Shown piece by piece: positions 1 to 64,000 of a stretch of 64,000 bases of DNA. A program made the translations under genes and the position numbers. The stretch lies in NCBI RefSeq assembly GCF_019285775.1, contig NZ_CP079105.1, forward strand, positions 3,100,001 through 3,164,000, written 5' to 3'. The stretch is from Skermania piniformis. Lineage in GTDB: Bacteria > Actinomycetota > Actinomycetes > Mycobacteriales > Mycobacteriaceae. The notes below the pieces were generated by a model, which saw only the letters and a list, made by a program, of their open reading frames with translations, was not told the DNA's origin and searched no databases. Each line of letters opens with the position of its first letter. The first letter of the stretch is position 1.

Positions 1-1330
<1,330 letters not shown>

Positions 1331-1333
<3 letters not shown>

Positions 1334-1349
1334 TCCGATTTCGGAATCA
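1331..1349. terminator. Short hairpin spanning both convergent stop codons
   Basis: TGATCCG-ATTT-CGG-A-ATCA folds as a 7-bp stem with one bulged A and a 4-nt loop. It contains the stop of the upstream plus-strand gene and of the minus-strand lytic transglycosylase. There is no U tract. A bidirectional terminator role is an inference. Confidence 0.3.
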
Positions 1350-2069
1350 GCCGATGCCGACGCTGTAGCCGGCTGCTTTGTCCCGAACGCTCCGCAGATA
1401 CGCGCCGGACCGGTTGTAGGTGAGCAAGGCCCGCTGCCAGCCCTCGGCGCTGGTCAGGTCGCCGCCGCTGACGCACAGATATCGCGCCGCGGAGAGCGCC
1501 GCGTCGTCGATGCTGTCCGGATCGGCGATGCCGTCACCGTTGGCGTCGACGCCCCAGGTTCGCCAGGTCTGCGGAATGAACTGCATCGGCCCGACCGCCC
1601 GGTCGTACTTCGAATCCCCGTCCAGCACACCGTCGTCGGTGTCGACGACGGTGGCAAGACCCGGACGACCGTCGAGCGATAGGCCACGGATGGGCGGCGA
1701 AACCTTGCCGTCGGCAGCCACCGCGGCACCGCCATGGGTACCGTGCCCGCTCTCGATCGCGCCGATCCCGGCAAGGGTGGTCCAACGAATCCCGCATTCG
1801 GGAGCCGACCGCGCGAGAACGGCGTCGGCGTAGCCGTACGCCTCCAGTGCGGTCGCCGAGATACCGAGCTCCGCGGACCGGCCGGCCGCCCACTCGGCGA
1901 GCTGATCGGCACTGCGGCCCGGCGCGTCGATATCGATCGCGGGCACCGGCACCCCCGGCCCGGGCGGCACCCCCGGTGGCACCGACACCCGTGATTGCGA
2001 CGCGCAGCCCACGACGAACACCGTGACCGCCAGGCCGAGGGCGGCCGTCCCGATTGTTCCGATTCGCAC
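1347..2069 (-). CDS. Lytic transglycosylase lipoprotein (LpqU-like)
   Basis: A 240-residue predicted lipoprotein that would cleave peptidoglycan glycan strands outside the membrane. Seen: N-terminal signal MRIGTIGTAALGLAVTVFVV followed by a lipobox cysteine (VVGC-A, Cys22), a Pro-rich linker, then a lysozyme-like SLT/MltB-type domain with the catalytic Glu in GIGAIESGHG (about residue 105), AVGPMQFIPQTWRTWG and a C-terminal LLTYNRSGAYLRSVRDKA helix. The position beside eno matches M. tuberculosis Rv1022 (LpqU). It could participate in cell-wall turnover together with RpfB elsewhere in the window. The family call is firm; orthology is inferred from position. Confidence 0.88.
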   Translation of the reverse strand: MRIGTIGTAALGLAVTVFVVGCASQSRVSVPPGVPPGPGVPVPAIDIDAPGRSADQLAEWAAGRSAELGISATALEAYGYADAVLARSAPECGIRWTTLAGIGAIESGHGTHGGAAVAADGKVSPPIRGLSLDGRPGLATVVDTDDGVLDGDSKYDRAVGPMQFIPQTWRTWGVDANGDGIADPDSIDDAALSAARYLCVSGGDLTSAEGWQRALLTYNRSGAYLRSVRDKAAGYSVGIG

Positions 2070-2136
2070 ATTTCCATCATCGGGGATTGGCCCTTCGTCC
2101 GGGCTTTCGCGCAGTGTACGCTCAGCTGTACATGTA

Positions 2137-2162
2137 TAGGCTCGCCTAACTAGGTGTGCCTA
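2137..2162 (+). promoter_or_regulatory. Two tandem IdeR/DtxR-like iron boxes over a promoter
   Basis: TAGGCTCGCCTA (2137-2148) and TAGGTGTGCCTA (2151-2162) are both imperfect 12-bp palindromes (10 of 12 positions symmetric), with starts 14 bp apart. They resemble halves of the TTAGGTTAGGCTAACCTAA iron box bound by DtxR/IdeR. A TG-extended -10 candidate, TGTATAGG, overlaps the first box (TATAGG at 2135-2140). This would give Fe-dependent repression of efeO-efeB, as expected for iron uptake genes. Confidence 0.6.
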
Positions 2163-2188
2163 TCCTCGTTCTCGTGCCGGGAGGCCTG

Positions 2189-3067
2189 TTGCGTTCCTCG
2201 ATCCGCGTCGCCGTCGCCGCTGTTGCGCTACCCCTTGCTCTTGCAGCGTGTTCCAGCAGTGACGACTCGTCCAGTTCCTCGACGTCCAGCACCGCCGGTG
2301 CGAGCACGACGACATCTTCGGCATCTTCGGCGCAGCTCGACACGGCCGCTGCCGCCTACAAGACCTACGTCACCGGACAGACCGCGCAGCTGGTGCCGGC
2401 GGTGACCGCCTTCGCCGCAGCGGTGAAGGCCGGCGATGTCGACGCCGCCAAGGCGCAGTACCCCACCTCGCGCACGTTCTACGAGTCGATCGAGCCGGTG
2501 GCGGAAACCTTCCCCGATGATCTCGACCCGCGAATCGATCTCCGCGAGGCCGATCTGGAGCCGGGCGCAAAGTGGACCGGGTTCCATCGGTTGGAGAAAG
2601 ACCTCTGGGCCCAGGGCCTACAACCGGACTCGGGCGCGATCGCCGATCAACTGGTGGCTGACGTCACCGAGCTGGATCAGCGGGTGAAGGCCCCGGACTT
2701 CACGTTCGACCCGGCCAAGACCGCCGGTGGCGCGGCCGAGTTGCTCGAAGAGGTCGCCCAATCCAAGATCACCGGCGAGGAGGACATTTTCTCACACACC
2801 GATCTCTGGGACTTCCGGGCGAACGTGGACGGTTCCCGGGCCGCGGTCGCCACCGTCCGTCCGATCCTGGATGAGCGGAATGCCGAGCTGGGCAAGCAGA
2901 TCGACAAGCAGTTCGGCAACGTGGACCGAGAGCTGGATCAGTATCGCTCGGGCGACGGCTGGGTGTCCTACGACACGGTGACCGAACCGCAGCGCCAAGC
3001 GCTGTCCCAGCGGCTCGACGCGTTGCTGGCTCAGGTCAGCCAGGTGCAGGGTGTCGTCGGCGGCTGA
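2189..3067 (+). CDS. efeO: EfeO-type iron-uptake lipoprotein (imelysin / M75 domain)
   Basis: Extracytoplasmic component of EfeUOB-type iron uptake, thought to bind iron and pass it towards the permease. The EfeO_M75 pattern is clear: AQLVPAVTAFAAAVKAGD, AKAQYPTSRTFYESIEPVAE and GFHRLEKDLW, then EEDIFSHTDLWDFRANVDGS. The chosen start is TTG at 2189, which gives MRSSIRVAVAAVALPLALAAC: an ideal lipoprotein signal with a Cys after LAA. It has GGGAGG 4 nt upstream. GTG codons at 2174 and 2156 are possible, but 2156 lies inside the iron box. About 292 residues. It overlaps efeB by 17 nt, so the two are co-transcribed. No EfeU permease gene is adjacent. Confidence 0.88.
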   Translation: MRSSIRVAVAAVALPLALAACSSSDDSSSSSTSSTAGASTTTSSASSAQLDTAAAAYKTYVTGQTAQLVPAVTAFAAAVKAGDVDAAKAQYPTSRTFYESIEPVAETFPDDLDPRIDLREADLEPGAKWTGFHRLEKDLWAQGLQPDSGAIADQLVADVTELDQRVKAPDFTFDPAKTAGGAAELLEEVAQSKITGEEDIFSHTDLWDFRANVDGSRAAVATVRPILDERNAELGKQIDKQFGNVDRELDQYRSGDGWVSYDTVTEPQRQALSQRLDALLAQVSQVQGVVGG

Positions 3068-4385
3068 CCCGGTCGACACTGGGGGTGGCCCCGGTGCAGC
3101 GTCGTCCGACGAATCGACGTCGACCACCGAACCAGCCCGCGCCGGTATTTCCCGGCGCGGGCTGTTCGGCGCCTTCGGCGCCGGCGTCGCACTGGCCGGT
3201 GCCGGTGCAGTCGCCGGCTACGCGACCGCAGGGCGTACCGACGCCGCCGACTCCGATGTCGTGCCGTTTCGCGGGCCGCATCAGAGCGGCATCGTCACCG
3301 CGGTACAAGACCGCATGCACTTCGCCGCGTTCGACGTCGTCACCGATTCCCGAAGCGCGTTGGTCGCCCTGCTGGCGGAGTGGACGATCGTCGCCGAACG
3401 GCTGACGCGGGGAGCCGAGGCCTATCCCGACGGCGCAGTCGACGGCAAGCTGCTCGCGCCACCCAGCGATACCGGCGAAGCGCTCGGCCTCCCCGCCGGC
3501 CGGCTCACCTTGACCATCGGATTCGGACCGTCGCTGTTCGGCACGGCCGCCGCCGACCGTTTCGGTATCGCCCATCGACGCCCCCGGGCGCTCGCCGACA
3601 TACCCCATTTTCCCAACGACAAGCTGGACCCGGCGCGCAGCGGCGGCGACATCGCCATCCAAGCCTGCGCCGACGATCCGCAGGTCGCCGTGCACGCCGT
3701 GCGCAACCTGGCCCGGATCGGCGTCGGCACGGTGGCGGTCCGGTGGACCCAGCTGGGTTTCGGTCGTTCCTCGTCCACCTCACGAAGCCAGACGACGCCG
3801 CGGAATCTGATGGGCTTCAAGGACGGCACGAACAATCTCGACGTGACCGACGAGTCGGCCTTGACCGAGCACGTCTGGGTCGCCCCCGGCGACGATCAAC
3901 CGTGGCTGGCCGGCGGGAGCTATCTGGTGGCCCGACGGATTCGGATGCTGATCGAGGGTTGGGATCGCGCCACCCTCGCCGAACAGGAGCGAGTGTTCGG
4001 CCGCACCAAGGGCAGCGGGGCGCCGATCGGCCGCCCGGCCGAATTCGACTCGGTCGACCTGGCTGCCACCGGGCCGGACGGGCCGCTGATCGACCCGAAC
4101 GCGCACATCCGACTGGCGTCGCACGAGTCACTCGGCGGGATCCGAATCCTGCGCCGAGGCTACAACTTCACCGACGGAACCGACGGTTTCGGACATCTCG
4201 ACGCGGGGCTGTTCTTCATCGCGTTCTGCCGCGATCCACAGCGCCAGTTCGTTCCGATGCAGCGCGCGCTGGGTCGGTCCGATGCACTCAACGAGTACAT
4301 CCAACATGTGGCTTCGGCCCAGTTCGTCGTCCCGCCCGGGCTGCTCCCCGGCGAGCATTGGGGCACCCGCCTCTTCACCGACTGA
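3051..4385 (+). CDS. efeB: EfeB-type deferrochelatase / DyP peroxidase, Tat-exported
   Basis: Heme-dependent dye-decolourising-type peroxidase of the EfeUOB system, 444 residues, acting outside the membrane in Fe oxidation or release from heme. Seen: a twin-arginine signal ISRRGLFGAFGAGVALAGAG (about residues 33-52), the DyP signature GFKDGTNNLD (about 260-269) with the distal Asp, and C-terminal LRRGYNFTDG and GLFFIAFCRDPQRQFVPMQ, typical of EfeB. The start is a GTG at 3051 inside the end of efeO. The Tat signal implies folding with heme before export. Confidence 0.92.
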   Translation: MSSAADPVDTGGGPGAASSDESTSTTEPARAGISRRGLFGAFGAGVALAGAGAVAGYATAGRTDAADSDVVPFRGPHQSGIVTAVQDRMHFAAFDVVTDSRSALVALLAEWTIVAERLTRGAEAYPDGAVDGKLLAPPSDTGEALGLPAGRLTLTIGFGPSLFGTAAADRFGIAHRRPRALADIPHFPNDKLDPARSGGDIAIQACADDPQVAVHAVRNLARIGVGTVAVRWTQLGFGRSSSTSRSQTTPRNLMGFKDGTNNLDVTDESALTEHVWVAPGDDQPWLAGGSYLVARRIRMLIEGWDRATLAEQERVFGRTKGSGAPIGRPAEFDSVDLAATGPDGPLIDPNAHIRLASHESLGGIRILRRGYNFTDGTDGFGHLDAGLFFIAFCRDPQRQFVPMQRALGRSDALNEYIQHVASAQFVVPPGLLPGEHWGTRLFTD

Positions 4386-4466
4386 GTCGGCCCGTCCACC
4401 TGCCGAATCCCGGCTTCTCCAGGTGAGAAAAACAAACTCTATGTTCAGTAACTGTCGATTTTCGAG

Positions 4467-4494
4467 GTTACAGTTTGGTCTCTAGCCCTATTAT
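4467..4494 (+). promoter_or_regulatory. Candidate promoter of the sugar-modification operon
   Basis: Within the comparatively AT-rich 201-bp gap before the first sugar gene, GTTACA (4467-4472) and TATTAT (4489-4494) are 16 bp apart. They could be the -35 and -10 of a housekeeping-sigma promoter with a leader of about 85 nt. This rests on pattern only. Confidence 0.4.
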
Positions 4495-4586
4495 CCCTAG
4501 CCTCCCGGGCATAATGAACCGCCTAGCCGGGATCCCGTCGGCTATCGCTCGATTGCCGGGACCTCCTCGAGGCGAAGGGAAGCAGG

Positions 4587-5837
4587 ATGCAGTGCCGATT
4601 GTGCGGATCTACCCAACTGTCGAGCGTCGTCGACCTGGGCGCCACGCCACCATGCGAGAGATTCCTCGCCGCGACCGATCTCGACCGACCTGAGCCGACC
4701 TTTCCACTGCACCTGCGCCTCTGCGAAAGTTGCCTGCTCCTGCAGATTCCGGCACTGATCACGCCCGCGGACACGTTCACCGACTACGCCTATTTCTCCT
4801 CGTACTCGGACAGTTGGGTGCAGCATGCACGCACCTTCGTCCGCGACGCGGTCGGCCGACTCGGCCTGACCGGCGACTCGTTCGTGGTCGAGGTAGCCAG
4901 CAACGACGGGTACCTGCTGCGACACGCGGTCGACGCCGGCGTTCCGTGCCTGGGCATCGAGCCGGCCCGGAACGTCGGTGCAGCGGCCCGAGCGCACGGA
5001 GTGCCGACCGAGACAGCCTTCCTGGACGAGGAAACCGCGGCGCGGATTCGCCGCGGGTATCGGCCGGCGAACCTGGTCGTCGCCAACAACGTCTACGCCC
5101 ATGTACCGGACCTCCGTGGATTCACCAGGGCGCTACGTGCCCTGATGGCGGACGACGGCTGGCTGAGCATCGAAGTGCACCACGCGCTCAACCTGGTCAT
5201 GCTGGGCCAGTTCGACACCATCTACCACGAACATTTCCAGTACTACACGCTGCAGACGATCAGCCGCGCGCTCGGCATGGCCGACTTGACCGTGGTCGAC
5301 GTCGAACTGCTTTCGACGCACGGCGGTTCGCTCCGAGTGTGGGCCCGACCGACCCCGGTCGCCGACCCCCCGAGCGCGCGGATCGCCGACATCCTGCGCT
5401 TGGAGGCTGCGGCGGGTCTGCACGAGGTGACCGGATACGAATCGATGCAGCGACAGGCCGAGTCCGCTCGCGCCGATCTGCTGCGCTTCCTGCTCGATTG
5501 CCGGCGAGCCGGCAAACGCGTGGTGGGCTACGGCGCACCCGGCAAGGGCAATACCTTGCTGAACTACTGCGGGATCCGAACCGATCTGCTCGAGTACACC
5601 GTCGATCGCAACCCGTACAAACACGGTCGTTACACGCCCGGAACCCGGATCCCGATCCATGATCCGGCACGACTGGAGCAAGACCGGCCCGACCTCGTGC
5701 TCGTACTGCCATGGAATCTGGCGACCGAGCTCACCGAGCAACTGTCCTACATCGCCGACTGGGGTGGACAGCTGGTCTTTCCCCTGCCCACCCTGCACGT
5801 CGCCGAACTCCACGACACTGTCGAGCTGGTCCCGTGA
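4587..5837 (+). CDS. Sugar C-methyltransferase (NovU/TylCIII type), SAM-dependent
   Basis: A 416-residue enzyme expected to C-methylate an NDP-keto-sugar using SAM. Three parts are visible: an N-terminal zinc-binding region with MQCRLCG and RLCESC (Cys3, Cys6 and a later CxxC pair), a Rossmann methyltransferase with glycine motif VVEVASNDGYLL (about residues 103-114), and a C-terminal Methyltransf_14-like half with RVVGYGAPGKGNTLLNY. The family's catalytic loop appears as YHEHFQYYTLQT. It is first in a tightly coupled five-gene operon; its TGA overlaps the next start as GTGA. The sugar substrate is not known. Confidence 0.85.
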   Translation: MQCRLCGSTQLSSVVDLGATPPCERFLAATDLDRPEPTFPLHLRLCESCLLLQIPALITPADTFTDYAYFSSYSDSWVQHARTFVRDAVGRLGLTGDSFVVEVASNDGYLLRHAVDAGVPCLGIEPARNVGAAARAHGVPTETAFLDEETAARIRRGYRPANLVVANNVYAHVPDLRGFTRALRALMADDGWLSIEVHHALNLVMLGQFDTIYHEHFQYYTLQTISRALGMADLTVVDVELLSTHGGSLRVWARPTPVADPPSARIADILRLEAAAGLHEVTGYESMQRQAESARADLLRFLLDCRRAGKRVVGYGAPGKGNTLLNYCGIRTDLLEYTVDRNPYKHGRYTPGTRIPIHDPARLEQDRPDLVLVLPWNLATELTEQLSYIADWGGQLVFPLPTLHVAELHDTVELVP

Positions 5838-6622
5838 AAGTCGTATTGTTCTGTGGCGGATACGGAATGCGGATGCGGTCCAGCTTCGACGACGCGATAC
5901 CCAAACCGATGCAGATGGTCGGGCCGCGGCCACTGATCTGGCACGTCATGCGGTACTACGCGCACTTCGGGCACAAGGAGTTCATCCTCTGTCTGGGTTA
6001 CGGCGCAGCGCACATCAAGAGCTACTTCCTGGCCTACCAGGAGTCGGCATCGAACGACTTCGTGCTCCGGCACGGTCAGGTCGAACTGCTGCACTCCGAT
6101 CTCAGTGAATGGTCGATCACCTTCGTCGACACCGGCGCGGACTCCACGATCGGCGAGCGCCTACGCCGGATACGACCACACCTCATGGGCGAAGAATATT
6201 TCTTGGCGAACTACGCAGACGTGCTGACCGATGCTCCGATGGACCACGTGATCGAGCAGTTCCACCGATCCGGCGCTGCTGCATCGATGTTGATCGTGCC
6301 ACCGCAATCGTCGTTCCACTGCGTCGAGATCAGCGAAGCCGGTGAGATCAAGGAGATCGTATCCGTCTCGAAGCTCCCGATCTGGGAGAACGGCGGCTAT
6401 TTCGTGTTGAGCCAGGCGATATTCGACCTGCTGCCGCCGGGCGGCGACCTGGTCGAGGATGCTTGCGGCACCCTGGCCGCGCAGGGCCGGCTGTTCGGGT
6501 ACAAGCATCTCGGCTTCTGGAAGCCGGCCGACACGTTCAAGGAGCGCGCCGACCTGGAGGCGAGCTACCACCGCGGAGAACGACCCTGGATGGTATGGGA
6601 GCAGGAAGCTTTCAGCTCGTGA
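5834..6622 (+). CDS. Sugar-1-phosphate nucleotidyltransferase, glucose-1-P cytidylyltransferase-like
   Basis: A 262-residue RfbF/DdhA-like enzyme that would activate a hexose-1-phosphate with CTP as entry to a dideoxy or branched sugar pathway. Seen: the N-terminal nucleotide loop VVLFCGGYGMRMR followed by PKPMQMVGPRPLIWHVMRYY, FILCLGYGAAHIKSYF (typical of RfbF), EYFLANYADVLTD with the metal-binding Asp, and a C-terminal GFWKPADTFKERADLE that closes the family pattern. The usual RfbF loop carries GTR, whereas here it reads GMR. It starts with a GTG overlapping the previous stop by 4 nt. Confidence 0.85.
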   Translation: MKVVLFCGGYGMRMRSSFDDAIPKPMQMVGPRPLIWHVMRYYAHFGHKEFILCLGYGAAHIKSYFLAYQESASNDFVLRHGQVELLHSDLSEWSITFVDTGADSTIGERLRRIRPHLMGEEYFLANYADVLTDAPMDHVIEQFHRSGAAASMLIVPPQSSFHCVEISEAGEIKEIVSVSKLPIWENGGYFVLSQAIFDLLPPGGDLVEDACGTLAAQGRLFGYKHLGFWKPADTFKERADLEASYHRGERPWMVWEQEAFSS

Positions 6623-7263
6623 TCGACCTGCACACCGGCCGACTGCGCGAGGTCGCGGTGATCGGCGCGCATTGCGACGACATCGCGATCGGATCGGGCG
6701 CCAGCCTGCTGGCGATGTCTCGTGCTCATCCGGGGCTGCGCGTGCAGGCGCTGGTGCTCTCCGGCAGCGGCACCGAGCGGGAAGCCGAGGAGAACGCCGC
6801 ACTGGCCGCATTCGCCCCGCAGGCCGATCTGCGGGTGACGGTGCTCGACCTGCCCGACGGCTACGCCCCGGCGCACTGGGCCCGGATCAAGGACGAGCTG
6901 TCCCGATTCCGGGCGCGGACCGATCCGCAGCTCGTCTACGCACCGCAACGCGGTGATGCGCACCAGGATCACCGCACCCTGGCCGAGCTGGTGCCGACGG
7001 TGTTCCGCAATCACCTGGTGCTGGGCTACGAGATTCTCAAGTGGGAGACCGATATGCCCACGCCGACACTGTTCCACCCGGTCACCGCCGAACTCGCCGT
7101 CGAGAAAGCAGGGTTGCTGCGCTCCTGCTATCCGTCGCAGGCCGACCGCGACTGGTTCGACGACGCGGCATTCCTCGGGCTGGCACGACTACGCGGCGTG
7201 CAATGTCGCCAGCCCTACGCCGAAGCATTCGTGGCCGAAAAGTTGACCGTGGGATTTCGGTAG
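6619..7263 (+). CDS. PIG-L/LmbE-family deacetylase
   Basis: A 214-residue zinc-dependent N-acetylglucosamine deacetylase-like protein. Seen: the metal motif VAVIGAHCDDIAIGSG (family AHPDDE, here AHCDDI, so the usual Glu is replaced by Ile) at about residues 13-28 and a later HQDH (HxxH) within GDAHQDHRTL. Substrates in the family are N-acyl sugars or aminoglycan precursors. In this operon it may deacetylate an N-acetylated sugar nucleotide or lipid-linked sugar. The start is GTG at 6619 with a GTGA overlap; an in-frame ATG at 6595 is an alternative. Confidence 0.82.
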   Translation: MIDLHTGRLREVAVIGAHCDDIAIGSGASLLAMSRAHPGLRVQALVLSGSGTEREAEENAALAAFAPQADLRVTVLDLPDGYAPAHWARIKDELSRFRARTDPQLVYAPQRGDAHQDHRTLAELVPTVFRNHLVLGYEILKWETDMPTPTLFHPVTAELAVEKAGLLRSCYPSQADRDWFDDAAFLGLARLRGVQCRQPYAEAFVAEKLTVGFR

Positions 7264-7300
7264 GCAGCGGTAACCGACGACGAGCAGGAGGGGCACGAGG

Positions 7301-8341
7301 ATGCGGGTACTTGTGACGGGGCATCGGGGCTACCTCGGGACGGTGATGGTGCCGGTGCTACAGCAGGCCGGCCATGACGTGATCGGCCTGGACAACGGCT
7401 ACTTCGCCGACTGCGTACTCGGTCCGGCACCGCGTGATCCCGCCGATATCCGGACCGATCTCCGCGATATCACCGGCGACCAACTGGCCGGATTCGACGC
7501 CGTGATCCATCTGGCGGCATTGTCCAACGATCCGCTGGGCTCGCTGGATCCGCTGCTCACCTACGACATCAACCATCACGCCGCCACCCGGCTGGCCCGG
7601 CTGGCCCGAGACGCGGGCGTGGCCCGGTTCTTGTATGCGTCGACCTGCTCGGTGTACGGCGCCGCCGGGGACGGACTGGTCACCGAGGACGCTCCGCTAC
7701 GCCCGTTGACCCCGTACGCGGAGAGCAAGGTCCGCGTCGAGGACGACGTCGCCGAACTCGCCGACGCCGACTTCACTCCGGTATTTCTGCGCAACGCAAC
7801 AGCATTCGGCTTCTCCCCACGGCTACGCGCGGACATCGTGCTGAACAACCTGGTCGGGCACGCCGTCCTGACCGGGGATGTCCGGGTACTCTCCGACGGG
7901 ACACCGTGGCGCCCACTGGTTCATGCCCGCGACATCGCGGCTGCGTTCTCGACGTGTCTGACGGCGCCGGCCGACGTGGTCACCGCGCGCGCGTACAACG
8001 TAGGCACCGAAGCAAACAACCTTACCGTTGCCGAGATCGCCGGCGCGGTGGTCGATGCGGTATCCGGGTCTCGACTGGTGATCACCGGCGAAAACGGGCC
8101 GGACCCGCGTTCCTACCGGGTCGACTTCGCCCGCGCCCGTAACGAACTCGGCTTCGTTGCGGACTGGTCGATTCCGGCCGGCGCGACCGAGCTGCACCAG
8201 GCGTACACCGCATACGGACTCACCGACAGCGACTTCGCCCAGCGGTTCACTCGGCTCCCGCAGCTACAGCGACTCCGCGACGCGGGCCTGGTCGATGCTC
8301 GGCTGCGGGTGGCCCGGGCCCAGATCCCCGCGATCCCATGA
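7301..8341 (+). CDS. NAD-dependent epimerase/dehydratase (extended SDR)
   Basis: A 346-residue sugar-nucleotide SDR. Seen: the NAD motif VLVTGHRGYLG (residues 3-13), VIHLAALS (about 69-76), catalytic Ser-Tyr-Lys region YASTCSVYG and YAESK (Y and K spaced by 3), and a C-terminal substrate-binding half with DGTPWRPLVHARDIA. The glycine motif departs slightly from GxxGxxG (GHRGYLG). It would epimerise, dehydrate or reduce an NDP-sugar produced by the operon's nucleotidyltransferase. GCAGGAGGGG lies upstream of the ATG; its stop overlaps the next gene as ATGA. Confidence 0.85.
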   Translation: MRVLVTGHRGYLGTVMVPVLQQAGHDVIGLDNGYFADCVLGPAPRDPADIRTDLRDITGDQLAGFDAVIHLAALSNDPLGSLDPLLTYDINHHAATRLARLARDAGVARFLYASTCSVYGAAGDGLVTEDAPLRPLTPYAESKVRVEDDVAELADADFTPVFLRNATAFGFSPRLRADIVLNNLVGHAVLTGDVRVLSDGTPWRPLVHARDIAAAFSTCLTAPADVVTARAYNVGTEANNLTVAEIAGAVVDAVSGSRLVITGENGPDPRSYRVDFARARNELGFVADWSIPAGATELHQAYTAYGLTDSDFAQRFTRLPQLQRLRDAGLVDARLRVARAQIPAIP

Positions 8342-9456
8342 TCGGGTGCCGCGGCTGCGGAGCACCGCGGACCGACCGGGTGTTGGACCTCGGATCGATC
8401 CCCGCCGCCGACAACTTCCCGCCCGCCGACAGTGCCGTCGGCGTAACGGACCGGGCGTATCCGCTGGCGATGCAGCTTTGCCCCGCTTGTGGATTGGCCC
8501 AACTGGCCGCCGACGAGACGATTGCCGACGAACCACGCGGAATCGAACCGCAGGCACTGCGCGACCAAGCCGTCGCCGCGGTCACCGCGGTCGGCCGAGC
8601 CGGCCGGCTGTCCGGGACCACGGTGCGCGAGTTCGGCAGTCCGCACGGCGGTACCTGGCTGCCCCTGCTGACCGATCTCGGGTATCGACCGACCGGCGGC
8701 GTGGCGGATGTGGTCGTGGATTGCTTCGGCAGCATGCACGACGCCGACCAGCGAGCCGCCTTCGTCGCCCGGGCGGCCGGCACCGCACCGGACGGCCTGC
8801 TGCTGATGCAGTACCACTCGCTGGCCACGATCGTCCGTGAGGGACAGTGGAATTCCTTGCGCCACGGGCACTTCGCATACTATTCGAGCACCGCGCTGAT
8901 CCGGCTGCTGGGCGCGGTGGGGATGAGCGCGCGCACCGCGTGGGAATTCGATCTCTACGGCGGCACCGTACTGATCGCAGCACAACACGGGCAACACCCC
9001 CCGGATGCACAGCTGCGCCGGCTACTGGCTGCGGAGCGGGCATTCGGCATCACCGACCCGGCCGTGGTCGGCCGACTGCAGCAGGCGACCGACCGGCATG
9101 TCGACTGGTTACGCACCTGGCTGCGCGCCGGAGCCGCGGCCGGCCGGCGCAGTTACGCCTACGGCGCCGCCTCCCGTGCCGTCGCACCACTCGCCCTGGC
9201 CGGGGCCGACCGCACACAACTGATCGCCGTCGCCGACGCATCGCCGGCGAAGCACGGTCGACGAATGCCCGGCACCGACATCCCGATCATCTCGCCGGAC
9301 GAGCTGCTGGCCGCCGCACCGGACCGGGTGCTGCTGACCTTGCCGGATCTCTTTCCGGAGGTAGCACAACGTTTTCCGGAACTGCGCGGCCGCTGGCAGG
9401 TCGACCCCGGGCCGGCCGGAGCCGGTCACCTGGCGCGCACGGCGGCTCCGGGATGA
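8338..9456 (+). CDS. C-methyltransferase-family protein with a degenerate SAM site
   Basis: A 372-residue protein laid out like the gene at 4587: N-terminal double CxxC (MIGCRGCG, then QLCPACGLAQL), a middle Rossmann part and a C-terminal half with RSYAYGAASRAVAPLAL and HGRRMPGTDIPI. The SAM glycine motif is not conserved, reading VREFGSPHGGTWLPLL where the family has E-x-G-S-N-D-G. The following acidic strand seems shortened. It keeps the HGHFAYYSSTALIRLL loop, matching HEHFQYYT. It may be a pseudo-enzyme partner of the first methyltransferase or use a different cofactor. The ATG overlaps the previous stop. Confidence 0.65.
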   Translation: MIGCRGCGAPRTDRVLDLGSIPAADNFPPADSAVGVTDRAYPLAMQLCPACGLAQLAADETIADEPRGIEPQALRDQAVAAVTAVGRAGRLSGTTVREFGSPHGGTWLPLLTDLGYRPTGGVADVVVDCFGSMHDADQRAAFVARAAGTAPDGLLLMQYHSLATIVREGQWNSLRHGHFAYYSSTALIRLLGAVGMSARTAWEFDLYGGTVLIAAQHGQHPPDAQLRRLLAAERAFGITDPAVVGRLQQATDRHVDWLRTWLRAGAAAGRRSYAYGAASRAVAPLALAGADRTQLIAVADASPAKHGRRMPGTDIPIISPDELLAAAPDRVLLTLPDLFPEVAQRFPELRGRWQVDPGPAGAGHLARTAAPG

Positions 9457-10016
9457 CCGCCCCCGCCCAACCACGCGACCAGATCGGCCCAGCTACCGGC
9501 CGCCCGGTCCCGCGCCGAGATCACGGTCACCGGTTCCGGCCAACCGATCCCGAGATCCCGATCGTCGTAGGCGACTGCGATGTCCTCGACCGGATCGTGC
9601 GGTCGGTCGATCCGGTAACACACGTCGGCGACCGCGGTCAGCGCTTGAAATCCATGCAGATATCCGGGCGGGACGTAGAGGGTGCGGAACCCGTCGTCGT
9701 CGAGGAGGAATGCCTGGTGCCGGCCGAAGGTGGGCGAGCCCGGCCGGATATCGACCAGCACGTCGTATACCGCGCCACGCGCACATCGAACCAACTTCGC
9801 TTCACCCCGACCGGCCCGTCCGTGCATTCCCCGCACCACCCCGCGCACCGAGCGCGACTGCGAATCCTGGACGAACGCCGCAGCGGCCCCCGGTCGGCCC
9901 AGATGGGCATCGAACGCCGTCGCGTCGAACGTCCGGGTGAACAGCCCCCGATCATCTCGAAAAGGTTGCGGAACAAGAACGATGACGTCGGCGAGCTCGG
10001 TGTGCTCGATCTGCAT
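9426..10016 (-). CDS. dTDP-4-dehydrorhamnose 3,5-epimerase-like cupin (RmlC paralog)
   Basis: A 196-residue cupin of the RmlC family. Seen: FRDDRGLFTRTFD, the catalytic His region SVRGVVRGMHGR, LVDIRPGSPTFGRH, and LYVPPGYLHGFQAL, the usual order. It would epimerise C3 and/or C5 of a 4-keto NDP-sugar. It differs from the canonical rmlC at 13373, so the two probably have different substrates. The ATG at 10016 matches the family's start. It runs convergently into the degenerate methyltransferase gene, overlapping by 31 nt, and is divergent from the aminotransferase. Confidence 0.8.
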   Translation of the reverse strand: MQIEHTELADVIVLVPQPFRDDRGLFTRTFDATAFDAHLGRPGAAAAFVQDSQSRSVRGVVRGMHGRAGRGEAKLVRCARGAVYDVLVDIRPGSPTFGRHQAFLLDDDGFRTLYVPPGYLHGFQALTAVADVCYRIDRPHDPVEDIAVAYDDRDLGIGWPEPVTVISARDRAAGSWADLVAWLGGGGHPGAAVRAR

Positions 10017-10072
10017 CGAGTCATGCTCGCACACCCGGTCGAACGCCCCCGCGGCACCGTCGCGATGTCGGC

Positions 10073-11431
10073 ATGACGACGCCGGGCCGCTCGTTCGCCA
10101 ACTCCGACCGCCTGCGGCAGCGACTGCACAACCTGATCCCGGGTGGGGCGCACACCTACGCACGGGGCGACGACCAGTACCCCGAGTTCCACGCTCCGGT
10201 GCTGAAGCGTGGTGCCGGAGCACGGGTATGGGATGTCGACGGCAACGAGTTCATCGAGTACGGCATCGGCCTCCGGTCGGTGACCCTGGGCCACGGATAC
10301 CGCCCGGTCCTCGACGCCGTCGCCACCGCGATCGCCGACGGACTCTCCTTCACCCGTCCGACCGAGCTGGAACTTGCTGCGGCAGAAGACTTTCTCCGGC
10401 TGGTGCCGACCGCCGAGATGGTCAAGTTCGCCAAGAACGGCTCGGACGCGACGACCGCGGCGGTACGGCTGGCCCGCGCGGTGACCGGATGCGAGCTGGT
10501 CGCGATCTGCGAGCAGCCGTTCTTCTCCACCGACGACTGGTTCATCGGCACCACCGCGATGTCCGCGGGTGTGCCGCCCAGCACCCGAACGGCGACACTG
10601 CAGTTCCGCTACAACGACGCCGATTCGCTGGCGGCAGTGCTCGCCGCGCACCCCGGTCAGGTTGCCTGCGTGCTGCTGGAGGCCGCCACCGCCACAGCCG
10701 AACCCGAACCCGGCTTCCTCGAGTCGGTGCGGGCGTTGTGCGATCGGTACGGTGCGCTGCTCGTGTTCGACGAGATCATCACCGGATTCCGCTGGTCCGA
10801 GCACGGGGCGCAGGCCGTGTATCGAGTAGCCCCCGATCTGTCGTGCTGGGGTAAGGCGATGGGCAACGGATTTCCGATTTCGGCACTGGCCGGCAAGCGC
10901 ACGTTCATGGACCTGGGCGGCTTGAATACCGATTCCGACCGGGTATTTCTCTTGTCCACCACACACGGCCCGGAGGCGGCGGGACTCGCTGCGTTCCGCG
11001 CAGTGGTACACGCGTACGACGTCGGTGACCCGATCGGACGCATGGAGACGGCCGGCCGGCGACTGGCCGCCGCGGTGAATGCGGCGGCAGCCGCCGCCGG
11101 GCTCGCCGACTACGTACAGGTGATCGGCCGGCCGGCGTGCCTGGTCTTCGTCACCCGCAACGCCGACGGTGTACCCGACCAGGCCTTTCGCACACTGTTA
11201 CTGCAGGGCCTGCTCTCCCACGGCGTGCTCGGCCAGTCGTTTGTGCTGTCCGCCGCACACACCGATGCAGATATTGCCGCCACCGTCGTCGCGGCCACCG
11301 CCGCGTTGCAGCCCTACCGGGCGGCGATCGACGCCGGCTCGGTAACCGGGCTGCTGCGCGGCCGACCGGTCGCTCCGGCGGTGCGCCGCACAGCAGCGCC
11401 CCGGCGCCTGATCCGAGACCCGACACCATGA
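10073..11431 (+). CDS. Class III (GSA-type) PLP aminotransferase
   Basis: A 452-residue fold-type I aminotransferase like glutamate-1-semialdehyde aminomutase. Seen: LIPGGAHTYARGDDQYPEF near the N-terminus, the cofactor phosphate contact KNGSDATTAAVRLAR, the Asp contact LLVFDEIITGFRW, and the PLP lysine in CWGKAMGNGFPISALAG. Class III enzymes of this sort occur in sugar and nonulosonic-acid loci. Here it may add the amino group to a keto-sugar or make a small amino-acid decoration. It is unlikely to be the tetrapyrrole HemL because of context. It ends 9 bp before the convergent GNAT gene. Confidence 0.8.
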   Translation: MTTPGRSFANSDRLRQRLHNLIPGGAHTYARGDDQYPEFHAPVLKRGAGARVWDVDGNEFIEYGIGLRSVTLGHGYRPVLDAVATAIADGLSFTRPTELELAAAEDFLRLVPTAEMVKFAKNGSDATTAAVRLARAVTGCELVAICEQPFFSTDDWFIGTTAMSAGVPPSTRTATLQFRYNDADSLAAVLAAHPGQVACVLLEAATATAEPEPGFLESVRALCDRYGALLVFDEIITGFRWSEHGAQAVYRVAPDLSCWGKAMGNGFPISALAGKRTFMDLGGLNTDSDRVFLLSTTHGPEAAGLAAFRAVVHAYDVGDPIGRMETAGRRLAAAVNAAAAAAGLADYVQVIGRPACLVFVTRNADGVPDQAFRTLLLQGLLSHGVLGQSFVLSAAHTDADIAATVVAATAALQPYRAAIDAGSVTGLLRGRPVAPAVRRTAAPRRLIRDPTP

Positions 11432-11440
11432 TTCGGGGAG

Positions 11441-12175
11441 CTACTCGGCCGTAGCAGCCGTCCCGGTCCACCGGTCGACGGTCAGCGCCCACAGCAGACA
11501 ATCCCGCCGTCGGCCGGCCGCCGCCAGGTAACTCGTCATCGTGCCCTCGCAGACGAAGTCGAGACGGCGAATGAGCCGAAGCATCGGCTCGTTCGCCGGA
11601 TCGATCGGCGCGACGATCCGGCTCAGCCCGAGTTCGGCGAAAGCGAAATCCACCATGGCACCGATCGCCGTGGTCGCGACGCCCCGCCGGCCCCACTGTT
11701 CGCTCAGCCAACCACCGATCTCGCCTCGACCGTCGGCGGCCTCGACCCAGAGGCTGCACTGGCCGACCAGCGTGCCGTCGATATCGACCACCCACTCGTA
11801 GGCCGTTCCGGTTCGTGCCCGAGACCAGGCATCCAGACAGTGCCGCGCCCACACCCGGTCGCTGTGCCGGCGCGCCCAGTCACCTCCGTCGGACACCCAG
11901 AAACTTTCGATCCGTGCCTGATCGCGCAGTCGGATCCGCCGCCAGTCCGGGCCGTCGGCGAACCGGGGCATCCGCAAGGTGACCACGATCCCGTCCGGCC
12001 CGGTCCGATTCGGGACTGCCCGATTCAGGACTATGCGATCGGATCGGTGCCGTAGGTCGCCGACGGTCCGTCTGATCGGCCGGGTGTAGTAGGCCGCCAT
12101 CGCCACCGTCGTGGCGGCCAGCCGCTGTGCCCGTCGCGCGCGTCCGGGGCTTTCGATCACGTCGTCCGCCGACAT
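11441..12175 (-). CDS. GNAT N-acetyltransferase, RimJ/RimL type
   Basis: A 244-residue acetyl-CoA-dependent acyltransferase. The first about 70 residues are a basic leader. Then come LRMPRFADGPDWRRIRLRD, YEWVVDIDGTLVGQCSLWV, and the acetyl-CoA loop WGRRGVATTAIGAMVDFAF, followed by LSRIVAPIDPANEPMLRLI (the N-P-x-S-like region). In this locus it could acetylate an aminosugar made by the neighbouring aminotransferase; a RimJ-like protein acetylase is equally possible from sequence. It is divergent from rmlB across a 138-bp gap. Confidence 0.75.
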   Translation of the reverse strand: MSADDVIESPGRARRAQRLAATTVAMAAYYTRPIRRTVGDLRHRSDRIVLNRAVPNRTGPDGIVVTLRMPRFADGPDWRRIRLRDQARIESFWVSDGGDWARRHSDRVWARHCLDAWSRARTGTAYEWVVDIDGTLVGQCSLWVEAADGRGEIGGWLSEQWGRRGVATTAIGAMVDFAFAELGLSRIVAPIDPANEPMLRLIRRLDFVCEGTMTSYLAAAGRRRDCLLWALTVDRWTGTAATAE

Positions 12176-12195
12176 CGCCTCTCCTCACGCCATTC

Positions 12196-12214
12196 GTCGC
12201 AAGGTCGCTGCGAC
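12196..12214. promoter_or_regulatory. Inverted repeat GTCGCA-N7-TGCGAC in the GNAT/rmlB divergent gap
   Basis: A perfect 6-bp inverted repeat (12196-12201 and 12209-12214) with a 7-bp spacer sits between the divergent starts of the GNAT gene and rmlB. A regulator site is possible; nothing in the sequence names the regulator. Confidence 0.25.
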
Positions 12215-12289
12215 ATGAGGCCCCGAATATCGATGGTGCCACAGATCGGTCACCGAACTGTGAAAGCGAGTCACCGGGCGGCCGGGTAA

Positions 12290-13345
<1,056 letters not shown>

Positions 13346-13372
13346 GCCGGACGGCCGCGACCGGGCAACACC

Positions 13373-13945
13373 TCAGTGGAGCGCGAATGCCTCCGCCAAG
13401 CCCGGCGCGGCCGCATCTTTCGCCGAACGTAGAAATTCCAGCGGCCGGCCGTCCCGGCCCACGGTCGGCCAATCGATGCCGATCTCCGGGTCGAATGCAT
13501 CCAGGTCCCGGTCGAGTTCCGGGGTGTACTCCAGCGAGCACAGGTACATGATCGTCGAACCGTCTTCCAACGACAGCACGGCGTGCCCGAGGCCGGAGCT
13601 CAGGTACACGGCGCGGCGGTCGACGTCGTCCAACAGCACGCTGTCCCACCGCCCGAAGGTCGGCGAGCCGGGCCGTAGGTCGACCACGACGTCGAGGAAC
13701 GCTCCGCGCACACAGGTCACGTACTTGGCCTGGCCGGGTGGATCCTCGGTGTAGTGGATGCCACGGAGCACGCCGGCCGCCGACACCGAGCAGTTCGCCT
13801 GCAGCAACTCGAGCGGGGCACCGACCGCAGCGTCGAATTCGGACGCCTTGAACCACTCGAAGAACCGGCCGCGATCGTCGCCGAACTGCTGCGGAGTGAA
13901 CTCCCATGCCCCCGCGAGCGCGAGCGGCCGTACCTGCACTGTCAC
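13373..13945 (-). CDS. rmlC: dTDP-4-dehydrorhamnose 3,5-epimerase
   Basis: Third step of dTDP-rhamnose synthesis, 190 residues. It closely follows the mycobacterial RmlC sequence: NCSVSAAGVLRGIHYTED with the catalytic His, QAKYVTCVRGAFLDVVVDL, RPGSPTFGRWDSVLLDD, and GLGHAVLSLEDGSTIMYLC. The start is GTG at 13945, sharing one base with the rmlA stop (TAGTG), so it is translated right after rmlA. Last gene of a five-gene minus-strand operon, convergent with rmlB 27 bp away. No rmlD is present in the window. Confidence 0.94.
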   Translation of the reverse strand: MTVQVRPLALAGAWEFTPQQFGDDRGRFFEWFKASEFDAAVGAPLELLQANCSVSAAGVLRGIHYTEDPPGQAKYVTCVRGAFLDVVVDLRPGSPTFGRWDSVLLDDVDRRAVYLSSGLGHAVLSLEDGSTIMYLCSLEYTPELDRDLDAFDPEIGIDWPTVGRDGRPLEFLRSAKDAAAPGLAEAFALH

Positions 13946-14817
13946 TATTTGCCTTCCCTGGTAAGGAGATTCAACAAGTACGTGCCGTAGCCGGACTTCA
14001 CCAACTCCTCTGCCCGAGCGCGTAGCTCGTCGTCGCCGATGAAGCCTCGACGCCAGGCCACCTCCTCGGGCACCCCGATCCGCAGGCCTTGGCGCTGTTC
14101 GATGGTCCGGACGTACGTCCCGGCATCGAGCAGCGAATCGACGGTTCCGGTATCCAACCAGGCGGTACCGCGGGGCAGCACCTCGACCTGCAGCCGCCCC
14201 TGCTCCAGGTAGGTGCGATTCACGTCGGTGATCTCCAGTTCACCCCGATCGGACGGCTTCAGGTCGGCGGCGATCTCGAGCACGTCGTTGTCGTAGAAGT
14301 ACAGGCCGGGCACGGCATAGTTGGACACCGGTTCAGCCGGCTTCTCGACCAGCGACACCGGCCGGCCGGCCGGGTCGATCTCGACCACACCGTACCGTTC
14401 CGGGTCCGATACCCAGTAGGCGAAAACCGCACCGCCATCGATGTCTTCGAACCTTTTCAGCTGCGTCCCCAAGCGCGGGCCGTAGAAGATGTTGTCGCCC
14501 AGGATCAATGCCACCGACTCGGTGCCCACGTGGTCGCGGCCGAGCAGAAACGCACTGGCCAGGCCGTCCGCGACCGGCTGCACGGTGTAGCTGATCGAGA
14601 CACCGAAACGACTGCCGTCGCCGAGCAACCGGGAAAACGACGGGCCGTCCGCAGGAGTGGTGATGATCAGGATGTCTCGGATACCGGCCAGGATCAGAGT
14701 GGACAGCGGATAGTAGATCATCGGCTTGTCGTACACCGGCACGAGCTGCTTGCTGACCCCGTAGGTGATCGGGTGCAGCCGCGACCCCGTGCCGGCAGCC
14801 AGGATGATGCCCCGCAT
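13945..14817 (-). CDS. rmlA: Glucose-1-phosphate thymidylyltransferase
   Basis: First step of dTDP-rhamnose synthesis, joining glucose-1-phosphate and dTTP, 290 residues. Seen: [18 protein letters not shown] (the signature loop; the family usually reads AGG-x-GTRL, here AAGTGSRL), [31 protein letters not shown] with the metal Asp, [20 protein letters not shown] and [19 protein letters not shown]. The ATG at 14817 has AGGAGAG upstream. Co-directional with rmlC and the glycosyltransferases. Confidence 0.95.
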
Positions 14818-14864
14818 GACCTGCTCTCCTGTCGTTGGTGAAAGGGCTTCGGTGAAAGAGCGTT

Positions 14865-15923
14865 TCAGCTACGGCGGCCGAACAGCCGGTTACCGGGATA
14901 TTCGGCGATCACGCCGTCGAGCACGCGGCCCAACACCGGCCCGGCGACGTCGACCGCGAATCGGCGCTGAAACTCCTTCTCCGCGATGGCGCCGCGGCGG
15001 GCCGCTTCCTCCGGGTCGGCCAACTCGTCGAATACCCGCGTCAGCGCGTCGACGTCGTCGACCGGCAGCGCCGGCTCACCGGCCGGCTGGAACTCGGGCA
15101 ACGCACCCTGATCGGACACGATCGGCGCCACACCCAGCTGCATGGCGAGCACCTGCACCCCGCTCTGGGTGGCAACCCGGTAATGCACCAGCGAACCCTT
15201 CGCCGCGCTCATCGGCGCGATGACGTCGTCGTAGGAGTACTTACCCTTGATCCACCGGACATGTTCACCCGGCTCGATCGGCATCGTGCCGTCCCCGATC
15301 AGCACCAGGTCGTCGCCCTGCCACCCGGGACCGGAGACATGCCGTTGCCACGCACGGAATATGACATCGAGGTTCTTGTATTCGTTGAGTCGGCCCACCA
15401 GGACGAAATCGTGCCGATCCGCAGCCGGCACGAACGGGGGTACCCGATGTGGATCGAGATCGCTGGTGAGCGGCACCACCGCATCCGCCCCGACCGCGTC
15501 GGCCACATACGAACTGAACGACACGGTCCGCTTCGCCCGCGCATTCCAGGTGTCGAAAACCGCACGGTCCCACAACGGCCGCTCTTCCGACGCATCGTGC
15601 GGCCGGTCGTCGTGCACCAGGTTGACCCGGGGCGCGAGCCCGGCAAACGCGATCCACCGAGGATCGAGCACGATCTCGGTGATCACCACGTCCGGGTGGA
15701 ACTTCCGAGCCCGGCGCAGCGCCGCGAAATAGGGACGCCAGGTCTCCAGATGGTGTGGACGCGGGTTGAGCACCCACTCGTAGTCGCGCGCCGCGTCCGA
15801 CTCCGGATGGTTGTTCGAGGTGACCAGCACGACATCGAAATCGAGCGCGCGCAACGACTCCACGTAGACCCGGGCCAGCGGTCGCATCCAGGGCGACAGC
15901 CAGAGCACTCGTCCACGAGACAT
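14865..15923 (-). CDS. Glycosyltransferase, GT4-like
   Basis: A 352-residue GT-B glycosyltransferase. N-terminal half: [19 protein letters not shown] and [13 protein letters not shown], with [15 protein letters not shown] as the likely acceptor side. C-terminal nucleotide half: [20 protein letters not shown], then [24 protein letters not shown], where the usual GT4 E-x7-E motif is not clear. It probably adds one sugar to the lipid-linked repeat unit at the inner membrane face. It begins 3 nt after the GT2 gene and is followed by rmlA, so a rhamnosyl or modified-sugar donor is plausible but unproven. Confidence 0.78.
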
Positions 15924-15926
15924 TGA

Positions 15927-17240
15927 TCAACCCACCTTTCGGATAGCCGCTTCGTATGCCTCGACGAGTGCGTCGGGCGCCAGATCACCGGTCACCAGGT
16001 CGTCGGCGAGCCGGACCGGCGTGTCCGATTCCGCCAACCAACGCCGATACTGCCGGCCTACCCGCCACCCGGTGGCGAAAGCGCGCTCGGCACCACCGCC
16101 ACCGGCGATCAGCAGGGCCGGACCGGAATGCAGTGGCGCGATCGGCGACCACCACGGCAGCCGGATCAATCGGATCGAGTGCGGCACGTCGCCTACCTGT
16201 AGCCCGAGCCGCCGCAGACAGACCAACTGCACCTGGTGGCCGCGGCGGTCCAACTCGATCGCCGCCGCGACCCGCCGCCGGTCGGTCACCTCGTCGGCCA
16301 GACTTCCCACGACGATCACGACGGTCGGTGGGTCGCCCGGCCCGGACCCGCCGCCCCGCCGCAGTCGATCGACCGCGGACCGCCCCGCGAGGTATACCTC
16401 GGAGCGGCGGCGCCCGTAGTGCTGCTCCAGATTCAGCGCGATGTTTGCCTGTAGCAGGTCTTTCGAGCGCGAACCAGCCGTCGGGTCGGTGGCGACGGTG
16501 CCGTGCCCGGCGTGCTCGATGCCCGCATCCGAGGTGAGCAGCAGCCGCCATCCGGCGGCCCGGGCACGATGCTGCCAGTCGGACTCCTCGCCGTAGAGGA
16601 AATAGTCTTCGTCGAACGCACCCAGCGCATCCCAGGCATCACGGCTGATCGCCAGGCACGCCCCGGTCAGGTAGCCGTCGACCTCACGCGGTGGCTCGCC
16701 GTAGAGATCGGACAAGGGGGTGCCGCGGAGCCGCTCACCCAGCCGGGTGCTGGTCACCAGGGTCCGGATCAGCCCACGGCGGCGATGCGCGACATCCCAC
16801 GGCCGGCTGGCACCCGAGCCCGGATCTCCATGGATCTGCGGCGCAGCCGCTGCCACGTCACCCATCGCGAGCGCCGCTCGAGTGGCGTCCAGCGGACCGA
16901 GCAGGACGGCATCCGGATTCAGCAGGAGCAGATCGTGCCCGGGCGCTCGACGGGCCAACGCATTGACCCCGGCCGCGAACCCGATGTTCTTCTCCCCGAC
17001 GTGCCAACCCACCCACGGGTAGCGCGGCGCCAGCGCTGCTACCTCGGGCCGGTCCGGACCGGAGTTGTCCCACACCAGGGTTCGCACGTCGCCCAGTTGC
17101 TCACGAACCGAATCCAGGCAGGCACAGAGATCGTCGGCATTGCGATAAGCGACGACCAACACGGCCAGCGGGCGGCGACCCGGGGTAACCGAAGCCGAAA
17201 AATCCGGCGAATGCTCGGACTCGACACGCGCACCAGTCAA
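15927..17240 (-). CDS. Glycosyltransferase family 2 with extra C-terminal domain
   Basis: A 437-residue protein. Residues about 25-280 form a GT2 (rhamnosyltransferase-like) domain: LAVLVVAYRNADDLCACLDS, NIGFAAGVNALARR, LLLLNPDAVLL (DxD-type region), YLTGACLAISRDAWDALGAF and DEDYFLYGEESDWQHRA, which has the acceptor-side ED pair. Residues about 320-437 are a separate region with VVIVVGSLADEV and GPALLIAGGGGAERAFATGW that I do not recognise. Start is TTG at 17240, overlapping the flippase stop as TTGA, with GGAGG upstream. In GT2 enzymes of actinobacteria such an architecture often serves rhamnose transfer. Confidence 0.8.
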   Translation of the reverse strand: MTGARVESEHSPDFSASVTPGRRPLAVLVVAYRNADDLCACLDSVREQLGDVRTLVWDNSGPDRPEVAALAPRYPWVGWHVGEKNIGFAAGVNALARRAPGHDLLLLNPDAVLLGPLDATRAALAMGDVAAAAPQIHGDPGSGASRPWDVAHRRRGLIRTLVTSTRLGERLRGTPLSDLYGEPPREVDGYLTGACLAISRDAWDALGAFDEDYFLYGEESDWQHRARAAGWRLLLTSDAGIEHAGHGTVATDPTAGSRSKDLLQANIALNLEQHYGRRRSEVYLAGRSAVDRLRRGGGSGPGDPPTVVIVVGSLADEVTDRRRVAAAIELDRRGHQVQLVCLRRLGLQVGDVPHSIRLIRLPWWSPIAPLHSGPALLIAGGGGAERAFATGWRVGRQYRRWLAESDTPVRLADDLVTGDLAPDALVEAYEAAIRKVG

Positions 17241-18757
17241 CGACTTGCCTCCACCGAAGAATCGTCCTCGGCGTCTGCGTTCCTGGCCATCATCTGCCGG
17301 ACGACGCCGAGCTTGACCGGGCCGATCACAAGGTTCGAGATCAGATATATGCCCGCGGCACAGGCTACCACGACCAGGACCGGCAGCAGATCCCGAAGAA
17401 GGTATGCAACCGCCGCACTGGCCAATACCGACGGCAACAATCTGAGCATATACAGCCACGACATCCGGAACGGGCTGCGGCGACTCAACCGCCAGGAGAC
17501 CACCAACAAGCCGATGACCTCGCTGGTGCACAAGGCCATACCGGCGCCGACCGCGCCGAATCGGCCGGCCAGGATGAAGTTGAGCGCGATGTTGGCCGCC
17601 AGATTCGCCACGTTCAGCCGGAGCAGGAACGCCTGGTCGTGCGCGGCGAACACGGCTTGACTGATCACCGACGTGAGGAACGAGACCGCCACCGCCACAC
17701 AGAGCAGCGACAATGTCGGAGCGCCGTCGGCGACGAACTCCGACGATCCGATCAGCTCGACGATGTGTGGCGACAGCAACGAACCGATCACCGCGATCGG
17801 CACGCCGATGAACAACATCGCCTCGACTCCGCGCTCGACGAAGCGAGCGAACGCGTCGCGGTCTCGCGCGAACAAGCTGGTCGTGGTGGACAACGTGGAC
17901 GACAGATAGAAGGTGGAGACCGCGGTCACGGTGAACGCGAGCGAATAGGCCAGGCCGTAGACACCGACCTGCTCCGAGGTACTCACCAGACTCAGGATCA
18001 CCCCGTCCGCTCGCCAATACGCGATCGCGATGATCAAAACGAGCGTCTGCGAAGCGCTTTCGCTCAGCAACTGGACACTCTCGGACCAGGACAGGATCGG
18101 TCGCACATCGATGATCCGGCGTGCGGCGACATACTGGATGACCAGCTGCGCGGCCGGCGGCGCCAACTGAACCACCGCGAACCACACCACGTCGGCGTGG
18201 TAATACACCAAGAACACGGTTGCGCCGAGCGAGATCAGACGACCGGCCAGATCGGCTGCAGCCACCGCGCGAAACTTCACGTAAGCCAAGAACACCGGCT
18301 CGAAACATGACGCGAGGGTGGTCACGGTCAGCCCGGCCGAGATGATGAGCAACATCTGGGTCACTTCGTCGGACCCGCGATAGACCAGCCACCCCGTCTG
18401 CGCCGTCAGCGCCGCCAGCGGCAACGAATAGACCACCGAGATACCGATGTTCACCCGGACCAGGCGCTCCAGGTTGCCGCCGCCGCCGGTCGCCCGGCGG
18501 ACGATGACCGCGCCGATACCGAGCTCGGTAAGGCTCGCCCACAAGCCGACGAACACGATCGCAGTGGTGAGGTGACCGTAGGACTCCGGCCCCAGGTAGC
18601 GGGTGGTGAGCGCGACGGTCACCATCGAGGCCGCCATGCCCAGACCGCGAGTACCCAGCTGAACAGCAAAAGCTTCGGCCATACTGCGTTTGGAGGCCGG
18701 ACCCAGCGTCACGTGCCCGTTGACACTGCTATGGTCGCGACTCGAGCCATTGGACAT
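17237..18757 (-). CDS. Wzx-like polysaccharide flippase (MOP superfamily)
   Basis: A 506-residue multi-spanning membrane protein, about 12-14 hydrophobic segments, like oligosaccharide flippases that move lipid-linked repeat units across the membrane. Seen: MAEAFAVQLGTRGLGMAASM, RYLGPESYGHLTTAIVFVG (typical Wzx N-terminal pattern), FEPVFLAYVKFRAVAAADLA and VFAAHDQAFLLRLNVANLAA. The chosen start is ATG at 18757. A longer frame to 18886 exists but would overlap the divergent glycosyltransferase start at 18799. First gene of the minus-strand operon flippase-GT2-GT4-rmlA-rmlC. Confidence 0.85.
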   Translation of the reverse strand: MSNGSSRDHSSVNGHVTLGPASKRSMAEAFAVQLGTRGLGMAASMVTVALTTRYLGPESYGHLTTAIVFVGLWASLTELGIGAVIVRRATGGGGNLERLVRVNIGISVVYSLPLAALTAQTGWLVYRGSDEVTQMLLIISAGLTVTTLASCFEPVFLAYVKFRAVAAADLAGRLISLGATVFLVYYHADVVWFAVVQLAPPAAQLVIQYVAARRIIDVRPILSWSESVQLLSESASQTLVLIIAIAYWRADGVILSLVSTSEQVGVYGLAYSLAFTVTAVSTFYLSSTLSTTTSLFARDRDAFARFVERGVEAMLFIGVPIAVIGSLLSPHIVELIGSSEFVADGAPTLSLLCVAVAVSFLTSVISQAVFAAHDQAFLLRLNVANLAANIALNFILAGRFGAVGAGMALCTSEVIGLLVVSWRLSRRSPFRMSWLYMLRLLPSVLASAAVAYLLRDLLPVLVVVACAAGIYLISNLVIGPVKLGVVRQMMARNADAEDDSSVEASR

Positions 18758-18798
18758 CGGCCGTTCGGGGGCCTGTCGCAAAAGATAGGATTCAGCCG

Positions 18799-19860
18799 AT
18801 GCGAATCTACGTCCCACTCGCGTCGGGCTTATCAGCCCAACGCTGGGCCGAACGCCACTGTCGTGGCGAGGTTCCCGATATGTCACCGTACGGCCTCCAC
18901 AAACTCGGACGTTTCGGCGACGAAATCGAATTCGGGACGAACGAATTCGATCGCGTCACGCGGATCGTTGCTGCATCTTTGCGCCGCACCACGGGCGGCC
19001 TCGAACTTGCAGAAGACGTCGTACGCCGGGCCCGATATGGCAGGCGCAACGACACCGATGTCGTTCTTGCCTACGACGAGCGTACCGGGCTGCCTGCTCT
19101 TCTCCTGCCAGCACACCCCCGAGTACCGGTAGCAACCGGAATCGGCTGGCTGACCACCCGCGCACGCACTCCGTGGCTACAGGCGCGCCTGGCGGCCCGG
19201 AGCCTGCCGGCCGCGGCAGCCGTGTGGGCACAGTCCCGGCCGGTGCTGCCGATCATCGGCCGGGAGTGGTCGGTCGGCACATCACGACTGCATTACATCC
19301 CACTCGGCATCGATGCCGAGTTCTACACCGAACAAGACGAGCCGGACGAGCCAGGCGTGATCGTCAGCGCCGGGGAGGACCGCTACCGGGATCACGATCT
19401 CCTGATCGAAGCCGTCCGACGAGTGCGCGGAAACCATCGAGCAACCCTTCGTCTGGCGACCAGCATCAAGGTCGTTCTTCCGCCCGAACTGGGCATTCTG
19501 TACACCGGCCGGCTCGACGGCCGGATCCGGAACTGGTACCGGCAAGCAAGCGTGGTCGCGATCGCGCTGCACCCGACGGTCACCGGGTCCGGCCTGACCG
19601 TCGCACTGGAGGCGATGGCCAGTCGCCGCGCGGTGGTGATGACCGACAATCCCGGCGTATCGGACTATGTCCGACATGGAATCACCGGGTTGCTGGTCCC
19701 CCCCGGCGATCCGGCTGCATTCGCCCGGGCGATCGACGAGCTGTTGACCGACGACGACCGACGCGCGGCGATGGGCGCCGCTGCTGCGGCCGCGGTGCGC
19801 ACCCACTTCACTACCGACCACATGGCCGAATCACTGGCGAAAATGCTGAACTCGATATGA
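18799..19860 (+). CDS. Glycosyltransferase family 4
   Basis: A 353-residue GT-B enzyme. The N-terminal acceptor half has RIYVPLASGLSAQRWAERHC and VVLAYDERTGLPALLLPAH. The C-terminal half has LHYIPLGIDAEFY, VIVSAGEDRYRDHDLLIEAV (usual G-R-L replaced by G-E-D), and GSGLTVALEAMAS with the E-x7-E type nucleotide contact, then RRAVVMTDNPGVSDYV and GLLVPPGDPAAFARAI. It is divergent from the flippase (42 bp apart), so the two promoters must share that space. Confidence 0.85.
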   Translation: MRIYVPLASGLSAQRWAERHCRGEVPDMSPYGLHKLGRFGDEIEFGTNEFDRVTRIVAASLRRTTGGLELAEDVVRRARYGRRNDTDVVLAYDERTGLPALLLPAHPRVPVATGIGWLTTRARTPWLQARLAARSLPAAAAVWAQSRPVLPIIGREWSVGTSRLHYIPLGIDAEFYTEQDEPDEPGVIVSAGEDRYRDHDLLIEAVRRVRGNHRATLRLATSIKVVLPPELGILYTGRLDGRIRNWYRQASVVAIALHPTVTGSGLTVALEAMASRRAVVMTDNPGVSDYVRHGITGLLVPPGDPAAFARAIDELLTDDDRRAAMGAAAAAAVRTHFTTDHMAESLAKMLNSI

Positions 19861-20111
19861 ATCGGCCCGTCGACAGATGCATCGACCGGTGACATCCGGT
19901 AACTTCACCGTAGCTCGCCGCAGTAGCGCAAGTACCGTGGACTCTGTCAGAGTAGAACATCGAGTCTCGAAATCGGACAGAAACATACTTCTGGTTGGTA
20001 ACGCGTTTACAACAGCGACCCTCGTCGGCGCGGGTTTGCGCAGCACCGAGATGGCACAACAGCAGCAGACAGCACTTGCCCGATCCCGCCAGCTACTGAC
20101 AGGAATCGACA

Positions 20112-21251
20112 ATGAACGTCGGTGATTTCATCCGGGGCCTGACCCGCAGACCGATCGCGCTGGTCGTGATCGCCGGCCTCGCCATCGCGGCGGGAGTCTT
20201 CGGTTGGACTTCGGCGAAGGTGAACTACCAGACGAAGGCCACGTTCTACCTGATTCCGCCGGGCGCGGGGAGTCCGGTCGCCACCGACAACCCGTTCATC
20301 CACCTGGACAACAACATGGCGCACCTCACGGTGATCGCGGTCTCGATCGGCGAGTCCGATCCGGCTCGAAAGCTCGTCACCGACCAGGGTGCCAGCCCGA
20401 CGTACACATTCGTGCACCTGGCCGGCGACGGCAGCGCCCAGCAACTCAGTTCGCAGGCGTCGGTGACCATCACCGCCACCGATCCGGGAGCGTCGCAACG
20501 GGCCACCACCGCGTTGCTCGACTACATCTCGGCCGAGTTGGAGCGGCAGCAGGTCGAGGCCGGGGTCGCCCGACCCTTCGCCGCGCGGCTCCGGATCGCG
20601 GTAACCCCGGAGGCGGGCTCGCCGGCGCCGACCAGCCCGGTCCGCTCGGCCGCGATGTTCGCCGCAGCCACCGTCATCGCCGGTGTACTCGTGCTCCTGC
20701 TGATCGAAGCCGCGCTGAGCGTGCTCCGGCAGCGCAGCAACACTCGCGGTCGGCCGGAAACCGTGACCGCGGACCACGCCGAGCCCCGACAGATCGACTA
20801 CGCCGCCGCCACCGGCCCGATCCCCGCTCCGGCTGCCCCGCCGCAACCCCAGCCGGCTCCCGAATCCGTACCGGTTCCCGAGCCGACGCCACGGGTCGAA
20901 CCGGCGCCCCGGCTCGCCCCGGCCGCAGCAGCAGCGCCGCCGCGGCGGATGGACATGCCCGCGCCGCCGCCGCGGATGCCGGCACCCGCACCGCCCGGCG
21001 GGTTCGGCGGCTGGTTCTCCGACGCCGAACGCTATTCGAGCCTCGACCGTACGCCGGCCCACGCACAGCCGTTGGTCACCAACGATTCTCGTCCGAACAA
21101 CGGTGAATTCGCCGCGCCGTCGGCACAATCGGACGGGATGGCGGGTTGGTCCGGAGCGCCCGGGCGACCGACCGGCCACCGGGAGAGCGGCCGCCGCCGC
21201 CGGGCGCGGCCGACCAACGGACGCTCCGCGGGCGAGTACGAATCGCCGTGA
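20112..21251 (+). CDS. Wzz-like chain-length / polysaccharide co-polymerase protein
   Basis: A 379-residue two-TM protein. TM1 is about residues 15-34 (PIALVVIAGLAIAAGVFGWT), followed by an extracytoplasmic domain with YQTKATFYLIPPG and a later helix TALLDYISAELERQQVEAG. TM2 is about 180-200 (FAAATVIAGVLVLLLIEAAL), with a long Pro/Ala-rich cytoplasmic tail (about 215-379) ending in a basic Arg-rich stretch. This layout fits Wzz/CapA-type co-polymerases without a kinase domain. The tail is unusual and could bind a partner. The stop overlaps the polymerase start as GTGA. Confidence 0.65.
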   Translation: MNVGDFIRGLTRRPIALVVIAGLAIAAGVFGWTSAKVNYQTKATFYLIPPGAGSPVATDNPFIHLDNNMAHLTVIAVSIGESDPARKLVTDQGASPTYTFVHLAGDGSAQQLSSQASVTITATDPGASQRATTALLDYISAELERQQVEAGVARPFAARLRIAVTPEAGSPAPTSPVRSAAMFAAATVIAGVLVLLLIEAALSVLRQRSNTRGRPETVTADHAEPRQIDYAAATGPIPAPAAPPQPQPAPESVPVPEPTPRVEPAPRLAPAAAAAPPRRMDMPAPPPRMPAPAPPGGFGGWFSDAERYSSLDRTPAHAQPLVTNDSRPNNGEFAAPSAQSDGMAGWSGAPGRPTGHRESGRRRRARPTNGRSAGEYESP

Positions 21252-22648
21252 GTTCGCTGCGCGCCGGGACACCGACGTCTCCCGGATTGCCGACCCCCGC
21301 CGGACTGCGGGGATTGGACCTGGAGCACCGGGTTGCGACGGCCACCAGCTGGCGCGCCTGGCTGCGAACCGGACCCGGAGTGGGCGGTCGGCTGATGGCC
21401 GGCATCGCGCTGGCGCTGCTCGGGATGCGCCAATCGTTCTCGGTGCCCGGGGCCTACGGGGTCGGGATGACCATGCTGCTGCTGATCGCACTGGTCTGGT
21501 ACGTGGTTGCCTTGGTCGGGTTGCGTCATCCGATCGGCGCGCGGCCGATAGCCGTGGTCGTGGCGGCCTACCTGGCCACGTCGATGGCCTCCTACGCCAA
21601 CGCATTCAGTCGCGGCTTACCTGCGGCGTCGGCCAAGGACGCCGATCGGGCCCTCACCGCGGACTTCTACCTGATCGGGAGCTTGTTCTTCATTCTCGAC
21701 ATGATCCGCACCCGAGCGGATCTGGAGATGTTCCTGCGGGCGTTGGTGATCGGCGGCACGTTCAGCTCGGTCATGGGTCTGGCGCAGTTCGCCACCGGCG
21801 TGGACGTCGGCGCCATCGTGCACCTCCCCGGCTTGGTCGACACCGGCAACCTGCTGTCCGCCGGGCTGCAGCGAGAAGGACTCAATCGGCCGCAGGGCGC
21901 GGCCGGACATCCCCTCGAGCTCAGCGCCATCCTCACCATCCTGACCCCACTCGCGGTCGGGCTGGTGTTCTCCGCCCGGGCCCGGCACGAGCGGATCTGG
22001 CCGTGGGCCGCATGCACCGTCCTACTGCTCGGCGGCGCCTTGGTGACGGTGTCCCGCTCGGCGATCGTCGGCTTGCTGGTGGCGGTCGCCGTGATGTCCT
22101 GGCGCTGGCCGATCACCCGGGTTGCGGCGATCAGTGTCGGTGGTGTCCTGGTCGCGATCGGTGCCGTACTCAGCGGGCTGAAAGTGGTATCGGCGCTGGT
22201 CGCGACATTCGTCGGATCGTCGACCGATACCTCGATCGGCTCTCGGGTGACCGGGGTGTCCTACGTCGCCGAGCATTATCAGGAACATCTGCTGCTCGGC
22301 CAAGGCCTCGGCGTCTACACCTCCCTCGGCCAGCCACTGCTCGACGACCAGTATCTCGGTCGACTGATGGAGGCCGGGGTGCTCGGCCTGGTCGTCTACG
22401 TCCTCCTGCTCATCGTGCCGCTGGTGCTCGCATTCCGGGCGTCGGCCTCACGCGATACCAGCACCGCCGAACTCGCCGGCTCGATCGCCGGCGCGCTGGC
22501 GGCACTGATGGTGATCAACCTGATTCTGGACACCGCCGGCTTCTCGCAGATCTGGGCGCTCACCTGGATCCTGATCGCGCTGGCCGGCGTGGTGTGGCGG
22601 GCAACCGCCGACGAACGACAACTGATCGTCAAGCCGGTCCGGCGGTAG
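21248..22648 (+). CDS. O-antigen polymerase/ligase-like membrane protein (Wzy/WaaL family)
   Basis: A 466-residue membrane protein with about 12 hydrophobic segments. Seen: GGRLMAGIALALLGMRQSF, the family loop LNRPQGAAGHPLELSAILTI (Wzy_C/RfaL pattern R-x-G-x3-HP), a long extracytoplasmic section with SRVTGVSYVAEHYQEHLLLG and GLGVYTSLGQPLLDDQYL, and C-terminal helices. It would polymerise or attach surface glycan units exported by the flippase. GTG at 21248 is chosen because it overlaps the previous stop (GTGA). Its end overlaps mazG by 20 nt on the other strand. Confidence 0.8.
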   Translation: MSSLRAGTPTSPGLPTPAGLRGLDLEHRVATATSWRAWLRTGPGVGGRLMAGIALALLGMRQSFSVPGAYGVGMTMLLLIALVWYVVALVGLRHPIGARPIAVVVAAYLATSMASYANAFSRGLPAASAKDADRALTADFYLIGSLFFILDMIRTRADLEMFLRALVIGGTFSSVMGLAQFATGVDVGAIVHLPGLVDTGNLLSAGLQREGLNRPQGAAGHPLELSAILTILTPLAVGLVFSARARHERIWPWAACTVLLLGGALVTVSRSAIVGLLVAVAVMSWRWPITRVAAISVGGVLVAIGAVLSGLKVVSALVATFVGSSTDTSIGSRVTGVSYVAEHYQEHLLLGQGLGVYTSLGQPLLDDQYLGRLMEAGVLGLVVYVLLLIVPLVLAFRASASRDTSTAELAGSIAGALAALMVINLILDTAGFSQIWALTWILIALAGVVWRATADERQLIVKPVRR

Positions 22649-23306
22649 CCACGACCAGCAGTCGCCGCCAGTCGGCCGGAGCCAACGGTGCCCGCGCGCC
22701 GTCCCGCTCGGCGGCGGCGGCATCTTCGGCGGCCCGCACCGCAGCGGCGAACGAGCGCACCGCGCTGCGTAGGCGATGTTCGGCGCCGACCGGATCGCCG
22801 GGCCGAATGGTCTGCAGGTCGGGCGGTACCAGGTCCGCCGGCAGCCCGGCCCGTCCGGCCCGCTCGATCACCTTCTCCGCAAGCGCGAGTGCGGGCAGGT
22901 CCGGAGCGATTCCGTCCAGGCAGGAAGCACGCTGTTTCTCGGCCGCCTTGCGCTGCTCCCAGGCCTGCTCCTGGTACCGCACATCGATCGGCCCGGACAC
23001 CGTGGGATCGCTCAGGTGCGGACTGCGCCCGGTCAGCTTGGTGATCAGTCCGGCGGCCACGTCGTCCACGGTGAACCGGTCGGCCGCCTCGGCGATCCGC
23101 GCATGGAAAAGCACCTGCAGCAGCAGGTCGCCGAGTTCTTCCCGGACCGCGGCCGGATCACCGGACTGGACGGCGTCGATCAGCTCGTAGGTCTCCTCCA
23201 GCAGGAAGGGCAACAACGACTCGTGGGTCTGGGCTACCTCCCAACCACCGAAGTCCCACAGCCGGTCCAGCAGTTCTGCGGCGTCGCCCAACACCTCGCC
23301 GGTCAT
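22629..23306 (-). CDS. mazG: MazG nucleoside triphosphate pyrophosphohydrolase
   Basis: A 225-residue house-cleaning NTP pyrophosphatase that hydrolyses aberrant (d)NTPs. Seen: [20 protein letters not shown], the metal-binding [12 protein letters not shown], and [20 protein letters not shown], giving the ExxE...ExxD pattern; then a C-terminal region with [19 protein letters not shown]. The M. tuberculosis homolog Rv1021 is longer (about 325 residues). The start overlaps the mfd stop as ATGA, so mfd-mazG is one transcript, as in mycobacteria. Confidence 0.92.
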
Positions 23307-26300
23307 ACCGCGACCGAACCTTTTGCCTTGCCGTCCAATTGCACCAACAGATCCGCGACGAACTGCAACAACTCGGTGTCGCGGACCCGGGGGGCGCCCA
23401 CGCTGTCGGTAACCCGTGGCAGCGGAACCTGGACGACCGATGTGGTGGCGCGATATGTGGCACTCGGGTAGAGCCGTTTGAGCCGCAGCTGCTGGGAGTC
23501 GGCCAGGTTCAGCGGTCCCAGCTTCAACGTCACGCCGGTGACCGCGACCTCGGTGACCCGGTGACTACGACAGAGCAGTCGCAACCTGGCCACCGATACC
23601 AGCCGACCGACTTCCACCGGCAACGGGCCGTACCGGTCGATCAATTCCTCGACCACCGCGGCCAGCGCACCGTCGTCGCCCGCCGCGGCCAACTTGCGGT
23701 AGGCCTCGAGTCGCAGCCGATCGCTGGTGACGTAATCCGGTGGCACATGCGCGTCCACCGGCAGGTCTATCCGCACCTCCGCGGGCGTATCCGAATCCGG
23801 GATCGGGTTACCGTCCGCGGCCGCTCGATACGCCTCCACCGCCTCCCCGACCAACCGCACATACAGATCGAAGCCGACCCCGGCCACGTGTCCGGATTGT
23901 TCGGCGCCGAGCACATTTCCGGCACCGCGGATCTCCAGATCCTTCATCGCCACCGCCATGCCCGCGCCGAGCTCGGAGTTCTGTGCGATGGTGGCCAGCC
24001 GGTCGTAGGCGGTTTCGGTGAGCGGACGCTCCGGTGGATAGAGGAAGTAGGCGTATCCGCGCTCCCGGCTGCGGCCCACCCGACCACGTAGCTGATGCAG
24101 CTGGGACAGTCCCAACGCATCGGCCCGTTCGACGATCAGGGTATTCGCGTTCGAGATGTCCAGGCCGGTCTCGATGATGGTGGTACAGACCAACACGTCG
24201 TACTCGCGCTCCCAGAATCCTTGCACGGTGCGCTCGAGCACGTCTTCGTTCATCTGCCCGTGCGCGACCACGATCCGCGCCTCGGGTACCAGTCCGGCGA
24301 TCCGGGCGGCGGCCTTGTCGATCGAGGACACCCGGTTGTGCACGTAGAACACCTGACCGTCGCGCAGCAGCTCCCGCCGGATCGCCGCGGCCACCTGCTT
24401 GTCGGAATAACCGCCGACGTAGGTGAGCACCGGGTGCCGTTCCTCCGGGGGGGTGAGGATGGTCGACATCTCCCGGATCCCGGCCAGGCTCATCTCCAGC
24501 GTGCGCGGGATCGGGGTGGCGGACATGGTCAGAACGTCGACGTGGGTGCGCAGCGCCTTGATGTGTTCCTTGTGTTCGACCCCGAATCGCTGTTCCTCGT
24601 CGACCACGACCAGGCCGAGATCCTTCCACCGCACGCCGGTCTGCAGCAGCCGGTGGGTACCGACCACGACGTCCACGCTCCCGTCGGCAAGACCGTCCAG
24701 GGTGGCGCGGGACGCGGCCGGATCGGTGAAGCGGGACAGCCCCTTCACCGTGACCGGAAACGCGCGCATCCGCTCGGTGAACGTCTGCAGGTGTTGCTGA
24801 GCCAGCAAGGTGGTCGGCACCAGCACCGCGACCTGTTTGCCGTCCTGGATCGCCTTGAACGCCGCGCGTACCGCGATCTCGGTCTTGCCGTAGCCGACGT
24901 CGCCGCACACCACCCGGTCCATCGGTACCGCGCGCTCCATGTCGGCCTTGACCTCACCGATCGCGGTCAACTGATCGACCGTCTCGGTGAACGCGAACGC
25001 ATCCTCCATCTCGCGTTGCCACGGCGTGTCCGGGCCGAAGGCGTGACCCGGAGCGGCCTGGCGCGCCGCATACAACTGCACCAGCTCGCCGGCGATCTCC
25101 CGCACCGCTTTGCGCGCCTTGCGCTTGGTGTTCGCCCAGTCCGAGCCGCCGAGTTTGGACAAGCCGGGAAGTTCGCCGCCGACGTATCGGGACAATTGGT
25201 CGAGCGCGTCCATCGGGACGAAGAGCCGGTCCCCCGGCTGGCCGCGCTTGCCTGCGTACTCGATGACCAGATACTCCCGGCGCGCGCCGCCGACGGTGCG
25301 TTCGGTCATCTCGACGAACCGACCGATCCCGTGCTGATCGTGAACTACCAGGTCACCGGCGTTCAGTGCGAGTGGATCGACCTGATTACGGCGTTTGGCC
25401 GGCAATCGCTTACCGTCGCCGACCGCGGCTACCCGGGAGCCGGTCAGATCCGACTCCGTGAGCACCACCAAGTCCGATCCCGGGAACACCGCACCGCCGC
25501 GCAACGGACCGCACAGGACAGCGACCACCCCCGGCTGCGGCGTGCTGCCGGGCTCGGCGACCGCGGCCGGAACCTCGGCGTCGGCCAGCTGTTCCACCAT
25601 CCGCTGTGCGGTGCCCTGACCGGCCACGACCAGCGCCGCCCGGCCGTCCGCGCCGAGGTGCCCGCGCAGCTGGGCCAACGCAGCCGTCAGTTCGGTGTCG
25701 ACGCCCCGCGGCGCCGGTGCGGGCGTGACGTCGAGTGTGACCTCGTCGGCGGTCCCTGCGGCCAACGGGCCGACCGTCCACCACGGGTGCCCGCCGGCCA
25801 CTGCTGCTGCCTCGGCCTGCGGTAACCCCCGGTACGCCGAGGCCGCAAGATCCAGCCCCGCCGCGGTGACCGGCGCGTCGGAGCCGAGCGAGGCCGCGGT
25901 CCAGGACGCCTCCAAGAACTCGGCACCGGTCCGGACCAGATCCGCAGCCCGGGTGCGCACCCGCTCCGGATCACAGATCAGCACGTGGGCGCCTCGCGGC
26001 AGCACCTCGGTCAGCAGCTGCAGCCGGCCCGAGACGAGCGCCGGCAACAGTGCTTCCATCCCGTCCACCGGAATGCCCGCGGCCAGCTTGTCGAGCATCT
26101 CCACCAGGGCCGCGTCGGCCGCATTCGCCGCGGCCAACTCCGCGGCCCGAGCGCGCACCGACTCGGTCAGCAGCAGCTCGCGGCACGGCGGCGCGATCAG
26201 CTCGGATACCGACTCGTCGACCAGCGAGCGCTGATCCGCCACCGAGAACGGCCGCAGTTCGGTGACCTCGTCGCCCCAGAATTCGATCCGCACCGGATGA

Positions 26301-26878
26301 TCCGCGGTCGGCGGGAAGACGTCGACGATGCCGCCGCGAACCGCGAACTCGCCCCGTCGACCGACCATGTCCACGCGGGTGTAGGCGAACTCGACCAAAC
26401 GCAGGATCAGCTCGTCGAAGTCCAACTCGTCGCCGACCCGAATAGTGATCGGGGCTACCTCACCCAGCCCCGGCGCCATCGGTTGCATCAGCGAGCGCAC
26501 GGTCGTGACCACGACCCGCAGCGGCGCACCTTCTTCCGGGTGCGCGAGTCGCCGCAACACCGACATCCGCCGGCCGACGGTATCCGCCCCCGGCGACAAT
26601 CGTTCGTGCGGCAGGGTTTCCCACGAAGGGAACACCGCGACGGCAGCACCGATCAGCGCTGCCACCTCCGCAGCCAGATCGTCGGCCTCCCGCCCGCTCG
26701 CGGTGACCACCAGGACCGACGCTTGCTCGGCGAGCACGCTCACCACGAACGGGCGCACCGCATCCGGGCCGATCAAAACCGTAGTGGCGGATCCGGCGAG
26801 TTCGGTAATCGGGACCGACGACGGATCTGCGCGAGCGAGATCGGCGAGTCCGGCCAACGGCGGTCGGGTGGAAAGCAC
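23303..26878 (-). CDS. mfd: Transcription-repair coupling factor
   Basis: A 1191-residue ATPase that releases RNA polymerase stalled at DNA lesions and recruits UvrA. Domains in order: N-terminal UvrB-homology region (about 1-380), RNA-polymerase-interaction region with [16 protein letters not shown] (about 506), SF2 translocase with Walker [17 protein letters not shown] (about 658), DEEQRFGV (about 758), [14 protein letters not shown], and motif VI-type [18 protein letters not shown], then the C-terminal UvrA-binding domain. The start is GTG at 26878. Full length for the family. Confidence 0.97.
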
Positions 26879-26943
26879 GGCGCGATTCTAGGAGACGCTA
26901 CGGATCACGGCACACCGGCCCAGGGCCGGATCGACCATCGAGA

Positions 26944-27597
26944 TCAGCGCGGCGGCTCGTAACGGCGCAACCGACGAGCAGCGAACTCCCGAAAGTACGA
27001 GAGCTTTTCGTCCGGCACCAAGGACGGGAGCAGAAAATACCACTGCCGTTCCATTCGAATCGGCATCTGATCGATCGAATCGGTACCCACCGCAACGATA
27101 TGCACTCCCGCGGTGAGCTCTTGCCACAGCGTGCCGACGACCTCCGGGTCGAGATCCTGTTTCAGGTCGCCCTGCTGTATCGCCCGCTCGGCCAGCACCC
27201 GATGCGTATCCGACCACGCCTTGGTGATGTTGTCACCCGATGTGCCGCGATAGTCACCGATCTGATGGTTGAGCTTCAACATCGCGCCGACCATCGGGTC
27301 GTTGATCGTGAGATCCGCTACGACATAAGAGATTCCGATGCAGGCTTCCAACGCCGGGACCCGGCTGTCGAAGAATCCCTTGCACGCCGCGACCAATCGC
27401 TCGTTACCTTGATCGACTACCGCCCGAGCCAGCTCTTCTTTCGATCCGAAATGAAAGTAGAGCGCGCCCTTGGTCACATTCGATTGCGCGATGATCTCGC
27501 TCAAACTCGCGTTCGCATACCCCAGCCGCAGAAACACATCGGCTGCGCCGGCGAGCACCGAGTCGCGGGTGATCTCCGCGCGCGCTTGCCTAGCCAT
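26944..27597 (-). CDS. TetR regulator of the gamma-butyrolactone-receptor type
   Basis: A 217-residue TetR repressor. The N-terminal half, MARQARAEITRDSVLAGAAD then SLSEIIAQSNVTKGALYFHF and GSKEELARAVVDQG, is the pattern of ArpA/ScbR autoregulator receptors from Streptomyces. The C-terminal ligand domain has GISYVVADLTINDPMVGAML. Such proteins usually sit beside a butyrolactone synthase, but none is in this window. Start is ATG at 27597; an in-frame upstream start at 27621 exists. It lies between the mfd start and the Rv1019-like TetR. Ligand and targets are unknown. Confidence 0.78.
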   Translation of the reverse strand: MARQARAEITRDSVLAGAADVFLRLGYANASLSEIIAQSNVTKGALYFHFGSKEELARAVVDQGNERLVAACKGFFDSRVPALEACIGISYVVADLTINDPMVGAMLKLNHQIGDYRGTSGDNITKAWSDTHRVLAERAIQQGDLKQDLDPEVVGTLWQELTAGVHIVAVGTDSIDQMPIRMERQWYFLLPSLVPDEKLSYFREFAARRLRRYEPPR

Positions 27598-27733
27598 AAG
27601 TTCCGCCTCGTCATTCCACACTCAGCTCGCGATCATCGCCCCGACCGCGCACACCGATCGTACGAACCGTACCACCGAGTACGTGACCATCATGCACCAG
27701 TCGTGCCGTCGTTTCGCGAATTTCCGGTTACCC

Positions 27734-27758
27734 ATCCGGTGCGAGGTTCGCACCGGAT
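27734..27758. terminator. Perfect 11-bp hairpin after the second TetR gene
   Basis: ATCCGGTGCGA (27734-27744), loop GGT, TCGCACCGGAT (27748-27758): 11 of 11 pairs. It begins 5 bp past the stop of the TetR gene at 27764 and lies upstream of the other TetR gene. No U tract follows. It is most simply a terminator, but an operator for either TetR is also possible. Confidence 0.55.
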
Positions 27759-27763
27759 ACGAG

Positions 27764-28411
27764 TCATGCAGAGCCTAACCGGGGATCAGGCTCGAGATTG
27801 GTCAACCCATTCCAACACAGGTTCACCAGATGTGCGGCGACCACCTCCTTCGGTGGTGTCCGCTCGTCCAGCCACCAGGTGGCCGTCGTGGAGACCATGC
27901 CGACCAGAGCCTGTGCGTATAGCAAGGCCAGCTCGGGAGGTAATCCCCGCCGGCCGAAGTCGCCTGCCAGAATATGTCCCACCTGGCCGACCGCCTCGTT
28001 GAGCAAACTCGAGTAGGTACCTTCGGCCGCTGAGACACGCTGGTCCCGTACCAGGATACGAAAACCGTCGGTGCTTTCTTCCACGTAGGTCAACAAAGCG
28101 AGCGCGACCTGCTCTACCCGGACTCGGGAGCGGTAGGAGGTGAGCGACGCGGTGATCATCTGGTGCAGCGTCGACATCTCCCGGTCGACGACGACCGCGA
28201 ACAACCCCTCCTTGCCGCCGAAATGCTCGTAGACGACCGGCTTGGAGACGTGGGCTCGCTGGGCGATCTCCTCGATCGAGGTCGCGTCGTAGCCCCGTTC
28301 AGCGAACAGGCCGCGGGCGATCATGACCAACTGCTCCCGCCGCTGGGTTCCGGTCATCCGGGTCCGCGGCCCCCGCTCGGCGGGCCCACCCGACTCGGCA
28401 GGCTCGACCAT
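27764..28411 (-). CDS. TetR-family regulator (Rv1019-like)
   Basis: A 215-residue TetR repressor. Residues about 19-70 form the HTH: GTQRREQLVMIARGLFAERG, SIEEIAQRAHVSKPVVYEHF, GGKEGLFAVVVDREM. The ligand domain includes RVRVEQVALALLTYVEESTD, FRILVRDQRVSAAEGTYSSL, and WWLDERTPPKEVVAAHLVNL, matching M. tuberculosis Rv1019 region by region as far as I recall that sequence. Its place between mfd and glmU is conserved too. The start is uncertain: 28411 is used here, 28357 (MTGTQRREQL) would also be acceptable. The ligand is unknown. Confidence 0.85.
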   Translation of the reverse strand: MVEPAESGGPAERGPRTRMTGTQRREQLVMIARGLFAERGYDATSIEEIAQRAHVSKPVVYEHFGGKEGLFAVVVDREMSTLHQMITASLTSYRSRVRVEQVALALLTYVEESTDGFRILVRDQRVSAAEGTYSSLLNEAVGQVGHILAGDFGRRGLPPELALLYAQALVGMVSTTATWWLDERTPPKEVVAAHLVNLCWNGLTNLEPDPRLGSA

Positions 28412-28605
28412 CACTCCTCCAAGTCCCGCCGGGTCGCGGCGTCACCAGGTCAACGCTATTGCTGTTGATACCCCCGACGTCCGCCGGCGAACCTACCTGG
28501 AGTGCGTACCGTCGTCAGCGGGCAGACCAGCGGTTCGACGTATCCGGCGTCGGCATGGGAGACTCTGTGCGCGTCGCGGGCAACGGGGCTCGTGCGCAGC
28601 TACGA

Positions 28606-28676
28606 TCCGCCGTAGTGTAATGGCAGCACCTCTGATTTTGGTTCAGATAGTTCAGGTTCGAGTCCTGGCGGCGGAG
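28606..28676 (+). tRNA. tRNA-Gln, anticodon UUG
   Basis: A 71-nt cloverleaf: acceptor TCCGCCG/CGGCGGA, D-arm GTGT...GCAC, anticodon stem TCTGA/TCAGA with loop TTTTGGT (anticodon TTG, decoding CAA), T-arm TCAGG-TTCGAGT-CCTGG with one T-G pair, discriminator G. CCA is not encoded. It is plus-strand, upstream of glmU. Confidence 0.93.
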
Positions 28677-28740
28677 CGGGTGAGAAGCAGATCGTGCGCG
28701 AGCTTCCGCGCGTCATCCGGCCAGTCGAGGGAGCTTTTTG

Positions 28741-30234
28741 ATGGCTGAGCAGACCGCCGTCGTCGTCTTAGCGGCGGGTGCCGGCACCCGCATGCGGTCC
28801 AAGACCCCGAAGGTGCTCCATCCGCTGGCCGGGCGCAGTCTCCTGGCGCACGCCCTGCACGCCGCCGCCGAGATCGATCCGCAACACCTGATCACGGTGG
28901 TCGGGCACGATCGGGAGCAGGTCAGCGGAGCCGTCGCGGAGATCGGTACCGACCTGCGGCGCGACGTCAGCCTGGCGGTTCAGGAAACCCAACTCGGCAC
29001 CGGACATGCCGTGCAGTGCGCCCTGACCGTGCTGCCGGCCGATTTCACCGGCGACGTGCTGGTGACGTCGGCCGATGTCCCGCTGCTCGACGGGCACACG
29101 CTGGCTGCGCTGCTCGACGAACATCGCAGCTATCCCGGCCGATCCGGCGCGACGGTCCTGACCTTCTCCCCGCCCGACCCGAACGGCTACGGCCGGATCG
29201 TCCGAGATGCCGACGGTCGGGTGAGCGCCATCGTCGAACACGCCGACGCCACCCCCGAACAGGCCCGGATCACCGAGGTGAATTCCGGTGTGTACGCCTT
29301 CGACGCCGTCCTGCTCCGGGACGCGATCGTCGGACTGAGCGACCACAACGCCCAGCACGAGCTCTATCTCACCGACGTGATCGGACTGGCCCGCGCCGCC
29401 GGTCGACAGGTACACGGCGCCCGGCTGTTGGACGGGATGAAGGTGACCGGGGTGAACGACCGGGTACAGCTGGCCGCCGCCGGACGCGCTCTGAATACGA
29501 CGATTCTGGAACGGCATATGCGGGCCGGGGTCACCGTGGTGGACCCGGCCAACACCTGGGTCGATACCGAGGTCACGATCGGCCGGGACACGGTGCTGCA
29601 GCCCGGCGTGCAGCTGCACGGCCGGACCGCGATCGGCGACGACGCGGTGATCGGACCGGATACCACGCTGACCGACGTGACGGTGGGCGACGGCGCGGTC
29701 GTCGTGCGCACCCACGGTGAACGCTCGACGATCGAAACCGAAGCGACCATCGGGCCGTACTCGTATCTGCGGCCCGGCACCGTGGTCGGCCGGGCGGGCA
29801 AGCTCGGCGCCTTCGTCGAGACCAAGAACGCCGAGATCGGGGCGCATTCCAAGGTGCCGCACCTGAGCTACGTCGGCGATGCGACGATCGGCGAGCACAG
29901 CAATATCGGCGCATCCAGCGTGTTCGTCAACTACGACGGGGTGCGTAAGTACCGCACCGTGGTCGGCTCGCACGTGCGCACGGGTAGCGACACCATGTTC
30001 GTCGCACCGATCACCGTCGGCGATGGGGCATACACCGCCGCTGGTACCGTGCTGCGCCGGGACGTGCCACCCGGCGCGCTCGCCGTGTCGGGCGGCGCGC
30101 AGCGCAATCTGGAAGGTTGGGTGGCGCGCAACCGCCCCGATACCGACGCGGCGCGAGCGGCCGAGAAGGCGCTCGCCGAGCAGGAGCAGACCTGCATCCG
30201 GCAGAACGATCACGAGGACGGCGAACAACGGTGA
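28741..30234 (+). CDS. glmU: Bifunctional UDP-GlcNAc pyrophosphorylase / glucosamine-1-P acetyltransferase
   Basis: A 497-residue enzyme making UDP-GlcNAc for peptidoglycan and the arabinogalactan linker. N-terminal uridylyltransferase: [46 protein letters not shown] (metal Asp), [11 protein letters not shown]-terminal left-handed beta-helix: [52 protein letters not shown] and [15 protein letters not shown]. The ATG at 28741 has GAGGGAG 7-8 nt upstream. The stop overlaps the prs start (GTGA), the same glmU-prs pairing as in mycobacteria. Confidence 0.97.
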
Positions 30235-31214
30235 GCAGGGCGTTCCAGAGCGACAATCGGAAGAATCTCATGTTGTTCGCCGGCCGGGCGCACCCGGAAC
30301 TGGCCGAACAGGTGGCCAAGGAGCTCGACGTCCACGTCACCCCGCAGACCGCTCGCGACTTCGCCAACGGCGAGATCTTCGTCCGGTTCGAGGAGTCGGT
30401 GCGCGGTTCGGACGCGTTCGTCCTGCAGTCGCACCCGTGGCCGCTGAACCAGTGGGTCATGGAACAGCTGATCATGATCGATGCGCTCAAGCGCGGCTCC
30501 GCCGAACGGATCACCGCGATTCTGCCCTTCTACCCCTACGCCCGGCAGGACAAGAAGCATCGCGGCCGGGAGCCGATCTCCGCCCGGCTGGTCGCCGACC
30601 TGATGAAAACCGCCGGCGCGGACCGGATCATCACCGTGGATCTGCACACCGACCAGATCCAGGGCTTTTTCGACGGCCCCGTCGACCACATGCACGCCCA
30701 ACTCCAGCTGGCCGACCATATTCGCGCCGGCTACGACCTGGCAAACATCACCGTGGTGTCGCCCGACTCGGGCCGGGTGCGCGTCGCGGAGAAGTGGGCG
30801 GACTCGCTGGACGGCGCGCCGCTCGCATTCATCCACAAGACCCGCGACCCGTTGGTGCCGAATCAGGTCAAGTCCAACCGGGTGGTCGGTGAGGTCGCCG
30901 GACGTACCTGCATCCTGATCGACGACATGATCGACACCGGCGGCACCATCGCCGGTGCGGTGAAGGTGCTGAAAGAAGCCGGCGCCGGCGACGTGGTGAT
31001 CGCGGCGACGCACGGGGTACTGAGTACCCCGGCCGCCGAGCGGCTGGCCGCGTGCGGCGCGAAGGAGGTGGTGGTGACCAACACCCTTCCGATCACCGAC
31101 GACAAGAAGTTCGCGCAGCTCACCGTGCTGTCGATCGCCCCGCTCTTGGCGCAGACGATCCGCGAGGTATTCGAGAACGGCTCGGTGACCGGCCTGTTCA
31201 ACGGCCACGCCTGA
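30231..31214 (+). CDS. prs: Ribose-phosphate pyrophosphokinase (PRPP synthetase)
   Basis: A 327-residue enzyme forming PRPP from ribose-5-phosphate and ATP; PRPP also feeds decaprenylphosphoryl-arabinose synthesis in mycolata. Seen: [58 protein letters not shown] (catalytic Lys/Arg region precedes), [16 protein letters not shown], and the PRPP loop [19 protein letters not shown] start at 30231 overlaps the glmU stop. Confidence 0.97.
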
Positions 31215-31225
31215 TCGCCGACCGC

Positions 31226-31861
31226 GTGCGTACCTTCGCCGGATTCCCGATCGCCGCGCTCGACTTCTACGAGGATCTGGCGGCGGACAACTCCAAGGCG
31301 TTCTGGACCGCGCACAAGCACATCTACGAGACCAGCATCCGCGCCCCGATGGAAGCCCTGGTCGACGACCTGGCCGCGGAGTTCGGGCCGGCCAAACTGT
31401 TCCGGCCATACCGGGATGTCCGGTTCAGCAAGGACAAATCGCCGTACAAAACCGCCCAGGGTGCGGTCGTGCGGACCGGCGCCGGCGTCGGCTTCTACGT
31501 CCAGATCGACGCGGCCGGCTTGTTCACCGGTGGCGGCTTCTACGATGGCACGCCCGCGCAGCTGGCGCGGCTACGCGCTGCGATCGACGACGATCTGCGC
31601 GGTCCCGAACTGGCCGGCATGTTGTCGGCCACCGGCTTCACCGTGGGCGGTGCGACGTTGAAAACCCGACCCAAGGGTTTCCCGGCCGACCATCCACGGA
31701 TCGAGCTGCTTCGGCACACCTCGTTGACCTTGAGTCGCGAACACGGCTGCCCGGACTGGCTGACCACCGATCGGGCCGCCGACGAGGTCCGCGCCGACTG
31801 GCGGCAGCTCCGGCCGGTGATCGAGCGGATCACCGCAGTGGTCGGCCCGGGCCGGGACTGA
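31226..31861 (+). CDS. DUF2461 family protein
   Basis: A 211-residue protein of the DUF2461 / TIGR02453 family, of unknown function. Seen: the typical opening FYEDLAADNSKAFWTAHKH, FRPYRDVRFSKDKSPYKTAQ, VGFYVQIDAAGLFTGGGFYD and KTRPKGFPADHPRIELLRHT. The start is GTG at 31226, 11 bp after prs, so it is probably the last gene of a glmU-prs operon. No catalytic role is known to me. Confidence 0.85.
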   Translation: MRTFAGFPIAALDFYEDLAADNSKAFWTAHKHIYETSIRAPMEALVDDLAAEFGPAKLFRPYRDVRFSKDKSPYKTAQGAVVRTGAGVGFYVQIDAAGLFTGGGFYDGTPAQLARLRAAIDDDLRGPELAGMLSATGFTVGGATLKTRPKGFPADHPRIELLRHTSLTLSREHGCPDWLTTDRAADEVRADWRQLRPVIERITAVVGPGRD

Positions 31862-31906
31862 TCCGGCCCTCCCCCGACGACGCCGTACCTCTCGACGACA
31901 CGGCCA

Positions 31907-32878
31907 CTAGACCGCGCTGGCCAGCACCAACGCGAAACGATCGAACGAGTCGGTCCAGACGTGGTCGGGTGCGAAGCCGGCCGCGGCGAGTTCCTGCTCG
32001 ATACCGGCGATCCGGAACTTGGCCGAGATCTCGGTACGCAGCTGCTCGCCGTCGGCGAACCCGACGGTCAGGTCGAGCTCGCGCAGCTTCACCGACATCT
32101 CTTCGGTGGCCTCGAGCCGCATCTCGATCCACTCGTCGGCGTCGTTCCACACGGCGACATGCCGGAAGCGCTCAGGTGCAAAATCCGCGCCGAGCTGGTG
32201 GTTCAGCACGTGGAGCACATTCCGGTTGAACTCGGCGGTCACGCCAGCGCGGTCATCGTAGGCGGCAACCATCACGGTCGGGTCGGTGACCAGCGCAACG
32301 CCGAGCAGCAGGTGTTCCCCCTCGTCCAGGGCCGCACGAACCTGGCCGAGAAACGCAGCCCGCTCGTCGGGGATCAGGTTGCCCAGCGTGCCGCCGAGAA
32401 ACGCGATCATCCGGCTCCCACCGCCGGGCAGATAATGCAAGGTATCGGTGAAGTCGCTGACCACCCCGTTCACCGCCAGGCCGGGGAACGCCGCGCTGAT
32501 CTCGATCGCCGCCTTGCGCAACGCACTCGCCGACACATCCTGCGGCACGTAGGACACCAGCGTGCCCGAGGCGTTGCATGCCCGGAGCAACAGCTGGGTC
32601 TTGATCGCGGAACCGGAACCGAGCTCGACCAGGGTCCGGGGTCGGGTCAACCGCGCCACCTCCGGCGCGACACTCTGCAGCAACGACCGCTCGGTGCGCG
32701 TCGGGTAGTACTCCGGCAGCTCGGTGATCTTGTCGAACAGCTCGCTGCCGCGAGCGTCGTAGAACCATTTCGGCGGGAGCCATTTCGGATCGGCGGTCAG
32801 TCCCGCGCGCGCGTCTTCGCGCAGCGCCCGATCGAGATCGGCCGCGGACAGATGGACCTCCACGGTCGGTTGCGGCAT
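31907..32878 (-). CDS. egtD: L-histidine N-alpha-methyltransferase (ergothioneine)
   Basis: EgtD trimethylates histidine to hercynine with SAM, the entry step of ergothioneine synthesis. 323 residues. Seen: LPEYYPTRTERSLLQSVAPE, the SAM loop TLVELGSGSAIKTQLLL (about residues 81-97), MIAFLGGTLGNLIPDERAAF, NRNVLHVLNHQLGADFAPER, and C-terminal ISAKFRIAGIEQELAAAGF, all typical of EgtD (DUF2260). It starts 1 nt after the egtC stop. Ends 45 bp from the convergent DUF2461 gene. Confidence 0.95.
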   Translation of the reverse strand: MPQPTVEVHLSAADLDRALREDARAGLTADPKWLPPKWFYDARGSELFDKITELPEYYPTRTERSLLQSVAPEVARLTRPRTLVELGSGSAIKTQLLLRACNASGTLVSYVPQDVSASALRKAAIEISAAFPGLAVNGVVSDFTDTLHYLPGGGSRMIAFLGGTLGNLIPDERAAFLGQVRAALDEGEHLLLGVALVTDPTVMVAAYDDRAGVTAEFNRNVLHVLNHQLGADFAPERFRHVAVWNDADEWIEMRLEATEEMSVKLRELDLTVGFADGEQLRTEISAKFRIAGIEQELAAAGFAPDHVWTDSFDRFALVLASAV

Positions 32879-32879
32879 C

Positions 32880-33596
32880 TCACTCCTCCTGCAGAGCGTC
32901 GATGGTTACCTGGCCTGGTACCGCCGTCACCAGGCGGCGGTCCGCGATCTCCTGCCACCGCGGATCGTCATCGTATGGTTCGGAAGCAAGTATCACAGTT
33001 CCCGCGTCGACCAGCGACCACAGTGAGTGATACCAGGTCGTCGCCCAGAACCGCGTACCGTCACCGAGCAGTAGATTCAACCTCGCGCCCGGTGCGGCGG
33101 CGATAATCCGTCGGATGACCGCTCGGATCGCCGCCACCGGATCCTGCCGCTGCAGTTCGGCAGCGAGCAGAGCCCAGACCGCGGCCGAGTCGGTCGCCGA
33201 TTCGGTCGGCGCTGCCGTCCAGCGCAACAGCCCCGGCCAGTCCGGCACCACACCGTTGTGACTGAACGCCCAATGCCCGTCGGTGAACGGCGCGCACGCG
33301 CTGCGCTCGACCGGCATCCCGGCGGTGGCCGAGCGGACCGCCCCGAGTACGGCGGTTGCGGAGATCTGCGGCAATACTTCGGTAACCGCAGGATCGGTCC
33401 AGATCGGCATCGGATTGCGATACCGGCTGAACCGGTGTGCTGCCCACCAGCCCACACCGAAACCGTCCGCGTTTACCGTACCGCCACCCCGCATCTGCCG
33501 CGGCGCCCAAGCTTGAGTCATCACCGAGTGGTTACCTCGGGTGAGCAGGTCGGCCACCGGCACCGCCGGTCCCAGGTAGCCGATATGCCGGCACAT
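32880..33596 (-). CDS. egtC: Gamma-glutamyl-hercynylcysteine sulfoxide hydrolase (ergothioneine)
   Basis: EgtC is an Ntn-type class II amidotransferase-like hydrolase that removes glutamate. 238 residues. Seen: MCRHIGYLGP, so Cys2 becomes the N-terminal nucleophile after Met removal; ADGFGVGWW; FTDGHWAFSHNGVVPDWPGL (oxyanion loop N-G); and ESATDSAAVWALLAAEL. The ATG at 33596 shares one base with the egtB stop (TGATG). It is translated between egtB and egtD in a single operon. Confidence 0.94.
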   Translation of the reverse strand: MCRHIGYLGPAVPVADLLTRGNHSVMTQAWAPRQMRGGGTVNADGFGVGWWAAHRFSRYRNPMPIWTDPAVTEVLPQISATAVLGAVRSATAGMPVERSACAPFTDGHWAFSHNGVVPDWPGLLRWTAAPTESATDSAAVWALLAAELQRQDPVAAIRAVIRRIIAAAPGARLNLLLGDGTRFWATTWYHSLWSLVDAGTVILASEPYDDDPRWQEIADRRLVTAVPGQVTIDALQEE

Positions 33597-34921
33597 CAGG
33601 CCGACAGATCGCGGGCCAGCCGAAATCCGGCGAAGATCTGCCGCCGGATCGGATGATCCCAGTTCCGGAACGTGCCGCGACACGCGACCTGGTCGGTGCC
33701 GAAGGATCCGCCACGCAGCACACGGTAATCGCCGCCGTGGAACACCGCCGAGTACTCGTCGTAGGGAAACGCCACAAATCCCGGGTACGGGGCGAACGTG
33801 GACGCGGTCCACTCCCACACATCGCCGATCAGTTGGTGTACCCCCGTGGCCGAGACGCCGGCCGGGTAGGCGCCCACATCGGCCGGTTCGAGGTGTCGCT
33901 GCCCCAGATTCGCGTGCGTGCGGTCCGGTTCGGCCTCGCCCCACGGGTATCGCGACACCCGACCGGACGCCGGGTCCCAGCGCGCCGCCTTCTCCCATTC
34001 GGCCTCACTCGGCAGCCGTCGGCCGGCCCACCGGGCGTAGGCCTCGGCCTCGAACCAGCACACGTGCAGCACCGGCTGATGTAACCGCAGCGGGGTCCGG
34101 ATGCCGAACCGACGGCGCCACCAGCTGCCGTCGCTGTCGCGTTCCCAGAACTGCGGCGCGGTCAGCCCCGCCGCCTGCCGATGCGCCCAGCCGCGTTCGC
34201 TCCACAGCTCGGCCCGTCCGTAGCCGTCGTCGTCGATGAAGCCGAGATACTGCTGGTTGGTCACCGGCGCGCGATCGATCGCAAAGGCCGGCACCGTGAC
34301 GCCGTGTTCCGGTCGCTCGTTGTCGAGCGCCCACGGATCGGTCGAGGTGCCCATGCGGAACTCGCCGGCCGGGATCACCACCTCGCCGGATATCGCCGGC
34401 CCCACCCGCCCGGAATCGGGTACCGGGGGCGGTGGCGCGCTCAGCACCGCCGGGCCACGGCGCAATTGGTGCGTGGCCAGCATGGTTTCGTCGTGTTGCT
34501 GCTCGTGCTGGGCGACCATCGCGAATACGAAGCCGCCTGCGGTGAGCGGAGCGGAATCTCTCGACAGCGGCGTGCCGTGGAGAATGTCGAGCACCTGGGC
34601 CCGGACCTCGGCGAGATAGCTGCGAGCCTGCGCCGGACCGAGCAGCGGCAGGGCCGGTCGGTCCTGCCGCGGGTGCCGGAACGCGTCGTAGAGGTCGTCG
34701 ATGTCGCCACGCACCGGTCGGCGACCGCCGACCGCGCGGACCAGCCAGAAGTCTTCCTGGTTTCCGATGTGGGCGAGATCCCAGACCAGCGGGCTCATCA
34801 ACGGTGAGTGCTGCTTTACCAGATCGGCATCATCCACCGCATCGGTGAGCAGCGTGGTGCGGGCCCGAGCCCGGGCGAGCACCCCGGCGAGCCGGGTGGG
34901 TAGATCGACGGCAACCGTCAT
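33596..34921 (-). CDS. egtB: Ergothioneine sulfoxide synthase (nonheme iron)
   Basis: EgtB joins hercynine and gamma-glutamylcysteine with O2 to a sulfoxide. 441 residues. N-terminal DinB-like domain with DLAHIGNQEDFW and the iron-binding triad region AQHEQQHDE (H-x3-H-x-E, about residue 140). C-terminal FGE-sulfatase (C-type lectin) domain with VVIPAGEFRMGT, RLPSEAEWEKAARWDPASG, LIGDVWEWTASTFAPYPGF and VLRGGSFGTDQVACRGTFRN. ATG at 34921. It is 31 bp from egtA and overlaps egtC by 1 nt. Confidence 0.95.
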   Translation of the reverse strand: MTVAVDLPTRLAGVLARARARTTLLTDAVDDADLVKQHSPLMSPLVWDLAHIGNQEDFWLVRAVGGRRPVRGDIDDLYDAFRHPRQDRPALPLLGPAQARSYLAEVRAQVLDILHGTPLSRDSAPLTAGGFVFAMVAQHEQQHDETMLATHQLRRGPAVLSAPPPPVPDSGRVGPAISGEVVIPAGEFRMGTSTDPWALDNERPEHGVTVPAFAIDRAPVTNQQYLGFIDDDGYGRAELWSERGWAHRQAAGLTAPQFWERDSDGSWWRRRFGIRTPLRLHQPVLHVCWFEAEAYARWAGRRLPSEAEWEKAARWDPASGRVSRYPWGEAEPDRTHANLGQRHLEPADVGAYPAGVSATGVHQLIGDVWEWTASTFAPYPGFVAFPYDEYSAVFHGGDYRVLRGGSFGTDQVACRGTFRNWDHPIRRQIFAGFRLARDLSA

Positions 34922-34952
34922 CGACTCGTCTCCTCGGTAGCCGGGCGTTCGG

Positions 34953-36158
34953 TCATGCGGCCGCGGCGCGCACCGGGTCGATGCCCCGCCGACATCGCCG
35001 TGCCGCTGCCGCCAGCGGCGCGGGCACCGTCGTGTGCGCCGTGGCGAGTTCGAGCAGGTCGGTTCCGGCCCGGCGGAAGTCCGGGTCGGCGAGGCCGTGC
35101 CGGGCGGCGTCCTGCCACCGTCCGGCGGTCGTCGCGCCGAGCGAGGTCGCCTGCGATACCACCTCCGGGCTGCCGGTGAGCGCGGCGACGGCCAGGATCG
35201 GCACCGCCCACCCGGGACCGGGTTGGGCATCGAGATAGCGGACCTCGAGATGGCCGGCCGGCCGCACCGGCGGGAACAGCGTGGTCAGGTGGTACCGCAG
35301 ATCATCGCGGGTGGGCCGACGGCCCAGCTCGTCGTCCAAGGCTCCGTCGATCCAGTCGCCGAACGTGGCGTCCCGCGGCGCCGACCAGTCCGGGCCGCCT
35401 CGGCGCACACACAGCAACGGCCGGTCCAGCACCCAGGCCGGATATTGTGCCGGCGCCGGCGGTTCGGCCGTGCGACTGTGGTCCAGGAACAGCCAGGTCC
35501 GCATCCGCTGCGACGCCCAGGCGCCGGCCGGTGCCCCGTAGAGCCGTGGGGAACAGGCGAACGCGGCGACCAATGCCGGCCCGATGGTGTAGAGGCAGCG
35601 CCACCGAGCATCGACCTCGGCCGGGTCGGCACCCGCATCCACCGACACCTGGGTCGCGGCGGTATTACACATCATCAGTGCACCGAACGGGCCGATTGCG
35701 GCGAACGCCGCCTCCATCGCCCGATACCGCGGCGAGCTCAAGAGTCGGCGTGGCGGGCGTCGGGTGTCGGCCGCCACGGCGAGCAGCCGGATCGAATGGG
35801 CAGCCAGCCGGCCCCGCAGCACCGCGGCATCGACGGCGAGCCCAGCGCAGAGCTCGGCCACGGAGCCGACCGGACTGCTGGAGAGCTCGAGCTGACCGCC
35901 GGGTTCGATGGTGACGCGGCTACCGGCCGGCAACGGATGAGCGGGGGAATCGGGCACCACCGTGGTCGGCGCGTGCGGGCCGAGCGCAGCCGCCACCCTG
36001 CCCAGCGCGGGGCGGGCGCCGCACCCGTCGGCCGGGACGGTGATCCATTCCAGCTCGGCACCGATCCGCGCCGGTGGCCCGAGCTTGAAACAGATCCCAC
36101 CGAGGTAGGCCGCGGCAGCGGCGCGACTGTCGAGTGCTCCGTCTCGGCCACCGGCCAT
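34953..36158 (-). CDS. egtA: Glutamate-cysteine ligase (ergothioneine)
   Basis: EgtA makes gamma-glutamylcysteine for EgtB. 401 residues. Seen: GAELEWITVPADG near residue 35, VTIEPGGQLELSSSPVGSV, APTDTRRPPR-like strand AADTRRPPRRLLSSPRYRAM, MMCNTAATQVSVDAG, WASQRMRTWLFLDHSR, and FPPVRPAGHLEVRYLDAQPG: the GCS2/EgtA pattern. The start is set at ATG 36158 because GGAGG lies 6 nt upstream; an upstream in-frame start at 36221 lacks such support. First gene of egtABCD. Confidence 0.92.
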   Translation of the reverse strand: MAGGRDGALDSRAAAAAYLGGICFKLGPPARIGAELEWITVPADGCGARPALGRVAAALGPHAPTTVVPDSPAHPLPAGSRVTIEPGGQLELSSSPVGSVAELCAGLAVDAAVLRGRLAAHSIRLLAVAADTRRPPRRLLSSPRYRAMEAAFAAIGPFGALMMCNTAATQVSVDAGADPAEVDARWRCLYTIGPALVAAFACSPRLYGAPAGAWASQRMRTWLFLDHSRTAEPPAPAQYPAWVLDRPLLCVRRGGPDWSAPRDATFGDWIDGALDDELGRRPTRDDLRYHLTTLFPPVRPAGHLEVRYLDAQPGPGWAVPILAVAALTGSPEVVSQATSLGATTAGRWQDAARHGLADPDFRRAGTDLLELATAHTTVPAPLAAAARRCRRGIDPVRAAAA

Positions 36159-36247
36159 CGCCCACCTCCCTGTTCGAGCGGGCGAACCCGCTGCGGCCAG
36201 AGTAGCGAGCAGGCCCGACACCGGGCGGCCGCCGACCCGCGGCGGAA

Positions 36248-37879
36248 TCAGATGATCGTGCCGACGTCGCTACCGATCAGCACATCCAACGCCCGCTCGG
36301 CGATCGCGGCGATGGTCATCGAGGGGTTGCACGCGGCGGTGGTCCCGGGCATCAACGCGCCGTCCACCACGTACAGGCCACGCTGGCCGAATACCCGGCC
36401 CTCGGTATCGCACACCACGCCCATGTTGGCGCCGCCGAGCGGATGCCAGGTGGAGTTGAGCGCGAGGTTGGTGTCGGACAGGAAGCCCGTCGGGCCGGCG
36501 ATCCGCTGCGTGTTCGGCCCGATCGCGCCGTTCTGGATGACCGAGTCGCCCGCCCGCGGCCACTGCAGGCCGACCCGATCGGCACCGGAGTCGTAGTGCC
36601 ACGAACCCCGCGCTGCGCTCACCCCGTAGCCGACCATCATCGTGGAGTGCAGGTTGAGCGAGAACGACGGCATCGACGCCTGGATGATGGTGTGCGCCAT
36701 TCGGGGGTCGGACCAGTTCAACGTGCCGTAGACGACCGGGCCGCCCTGCGTGACACCGTAATCCTCGGTCGGATCGGTCCAGACGTAGATTCGATCGGCA
36801 TTGGTGCCCCACTCGGTCCCGAGACCGCCGGGCAGATCCGGGATCGCGCCGGTGGCCGCGGCCTTGACCAACAGTCGCGTGGTATTCACGCTGCCGGCGC
36901 CGAGGATCAGCGCGCGGGTCTCGATGATCAGGTCGCCGAGTACGGTGCCGTTCTCGTCGATCCGACGCACGTGCACCTCCCAGCTGCCGCTCGGGGTCCG
37001 GGCGATCGAGGCGACCTCGTGCAGCGTCCGCAGGTCCACCAGACCGGTCGCCTCGGCCTGCGCGAAGTAGGTGACATCGACCGAGTGCTTGCCGCCGTTG
37101 TTCACCCCGATCGCGCAGTCGCCGTTGGTGTAGGACGGCTTCATCTCACCGCGCAGCTCGGCCAGCGCGTAGTTCCAGTCGATCGGCATCGGAATCTTCT
37201 CCGGGGTGAACCCGGCTCGCCGACAGTGATCGGCGAAGACCCGCGATGCCTTGTACTGCGGGCTGGCGATCAGTTCGTCCGGTGCGGTAGCCAGGCCGAG
37301 CATCCGCGACACCCGTGGGTAGTACTCCCGATGCATCGTCGACCAGTCGATCGACGACGGGAACCAGGTGTCGAACACATGCTCGGCCGGCTCCAGCGAC
37401 ATCCCCTGGTACACCAGTGAGCCACCACCGACACCGGCGGCGCACATCACCGTCATGTTGTCGCCCATCGCCGCCTCGAACAGCCCCACATACGGCTCGA
37501 CGGTCACCGGACGACCGAACAGCTGCGGGTCCGAACGGAACCACAGCGCGCGCTTGTCCGGCGCGTTCATGCTCGGGAAAGTGCTCGCGTTCGGACCGGT
37601 CGGCCAGCGCCGACCCCGCTCCAGGACCACCGAGGCCACCCCGGCCTGGGCGAGCCGCAACGCGGCCACCCCACCGCCGAAGCCGGAGCCGATGATGACC
37701 ACTCGCTGCTGCTCCCGCTGCAGCGGCACCCGGTCGGTGCGGGCACCGACGAACGGCGCGGCCGACGCCGGACCCGCCGTCGCCGCACCGGTCGCGGCCA
37801 CCCCCACCAACGCGGCGCCGGCAACCGCACCGGCGGTGAGAAATCGTCGTCGATTCATTGCGGTGGACATAGGTAGCAT
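36248..37879 (-). CDS. Cholesterol oxidase-type GMC flavoprotein, Tat-exported
   Basis: About 543 residues. Seen: a twin-arginine signal MNRRRFLTAGAVAGAALVGV ending in ASAAP, then the FAD loop GSGFGGGVAALRLAQAG, APDKRALWFRSDPQ, AAGVGGGSLVYQGMSLEP, ILGAGSVNTTRLLVKAA, and C-terminal STWHPLGGANMGVVCD and TTAACNPSMTIAAIAER, with the His and Asn that act in class I cholesterol oxidases. It would oxidise cholesterol or a related sterol extracellularly. The start is uncertain: ATG 37879 has GGAG upstream; 37909 and 37858 are alternatives. It splits the ergothioneine genes. Confidence 0.82.
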   Translation of the reverse strand: MLPMSTAMNRRRFLTAGAVAGAALVGVAATGAATAGPASAAPFVGARTDRVPLQREQQRVVIIGSGFGGGVAALRLAQAGVASVVLERGRRWPTGPNASTFPSMNAPDKRALWFRSDPQLFGRPVTVEPYVGLFEAAMGDNMTVMCAAGVGGGSLVYQGMSLEPAEHVFDTWFPSSIDWSTMHREYYPRVSRMLGLATAPDELIASPQYKASRVFADHCRRAGFTPEKIPMPIDWNYALAELRGEMKPSYTNGDCAIGVNNGGKHSVDVTYFAQAEATGLVDLRTLHEVASIARTPSGSWEVHVRRIDENGTVLGDLIIETRALILGAGSVNTTRLLVKAAATGAIPDLPGGLGTEWGTNADRIYVWTDPTEDYGVTQGGPVVYGTLNWSDPRMAHTIIQASMPSFSLNLHSTMMVGYGVSAARGSWHYDSGADRVGLQWPRAGDSVIQNGAIGPNTQRIAGPTGFLSDTNLALNSTWHPLGGANMGVVCDTEGRVFGQRGLYVVDGALMPGTTAACNPSMTIAAIAERALDVLIGSDVGTII

Positions 37880-37954
37880 CGCTCCGTTTCGGACAGCGGT
37901 CCGGCTCATCGTGACCAGGTCGTCCCCAACCTGATGAAGAACTTAGACAGACCA

Positions 37955-38029
37955 CGGCGCGCGCACCGGCGAAACATCTAAAGTAGTTGCGATATCGATC
38001 GCGTAGGTTCGTTCCGGCGCGCGCACCGG
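37955..38029. repeat. Pair of 15-bp direct repeats exactly 60 bp apart
   Basis: CGGCGCGCGCACCGG occurs at 37955-37969 and 38015-38029. Both copies are in the divergent gap between the cholesterol-oxidase gene and the PLP-enzyme gene, so a regulatory pair is possible. Confidence 0.45.
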
Positions 38030-38042
38030 TTACCGTCGGGCC

Positions 38043-39254
38043 ATGCCCGCCGCTGCGTCCCGAACCGGCACCCCGCCACCCGGCGAACTCGACCTCGATC
38101 GGGTCCGCCGCGACACCCCGGGAGCCGCCGACCAGGTCTTCCTGGACAGTGCCGGCTCCAGCCTGCCACCGTCCCCGGTCCTGGAAACGGTCATCGCACA
38201 CCTGCGACGGGAGGCTCGGGTAGGTGGGTATCGCGCGGCAAACGAACGGGCGGCCGATCTCACCGCGATACCGGAGACCATCGGAAAGCTGATCAACGCG
38301 CCCGCCGATGCGATCGCGCTGAGCGACAGCGCGAGCCGCGCCTGGACCGACTTCGGTTACGCGGTGCCGTTGACCGCCGGCGACCGACTGCTGTTCTCCA
38401 CCAGCGAGTACGCAAGCAACGCGATCGCCCTGTTGCATCGAGCGAAGTCGAGCGGAGCGAGCGTGGAGCCGATTCCGGCCGACGCCACCGGCCGGATCGA
38501 TCTCGACGCGCTGAACCGAATGCTCGACGAGCGGGTCCGGCTGATCTCGGTGGTTCATGCACCGACCAACGGCGGCCTGATCAATCCGGTTCGCGAGGTT
38601 GCCGATCTGGCGCACCAGGTCGGCGCCCTGGTGCTGCTGGATGCTTGCCAGACGACCGGTCAATTGCCGCTCGACGTTGCCGCACTCGACGTGGATGCGT
38701 TGTCCGCGACCGGTCGTAAGTGGTTGCGCGGGCCGCGTGGCACCGGCTTTCTCTACGTTCGCCCGGAGCTGATCGCCGAGCTCGAGCCGGCCGGCCTCGA
38801 CCTGCACAGCGCGACCTGGACCGACGATGCCGACTACACCCTCGCGGCCGGAGCCCGCCGATTCGAGTTCTGGGAATGCGATGTGGCCGCTCGGCTGGGG
38901 CTCGGTGTGGCTGTGCAGTACCTGCTCGATCTCGGCCCGGATCTGGTCTACCGAGCGATCGCCGCGCTGGCCGCCCGATTGCGTGCCGGCCTCGCCGAGC
39001 TGCCCCGGGTACAGCTGCGCGACCTCGGGGTGGAGCAGAGCGGCATCGTCTCGTTCACCGTCACCGGGGTAGATCCCGACCAGGTCCGTGATCGGCTGCG
39101 CGACGCGCAGATCACCGTCACGGTCAGTCGGGCCTCGTCGACCCGGCTCGACATGCGCCGCCGCGGCCTGCCCGCGGTGGTTCGGGCATCACCGCACTGT
39201 TTCGTCACCTCGGACGATGTCGACCGGTTCTGCCGAACCGTTGCGAGGATGTAG
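38043..39254 (+). CDS. Aminotransferase class V-fold PLP enzyme, EgtE-like candidate
   Basis: A 403-residue fold-type I PLP enzyme. Seen: VFLDSAGSSLPPSPVLETV, REARVGGYRAANERA, GDRLLFSTSEYASNAIALL, LISVVHAPTNGGLINPVREV, VLLDACQTTGQLPLDV (Asp contact) and the PLP lysine in SATGRKWLRGPRGTGFLYV. EgtE, the C-S lyase that completes ergothioneine, has the same order of motifs (LDSA, VGGY, RKW-GPRG). As the last missing egt step lies close to egtABCD, EgtE is a reasonable candidate, but this class also includes cysteine desulfurase-like and isopenicillin epimerase-like enzymes. Confidence 0.65.
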   Translation: MPAAASRTGTPPPGELDLDRVRRDTPGAADQVFLDSAGSSLPPSPVLETVIAHLRREARVGGYRAANERAADLTAIPETIGKLINAPADAIALSDSASRAWTDFGYAVPLTAGDRLLFSTSEYASNAIALLHRAKSSGASVEPIPADATGRIDLDALNRMLDERVRLISVVHAPTNGGLINPVREVADLAHQVGALVLLDACQTTGQLPLDVAALDVDALSATGRKWLRGPRGTGFLYVRPELIAELEPAGLDLHSATWTDDADYTLAAGARRFEFWECDVAARLGLGVAVQYLLDLGPDLVYRAIAALAARLRAGLAELPRVQLRDLGVEQSGIVSFTVTGVDPDQVRDRLRDAQITVTVSRASSTRLDMRRRGLPAVVRASPHCFVTSDDVDRFCRTVARM

Positions 39255-39306
39255 CCGAAACTTCTACCGTGACCGCAGTCAGAACCTCGTAGAAAGGGAC
39301 AAGGCC

Positions 39307-39417
39307 ATGGATATCGCCGGTCTCGCCGGCTTTCTCGGCGACACACTCTGGTTTCTCGGCGCGATGCTGCCGCGCACGCCGGAGCTACTAGGCAGCTATT
39401 TCGCGCAGTTCTTCTGA
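39307..39417 (+). CDS. 36-residue hydrophobic peptide, first of a tandem paralogous pair
   Basis: Short ORF encoding 36 residues, MDIAGLAGFLGDTLWFLG then AMLPRTPELLGSYFAQFF. AAAGGGA sits 7 nt before the ATG, a good ribosome-binding site. It is 13/36 identical without gaps to the peptide at 39505, with the shared core GAMLPR-[TS]-x-[ED]-LLGS-[YW]-[FL]. The sequence can form an amphipathic helix with a Pro-Arg kink. No signal sequence or Cys. Function unknown; small membrane-active or channel peptides such as the 45-57-residue PorA/PorH of Corynebacterium are a loose structural comparison, not an identification. Confidence 0.72.
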   Translation: MDIAGLAGFLGDTLWFLGAMLPRTPELLGSYFAQFF

Positions 39418-39504
39418 TCCATATCCACGGTCGCCGGCCACAACCGGCTAACGTGAGCGCGCAACGACGGCGATCCGCGCCGTCCGCTACCGAACAGGAC
39501 ATCG

Positions 39505-39615
39505 ATGGGCCCGAATCAGATCATGCAACTGCTTACCGACTTCGGTGCCATGGTCGGCGCCATGCTGCCGCGGTCCGGCGACCTGCTCGGCTCCTGGCTG
39601 TCGCTGCTGCACTGA
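39505..39615 (+). CDS. 36-residue hydrophobic peptide, second of a tandem paralogous pair
   Basis: 36 residues, MGPNQIMQLLTDFGAMVG then AMLPRSGDLLGSWLSLLH. AGGA lies 5 nt before the ATG. Same length as the 39307 peptide, with the GAMLPR and LLGS blocks in the same positions, so the ORFs are paralogs and not chance. It starts 87 bp after the first peptide's stop, and both precede rplY. Immediately after the stop there are short imperfect repeats around CTGCTGCACTGA, perhaps from local duplication. Function unknown. Confidence 0.72.
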   Translation: MGPNQIMQLLTDFGAMVGAMLPRSGDLLGSWLSLLH

Positions 39616-39709
39616 CACTGTCGCTGCGGCCCTGACGCTGGCACTGCTGCACTGAGGCCGTCGACGCGGCTGCCGAACCCCGGTCGGTGCCCGATGTCGA
39701 CGGATCAGG

Positions 39710-39715
39710 CATAAT
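39710..39715 (+). promoter_or_regulatory. Candidate -10 box (CATAAT) upstream of rplY
   Basis: CATAAT stands in an otherwise GC-rich gap about 150 nt before the rplY start. It would give a long leader. No convincing -35 is seen. Confidence 0.3.
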
Positions 39716-39866
39716 CGGCGGCGTTGTCTCGGCGAGGGCTCCGTCCGAATGGACGATGACCGTTATCGACGCGGCGCGGCTGTCGACGGGCTCCGGCTCA
39801 TCTCTCCCGGCTGTGCTCGTCGCCGGGGCGCAGTGCAACCCACCGACAGAGAAGAGAGTCGCGCCG

Positions 39867-40493
39867 ATGCCCGAGGTCAATCGTCTGACCGCTCAGGTCC
39901 GCACCGAGTTCGGTAAGGGAGCGGCTCGCCGTGCCCGCCGGGCCGGGAGCGTGCCGGCGGTGCTGTACGGCCACCAGTCCGATCCTCGGCACCTCGCGCT
40001 GAATGCTCAGGCGTTCGCCCGCGTGTTGCGGGAAAACGGCACCAACGCGGTGCTGACCCTCGACATCGAGGGAAGCGAGCAGCTGGCACTGACCAAGGCG
40101 GTCGTGGTCCATCCCATCCGCCGCTACATCGAGCACGCCGACCTACTGGTGATCAAGCGCGGTGAGAAGGTCGTCGTCGACGTCCCGGTCACGGTGGCCG
40201 GGGAGCCCGGGCCGGATGCGATCGTCGCCCAGGATCAGACCACCGTCTCGATCGAAGCCGACGCACTGCGCATCCCCGAAGCGATCGAGGTGTCCGTCGA
40301 GGGCGCCGAAGTCGGCACGCAGATTCTTGCCGGCGATCTGACCCTGCCGGCCGGCGCGACACTCCAGACCGACCCGGAGGCGTTGATCGTCAACATCATT
40401 GCGCCGCAAACCGACCCCGATCCAGCCGAGGAAAGCGGCGATGCCGAGGCGGCCGCCGAGTCGGACGAGTCCGGTTCGGACGAGTCGGCCTGA
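39867..40493 (+). CDS. rplY: 50S ribosomal protein L25 (TL5/CTC long form)
   Basis: A 208-residue L25/CTC family protein that binds 5S rRNA. N-terminal L25 domain: [71 protein letters not shown]-terminal CTC beta domain, then an acidic tail (about residues 182-208) rich in Glu, Asp, Ser and Ala. The start at ATG 39867 has AGAGAAGAGA upstream; an in-frame upstream extension to 39687 is not needed. Followed by pth as in mycobacteria. Confidence 0.95.
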
Positions 40494-41074
40494 GCACGAT
40501 CGGACCTGCGCTCGTGGTCGGGCTCGGCAACCCCGGACCCGGCTACGAGCGCACCCGGCACAACGTCGGTTTCCTGGTGGTCGATCGGCTGGCCGAGCGG
40601 CTCGGCGAACGTTTCGGTGCGGACCGTCGCTCCGGTGCCGACCTGGTGCAGACCCGGCTGGCCGACCGGCGGGTATTGCTGGCCAAGCCGCGTAGCTACA
40701 TGAACACCTCGGGCCGCGCGGTCGGATTGCTCAGCCGATACTTCGCCGTGCCGGTCGGCGACGTCGTGGTGATACACGATGACCTGGATCTGGATGTCGG
40801 CGCCATCCGGCTCAAACAGGGCGGCGGCGAAGGCGGACACAACGGCCTGCGGTCGGTATCCGCCGCGCTGTCCGGCCGGGACTACCTCCGCGTCCGGGTC
40901 GGGATCGGGCGGCCGCCGGGCCGCAAGGATCCGGCGGCGTTCGTGCTGGAGCCGTTCAGCGCCGCCGAACGCAAGGAGCTGCCGATCACCGTGGAAGAGG
41001 CGGCCGACGCGGTGGAATTGCTGCTGCGCACCGATCTCGAAACAGCGCAGAACCAGGTACACCGCCGACCTTGA
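40490..41074 (+). CDS. pth: Peptidyl-tRNA hydrolase
   Basis: Releases peptides from stalled peptidyl-tRNA. Seen: [20 protein letters not shown] with the catalytic His, [35 protein letters not shown] (catalytic Asp), and [11 protein letters not shown]. Starting at CTG 40490 gives 194 residues, [16 protein letters not shown], and a CTGA overlap with the rplY stop. The first ATG/GTG/TTG-type start in frame is GTG 40514, which would begin MVGLGNPG and cut into the first beta strand. I prefer 40490 because homologs carry a few residues before LVVGL; the choice is uncertain. Confidence 0.9.
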
Positions 41075-41138
41075 CGCCGCGTGGCCCGGCCGACCACGCG
41101 GGACCCGCAGCAGACGTCCCCGACCAGGAGAACCGTTC

Positions 41139-42734
41139 GTGTCCACCGCCGCCCTCGCGACCGAGACCGCCCGCCGCCGTACGTTCGCGGTGATCTCTCA
41201 TCCGGACGCGGGCAAGTCGACGCTGACCGAGGCGCTCGCGCTGCACGCGCGAGTGATCGCCGAGGCCGGCGCTATCCACGGCAAGGCCGGTCGCCGCGCC
41301 ACCGTCTCCGACTGGATGGAGATGGAAAAGGCGCGTGGGATCTCGGTCAGCTCCACCGCGCTGCAGTTCGAGTACGAATCATGCGTGATCAACCTGGTGG
41401 ACACGCCCGGCCACTCGGATTTCTCCGAAGACACCTATCGGGTACTCACCGCCGTCGACGCCGCGGTGATGCTGATCGATGCCGCCAAGGGCTTGGAGCC
41501 GCAGACACTGAAGCTGTTCCAGGTCTGCCGGCATCGCGGGATCCCGGTGATCACCGTGATCAACAAATGGGACCGGCCCGGTCGTGCACCCCTGGAGCTG
41601 CTGGACGAGATCGTCGATCGGATCGGGCTCACCCCGACCCCGCTCTATCTGCCGGTCGGCTCGGCCGGCGACTTCCGCGGACTGCTGCGCCGCGGGCCGG
41701 ACGGGCTGCCGGCCGAGTACATCCGGTTCACCCGGACCGCGGGCGGCGCGACCATCGCGCCGGAAGAATCGCTGGCCGTCGCCGACGCTGCCGAGCGCGA
41801 GGACGAAGCCTGGACGACTGCGGCCGAGGAGAGCGAGTTGCTCTCGGCGACCGGTCAGGACCACGATCAGGAACTGTTCCTGGCCGGGCACACCTCGCCG
41901 GTGATCTACGCCTCGGCAATGCTGAACTTCGGGGTACGTCAGCTGCTCGAAACACTGACCCGGCTGGCCCCGGCACCCGGACCCCGCATCGACGTCGGCG
42001 ACCGGCCCCGTCCGGTCACCGACCCGTTCAGCGCGGTGGTGTTCAAGGTGCAGGCCGGGATGGATTCCGCACACCGGGACCGGCTGGCGTTCATGCGGAT
42101 CGTCTCCGGGGAATTCGAGCGCGGCATGGTGGTCACCCACGCGCAGACCGGGCGTCCGTTCGCGACGAAGTACGCACTCACCGTGTTCGGTCGCGAGCGG
42201 TCCACCGTCGACACCGCCTATCCCGGGGATGTCGTCGGCTTGGTGAATGCCACTGCGCTGGCTCCGGGCGACACCCTGTACGTCGAACGGAAGGTGCAGT
42301 TCCCGCCGATCCCGTCGTTCGCCCCGGAACACTTCGCCACCATCCGGGCAGCGAGCCAGGGCAAGTACAAGCAGTTCCGCCGAGCGATCGATCAGCTCGA
42401 CGCCGAGCGGGTGGTGCAGGTGCTACGCAATGATGCTCGTGGTGACGCCGCGCCGGTGCTCGCCGCGGTCGGGCCGATGCAGTTCGAGGTGGTGACCGCA
42501 CGCTTGCACACCGAGTTCTCGGTCGAGACCCGGCTGGAACCGCTCGCCTACACGATCGCCCGCCGGACCGACGCCGGGTCCGCCGGCGAACTGGACCGGC
42601 AACGCGGGGTCGAGGTGTTCACCCGGACCGATGGCGTGGTCCTCGCCCTGTTCAGCGACAAATGGCGGTTGCAGTACATCACCAAGGAGCTCCCCCACCT
42701 CACCCTGGAACCACTGGTCGCCGCCGCCGACTGA
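41139..42734 (+). CDS. prfC: Peptide chain release factor 3
   Basis: A 531-residue translational GTPase that recycles RF1/RF2 from the ribosome. Seen: the G1 loop SHPDAGKSTLTEALAL (about residues 20-35), KARGISVSSTALQFEY (switch I), DTPGHSDFSEDTYRVL (G3), INKWDRPGRAPLELLDE (G4), and domains II-III with GMVVTHAQTGRPFATKYAL and GPMQFEVVTARLHTEF. Start is GTG 41139 with AGGAG upstream. RF3 is not universal in Mycobacteriales; here it directly follows pth. Confidence 0.93.
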   Translation: MSTAALATETARRRTFAVISHPDAGKSTLTEALALHARVIAEAGAIHGKAGRRATVSDWMEMEKARGISVSSTALQFEYESCVINLVDTPGHSDFSEDTYRVLTAVDAAVMLIDAAKGLEPQTLKLFQVCRHRGIPVITVINKWDRPGRAPLELLDEIVDRIGLTPTPLYLPVGSAGDFRGLLRRGPDGLPAEYIRFTRTAGGATIAPEESLAVADAAEREDEAWTTAAEESELLSATGQDHDQELFLAGHTSPVIYASAMLNFGVRQLLETLTRLAPAPGPRIDVGDRPRPVTDPFSAVVFKVQAGMDSAHRDRLAFMRIVSGEFERGMVVTHAQTGRPFATKYALTVFGRERSTVDTAYPGDVVGLVNATALAPGDTLYVERKVQFPPIPSFAPEHFATIRAASQGKYKQFRRAIDQLDAERVVQVLRNDARGDAAPVLAAVGPMQFEVVTARLHTEFSVETRLEPLAYTIARRTDAGSAGELDRQRGVEVFTRTDGVVLALFSDKWRLQYITKELPHLTLEPLVAAAD

Positions 42735-42747
42735 CCGCAGCACCGGC

Positions 42748-43254
42748 TCAACCGAGCGGCCCCTCCGGGTCGGGCGTCGCGGCCGCCCACCGGTTGGCGG
42801 TGAGCCGGTAGCCGGGCAGGTCGCCGAGCGAGATCACCATCTCGAACGTGCGCTCGTAGCCGGTGTGCGCGATGCGCCAGCGCCCGTCGGAGTCGCGGAC
42901 ATAACGGTCGCTGTAATACGCGGCGCCGCGCAACAACATGTTGTGTTCCGGGATGAGCACGCTGTCGGACAGGTACCAGACGCCGGTGGCCTGATCCCCC
43001 GCGACATCGATCTCCGGATGATCACACCGGTGTTCGGTAATCACGTTCGGGCCCAACGTGTTCCGCATGAAGGTAAGCAACGCCTCGCGGGACTCGAACT
43101 GGAGGTAGTCGCTGTAGGTGGCGGTCGCTTCCGGAATCAGCGTCTCGGCGAACTCGTCCCACGACTTCGTATCCAGGGCACGCAGATACCGGTACTTGAG
43201 TCGGCTGATCGCGGCCACCGCGACCAACTCATCGATGCTCGACAGCTCGCTCAT
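42748..43254 (-). CDS. SnoaL-like / NTF2-fold protein
   Basis: A 168-residue NTF2-like protein of the SnoaL_4 type. Seen: ELVAVAAISRLKYRYLRALD, DEFAETLIPEATATYSDYL, LLTFMRNTLGPNVITEHRCD, HPEIDVAGDQATGVWYLSD and YYSDRYVRDSDGRWRIAHTG. Members serve as ketosteroid isomerase-like or polyketide cyclase-like enzymes, many without known reactions. The start is ATG 43254 (GTG at 43266 also in frame). It is the first gene of the accessory region after prfC, to which it converges. Confidence 0.78.
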   Translation of the reverse strand: MSELSSIDELVAVAAISRLKYRYLRALDTKSWDEFAETLIPEATATYSDYLQFESREALLTFMRNTLGPNVITEHRCDHPEIDVAGDQATGVWYLSDSVLIPEHNMLLRGAAYYSDRYVRDSDGRWRIAHTGYERTFEMVISLGDLPGYRLTANRWAAATPDPEGPLG

Positions 43255-43336
43255 CACCGACACCACCCAACCGGGGTCATGGGACTACGATCCCACCCCG
43301 CAGCTGTGCGCGTACGGCGATTTGTCGGGAACCCGC

Positions 43337-44125
43337 TCAGTTCGCCTCGTGCCGTGACTCCAAGGTGAAGCACGCAGCGCAGAACTCTCGCCCGAAGTCG
43401 GTCAGCACCAAGCTCTTCCGGATCACCTTCGGCGACCGGCCGGCTTGCTTCATCGCGGCGTCCACGTTCGGTTGCACTTCCAACACCATGTACCTGCTCA
43501 GCACGACCGGGTCGTCCGAGATCTCCACCAGACCGAGTCGCTTCAGGTTGATCAGATACGAGCTGGATCGATCCAGATGCCGGACACCGGACTGTTCCGG
43601 AACCGAGGTCAGATTGCCGGCGACGAGCTCGGATCCGATGCCGAGCGGTCGAAAGGTACGTACGTCGACGCTGGGCTGTGGACCACTCTGGGCGAGGAAG
43701 CGCAGGATTCGAGCCTCGTCCGGGGCCAGTTCGTCGAGCATGTGGTCGAACGCCGGATGGACCTCTTCGGTGAAGTACACGTCCGCGGATCGGGCGAGCA
43801 ACGCATCGCCGCGCTGCCGCAACTCGGCCGGGCCCCGGGCCGACACGCCCGGCTCGTTCACCGATTGCTCCACCGGCACATAGCTCACCACCTGACGCAT
43901 TGCCGCTTCCAGTCGGGCCGAATCGTCCGGCGGAACCACCGCACCGACCATCTGCCTACTGGCCTCCACGGCCGTCTCGGCCGCCCACTCGGCGGTCCGC
44001 GCGGCCACGCCGGCTACCTGCCCCACCGCCCGAAGGGCATCCCACAGCAGGCGCCGCTCGCCCTGGGGCCGCGCCGGGCTGCGGTCGCCGTTCACCGCGA
44101 GCTCGCGCTTACGCTCCTCCGCCAC
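43337..44125 (-). CDS. Abi_alpha (DUF4393)-like protein, copy 1
   Basis: A 262-residue protein paralogous to the one at 51899. The shared core is L-x-x-x-GDALLARSADVYFTEEVHPA (here) leading to DELAPDEARILRFLAQSGPQ and PSVDVRTFRPLGIGSELVAG. C-terminal SSSYLINLKRLGLVEISDD and the ending FCAACFTLE. This looks like the Abi_alpha / DUF4393 family, named after abortive-infection proteins; a defence role has not been shown for these actinobacterial members to my knowledge. The N-terminal part is Ala-rich and helical. Start is GTG 44125. Flanks a USP gene as in copy 2's region. Confidence 0.62.
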   Translation of the reverse strand: MAEERKRELAVNGDRSPARPQGERRLLWDALRAVGQVAGVAARTAEWAAETAVEASRQMVGAVVPPDDSARLEAAMRQVVSYVPVEQSVNEPGVSARGPAELRQRGDALLARSADVYFTEEVHPAFDHMLDELAPDEARILRFLAQSGPQPSVDVRTFRPLGIGSELVAGNLTSVPEQSGVRHLDRSSSYLINLKRLGLVEISDDPVVLSRYMVLEVQPNVDAAMKQAGRSPKVIRKSLVLTDFGREFCAACFTLESRHEAN

Positions 44126-44261
44126 GTCCCTACTCTTCTCCGCTAACGCATATCCGAGATCGCCTCTCGAACCTACTACCCGCCGACTGCAACGTTCGCC
44201 GATCGCGCGACGCCGGGGTACCGTCGATTCGTCGGGCGAGTCGAAGCTGGCAGGAGGTTAC

Positions 44262-45086
44262 ATGGTCGGCTATCCGGCGGTGCTCGTCGGTACCGAGGGT
44301 TCGCCATCCGGCGAGACCGCGGTTCGGCTGGCCGCCCAGATTGCGGCGCGAGCGGCGCTGCCGTTGACCGTGATAACGGTATGGGAAGACGAGACACCCG
44401 ACGGCAACGGTGATTTCGCCCACACCAAGGACGTCCGCCGGGACTACGCCTGGGCCACCCGGGTGGCCGAGGCGGCTCGGGCGGCCGCGATCGGGGCCGG
44501 GGTGACGACGGTGTCCGACCATCGGCCCAACGGCGGTGCCGCGGAGACGATCGCCGACCTCGCTCGGGACCACCCCGACGACCTGCTGGTACTCGGTCGC
44601 GCCGGACTGAGCCGACCGGTCAGCCGGTTGGCCGGCAGCGTCGCCAACCATCTGTCGCACAACAGCGAGGCCGACGTCCTGTTCGCCCACCGGCCACTGC
44701 CGGAGTCGGGGCCCGGCCGGATGGCGCTCGCCACCGACGGCTCGGCCGGCTCGCGAGAGGCCGTGCGCCGCGGTATACGCCTGATTCGGGCGATCGGCGG
44801 CCGGCCCGAGCTCCTCACGATCGCCAAGGACGAGGACGAAGGTAGCCGGCTGATCGCCGCGAGCGCCGCCGAGCTGGAACTGGACGAGCCGGACCTGCCG
44901 GTCGACCAGCGGATCGTGACCGGGCTGCTCCCGGGCCGAGTGCTGATCGAGGTCGCCGCAGACTACGACCTGCTGGTGATCGGCAACCGGAAGATGTCCG
45001 GGCGGGGCCGGCTGCTCGGCTCGGTCGCGAACAAGGTATCGCACGGTGCGCAGACCAACCTGCTGTTGGTGAACACGTCGAGCTGA
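44262..45086 (+). CDS. Tandem universal stress protein, copy 1
   Basis: A 274-residue protein with two USP domains. Domain 1: AVLVGTEGSPSGETAVRLAA (residues 6-25) and DLLVLGRAGLSRPVSRLAGS with VANHLSHNSEADVLF, the G-x2-G-x9-G-[ST] nucleotide pattern. Domain 2: GRMALATDGSAGSREAVRRG and DLLVIGNRKMSGRGRLLGSV with ANKVSHGAQTNLLLVN. It probably binds ATP and is induced by stress such as hypoxia, as family members in mycobacteria are. ATG at 44262 follows CAGGAGG. The gene faces the DUF6230 operon. Confidence 0.85.
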   Translation: MVGYPAVLVGTEGSPSGETAVRLAAQIAARAALPLTVITVWEDETPDGNGDFAHTKDVRRDYAWATRVAEAARAAAIGAGVTTVSDHRPNGGAAETIADLARDHPDDLLVLGRAGLSRPVSRLAGSVANHLSHNSEADVLFAHRPLPESGPGRMALATDGSAGSREAVRRGIRLIRAIGGRPELLTIAKDEDEGSRLIAASAAELELDEPDLPVDQRIVTGLLPGRVLIEVAADYDLLVIGNRKMSGRGRLLGSVANKVSHGAQTNLLLVNTSS

Positions 45087-45087
45087 G

Positions 45088-45726
45088 CTAGCCGGTGCAT
45101 TCCCGCTCCCCGAGCTCGAGCCGCGCCGAAAGGCCGGACAACTGGGCCGAGCTCAGCTGGCCACCGCGCACCCGATCCTGTGACCCGCTGTGGAACAAGC
45201 CGTCGGCGAGGATTCCCAGATCGTCGGGGCTGCCGCCGAGCGGCGCGGGCAGGCCGGGCACCGTCGCGTCCGCGGCGTTGATGTTGACCGTCACATTGCC
45301 GGTCAGCCGGACATTGCCGGCCAACGTCTGGGCGTCGAGGACGAGGCCGCGCACGGTTGCCGACGGAATCTCGATCCGCAGCGTCGCCGTCCGACCGAAC
45401 AACGACGCCTGCTGGGTCACACACATCCCCCGGACCTGGGCTTCGGCGACCCCGAGGCGCAATACCCGCTGCTGCGACACCGACCCGTCGAACGCCTTGA
45501 CCGGCTGGTCCACGGCGACGATCGCCGCGGGACCGCCGGTCACCTCCGCGACGGACAGGCCGAGCGTGCCCGCCTGCGTCGTGTAGCCGGCGCTCCACAC
45601 GCCGTGCACCAGCGCGGTGCCCATCACACCGACCACGAGCAGGGCCGGCAGCAACACCAGGACGGTCCGACCCCAGCGGGTGCCGTAGCGGCGGTCGTCG
45701 GCACCGGCGGCCGGCCCGGTGATCAC
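45088..45726 (-). CDS. DUF6230-like membrane-anchored protein, copy 1
   Basis: A 212-residue protein with one N-terminal TM (VLVLLPALLVVGVMGTALVH, about residues 20-40) and an extracytoplasmic part. It shares with the copies at 46903 and 48694 the pattern RYGTRW-TM-G, VRGMCVTQQASLFGRTATLR (compare LCGIVQQSLFGQTVSLQ), VLDAQTLAGNVRLTGNVTV and a C-terminal GLPAPLGGSPDDLGILADGL. It resembles the DUF6230 proteins of Streptomyces that databases sometimes label cholesterol esterase without evidence. No catalytic Ser motif seen. GTG at 45726 overlaps the previous stop. Last gene of a four-gene operon. Confidence 0.68.
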   Translation of the reverse strand: MITGPAAGADDRRYGTRWGRTVLVLLPALLVVGVMGTALVHGVWSAGYTTQAGTLGLSVAEVTGGPAAIVAVDQPVKAFDGSVSQQRVLRLGVAEAQVRGMCVTQQASLFGRTATLRIEIPSATVRGLVLDAQTLAGNVRLTGNVTVNINAADATVPGLPAPLGGSPDDLGILADGLFHSGSQDRVRGGQLSSAQLSGLSARLELGERECTG

Positions 45727-46481
45727 GAACCCACCTGGAGCAACGAGCGCGGCAGGATGAACGACCCGACACCGGCCGAGTTGCGTACCTTGACCGCCCA
45801 CACCGAGATATCGGCGGCCCCGGCCTCGAGCTTGCCGTCCGGCAGCGGTACCCCGTTCGCCAGGAACACACCGACCAGCGGCAGCAACGGCGCCGCCGGC
45901 ACACACGGGCCGACGGTGGCCAGCGGACCGGCGACGGCCGGCGCGAAGGCATCGTCGATCATCTGCAGAACCTGGTCCAACGCCCCGCCGAAGACGCCGG
46001 CATAGCCGATCGCGAGCTGCTGGAAAAGTTGCGGCGTCACACAGAGTTGCAGTGCGTGGATCTGGATCCAGAGATCGACGACGGCGTCCGGGCCACTTCC
46101 TGCAGCCGCGGCGTCGGCGCCGGCCCCCTGGTTGGCGATGGTGATCGTCGTACCGCCGCTGGGCACGGTGATCGACAGGTTGTCCAGCTCGATCCGGGAC
46201 ACCTTCAGGTAGATCGTGTCCGGTGGCGACATGGTGCCGTTCGCCAGCGCGATCGGCGAGCCGGTGACCAGGGCGGTGGGCTTGATCAGCCGGATCCGAT
46301 CGGCGAACAGCCGCAACGCGGTCGGGGCCGGGAGAAAATCCGGTTGTGCGGCCGGCAACGACGGGGCCGGGGCCGTCCGACCACCACCCGCCGCGGCGCT
46401 CGACCCGACACAGGTGACCACGCCGACCAGGACCGACAGCGCAATCAGCAGCGCCCGGCGGCCGGTTCGGAATTCGATCAC
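45723..46481 (-). CDS. Secreted protein of unknown family
   Basis: 252 residues. The start is GTG 46481, overlapping the previous stop (GTGA). A signal peptide MIEFRTGRRALLIALSVLVG leads to an Ala-rich cleavage region near residue 30. The mature part has APTALRLFADRIRLIKPTAL, YLKVSRIELDNLSITVPSG and ALQLCVTPQLFQQLAIGYAG with two Cys, and the C-terminal PLVGVFLANGVPLPDGKLEA. I do not recognise the family. Its place between DUF6114-like and DUF6230-like genes, all in one overlapping operon, suggests that it works with them at the membrane. Confidence 0.6.
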   Translation of the reverse strand: MIEFRTGRRALLIALSVLVGVVTCVGSSAAAGGGRTAPAPSLPAAQPDFLPAPTALRLFADRIRLIKPTALVTGSPIALANGTMSPPDTIYLKVSRIELDNLSITVPSGGTTITIANQGAGADAAAAGSGPDAVVDLWIQIHALQLCVTPQLFQQLAIGYAGVFGGALDQVLQMIDDAFAPAVAGPLATVGPCVPAAPLLPLVGVFLANGVPLPDGKLEAGAADISVWAVKVRNSAGVGSFILPRSLLQVGS

Positions 46482-46909
46482 GTCGACGCCGAGCCGTCCA
46501 GCAGGGCCGGCACCGCGTCCGGGGTCGGATCCGGTTGCCGCGGTGGTTTCGGCCCCCACCCGATCGCCATCGCGCCGCCGACGACTCCGGCCAGCATCCC
46601 GATGAACAGCCCGCCGAGGTTGGCCGCGATCAGCGAGCCGATCGCGAACAGGATGCCGATCGCTCCGGCGACATACCGTTGCGACGGGGCGAACCAGACG
46701 AACAACCCACAGACCGCCATCCCGCCACCGGTGAGCCAGCCGCCGGCGCCGGCGAAACCCTGGGTCGACACGAGCTGCCAACCCACCGCTCCGGTACGCA
46801 GCACCAACCAGCCGCCGACGATCAGCCACAATCCGGCCCAGAACGGTCGGGTCCGCCGAAACGCGCGGAACCAGACCCAGCCACGGTGCAGGTGGCTCCG
46901 AATCAGCAC
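46478..46909 (-). CDS. DUF6114-like four-TM membrane protein, copy 1
   Basis: 143 residues. Seen: an N-terminal W-R-rich cytoplasmic start FRRTRPFWAGLWLIVGGWLV, then GGMAVCGLFVWFAPSQRYVA and GILFAIGSLIAANLGGLFIG, and the final GMLAGVVGGAMAIGWGPKPP, about four membrane segments. The block FxWF-x-PSQR and N-L-GG-F-I-G-M-x-AGIVGG is shared with copy 2 at 48272. It fits DUF6114 of Streptomyces, which pairs with DUF6230. GTG 46909 overlaps the preceding gene by 7 nt. Confidence 0.7.
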   Translation of the reverse strand: MLIRSHLHRGWVWFRAFRRTRPFWAGLWLIVGGWLVLRTGAVGWQLVSTQGFAGAGGWLTGGGMAVCGLFVWFAPSQRYVAGAIGILFAIGSLIAANLGGLFIGMLAGVVGGAMAIGWGPKPPRQPDPTPDAVPALLDGSAST

Positions 46910-47661
46910 GCCACGTCTCCGCGGTGCAACGACGCGGCGAAGTCGGGCGCCTTGAGCGCGCCCAGAATCGACGCGCCGACTGCCTTGGCCTTCAGGTCGT
47001 TGAGCACTGCGGTGCCGTTGCTGACGTCCAGGCCGAAACCACCCGGCTGCCCGCCGAGACTCTGCCCGGCCACGGACACCTCGTCCGCCGAACGGCCCAG
47101 AGTCGCATTGGTCAGCTCGGTCTGGCCCGCGCTCAGCTCGGTGACCAGGAATTCGATCCCGCTGCCCTGACCTACCCCACCGGCTGCGGCGACGATCTGC
47201 AGCGACACGGTCTGTCCGAACAAGGACTGCTGCACGATCCCGCAGAGGCCGTCGATCTCCGCGTTTCCGAGCGCGGCCTTGACGACCGGCTCCACCCCGG
47301 TCCCGCCGTCGGGGTACCGCATGTCGGTGGTCACCATCACGATGCCGAGCCCTTGGGCATTCACGCTTCTGACGTTCAGGTCCAGCGGTTGCGACCCGAC
47401 GGTGAAGTTGGCCGCGAGCACCCCCCGGACGATCCCGGCACCGACGAAGCCGGCGGCAAGCATCGCCGGCAGCAACACGACGGCGCTGCGCCGCCACCGC
47501 GTGCCGTACGGCGTTCCGCTCGTCGCCTCGTCCCGCATCCGGCGAGTCCGGAGTGCGACGGCGGCGGTCGCTCGGTCCCGGATTCTGCGCGCTCTTCGGG
47601 TCGACGCGCCTACGATGCGACCCATACGACCATCATCATCACCATCGATCGACGAACTCAT
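46903..47661 (-). CDS. DUF6230-like membrane-anchored protein, copy 2
   Basis: 252 residues. N-terminal about 50 residues are acidic then Arg-rich (MSSSIDGDDDGRMGRIVGAS), then YGTRWRRSAVVLLPAMLAAG as TM, and an outer domain with NFTVGSQPLDLNVRSVNAQG, LCGIVQQSLFGQTVSLQIVA and GFGLDVSNGTAVLNDLKAKA. Two Cys in the LCG/VAC positions may pair. The ATG at 47661 is only 3 bp from the divergent signal peptidase ATG; ATG 47625 (MGRIVGAS) is an alternative start. First gene of the operon DUF6230-DUF6114-secreted-DUF6230. Confidence 0.68.
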   Translation of the reverse strand: MSSSIDGDDDGRMGRIVGASTRRARRIRDRATAAVALRTRRMRDEATSGTPYGTRWRRSAVVLLPAMLAAGFVGAGIVRGVLAANFTVGSQPLDLNVRSVNAQGLGIVMVTTDMRYPDGGTGVEPVVKAALGNAEIDGLCGIVQQSLFGQTVSLQIVAAAGGVGQGSGIEFLVTELSAGQTELTNATLGRSADEVSVAGQSLGGQPGGFGLDVSNGTAVLNDLKAKAVGASILGALKAPDFAASLHRGDVAC

Positions 47662-47664
47662 CGG

Positions 47665-48294
47665 ATGACGTCCCTTCCAGCCTGGCTAAAAATCATGGCG
47701 GTACGCCGCCGGCTCACCGTGGTCGTCGCGCTCGTCGCGGTACCGACCACGGTCGCGTTTGCTGCTGCCGCGGTCCTGTCGGTACCGGTGACCGGACAGA
47801 GCATGGCACCGACGCTGAACCCGGGTGACCGGATCATCGTCCGGCCGATCGACGGAGCCGCAGTCGAACGATTCGACCTCGTGGTAGCCCGGTTCACTCC
47901 GACCGGTCCGGCGGTGGTGAAACGAGTGATCGGACTGCCCGGTGACCGAGTGTCGGTCGAGGACTCGAGCACCGCACCGGTGCTCGTGCGGGTGCAGCCG
48001 GACGGCGACGACTCGTGGTACGCCGTGCAGAATCCGGCCTGGGCGTCGCACCGGCAGTCGAGCGTCGGGGACTGTTGCCGACCCGACGGCCGGGCCGGCT
48101 CGCGACCGCAGGCAGAGCTGATCCCGCCGGGCATGCTGTTCGTCGTCGGCGACAACATCGACTTTTCCGACGACTCCCGAGCCCACGGCTGGCTGCCGGC
48201 CCGTCTGGTGGACGGGCGAGTCGTAGCGCGGGTGATGCCGCCCGGCCGGCTCGGCGGCGCCGACCGGGGCGTCATGTTGCGCCCGGCGAGCTGA
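47665..48294 (+). CDS. Type I signal peptidase
   Basis: A 209-residue S26-family signal peptidase. TM anchor about residues 15-35 (RLTVVVALVAVPTTVAFAAA), the serine box SVPVTGQSMAPTLNPGDRII (Ser nucleophile), the lysine box AVVKRVIGLPGDRVSV, and the C-terminal box MLFVVGDNIDFSDDSRAHGW. It would release signal peptides outside the membrane. It is separate from the usual lepB site next to rplS, so it may be dedicated to proteins of this island. The start could be 47665 or ATG 47695. It converges with the DUF6114-like gene, overlapping by 23 nt. Confidence 0.88.
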   Translation: MTSLPAWLKIMAVRRRLTVVVALVAVPTTVAFAAAAVLSVPVTGQSMAPTLNPGDRIIVRPIDGAAVERFDLVVARFTPTGPAVVKRVIGLPGDRVSVEDSSTAPVLVRVQPDGDDSWYAVQNPAWASHRQSSVGDCCRPDGRAGSRPQAELIPPGMLFVVGDNIDFSDDSRAHGWLPARLVDGRVVARVMPPGRLGGADRGVMLRPAS

Positions 48295-48697
48295 TCGGCG
48301 CGAGCCGGCGCTGCGCCCGGCTCGGCTTGTCCGGCACCCATGCGAATGCCATACAACCGCCGACGATGCCGGCCGTCATACCGATGATGAAGCCGCCGAG
48401 GTTGGTCAACGGCAACGCGGCCAGCGACACGACGACCGAACCTATCCCGGCGGACATTCGCTGCGACGGCACGAACCAGATGAACAGCCCGAGGACGATC
48501 AGGATGCCGGCACACAACAGGCCCGCCAGCCCGCCCGGGCCGGCGCGGACCACGTCGGTGAGCGGCCCGATCGGCAGCACGCCGATCACGAACCCGGCGA
48601 ACAGCACCAACAGCCCGCCCCAGAACGGCCGACTCCAGCGGAACCGTCGAAACCACGCGATCGGCCCGCGCTCGACCGCTACTGCCGGAACGCTCAT
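48272..48697 (-). CDS. DUF6114-like four-TM membrane protein, copy 2
   Basis: 141 residues. Seen: WFRRFRWSRPFWGGLLVLFA, GFVIGVLPIGPLTDVV, LLCAGILIVLGLFIWFVPSQ, and NLGGFIIGMTAGIVGGCMAF, so about four TM segments. Same FWGG, FxWFxPSQR and NLGGFIIGM blocks as copy 1. The ATG at 48697 overlaps the DUF6230-like stop as ATGA. Ends overlapping the signal peptidase gene tail to tail. Confidence 0.7.
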   Translation of the reverse strand: MSVPAVAVERGPIAWFRRFRWSRPFWGGLLVLFAGFVIGVLPIGPLTDVVRAGPGGLAGLLCAGILIVLGLFIWFVPSQRMSAGIGSVVVSLAALPLTNLGGFIIGMTAGIVGGCMAFAWVPDKPSRAQRRLAPISSPGAT

Positions 48698-49377
48698 CGT
48701 GCCCCCGGCTGATAGCAGGCGCCGTGCTCGACCCCGGCACCGTGGCCGATTCGCGGCAGTCGTATCCCACTCATCCGGAAGGTGCCGGCGATCACCGTCT
48801 TCTTGGCCGACGCGGCCAGTTGCGCGATGTCGGTCGACCCGGGGATATCCGCCCCGAAGCCGCCGGCCGCGCCGCCCAGCTCGGCCGCGTCCAGCCCGAG
48901 CCGGACCGGCCGATCCAGATTCGACCGATCCGGCCGCACATCCGCACCGTCGGTCGAGGCCGCGGTCAATCGGGTTGCGCCGGCGCGAAAGTCGGCCGCC
49001 GCCACGGTGACCTCGCGAGCCACCGTGTGCCCGGTGAAATCCAGCCGAAGGGTGTTGGTCCCGATCAGCGGAAAGGTGAGCGCCAACGACAAACACAGCC
49101 CGTCCGGCAATGTCGCCTGCGGGACATACGCCATGGCCACCGGTTCTCGACTGCCGCCGTTCTTCATCTGCTGCACGTCGACGTAAGCGGTCAGCCCCTG
49201 CGGCGCGTTGCCGCGGTCGGTCGCCGAGGCGATCTGGACGTCGTGGCCGACCACGTAGAGGCCGAGCGGCAACACCCCGAACAGCAACATCCCCGCAAGC
49301 ACAGCCACCCCGACCAGCGCCGGGATCCCCAGGACGACGAACCGTCGCCAACTCGTTCCACCGCGGGTCACGCTCAC
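48694..49377 (-). CDS. DUF6230-like membrane-anchored protein, copy 3
   Basis: 227 residues. N-terminal WRRFVVLGIPALVGVAVLAG TM, then an outer part with GHDVQIASATDRGNAPQGLT, LPDGLCLSLALTFPLIGTNT and the C-terminal GAGVEHGACYQPGAR. It lines up with the other two DUF6230-like copies across TM, LC-x-S and the GG-x-GAD-x-P block (AAGGFGADIPGSTDIAQL). It starts with GTG 49377, 11 bp after the USP stop, so the operon is USP-DUF6230-DUF6114. Confidence 0.66.
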   Translation of the reverse strand: MSVTRGGTSWRRFVVLGIPALVGVAVLAGMLLFGVLPLGLYVVGHDVQIASATDRGNAPQGLTAYVDVQQMKNGGSREPVAMAYVPQATLPDGLCLSLALTFPLIGTNTLRLDFTGHTVAREVTVAAADFRAGATRLTAASTDGADVRPDRSNLDRPVRLGLDAAELGGAAGGFGADIPGSTDIAQLAASAKKTVIAGTFRMSGIRLPRIGHGAGVEHGACYQPGAR

Positions 49378-49388
49378 CTCACCCGACG

Positions 49389-50171
49389 TCAGATCGGCGT
49401 AGCCGTGGTATTCACCAGGAGCAGGTTCGCCTCGTAGTCATGGGTGACCTTGTTCGCGACCGAACCGAGCAGCCGGGCCGGCCCACTCATCCCGCGGTTC
49501 CCGATGACCAGAATGTCGTACTTCCACCCGGCATTGACCAGCGCTTCGTCGGCCGGCACGCCGGTGATCACATCGCGCTCGTAGCCACCGTCCGGCGCGG
49601 CCACCTGCTGTTCGACCGCGTCGAGCACCTGGTCGCCTTCCTCCTCGCTCTTCGCCGCGGTGACCAGGAACGCCTGGGCACCCAGCGCCTGAGCCAGACC
49701 CGCGCCCCGCTCCACGGCACGGACCGAGGTCGGCGAGCCGTCGGTGGAGAGCCCGATCGCGTGCCACTGCACCGGTTCCTTTTGCACGAACAACACGTCG
49801 ATCGGGCTGCGGTGGGACAGCGCGTTGGACGTGCTACCGAAGATCCGGGCGGTCGTGCTGCCCAAACCGCGCGCACCGACCACCAGCAAGGCGTCCGGAT
49901 TCTCCCGCCCGACGGCGATCAGCACGTCGCCCGGCGATCCGCCGCGCTCGACCAGCGTCACATCGCTGACCCCATGCCCGTCGAACAGCTCCGTCGCCGC
50001 CCGACCCACCGGCTCCAACCAGCTCCGCGCATCGTCGGCATCCCCCTTGACGGCCATGACCACACTCACCGGCAGGGCGAGCCGCCCGGCCAGCTCCGCC
50101 GCCACCTGGACCGCCAGGTTCGCTGCGTCGGAACCGTCGGTCCCGATCAGAATTCTTTGGTACACGGTCAC
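49389..50171 (-). CDS. Tandem universal stress protein, copy 2
   Basis: A 260-residue two-domain USP. Domain 1: ILIGTDGSDAANLAVQVAAE and ALLVVGARGLGSTTARIFGS with TSNALSHRSPIDVLFV. Domain 2: HAIGLSTDGSPTSVRAVERG and DILVIGNRGMSGPARLLGSV with ANKVTHDYEANLLLVN. Both domains keep the ATP-binding G-x2-G-x9-G-[ST] motif. Paralog of the USP at 44262. It is first in the operon with DUF6230 copy 3 and DUF6114 copy 2, and divergent from the DUF445-like gene. Confidence 0.85.
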   Translation of the reverse strand: MTVYQRILIGTDGSDAANLAVQVAAELAGRLALPVSVVMAVKGDADDARSWLEPVGRAATELFDGHGVSDVTLVERGGSPGDVLIAVGRENPDALLVVGARGLGSTTARIFGSTSNALSHRSPIDVLFVQKEPVQWHAIGLSTDGSPTSVRAVERGAGLAQALGAQAFLVTAAKSEEEGDQVLDAVEQQVAAPDGGYERDVITGVPADEALVNAGWKYDILVIGNRGMSGPARLLGSVANKVTHDYEANLLLVNTTATPI

Positions 50172-50372
50172 TCTCGACCTCCGGTTGCTGTAGACAATGC
50201 CGCGCGTTACTCGCTCGGCACGGTGGCACCTACGAGGATGGCACCGGATCGGTCGACCGCTGCGCCGCTTAGAACGCTACCAGCGGCGCCCCCTCCCGGA
50301 GCGCGAGTTGGTCCAGCGATATCGGCCCCGATGGATACCGATCGATCCGGTACACATACCAATCCGCTCCCC

Positions 50373-50378
50373 TACGAT
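50373..50378 (+). promoter_or_regulatory. Candidate -10 (TACGAT) before the first DUF445-like gene
   Basis: TACGAT lies in the 286-bp divergent gap between the USP (start 50171) and the DUF445-like gene (start 50458). It would leave a leader of about 75 nt. No firm -35. Nothing else is recognised in this gap. Confidence 0.25.
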
Positions 50379-50457
50379 TAACCTGCCTCGAAACAAGATT
50401 CCGGCACTGGGGCCGTCCGCTTCGACGGTGACGGCCAGGTGCCCGCGAAGGAGCGCG

Positions 50458-51894
50458 ATGGATGCAACGTTGTCGGCAGGGTTCTTCGGCCTGCTCGACT
50501 GGGAGCAGATGACCGGCCAGTCGAGATTTGTCGTCGATATCGTCAGCATCCCGATTTTCAGTGCGATCGCCGGTCTGATCACGAACTGGACCGGGGTGAT
50601 CATGCTGTTCGCTCCGGTCCGGTTCACCGGATTCTATTGCCCCGGTGTGAAGACCATATTTCCGTTCTTGCCGCGCAAGGTGCAGATCCTGCCGATCTTC
50701 GCGCCGGGCGGCATCCTCGGCTTCCAAGGCTTCATTCCCGCGCGAGCGGAGAAGATGGCAAGCCTGGTCACCGACAACGCGGTCGCGAAAATCGGTACGG
50801 CGCAAGACTTCTTCTATCGGATGGATCCGCAGAAGATCGCCAAGCATGTCGCCCAGATCGCCGGACCGAACGTGCCGGCGATGGTCGAGGACGTCATGCA
50901 GCGGGAGAATCCGCAACTGTGGAAAGAACTTCCACCGCAGGGCCGCAAGCTGCTGATCCAGCGGGTCGAGACCGAGCTGCCCGCGATCACCGATCGAGCG
51001 TTCAAGTTCATCGGCGACAACTTCAACCAGCTGATCGACATCAAGCTGCTCGTCGTCGGATACATGCGCCGCCGGCCGGAATTGATGAAGGACATCATCT
51101 ACGGACTCGGCGCGCCCGAGCTGAAGTTCATGGTGCGGGTCGGCCTGCTCGGCTTCCCGTTCGGCATCGTCCTCGCCCTGTGGCTGCTGCTCATCCACTA
51201 CAGCGGGCCGGAGGCGCGGGAAGCGCACGAGCACGACCCGGGTGCCGTCTTCATCTCACTGCCGGGCTGGCTCGACGCGCCGTTGCACTTCTTCCCGACC
51301 TGGCTGTGGGTACTGCTCGGGGCCGCGCTGGTCGGCGTGATCGTGAACATCATCGCGATCAAGGTCGTGTTCGAGCCGGCGACGCCGCAGCCGCGCTACA
51401 AGTACCTGTGGAAGGAAGCCAAGTTCGCGAGGCGCCAGCACACGGCCGCAGCCAACTTCGGCCACGCGATCGCCTACCAGATCGTCACCATGGATGTGAT
51501 TGCCAACGAATTGCTGGAAGGCCCGAACGGGGACAAGACCCGAGCCGTGCTGGACTACTTCATGAAGGCGGAGATCAATCGGATCCTGGGTCCGCTGCGC
51601 ACCGTCGCCCGGCTCGCCGCCGGCACCCAGGAGTTCGACGCCATGATGAGCGCCGCCGGCCAGACCCTGGCCACCGAGATGAAGCCGTGGCTGGTCGAGG
51701 ACGTCGAATTCAGCAAGCAGACGGCCGCCAAGGTCGACGAGTTGGCCACCGAGAAGCTGCGCGAGCTGCCGGCCGACGAGTTCGTCGAAATGCTGTACAC
51801 CGCGATCGAGCAGGACGCATGGCTGCTCTACCTGCACGGTGGCCTGCTCGGCCTGCTGGTCGGCGCAACCCACATCCTCGTCTTCGGAGCGTGA
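50458..51894 (+). CDS. DUF445-like membrane protein, copy 1
   Basis: 478 residues. The N-terminus VVDIVSIPIFSAIAGLITNW (TM) runs into TGVIMLFAPVRFTGFYCPGV and then GILGFQGFIPARAEKMASLV, the characteristic ITNW...QG-x-IP-x-R block of DUF445/YheB-type proteins. Then a long helical region (about 100-235), central TMs (LLGFPFGIVLALWLLLIHYS; FFPTWLWVLLGAALVGVIVN), another helical region, and a final TM LHGGLLGLLVGATHILVFGA. The family's function is unknown. ATG 50458 is preceded by AAGGAG. Strongly similar along its length to the protein at 52960. Confidence 0.7.
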   Translation: MDATLSAGFFGLLDWEQMTGQSRFVVDIVSIPIFSAIAGLITNWTGVIMLFAPVRFTGFYCPGVKTIFPFLPRKVQILPIFAPGGILGFQGFIPARAEKMASLVTDNAVAKIGTAQDFFYRMDPQKIAKHVAQIAGPNVPAMVEDVMQRENPQLWKELPPQGRKLLIQRVETELPAITDRAFKFIGDNFNQLIDIKLLVVGYMRRRPELMKDIIYGLGAPELKFMVRVGLLGFPFGIVLALWLLLIHYSGPEAREAHEHDPGAVFISLPGWLDAPLHFFPTWLWVLLGAALVGVIVNIIAIKVVFEPATPQPRYKYLWKEAKFARRQHTAAANFGHAIAYQIVTMDVIANELLEGPNGDKTRAVLDYFMKAEINRILGPLRTVARLAAGTQEFDAMMSAAGQTLATEMKPWLVEDVEFSKQTAAKVDELATEKLRELPADEFVEMLYTAIEQDAWLLYLHGGLLGLLVGATHILVFGA

Positions 51895-51898
51895 TCTG

Positions 51899-52849
51899 AT
51901 GAGCAGCAAGAAGCCCGACAGCCAGCCCGATGTGATACCCCCGGATCTGCCGGTGAGCCCGGACGATTCGCTGTCCGACCCACCCAAGCCCGGCCGGTTC
52001 GCCGAAGAACTCGCCCGCAGCGCCGGCGGTGCGGTCGCCACCGACCCGGTCGGACTGGCTCGGCTGGCCGGCGCGTCACTGTGGCGCGCGATGGGCGCGA
52101 TCACCCGGGGTGGCTTCGACACCGCGGGTGACATCGCCCGGGAGGTGCGGGCCGGCGAGCCGATCACCGACATCGTCGATCATCGGGTGGAGCAGGTGCG
52201 CAGCGCGGCGGTCTCCGCGCTCGGCCTGGCCGACAGCGAGTCGGCGGAGAGTGCGGCAGCCGGTGGCTCACGCACCTTGATCACCGCCAGCGAGCTCAAG
52301 CACGAGGGCGACGCGATGCTGTACTCCGGCTGGAATCCGGAGGTACAGCCGCGCGATCTGCACCCGTCGTTCGCGACGATCCTGCACGCACTCACCCCGG
52401 ACGAGGCGCGGATCATCCGCTTCCTGTCCGTCGCCGGATCACAACCGTCGATCGACATCCGGACCAAGACGCCGTTCGGCGTCGGATCGGTCCGGCTGGC
52501 CGGCGGGATCAGCATGATCGCCCAGATGGCCGGCTGCACCTGGCCCGATCGTGACCATCACTACATGGCCAACCTCAACCGGCTCGGCCTGGTTCGGTTC
52601 TCCGAAGAACCGGTGGAAGATTTCCGGCGGTACTCGCTGATCGAAGCGCAGCCGGTGTCCCAGGCCGCGTTCAAACAGGTCGGCGGCAAGGCGATCTCGG
52701 TCTATCGCAGCATCTACCTGTCGCTGTTCGGTGAACAGTTCGCCGAAACCTGTTTCACCCTGACCGGATACAACGCCGGCGGCTGGGATACCGACGACCG
52801 CGGTGACGTCTACCTCGGCAAGGGCCCCCGGCTCAACCCGACAGCCTGA
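51899..52849 (+). CDS. Abi_alpha (DUF4393)-like protein, copy 2
   Basis: 316 residues, starting 4 nt after the DUF445-like stop. Residues about 1-50 are Pro/Ser/Asp-rich and probably disordered. Then EELARSAGGAVATDPVGLAR, GDAMLYSGWNPEVQPRDLHP, TPDEARIIRFLSVAGSQPSI and DIRTKTPFGVGSVRLAGGIS. HYMANLNRLGLVRFSEEPVE and the C-terminal QFAETCFTLTGY match copy 1 (43337). Sandwiched between the two DUF445-like genes, which points to a joint function at the membrane. Named family suggests abortive infection, but no evidence here supports this. Confidence 0.65.
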   Translation: MSSKKPDSQPDVIPPDLPVSPDDSLSDPPKPGRFAEELARSAGGAVATDPVGLARLAGASLWRAMGAITRGGFDTAGDIAREVRAGEPITDIVDHRVEQVRSAAVSALGLADSESAESAAAGGSRTLITASELKHEGDAMLYSGWNPEVQPRDLHPSFATILHALTPDEARIIRFLSVAGSQPSIDIRTKTPFGVGSVRLAGGISMIAQMAGCTWPDRDHHYMANLNRLGLVRFSEEPVEDFRRYSLIEAQPVSQAAFKQVGGKAISVYRSIYLSLFGEQFAETCFTLTGYNAGGWDTDDRGDVYLGKGPRLNPTA

Positions 52850-52959
52850 CCGACCGGGATGCTAGGTTGGTCGCACCGGAATTCGAGGGGAAGCCGTGTG
52901 CGACACGATGTCGCTCGGCTGCCGGGCGCACCTACCGGTGACCGGGAAGAGGGTTTGAC

Positions 52960-54279
52960 ATGCTGGAAAGCGTGTTCGGTGTCCATCCGACCTACCTGAT
53001 CGAGCTCACCACCATCCCGTTGTTCACCGGGATCATCGGCTACATCACCAACTGGACCGGCGTGCTGATGTTGTTCAAGCCGCTGGGTTTCCACGGGTTC
53101 CGGGTCCCCGGACTGAAGACCCTGTTTCCGTACCTGCCCAAGCGGATTCAGGTGCTACCGCTGTTCCGCTACGACGGACAGATCGGCTGGCAGGGCATCG
53201 TGCCGTCCCGTGCGGACAAGATGGCCAGCCTCGCGGTCGACAAGGGGCTGGCCAAGCTGGGTAGCGTCGGCGACTTCTATCAGGAGCTGGAGCCGGAGTC
53301 GATCGCCGCCGAGTTTCTCGAGGTGGCCGAGACCCAGATCGACGGCATCGTCGACGAGATCCTCTCCCGCGATCAGCCGCAACTGTGGCGGAACATGCCC
53401 GGCCCGGTCAAGGATGCGGTGTACTCCCGGGTCCGGGCACAACTGCCGGAGATGGTGCAGAACATCACCGGCGAGCTGGGTCGCAATATCGATCAGCTGG
53501 TGGACGTGAAGCTGATGGTGATCCGCTACTTCCACGCGCACCCGCAGCGACTCAACGACCTGTTCCAGGTGCTCGGCAGCAAAGAGCTGCGATTCATGCA
53601 GAACTTCGGCTTCTACTTCGGCTTTCCGATGGGCTTCGTCCTGGTCGGGGTCTTACACCTGACCGGATGGTCACCGTGGGTGGTGCTGCCGATCGGCGGG
53701 ATCGTCATCGGGTGGGTGGTGAACTGGGTCGGCATCACGATGATCTTCGAGCCGGTGTTCCCGCGCTGGTACGTCCCGTGGCGGCAGGGTTTGTTGATCA
53801 AACGCCAGCCGGAGATCACCGAGGGCTATGCGGACATGGTGGCCAACGAGGTCGTCACGATCAACAATCTGGGCAACGAGCTGATGACCGGCGCCCGGTC
53901 CGACCGGACTCGGCAGATGCTCGAGGATACGGTCCGGCCCGCCGCCGATCGCGCGCTCGGACCGGCGAAGACGATGGTGCGGGTGGCGCTCGGCGACAAG
54001 GAATACCGCCGGATCCAGGAGGCACTGGCGGTCGAGGCGACCGCGATCGCTCCGGTGGCGTTTTCGGACGAGGAGTTCAATCGACGGCAGGGCCATCGGG
54101 TGAAGGAGTTCGTCGCCAAACAGATGTCGGCGATGGGACCGGACGATTTCGTCGAGATGCTCCGCACCGCGATCAAGCAGGACGAATGGTTGCTGTTCGT
54201 CCACGGCGGGGTGCTCGGCCTGTTCGCCGGCTACGCCCACATACTGATCTTCGGCGCCTCGGTGGCCACCTCATGGTAG
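52960..54279 (+). CDS. DUF445-like membrane protein, copy 2
   Basis: 439 residues. Parallel to copy 1: YLIELTTIPLFTGIIGYITN (TM) then WTGVLMLFKPLGFHGFRVPG, GQIGWQGIVPSRADKMASLA, central hydrophobic segments FGFYFGFPMGFVLVGVLHLT and WVVLPIGGIVIGWVVNWVGI, and the ending WLLFVHGGVLGLFAGYAHIL. Between the blocks are long helical stretches. ATG 52960 follows GGGAAGAGGG. It ends 9 nt into the convergent glutamate-synthase-like gene. Confidence 0.7.
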   Translation: MLESVFGVHPTYLIELTTIPLFTGIIGYITNWTGVLMLFKPLGFHGFRVPGLKTLFPYLPKRIQVLPLFRYDGQIGWQGIVPSRADKMASLAVDKGLAKLGSVGDFYQELEPESIAAEFLEVAETQIDGIVDEILSRDQPQLWRNMPGPVKDAVYSRVRAQLPEMVQNITGELGRNIDQLVDVKLMVIRYFHAHPQRLNDLFQVLGSKELRFMQNFGFYFGFPMGFVLVGVLHLTGWSPWVVLPIGGIVIGWVVNWVGITMIFEPVFPRWYVPWRQGLLIKRQPEITEGYADMVANEVVTINNLGNELMTGARSDRTRQMLEDTVRPAADRALGPAKTMVRVALGDKEYRRIQEALAVEATAIAPVAFSDEEFNRRQGHRVKEFVAKQMSAMGPDDFVEMLRTAIKQDEWLLFVHGGVLGLFAGYAHILIFGASVATSW

Positions 54280-55869
54280 GTGAGCCGGACCGCCCATGAG
54301 CTCGGTGATCGCAGCTCGGTCGGCCTCGGACGGCGTCCCCCAACCCGGCTGATACCCGAACACCTCGGCGAGCGGCATCGCAAACGCCTGGCCGTGCATG
54401 ATCTCCAGGTCGTCGGGGGTGATCAGACCCGGATGGGCAACGCCGCAGGCCTCGGAAACCTTCAACAGGTCGCGGCGCAACGTCATGATGTAGTTGGCCG
54501 CCCGCGACGCCTTGGATTCGGGATCCAGGCCGTGCGTCAGCCATTGGTTCTGGGTGGCTATCCCGGTCGGGCACTTGTCGGTGTGGCACTTCTGCGCCTG
54601 GATGCAGCCGATCGACATCATCGCTTCCCGCGCGATGTTGACCATGTCGCAGCCGAGCGCGAACGCGACGATCGCATTGTCCGGCAGCCCGAGCTTGCCG
54701 GAACCGATGAAGGTGACCCGTTCGGCGATGCCGGCCGCCGCGAACAGGGCGTAAACCCGGGCGAAACCGATCCGGAACGGCAACGACACCGCCTCACTGA
54801 AGATCAGCGGCGCCGCGCCGGTACCGCCCTCGCCGCCGTCGACCGTGACGAAATCCACGCCCCGGTCACCGTTACCCATCGCCGCGACCAGTTCCTGCCA
54901 GAAGGTCAGGTTGCCGACCGCCGACTTCACCCCGACCGGCAGACCGGTCGCATCCGCGACCCGCTCCACCCAATCGAGCATGCTGTCCACGTCGTGGAAC
55001 GCGGTGTGCCGAGACGGGCTCGCGCAGTCCTGGCCGACCGGGATACCCCGGATCTCCGAGATTTCCGGAGTTACCTTGGCACCCGGTAGCAGACCACCCA
55101 GGCCGGGTTTGGCGCCCTGGCTGAGCTTGACCTCGATCGCCCGGACCGGGCCGGACGACACCACATCGCACAGCTTGGCCAGATCGAAATTGCCGTCGTC
55201 GTCCCGGCAACCGAAGTAGCCCGTGCCGATCTGCAGGATCAGGTCGCCGCCCCGGCGGTGGTAGGGGGACAGCCCGCCCTCCCCGGTGTTGTGCAGGCAA
55301 TCGGCGAGCGCCGCACCGTGGTTCAGGGCGCCGATCGCGTTTCCGGACAGCGCGCCGAAGCTCATGCCGGAGATGTTGACCACCGACGCCGGCCGAAACG
55401 CCCGGGCCCGGCCGCGCGGACCACCGAGTACCTTCGCCGACGGAATCACTGCGTCGGTCGAGTGCACACCGTTCGGGACCGCACCGGCGAAGGTGCGCTG
55501 TTTGATGATCGGATAGCCGTCGAGGTACTCCGTGTCCCGATCGGTGCCGAAGCCGAAGTAGTTGTTCTCCAGCTTCGACGACGCATAGATCCAGCGGCGC
55601 TGATTGCGGCTGAACGGGCGCTCCTCCTCGTTACTGCTGACGATGTACTGCCGCAGCTCCGGACCGATCGCTTCGAGCAGGTATCGGAGATGGCCGACCA
55701 CCGGGAAGTTGCGTAACAACGCATGCCGGCGCTGGGCTACGTCGTAGGCGGCCAGACCGGCGATGCCGGCCGCCGGGAGCGCACGGGACCATCTCAGAGG
55801 CACAACGAATATGATTGCGCGCAATACGCGCAATCGGACCGCAATCATCGATTTCCCTTGCCCGGCCAC
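54271..55869 (-). CDS. FMN-binding glutamate-synthase-family protein
   Basis: 532 residues. An N-terminal hydrophobic segment (LRAIIFVVPLRWSRALPAAG), then RRHALLRNFPVVGHLRYLLE and AIGPELRQYIVSSNEEERPF, which mark the stand-alone glutamate synthase-like family. The TIM barrel has VNISGMSFGALSGNAIGALN, TVDGGEGGTGAAPLIFSEAV and a cysteine cluster in CIQAQKCHTDKCPTGIATQ (possible Fe-S ligands). It is not GltB since it lacks the glutaminase domain. The reaction is unknown. Start 55869 or the in-frame ATG 55848. Confidence 0.85.
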   Translation of the reverse strand: MAGQGKSMIAVRLRVLRAIIFVVPLRWSRALPAAGIAGLAAYDVAQRRHALLRNFPVVGHLRYLLEAIGPELRQYIVSSNEEERPFSRNQRRWIYASSKLENNYFGFGTDRDTEYLDGYPIIKQRTFAGAVPNGVHSTDAVIPSAKVLGGPRGRARAFRPASVVNISGMSFGALSGNAIGALNHGAALADCLHNTGEGGLSPYHRRGGDLILQIGTGYFGCRDDDGNFDLAKLCDVVSSGPVRAIEVKLSQGAKPGLGGLLPGAKVTPEISEIRGIPVGQDCASPSRHTAFHDVDSMLDWVERVADATGLPVGVKSAVGNLTFWQELVAAMGNGDRGVDFVTVDGGEGGTGAAPLIFSEAVSLPFRIGFARVYALFAAAGIAERVTFIGSGKLGLPDNAIVAFALGCDMVNIAREAMMSIGCIQAQKCHTDKCPTGIATQNQWLTHGLDPESKASRAANYIMTLRRDLLKVSEACGVAHPGLITPDDLEIMHGQAFAMPLAEVFGYQPGWGTPSEADRAAITELMGGPAHLP

Positions 55870-55924
55870 CCCGTTCCATATGCTCGACTACAGCGCAGCG
55901 ACGGAAGGGTAAGGGGTCAGCCGG

Positions 55925-56176
55925 ATGCCGAACGACTACGACAACACGATTCGTGAGTTGCGCAGCCTGGCGGCGGCCATGCTCGACAAGGTCGAACCTT
56001 TTCTCGACGAGGTCACCGATGAGGACACCCACCGCTGCACCGGCTGCCCGTGGTGCCGAATGCTCACCGCGTTGCGCCAGGATCGGCCGGACCTGGTGTA
56101 CCAGTTCGCCGGGCAGACCCGCGCTGCGGTGGCCTTCCTACGCGCCAACCTGGCACAGCCACCGGACGCAGGCTGA
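55925..56176 (+). CDS. Small CxxCxxC protein of unknown function
   Basis: 83 residues. N-terminal helix NDYDNTIRELRSLAAAMLDK, then DEDTHRCTGCPWCRMLTALR with three Cys in C-x2-C-x2-C and a preceding His, then a C-terminal helix GQTRAAVAFLRANLAQPP. The Cys/His cluster could hold zinc or a metal centre. The ATG at 55925 is preceded by AAGGGG. It is divergent from the glutamate-synthase-like gene by 55 bp and converges with the ABC-F gene. I do not recognise the family. Confidence 0.6.
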   Translation: MPNDYDNTIRELRSLAAAMLDKVEPFLDEVTDEDTHRCTGCPWCRMLTALRQDRPDLVYQFAGQTRAAVAFLRANLAQPPDAG

Positions 56177-56197
56177 GCACCGACGTCGACCGGGAAC

Positions 56198-57991
56198 TCA
56201 GTCGAGCAGTTCGGACAGCTCGAACCAGCGCTCCTCGAGCGCGCCCTGTTCGGCCTCGACCCCGCGCAGCTCGTCGGTCAGCTGCGCCAACCCGGTGTAG
56301 TCGCTCTGCTCGTGCCCGGCCAGCTGCTGGTGCAGCGTGTCGATCCGCTCGGCCAGCCGCGCCAAACGTCGTTCGGTTGCCACCAATTCCTTTCGCGCGG
56401 AACGCTCCTCGGCGCCGGACCGGCGTGCGCTGACCGTCCCCGCCGGTTCTGCGGCGCGTGCGGCGGCGGGCGGCGGCGCGCCGGCATGGTCGGCTGCGCG
56501 CAGCCGCAGGTACTCGTCCACCCCGCCGGGCAGGTGTCGCAGCCGCCCGTCGAGGATCGCGTACTGCTGGTCGGTGACACGTTCCAGGAGATAGCGGTCG
56601 TGGGACACGACGATCAGCGTTCCCGGCCACGAGTCCAGCAAGTCCTCCATCGCGGCCAGCATGTCGGAGTCCACATCATTGGTAGGTTCATCCAGAGCGA
56701 TGAGATTAGGTTCGCTCAACAGCAAGAGCAGCAGTTGGAGCCGCCGCTTCTGCCCGCCCGACAGCTCTCCGACACGGCTGGAGAGGTGTTCCCGGGCGAA
56801 GCCGAGTCGTTCCAGCAGTTGCGCGGGCGTCAGGTCCTTGCCGTCGATCGTGAACGTCGTCTTGGTGCGCCCCAGCACCTCTCGCACACGGTCGCCGCTG
56901 ATGTCCGCGAGCTGTGAGAACTGCTGATCCAGCGTCCCGAGCCGTACTGTCCTGCCGCGCTTGACCCGCCCGGTAGCCGCCTGCACAGTGCCGGCGATCA
57001 AGCCCAACAGCGTGGACTTGCCGCTGCCGTTGGCACCGAGAATCCCGGTTCGCTCGCCGGGAGCGATTCGCCAGGTCACATCGCGCAGAACCGCGCGGTC
57101 GCCGTAGCGCACGCTCGCGTCTTCGAGGTCGATCACGTCCTTGCCCAGTCGTGCCACCGCGAGCCGTTGCAGCTCGATCGGGTTCCGCACCGGCGGCACG
57201 TCCTCGATGAGCTGGTTGGCGACCTCGATGCGGAACTTGGGCTTGCTCGTACGGGCTGGGGCACCTCGCCGCAACCAGGCCAGCTCCTTACGCATGAGGT
57301 TCTGCCGCTTTGCTTCGGTCGCCGCCGCCATCCGGTCCCGTTCGACCCGTTGGAGGACATAGGCGGCATAGCCACCCTCGAACGGCTCCACGATCCCGTC
57401 GTGGACCTCCCAGGTCTCGGTGCAGACCTCATCGAGGAACCAGCGGTCGTGAGTGATGACGAGCAGCGCCCCGGAGTTCTTCGCCCAGCGGTTCTTCACA
57501 TGCTCCGCCAGCCAGGTGATGCCCTCGACGTCCAGGTGGTTCGTCGGCTCGTCCAACGCGATCACGTCCCACTCGCCGATGAGCAGCACGGCCAGCGCAA
57601 CCCTGCGTCGCTGCCCTCCGCTGAGCGACCCGATCACCGCGTCCCAGGGCACGTCGGACACGAGCCCGCCGATCACGTCGCGAACCTGAGCGTCACCAGC
57701 CCACTCGTGCTCGGGACGGTCCCCGACGATCGCGTAGCCCACCGTCGCCGCCGGGTCGAGGTCATCACTCTGCGACAGCATCCCGAACCGGACACCGCCG
57801 CGCCTCGTCACCCGCCCGGCTTGCGGCTCGATCAGGCCACCGAGCATCGCCAGCAGCGAGGACTTGCCGTCTCCGTTGCGGCCGACGATCCCGATCCGAT
57901 CGCCTTCCTCGACCCCGACTGTCACCGAGTCGAACACCACGCGGGTTGGATACTCCAGGTGCAGGGCCTCGGCGCCGAGTAGATGAGCCAT
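56198..57991 (-). CDS. ABC-F family ATPase
   Basis: 597 residues, two ATP-binding domains and no TM segments. Domain 1: GRNGDGKSSLLAML (Walker A), LSGGQRRRVALAVLL, ALDEPTNHLDVEGI. Linker about residues 240-320 with LRRGAPARTSKPK. Domain 2: GANGSGKSTLLGLI, LSGGQKRRLQLLL and ALDEPTNDVDSDML. C-terminal coiled region with LARLAERIDTLHQQLAGHEQ. ABC-F proteins act on ribosomes, in translation control or antibiotic protection; which is not shown. The start MAHLLGAEAL at 57991 is used; ATG 58006 overlaps the ispE stop and is possible. Co-directional with ispE. Confidence 0.9.
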   Translation of the reverse strand: MAHLLGAEALHLEYPTRVVFDSVTVGVEEGDRIGIVGRNGDGKSSLLAMLGGLIEPQAGRVTRRGGVRFGMLSQSDDLDPAATVGYAIVGDRPEHEWAGDAQVRDVIGGLVSDVPWDAVIGSLSGGQRRRVALAVLLIGEWDVIALDEPTNHLDVEGITWLAEHVKNRWAKNSGALLVITHDRWFLDEVCTETWEVHDGIVEPFEGGYAAYVLQRVERDRMAAATEAKRQNLMRKELAWLRRGAPARTSKPKFRIEVANQLIEDVPPVRNPIELQRLAVARLGKDVIDLEDASVRYGDRAVLRDVTWRIAPGERTGILGANGSGKSTLLGLIAGTVQAATGRVKRGRTVRLGTLDQQFSQLADISGDRVREVLGRTKTTFTIDGKDLTPAQLLERLGFAREHLSSRVGELSGGQKRRLQLLLLLLSEPNLIALDEPTNDVDSDMLAAMEDLLDSWPGTLIVVSHDRYLLERVTDQQYAILDGRLRHLPGGVDEYLRLRAADHAGAPPPAAARAAEPAGTVSARRSGAEERSARKELVATERRLARLAERIDTLHQQLAGHEQSDYTGLAQLTDELRGVEAEQGALEERWFELSELLD

Positions 57992-57995
57992 CCGA

Positions 57996-58919
57996 TCAGC
58001 CGGCATCGGCGACGACTCGGGCGCCGGGTGCCGGCGACGTCGCCAGCCGGACACCGCGGCAGACGCCGGCACCGGACAGCTCGGCGCTGACCTCGATCGC
58101 CGAGTCGTGATCGGCACAGAGAAAGGCACAGGTCGGGCCGGAACCGGACACCACCCCGGCCAGTGCGCCGGCATCCACCCCGGCGCGCAGCGTGCGCCGC
58201 AGCTCGGGCTGCAGCGACACCGCCGCCGCTTGCAGGTCGTTGCCGAGCAACGGGGCGAGTCGCGCCGGGTCGCCCGCCGCCAATGCCTGCAGCAGCTCTT
58301 CGGCATCGCCGCACCGGGGCGGCGCGGCGTGTGCCCGCAGCCGATCCAGCTCGTCGAACACCCGCGGCGTGCTCAATCCGTCCCGGGCCAGCGCCAGCAC
58401 CCAATGAAAAGTGTCCCGCGCCAACACCGGGAGCAGGTTCTCGCCCCGTCCGGTGCCGTACGCGGTGCCACCATGCAGCGCGAACGGCACATCGCTACCC
58501 AACTCGGCGGCGATCGCCACCAGGTCGGCACGGCTGCTGTCGAGGCGCCAGAACGCATCCAGTGCAACCAGGGTCGCCGCGGCGTCCGCGCTGCCACCGG
58601 CCAAACCACCGGCGACCGGAACAGCCTTCTCGATCGCGATCTCGACCGACGGCGTCATCCCGGCCTTATGCGCGAGCCGGGTCGCCGCCTTCCACACCAG
58701 GTTGTTGCGGTCGGTCGGCACCTGGGCAGCGCCTTCACCACGTACCGTCACGGTCAGCGCCGGCGCCGCTTGCACCCGGACCCGGTCGCTCAGCGAGAGC
58801 GCCTGATACACCGTGCGCAACTCGTGGAACCCGTCGGCCCGCAGGTCGCCGACGGCCAGGTGCAGATTCACCTTGGCCGGTGCCCCGGCGGTCACGGGCG
58901 GCGGAACGACGGACAACAC
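57996..58919 (-). CDS. ispE: 4-diphosphocytidyl-2-C-methyl-D-erythritol kinase
   Basis: GHMP kinase of the MEP isoprenoid pathway, 307 residues. Seen: [35 protein letters not shown], the ATP loop [17 protein letters not shown] (about residues 99-115), and [16 protein letters not shown]. Start chosen at GTG 58919; a GTG at 58895 ([10 protein letters not shown]) is also possible, and longer frames to 58958 are unlikely. In mycobacteria ispE follows ksgA; here the copper genes separate them. Confidence 0.93.
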
Positions 58920-58973
58920 GAGACAGCAGCCTACGTTTTCCGAGCCCGCGAGGCACACTCCCGGTTGCCGAGG

Positions 58974-58990
58974 ATACCCCGTGGGGGTAT
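58974..58990. promoter_or_regulatory. CsoR-type copper operator, perfect palindrome
   Basis: ATACCCC-GTG-GGGGTAT: 7-bp perfect inverted repeat with 3-bp spacer. It nearly equals the CsoR operator of Bacillus subtilis copZA (ATACCC..GGGGTAT pattern). TATGGT (58988-58993) partly inside it is a likely -10 for copZ, so repressor binding would block RNA polymerase. GGAGGGAG (59006-59013) serves copZ. No csoR gene is in the window. Confidence 0.8.
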
Positions 58991-59018
58991 GGTAAAGCTC
59001 CTACCGGAGGGAGAAACC

Positions 59019-59228
59019 ATGGTCCGCGCGGAGTACACCGTCACCGGAATGACCTGTGCGCACTGCATTGCTGCAGTGCGCGACGAAGTGCTCGGACTCG
59101 ACGGCGTGACCGATGTCGACCTCGATCTGACAGCGGGTTCGCTCATCGTGGTCAGCGCCGCGCCGATTCCCGCCGATGCGGTGCTGGCCGCGGTCGACGA
59201 GGCCGGCTACACCGCCGTGGCCCACTGA
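59019..59228 (+). CDS. copZ: Copper chaperone (heavy-metal-associated domain)
   Basis: A 69-residue CopZ/HMA protein. Seen: [20 protein letters not shown] with the metal-binding Cys-x2-Cys (Cys14 and Cys17 region), and the C-terminal [17 protein letters not shown]. It carries Cu(I) in the cytoplasm to the P-type ATPase just downstream. ATG at 59019 with GGAGGGAG upstream. Expected to be induced by copper through the operator at 58974-58990. Confidence 0.92.
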
Positions 59229-59250
59229 ACCGACCCCCGTCGGTGCTGCC

Positions 59251-61434
59251 ATGACCGCCACGACCGAACTCGCCATCGAGGGCATGACCTGCGCGTCCTG
59301 CGCGGCGCGGATCGAGAAACGGCTCAGCCGGATCGACGGCGTCGAGGCGACGGTGAACTACGCGACCGAGCGCGCCCGGGTGCGGTATCCGGAATCGGTG
59401 ACCCCCGAGCAGCTGATCGCGGCGGTGACCGCGGCCGGCTATACGGCGACCCGGCCACCGGCGACCCCGGACGAGCCGGATACCGATGCGACGGGACTGC
59501 GCCGGCGGCTGCTGGTCAGTGCCGTACTCACGGTCCCGGTGATCGCGATGGCGATGGTGCCGGCGCTGCAGTTCCGCTACTGGCAGTGGCTCTCCCTCGC
59601 CCTGGCCACCCCGGTCGTGCTCTGGGGCGGCCGATCCTTCCACCGCGCCGCCTGGCAGAACCTGCGGCACCGCACGGCCACGATGGACACCCTGATCTCG
59701 GTGGGCACCCTGGCCGCGTTCGGATGGTCGGTGTACGCACTGTTCTTCGGTGGCGCCGGGACGCCCGGCACCACCCACGCGTTCGAGCTGACCGTCGACC
59801 ACGTCGACGCCGCCGGCAACATCTATCTCGAGGTCGCCGCCGGGGTGGTGGTGTTCGTGCTGACCGGGCGATACCTGGAGAGCCGAGCCAAGCGGCGTGC
59901 CGGAACCGCCTTACGCGCGTTGCTGCAGCTCGGCGCCAAGGACGTCGGTGTGCTGCGGGACGGTAGCGAGATCCGGCTCCCGATCGCCGAGCTGCGGGTC
60001 GGCGACGTCTTCCGCGTCCGCCCGGGCGAACAGATTGCCACCGACGGGGTCGTGGTCGACGGCACCTCGGCGGTCGATGCGAGCATGCTGACCGGCGAGC
60101 CGATACCCGTCGAGGTCGGCCCCGGCGACGTCGTCGTCGGCGGCACCGGGAACCGGGGTGGGGCGCTCACCGTCCGGGCCACCGGCGTCGGCGCCGACAC
60201 GCAGCTGGCGCGGATCTCGGCACTGGTGACGGCGGCGCAGGACGGGAAAGCGCCGGTACAACGGCTCGCCGATCGAGTGGCCGCGGTGTTCGTTCCCGTG
60301 GTGATGATGCTCGCCGTGGCCACGCTGGGCTGCTGGCTCGCCGCCGGAAGTTCCGCAAGCTTCGCCTTCGGCGCAGCGGTGGCGGTGCTGATCATCGCCT
60401 GTCCGTGTGCCCTCGGCCTGGCTACCCCGACCGCGCTGCTGGTCGGCACCGGCCGGGGCGCCCAGCTCGGCATCCTGATCAGGGGACCGGAGGTGCTGGA
60501 ATCCACCCGCAAGGTCGACACCGTCGTGTTGGACAAGACCGGCACCCTCACCACCGGGCAGATGAGCCTGGTCGAGACGATTCCGGCGCCCGGCGTCGAC
60601 CCGGCCGAGCTGCTCCGGCGGGCGGGGGCAGTCGAGCAAGGTTCCGAACATCCGATCGGGCGGGCGATCGCAGCGGCGGCGGCAACGCAGGGCTCGATAC
60701 CCGCGGTCGAGCAGTTCGTCGGAAACGGCGGTCGCGGCGTCTACGGGCTGGTTGCCGGAACCGCGGTGTCGGTCGGCCGGCCGGAACTGCTCGGCGACCT
60801 GCCGGACGACCTGGTCGCGGCCCGCGGGAGAGCGGAAGCGACCGGGTCCACGGTGGTCGCGGTGGCCTGGGACGACGCGGTGCGCGGCCTGCTCGTGGTG
60901 GCCGACACGGTGCGCCCGACCAGTATCGACGCAGTCGCCCGGTTACGCCGGCTCGGCCTCGAGCCGGTGCTGCTGACCGGCGACAACGCGTCGGCAGCAC
61001 GCGCGGTGGCCGATCGAGTCGGCATCGACAAGGTGATCGCCGGCGTGCTACCGGAGGGCAAGCTGGACGCGATCCACCGGCTCCAGCAGCGCGGACAAGT
61101 GGTCGCGATGGTCGGCGACGGGGTGAACGACGCCGCCGCGCTGGCCGGTGCCGACCTGGGCATGGCGATGGGTAGCGGCACCGACGTAGCGATCGAGGCG
61201 GCCGACATCACCCTGGTGCGCGCCGATCCGAACGCGATCCCGGATGCGATCCGGCTCTCCCGCGCCGTGCTGCGGACCATCAAGGCGAATCTGGGTTGGG
61301 CGTTCGGCTACAACGTCGCCGCCATCCCACTGGCGGCGGCCGGTCTGCTCAACCCGATGCTGGCCGGGGCGGCCATGGCGATGTCCAGCCTGTTCGTCGT
61401 CGGTAACAGCCTGCGACTACGGACTTTCCGATGA
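59251..61434 (+). CDS. copA: Copper-translocating P1B-type ATPase
   Basis: A 727-residue Cu(I) exporter. N-terminal HMA domain [16 protein letters not shown] (residues 10-25), TM region, actuator domain with [17 protein letters not shown], the ion-binding CPC in [15 protein letters not shown] (about 384-390), phosphorylation site [12 protein letters not shown] (Asp about 428), [10 protein letters not shown], hinge [17 protein letters not shown] and C-terminal TMs with [17 protein letters not shown] 59251. It ends 18 nt inside the convergent ksgA. Encoded with copZ in a two-gene operon. Confidence 0.94.
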
Positions 61435-62307
61435 ACGCCGATCGTCCGGCCAACCCCCGGCCAACCGGACGAACGCCGCCGTAGCCAACGTCTCGCCGCG
61501 CGCGGCCGGGTCGATGCCCGCGGCAATCAGCCGGCGTTCGGCCGCGGCCGCGCTCCCGGCCCAGCCGGTCAGCGCGGCGCGCAGCGTCTTGCGCCGTTGC
61601 GCGAACGCCGCGTCGACCACCGCGAACACCCGGCTACGGAACGTCGGATCGGTGGGCCAGGGCGAGGTCGGGTACCGATCGATCCGGATCAGGCCGGACT
61701 CCACTTGCGGGACCGGCCAGAACACCGACCGACCGACCGACCCGGCACGCCGGACCGTGCCGAAGAACCCCGCCTTCACACTCGGCACCCCATAGATCCG
61801 CGAACCGGGTTCGGCAGCAAGCCGTTCCGCCACCTCGGCCTGCACCATCACCAATGCCACCCGAAGCGTCGGGAACATTGCCAGCAGGTGCAACAACACC
61901 GGGACCGAGACGTTGTACGGCAGATTCGCGACCAACGCAGTGGGCTGAATCCCATTGGGCAGCTGCTCGATCCGGAGCGCGTCTGCGGGTACGACGGTCA
62001 GACCGGCGGCGCGACCGGGCGCCCGTTCGGTCACCGTTGCCGGCAGCCGAGCCGCCAGCACCGGATCGATCTCGACAGCGACGACGGCCGCGGCGGCGTC
62101 GAGCAGGGCCAAGGTGAGCGAGCCGAGACCGGGACCCACCTCGAGTACGACATCCGTCGGTGACAGGTCGGCCGACGTCACGATCCGCCGCACCGTATTC
62201 GCGTCGTGGACGAAGTTCTGCCCGAGGGTCTTGGTGGGCCTGATCCCGAGCTCGGCGGCCAGCGAACGAATATCGGCCGGGCCCAGCAAAGCGGCGCGAC
62301 CGGTCAT
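61417..62307 (-). CDS. ksgA: 16S rRNA (adenine1518/1519) dimethyltransferase
   Basis: KsgA/RsmA dimethylates two adenines in helix 45 of 16S rRNA during 30S maturation. 296 residues. Seen: [20 protein letters not shown], the SAM loop [18 protein letters not shown] (about residues 52-69), [15 protein letters not shown], and [15 protein letters not shown], the catalytic N-L-P-Y. Start ATG 62307, 10 nt after the rpfB stop, so it belongs with rpfB and tatD as in M. tuberculosis. Confidence 0.95.
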
Positions 62308-62317
62308 CGGACCGACG

Positions 62318-64000
<1,683 letters not shown>

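What the first reader, a model, noticed from the sequence alone, without database searches (positions are those of the whole stretch)
39307..39615. Tandem pair of 36-residue paralogous peptides with a conserved GAMLPR...LLGS core
Two consecutive 37-codon ORFs upstream of rplY encode peptides of identical length. Ungapped they agree at 13 of 36 positions, including GAMLPR and LLGS blocks at the same positions, and each has its own ribosome-binding site. Such agreement at two spots cannot come from chance GC-rich coding. The sequences are hydrophobic and amphipathic with a Pro-Arg break and no Cys. They might be small membrane-active peptides, channel-forming peptides (the PorA/PorH pair of Corynebacterium is a loose precedent) or holin/toxin-type peptides. 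I know of no described family with this core.
Basis: partly seen in the sequence, partly recalled or inferred. Interest (0 to 1): 0.82.

Follow-up and report, generated by a model that had tools for sequence, protein, structure and literature searches.

The report
Tandem amphipathic helix peptides near rplY
Two neighbouring tiny genes make related 36-residue peptides that form one-faced helices suited to membranes; a few other mycolic-acid bacteria carry relatives at another gene, the peptides resemble the tiny pore proteins of Corynebacterium in kind, and what they do is still untested.

Summary
ORF1 (39307-39417) and ORF2 (39505-39615) share 13 of 36 residues in register (permutation P about 7e-6), each behind a Shine-Dalgarno-like site. 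They belong to a small, fast-diverging family: peptides of 34, 42 and 39 aa sit 38-43 bp before the same orthologous AAA-ATPase gene in three other genera (G026; G077 = Antrihabitans cavernicola; G044). A profile finds the family in 3 of 401 family genomes, a lower bound, since it missed G044. Shared residues often use different codons, so the protein is conserved. All five have a helical moment peaking at 100 degrees over the whole chain; AlphaFold2 gives one helix, residues 3-35. No accepted match in Pfam, NCBIfam, PHROGs or PADLOC. Best reading (0.35): signal-less peptides that insert into the mycomembrane and assemble with polar stripes inward, working like corynebacterial PorA/PorH. Membership in PorH/PorA was tested and not met, though one PorH of eight outscored all, or nearly all, decoys. 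Translation, location and function are inference; toxin-like or regulatory membrane peptides remain live rivals.

The parts
39307..39417 (+). ORF1, 36-aa amphipathic peptide MDIAGLAGFLGDTLWFLGAMLPRTPELLGSYFAQFF
   Evidence: ORF; paralogy P about 7e-6; whole-chain moment at 100 degrees P 0.0068; AF2 helix 3-35
39505..39615 (+). ORF2, 36-aa paralogue MGPNQIMQLLTDFGAMVGAMLPRSGDLLGSWLSLLH
   Evidence: ORF; moment P 0.0002; AF2 helix 3-35
39292..39299 (+). SD-like GAAAGGGA of ORF1
   Evidence: read from sequence
39496..39499 (+). SD-like AGGA of ORF2
   Evidence: read from sequence
39241..39270 (+). possible promoter of ORF1: TTGCGA, 18 nt, TACCGT
   Evidence: by eye (for coordinates); the strict sigma-70 scan found none, so weak
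38043..39254 (+). upstream neighbour: class-V aminotransferase / cysteine-desulfurase-like gene
   Evidence: Pfam PF00266 E 5e-56; best NCBIfam model EgtE at 190.5 bits, below its cut-off of 400
39867..40493 (+). downstream neighbour rplY (ribosomal protein bL25)
   Evidence: Pfam and NCBIfam over cut-off

Best explanation
ORF1 and ORF2 encode a pair of signal-less, Cys-free, slightly acidic amphipathic alpha-helical peptides that insert into a membrane of this mycolic-acid bacterium, most likely the outer mycomembrane. Each is one helix of about 33 residues with a broad hydrophobic face and a narrow polar stripe that carries the conserved D12, R23, E/D26 and S30. Several helices of the two paralogues would assemble with the stripes inward and line a small water-filled channel, as proposed for PorA/PorH of Corynebacterium; S30, among small residues, is a possible acylation site. 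Computed here: the genes, their paralogy, protein-level conservation, helix and polar stripe. Inferred: translation, export, the membrane, oligomerisation, channel, acylation.
For: Family reality and protein-level selection. Whole-chain helical moment peaks at 100 degrees in all five peptides, P 0.0068, 0.0002, 0.0012, 0.0006, 0.0046; polar residues gather on one face, P 0.016, 0.009, 0.017, 0.059, 0.040. AF2 single helix 3-35, pLDDT 87.5 and 86.8. Size, net charge (-2, -1, 0, -1, -4), lack of a signal peptide (by inspection) and tandem layout match PorA 45 aa, PorH 57 aa, ProtX 38 aa, PorACj 40 aa, PorACur 37 aa (passages). Known PorH/PorA-like peptides show moments of similar size. A four-peptide model scores one PorH-like peptide above all 18,729 decoys and above all 2000 class-preserving shuffles (family maximum P 0.002).
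Against: No expression, location or activity data. PorH and PorA models do not recognise the peptides (reverse P 0.14 and 0.48), although 8 of 8 PorH and 9 of 9 PorA recognise each other above all decoys; with the fifth peptide added the PorH score drops to 10.3 bits with 2 of 18,729 decoys as high. The 30-residue moments of ORF1 and G026 are not exceptional: 10.7% and 9.1% of hydrophobic protein segments reach them. PorA is modelled as two helices joined by a loop (PMC11927696, passages), unlike the single helix here. The G026, G077 and G044 loci show a single peptide, not a pair. Channels described from Rhodococcus, Nocardia, Tsukamurella and Dietzia are MspA-type (PMC9233653, passages), so a need for helical pores is not evident. 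G026 has no charged residue, so a plain transmembrane helix is possible there.
Confidence: 0.35

Rival explanations
1. Type-I-toxin-like inner-membrane peptides: small helices that depolarise the producer's own membrane when released from repression (TisB/Ldr style, precedent recalled), kept as diverging tandem copies.
For: Small hydrophobic amphipathic helices, tandem paralogues, sporadic distribution and more than one genomic place.
Against: Net charge is zero or negative; no antisense promoter or terminator was seen by the strict scan around the ORFs (a weak test in this kind of genome); no Rfam match in the window except a tRNA; no plasmid or phage relative of ORF1.
Confidence: 0.2
2. Small regulatory or structural membrane peptides: an interfacial helix that binds and tunes a membrane or AAA/VWA-type complex.
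For: Relatives sit 38-43 bp upstream of the same AAA gene in three genera.
Against: In the window genome the pair is elsewhere and none of the 9 small frames upstream of its own AAA gene scores; the pair neighbours rplY and an aminotransferase gene with no evident link.
Confidence: 0.22
3. Secreted surfactant or leaderless-bacteriocin-like peptides acting on other cells.
For: Amphipathic helices without a leader.
Against: Not cationic; the flanking genes 38043-41074 are an aminotransferase, rplY and pth, not an exporter or immunity gene.
Confidence: 0.12
4. Chance: spurious ORFs whose similarity arises from GC-rich hydrophobic composition or from a common motif.
For: Very short; the per-genome E-values of the first two outside hits (0.003 and 0.0075) over 301 genomes are no better than chance; the core weakly resembles a stretch of AMP-dependent synthetase/carrier-domain proteins (E 0.5-1).
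Against: Three full-length small ORFs at the same distance before the same orthologous gene in three genera, one of them found through position; ORF2, not used, matches G077 (0 of 5000 shuffles) and G026 (P 0.0018); codon changes under identical residues; 100-degree moment in all five.
Confidence: 0.03

Closest known systems
PorA/PorH two-component channel of Corynebacterium (also PorACj, PorACur)
   Same: 34-69 aa peptides without signal sequence, tandem genes with SD sites, amphipathic helix, mostly acidic, mycolic-acid host
   Different: No recognisable membership by profile in the PorH/PorA direction; core PR-x-x-E absent from the PorH/PorA sequences seen; locus beside PPK2/groEL2 not shared; PorA is modelled as two helices; the AAA-linked relatives are single
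ProtX of C. glutamicum (cg2875)
   Same: 38 residues, no signal sequence, envelope peptide, mycoloylated on Ser37 (PMC5310785, section 14 and passages)
   Different: Its sequence was not obtained here, so no comparison was made; locus recalled as near purC/purB, nothing convincing found there in 23 genomes
MspA-family porins (PF09203)
   Same: Cell-wall channels described for Rhodococcus and other non-Corynebacterium genera (PMC9233653, passages)
   Different: A separate protein superfamily, larger and not peptide-sized; size and fold otherwise recalled
Type I toxin membrane peptides such as TisB
   Same: Small amphipathic or hydrophobic helices (recalled)
   Different: No antitoxin RNA evidence here; charge differs

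Membership tests
PorH/PorA family | Profile match to PorH or PorA models | tested here: not met
   PorH model: ORF1 3.0 bits reached by 254 of 20,000 shuffles, ORF2 2.3 bits by 403; hhalign probability 6.0% for PorH and 0.7% for PorA; leave-one-out controls recover 8 of 8 PorH and 9 of 9 PorA
PorH/PorA family | Reverse match: model of these peptides finds PorH/PorA | tested here: inconclusive
   One PorH-like (G002) 13.4 bits, 0 of 18,729 decoys as high; one PorA-like 8.4 bits, 8 decoys as high; the other 7 PorH and 8 PorA not remarkable. Five-peptide model: 10.3 bits with 2 decoys, 8.9 with 3, 6.5 with 8, 5.8 with 14
PorH/PorA family | Gene place between groEL2 and PPK2 | tested here: not met
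   Window pair lies before rplY; the own-genome PPK2 locus with a GroEL-like neighbour (L145) has no such peptide
PorH/PorA family | Short, signal-less amphipathic helix | tested here: met
   no signal peptide by inspection only
PorH/PorA family | O-mycoloylated Ser and channel activity | not testable with these tools
   needs mass spectrometry and bilayers
Type I toxin-antitoxin | Antisense or structured RNA partner | tested here: inconclusive
   No Rfam family except a tRNA at 28606-28676; no promoter by strict scan; organism-specific promoters not covered
Phage holin or other phage protein | Relatives among phage proteins or genomes | tested here: not met
   PHROGs none for ORF1, ORF2, G026; G077 has phrog_33789 at E 0.15; phage tblastn of ORF1 none; viral contigs none confirmed of 115 stretches, a weak negative

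The most novel reading that the evidence does not exclude
A two-component, signal-less alpha-helical mycomembrane pore of the PorA/PorH type in the Rhodococcus-side branch of the mycolic-acid bacteria, where the channels described so far are MspA-type, encoded by an undescribed fast-evolving family of 34-42-aa peptides that gene finders and profile libraries miss.
Probability: 0.22. Interest if true: 0.68.

Novelty: new variant of a known kind. Interest (0 to 1): 0.45.

Why it matters
In the papers seen here, signal-less helical pore peptides of the outer mycomembrane are described from Corynebacterium only, and how they cross the plasma membrane is unknown (PMC12632848, passages). A second peptide family with the same physical plan but a different sequence, in other genera, would let the shared rules (polar stripe, acylated Ser, pairing) be told apart from sequence history. 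If they prove to be toxins or regulators instead, they are still an unannotated gene family, found with certainty only by combining sequence with gene position.

Tried and rejected
Known families: Pfam and PHROGs for ORF1, ORF2, G026 and G077; NCBIfam and PADLOC for ORF1 and ORF2; PDB sequences; plasmids and phages with ORF1 only. Nothing accepted (ORF1 has DUF6774 at E 1.4 and G077 phrog_33789 at E 0.15, both rejected). These negatives say little: three corynebacterial PorH/PorA-like peptides have no accepted Pfam match either. The collection scans of genome contigs (138 stretches) and viral contigs (115 stretches) confirmed none, but the first also missed A. cavernicola, which is in that collection (L177), so both are weak.

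Weak genome hits: 113 of 301 genomes at E<=10 and 183 of 301 at E<=3. Thirteen of the loci were translated and none looked like a small-peptide gene; seven small-frame hits were read, none convincing, L259 the nearest (17.7 bits). The order-wide search had 9 of 397 genomes, the own one and 8 partial matches in frames of 486-2559 codons, not examined further. In one search a fourth genome, G254, matched over 14 residues in a 433-codon frame and was dropped.

A mistake found and mended: loci from the genome search are not turned to the match strand, so looked at the wrong side of 19 of 30, 12 of 30 and 15 of 23 loci. repeat them oriented. That repeat brought in G044 and leaves the rplY result unchanged (own genome only, 30 loci of 147 genomes with rplY).

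Other ideas dropped: a two-helix hairpin around PR (AF2 gives one helix); ProtX relatives beside purC (place recalled), nothing convincing in 23 loci; dN/dS, since pS 0.54-0.72 is near saturation against pN 0.37-0.51, only a weak sign of purifying selection. Searches were script failures (option clash), repeated correctly.

Full report
What is there. The window is base 3,100,001-3,164,000 of a 4.23-Mb single-contig genome. Its name is not given and its genus holds no second genome. Its AAA protein (303 residues compared) is nearest, by score, to Rhodococcus sp. CH91, 88% identical, among 87 loci compared, so a mycolic-acid envelope is inferred from relatives. Between a class-V aminotransferase gene (38043-39254) and rplY (39867-40493) lie two 36-codon ORFs 87 bp apart, each behind an SD-like site. 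Three overlapping or opposite-strand frames have no accepted Pfam match.

More than chance. Identity is 13/36 in register, P about 7e-6. Six of 11 identical non-M/W residues are written with different codons.

A family. Their per-genome E-values (0.003, 0.0075) alone are no better than chance over 301 genomes. What convinces is the rest. Both end about 40 bp before the same orthologous AAA gene. ORF2, not used, matches both (0 of 5000 shuffles; P 0.0018). A model of ORF1+ORF2 puts both above all 18,729 decoys; a model of G026+G077 puts ORF1 above all and ORF2 below one. The decoys are 738 hydrophobic small ORFs and 17,991 hydrophobic 36-residue segments from held loci. With shuffles that keep each position's residue class, leave-one-out P is <0.0005, 0.041, 0.0015 and 0.0005 for ORF1, ORF2, G026, G077.

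With loci oriented correctly, G044, of a third genus, has a 39-aa ORF (MQETPLDFLSGVVWLTGEMFVRIPEYFWAFVDTIVAIVQ) behind AGGAG at -162 to -43 of the AAA start, against -166 to -38 in G077 and -145 to -41 in G026. It scores 12.3 bits with the four-peptide model (1 of 18,729 decoys as high; class-preserving P 0.003), and Z 6.3, 7.1 and 9.8 against ORF1, G026 and G077, but nothing against ORF2 (P 0.69). G019, same genus as G044, has a fragment cut by its contig end that could be the tail of another (ELLGKLPEFAAAIVAVVQGLLAG); not counted.

Distribution. By profile, 3 of 401 family genomes; this is a lower bound, as G044 was searched and not called. Three other genomes of the A. cavernicola genus have no match. 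Among 110 AAA loci (30 of 124 genomes with the gene, plus 80 named loci, some the same genome; 108 with 600 bp upstream), only G026, G077 (twice) and G044 show it. At rplY it is the own genome only, of 30 loci. The window genome has none of the family before its AAA gene. Two places, patchy presence: loss, movement or transfer, undecided.

Anatomy. The helical moment, scanned from 80 to 120 degrees, peaks at 100 degrees over the whole chain in all five, shuffle P 0.0068, 0.0002, 0.0012, 0.0006 and 0.0046. Polar residues gather on one face, P 0.016, 0.009, 0.017, 0.059 and 0.040; D12, R23, E/D26 and S30 of the window pair lie within about 80 degrees of its centre. Against hydrophobic protein segments the best 30-residue moment is high for G077 and ORF2 (0.5% and 2.0% reach it), ordinary for ORF1 and G026 (10.7%, 9.1%). 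AlphaFold2 on three-sequence alignments gives one helix 3-35, pLDDT 87.5 and 86.8, pTM 0.44 and 0.40: mild support for so short a peptide. In ORF1 and ORF2 D12 and R23 leave no uncharged run over 10 residues mid-chain, so a classical transmembrane span is unlikely; G026 has no charge at all and could be one. G026 and G077 have weaker SD-like sites than the others.

Comparison with PorA/PorH. From PPK2 loci of 18 genomes of genus g3 (taken to be Corynebacterium from size and locus) I chose 8 PorH-like peptides from 8 genomes and 9 PorA-like from 8 by size, charge and position; four small peptides of G178 were left out of both sets and several genomes gave none under my filter. The window peptides are not members: PorH and PorA models do not find them, hhalign gives 6.0% and 0.7%, while members find each other above all decoys. 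In the other direction one PorH scores 13.4 bits, above all decoys and all 2000 class-preserving shuffles (family maximum P 0.002; PorA family sum P 0.031); reverse P is 0.14 and 0.48. With G044 added the PorH falls to 10.3 bits and 2 decoys pass it. In 28 pairwise tests, ORF2 against one PorA-like (L146) stood out, Z 6.1. A remote common origin is possible and not shown; a shared helix plan by convergence would explain it.

Literature, all read as passages unless said. PorA and PorH are signal-less and co-encoded, and PorH needs PorA for surface assembly; AlphaFold2, not experiment, proposes five of each with a hydrophilic inside (PMC12632848, a preprint: abstract, section 5, passages). PorA Ser15 is modelled in a loop between two helices (PMC11927696). 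ProtX has 38 residues, no signal sequence, and is mycoloylated (PMC5310785, section 14 and passages). PorACj has 40 aa and PorACur 37 (PMC3792995, PMC5944148). Mycoloylation is on Ser, less often Thr, among small residues, with no strict motif (PMC11066868). Channels of Rhodococcus, Tsukamurella and Dietzia are MspA-type (PMC9233653). Six paper searches showed no description of this family in their listings; the library holds open-licence papers only.

Verdict. A real, undescribed, patchy family of amphipathic-helix micropeptides in mycolic-acid bacteria. A PorA/PorH-like membrane pore is the single most likely mechanism, well under even odds.

Noticed in passing
L167 (genome G178, genus g3) 2997-4441: Four small PorH/PorA-like peptides of 28-63 aa in a row beside PPK2, more than the usual pair.
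   Followed up: no
L145 (window's own genome, contig position about 522,563): A GroEL-like frame (motif only) directly before PPK2, the corynebacterial porA/porH place, with no hydrophobic small ORF in the gap.
   Followed up: partly
window 39265-39270 and L007 1442-1447: TACCGT, a possible -10 box, stands upstream of both ORF1 and the A. cavernicola peptide.
   Followed up: no
L006 1615-1627 and L007 1648-1660: CTCGTAGCGTGAA is shared just before the AAA start; near versions occur in congeners without the peptide, so it is probably the AAA gene's own promoter.
   Followed up: partly
L069 1-75 (genome G019): Contig starts inside an open frame ending ELLGKLPEFAAAIVAVVQGLLAG before the AAA gene, perhaps the tail of another family member.
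   Followed up: partly
L259 310-417 (genome G006): 35-aa ORF with ILQFLGHFVWM, the nearest non-member in held loci (17.7 bits with the five-peptide model).
   Followed up: no
L193 2712-2840 and L200 2736-2864 (Williamsia): A conserved very hydrophobic 42-aa frame upstream of the AAA gene, unrelated to the peptides.
   Followed up: no
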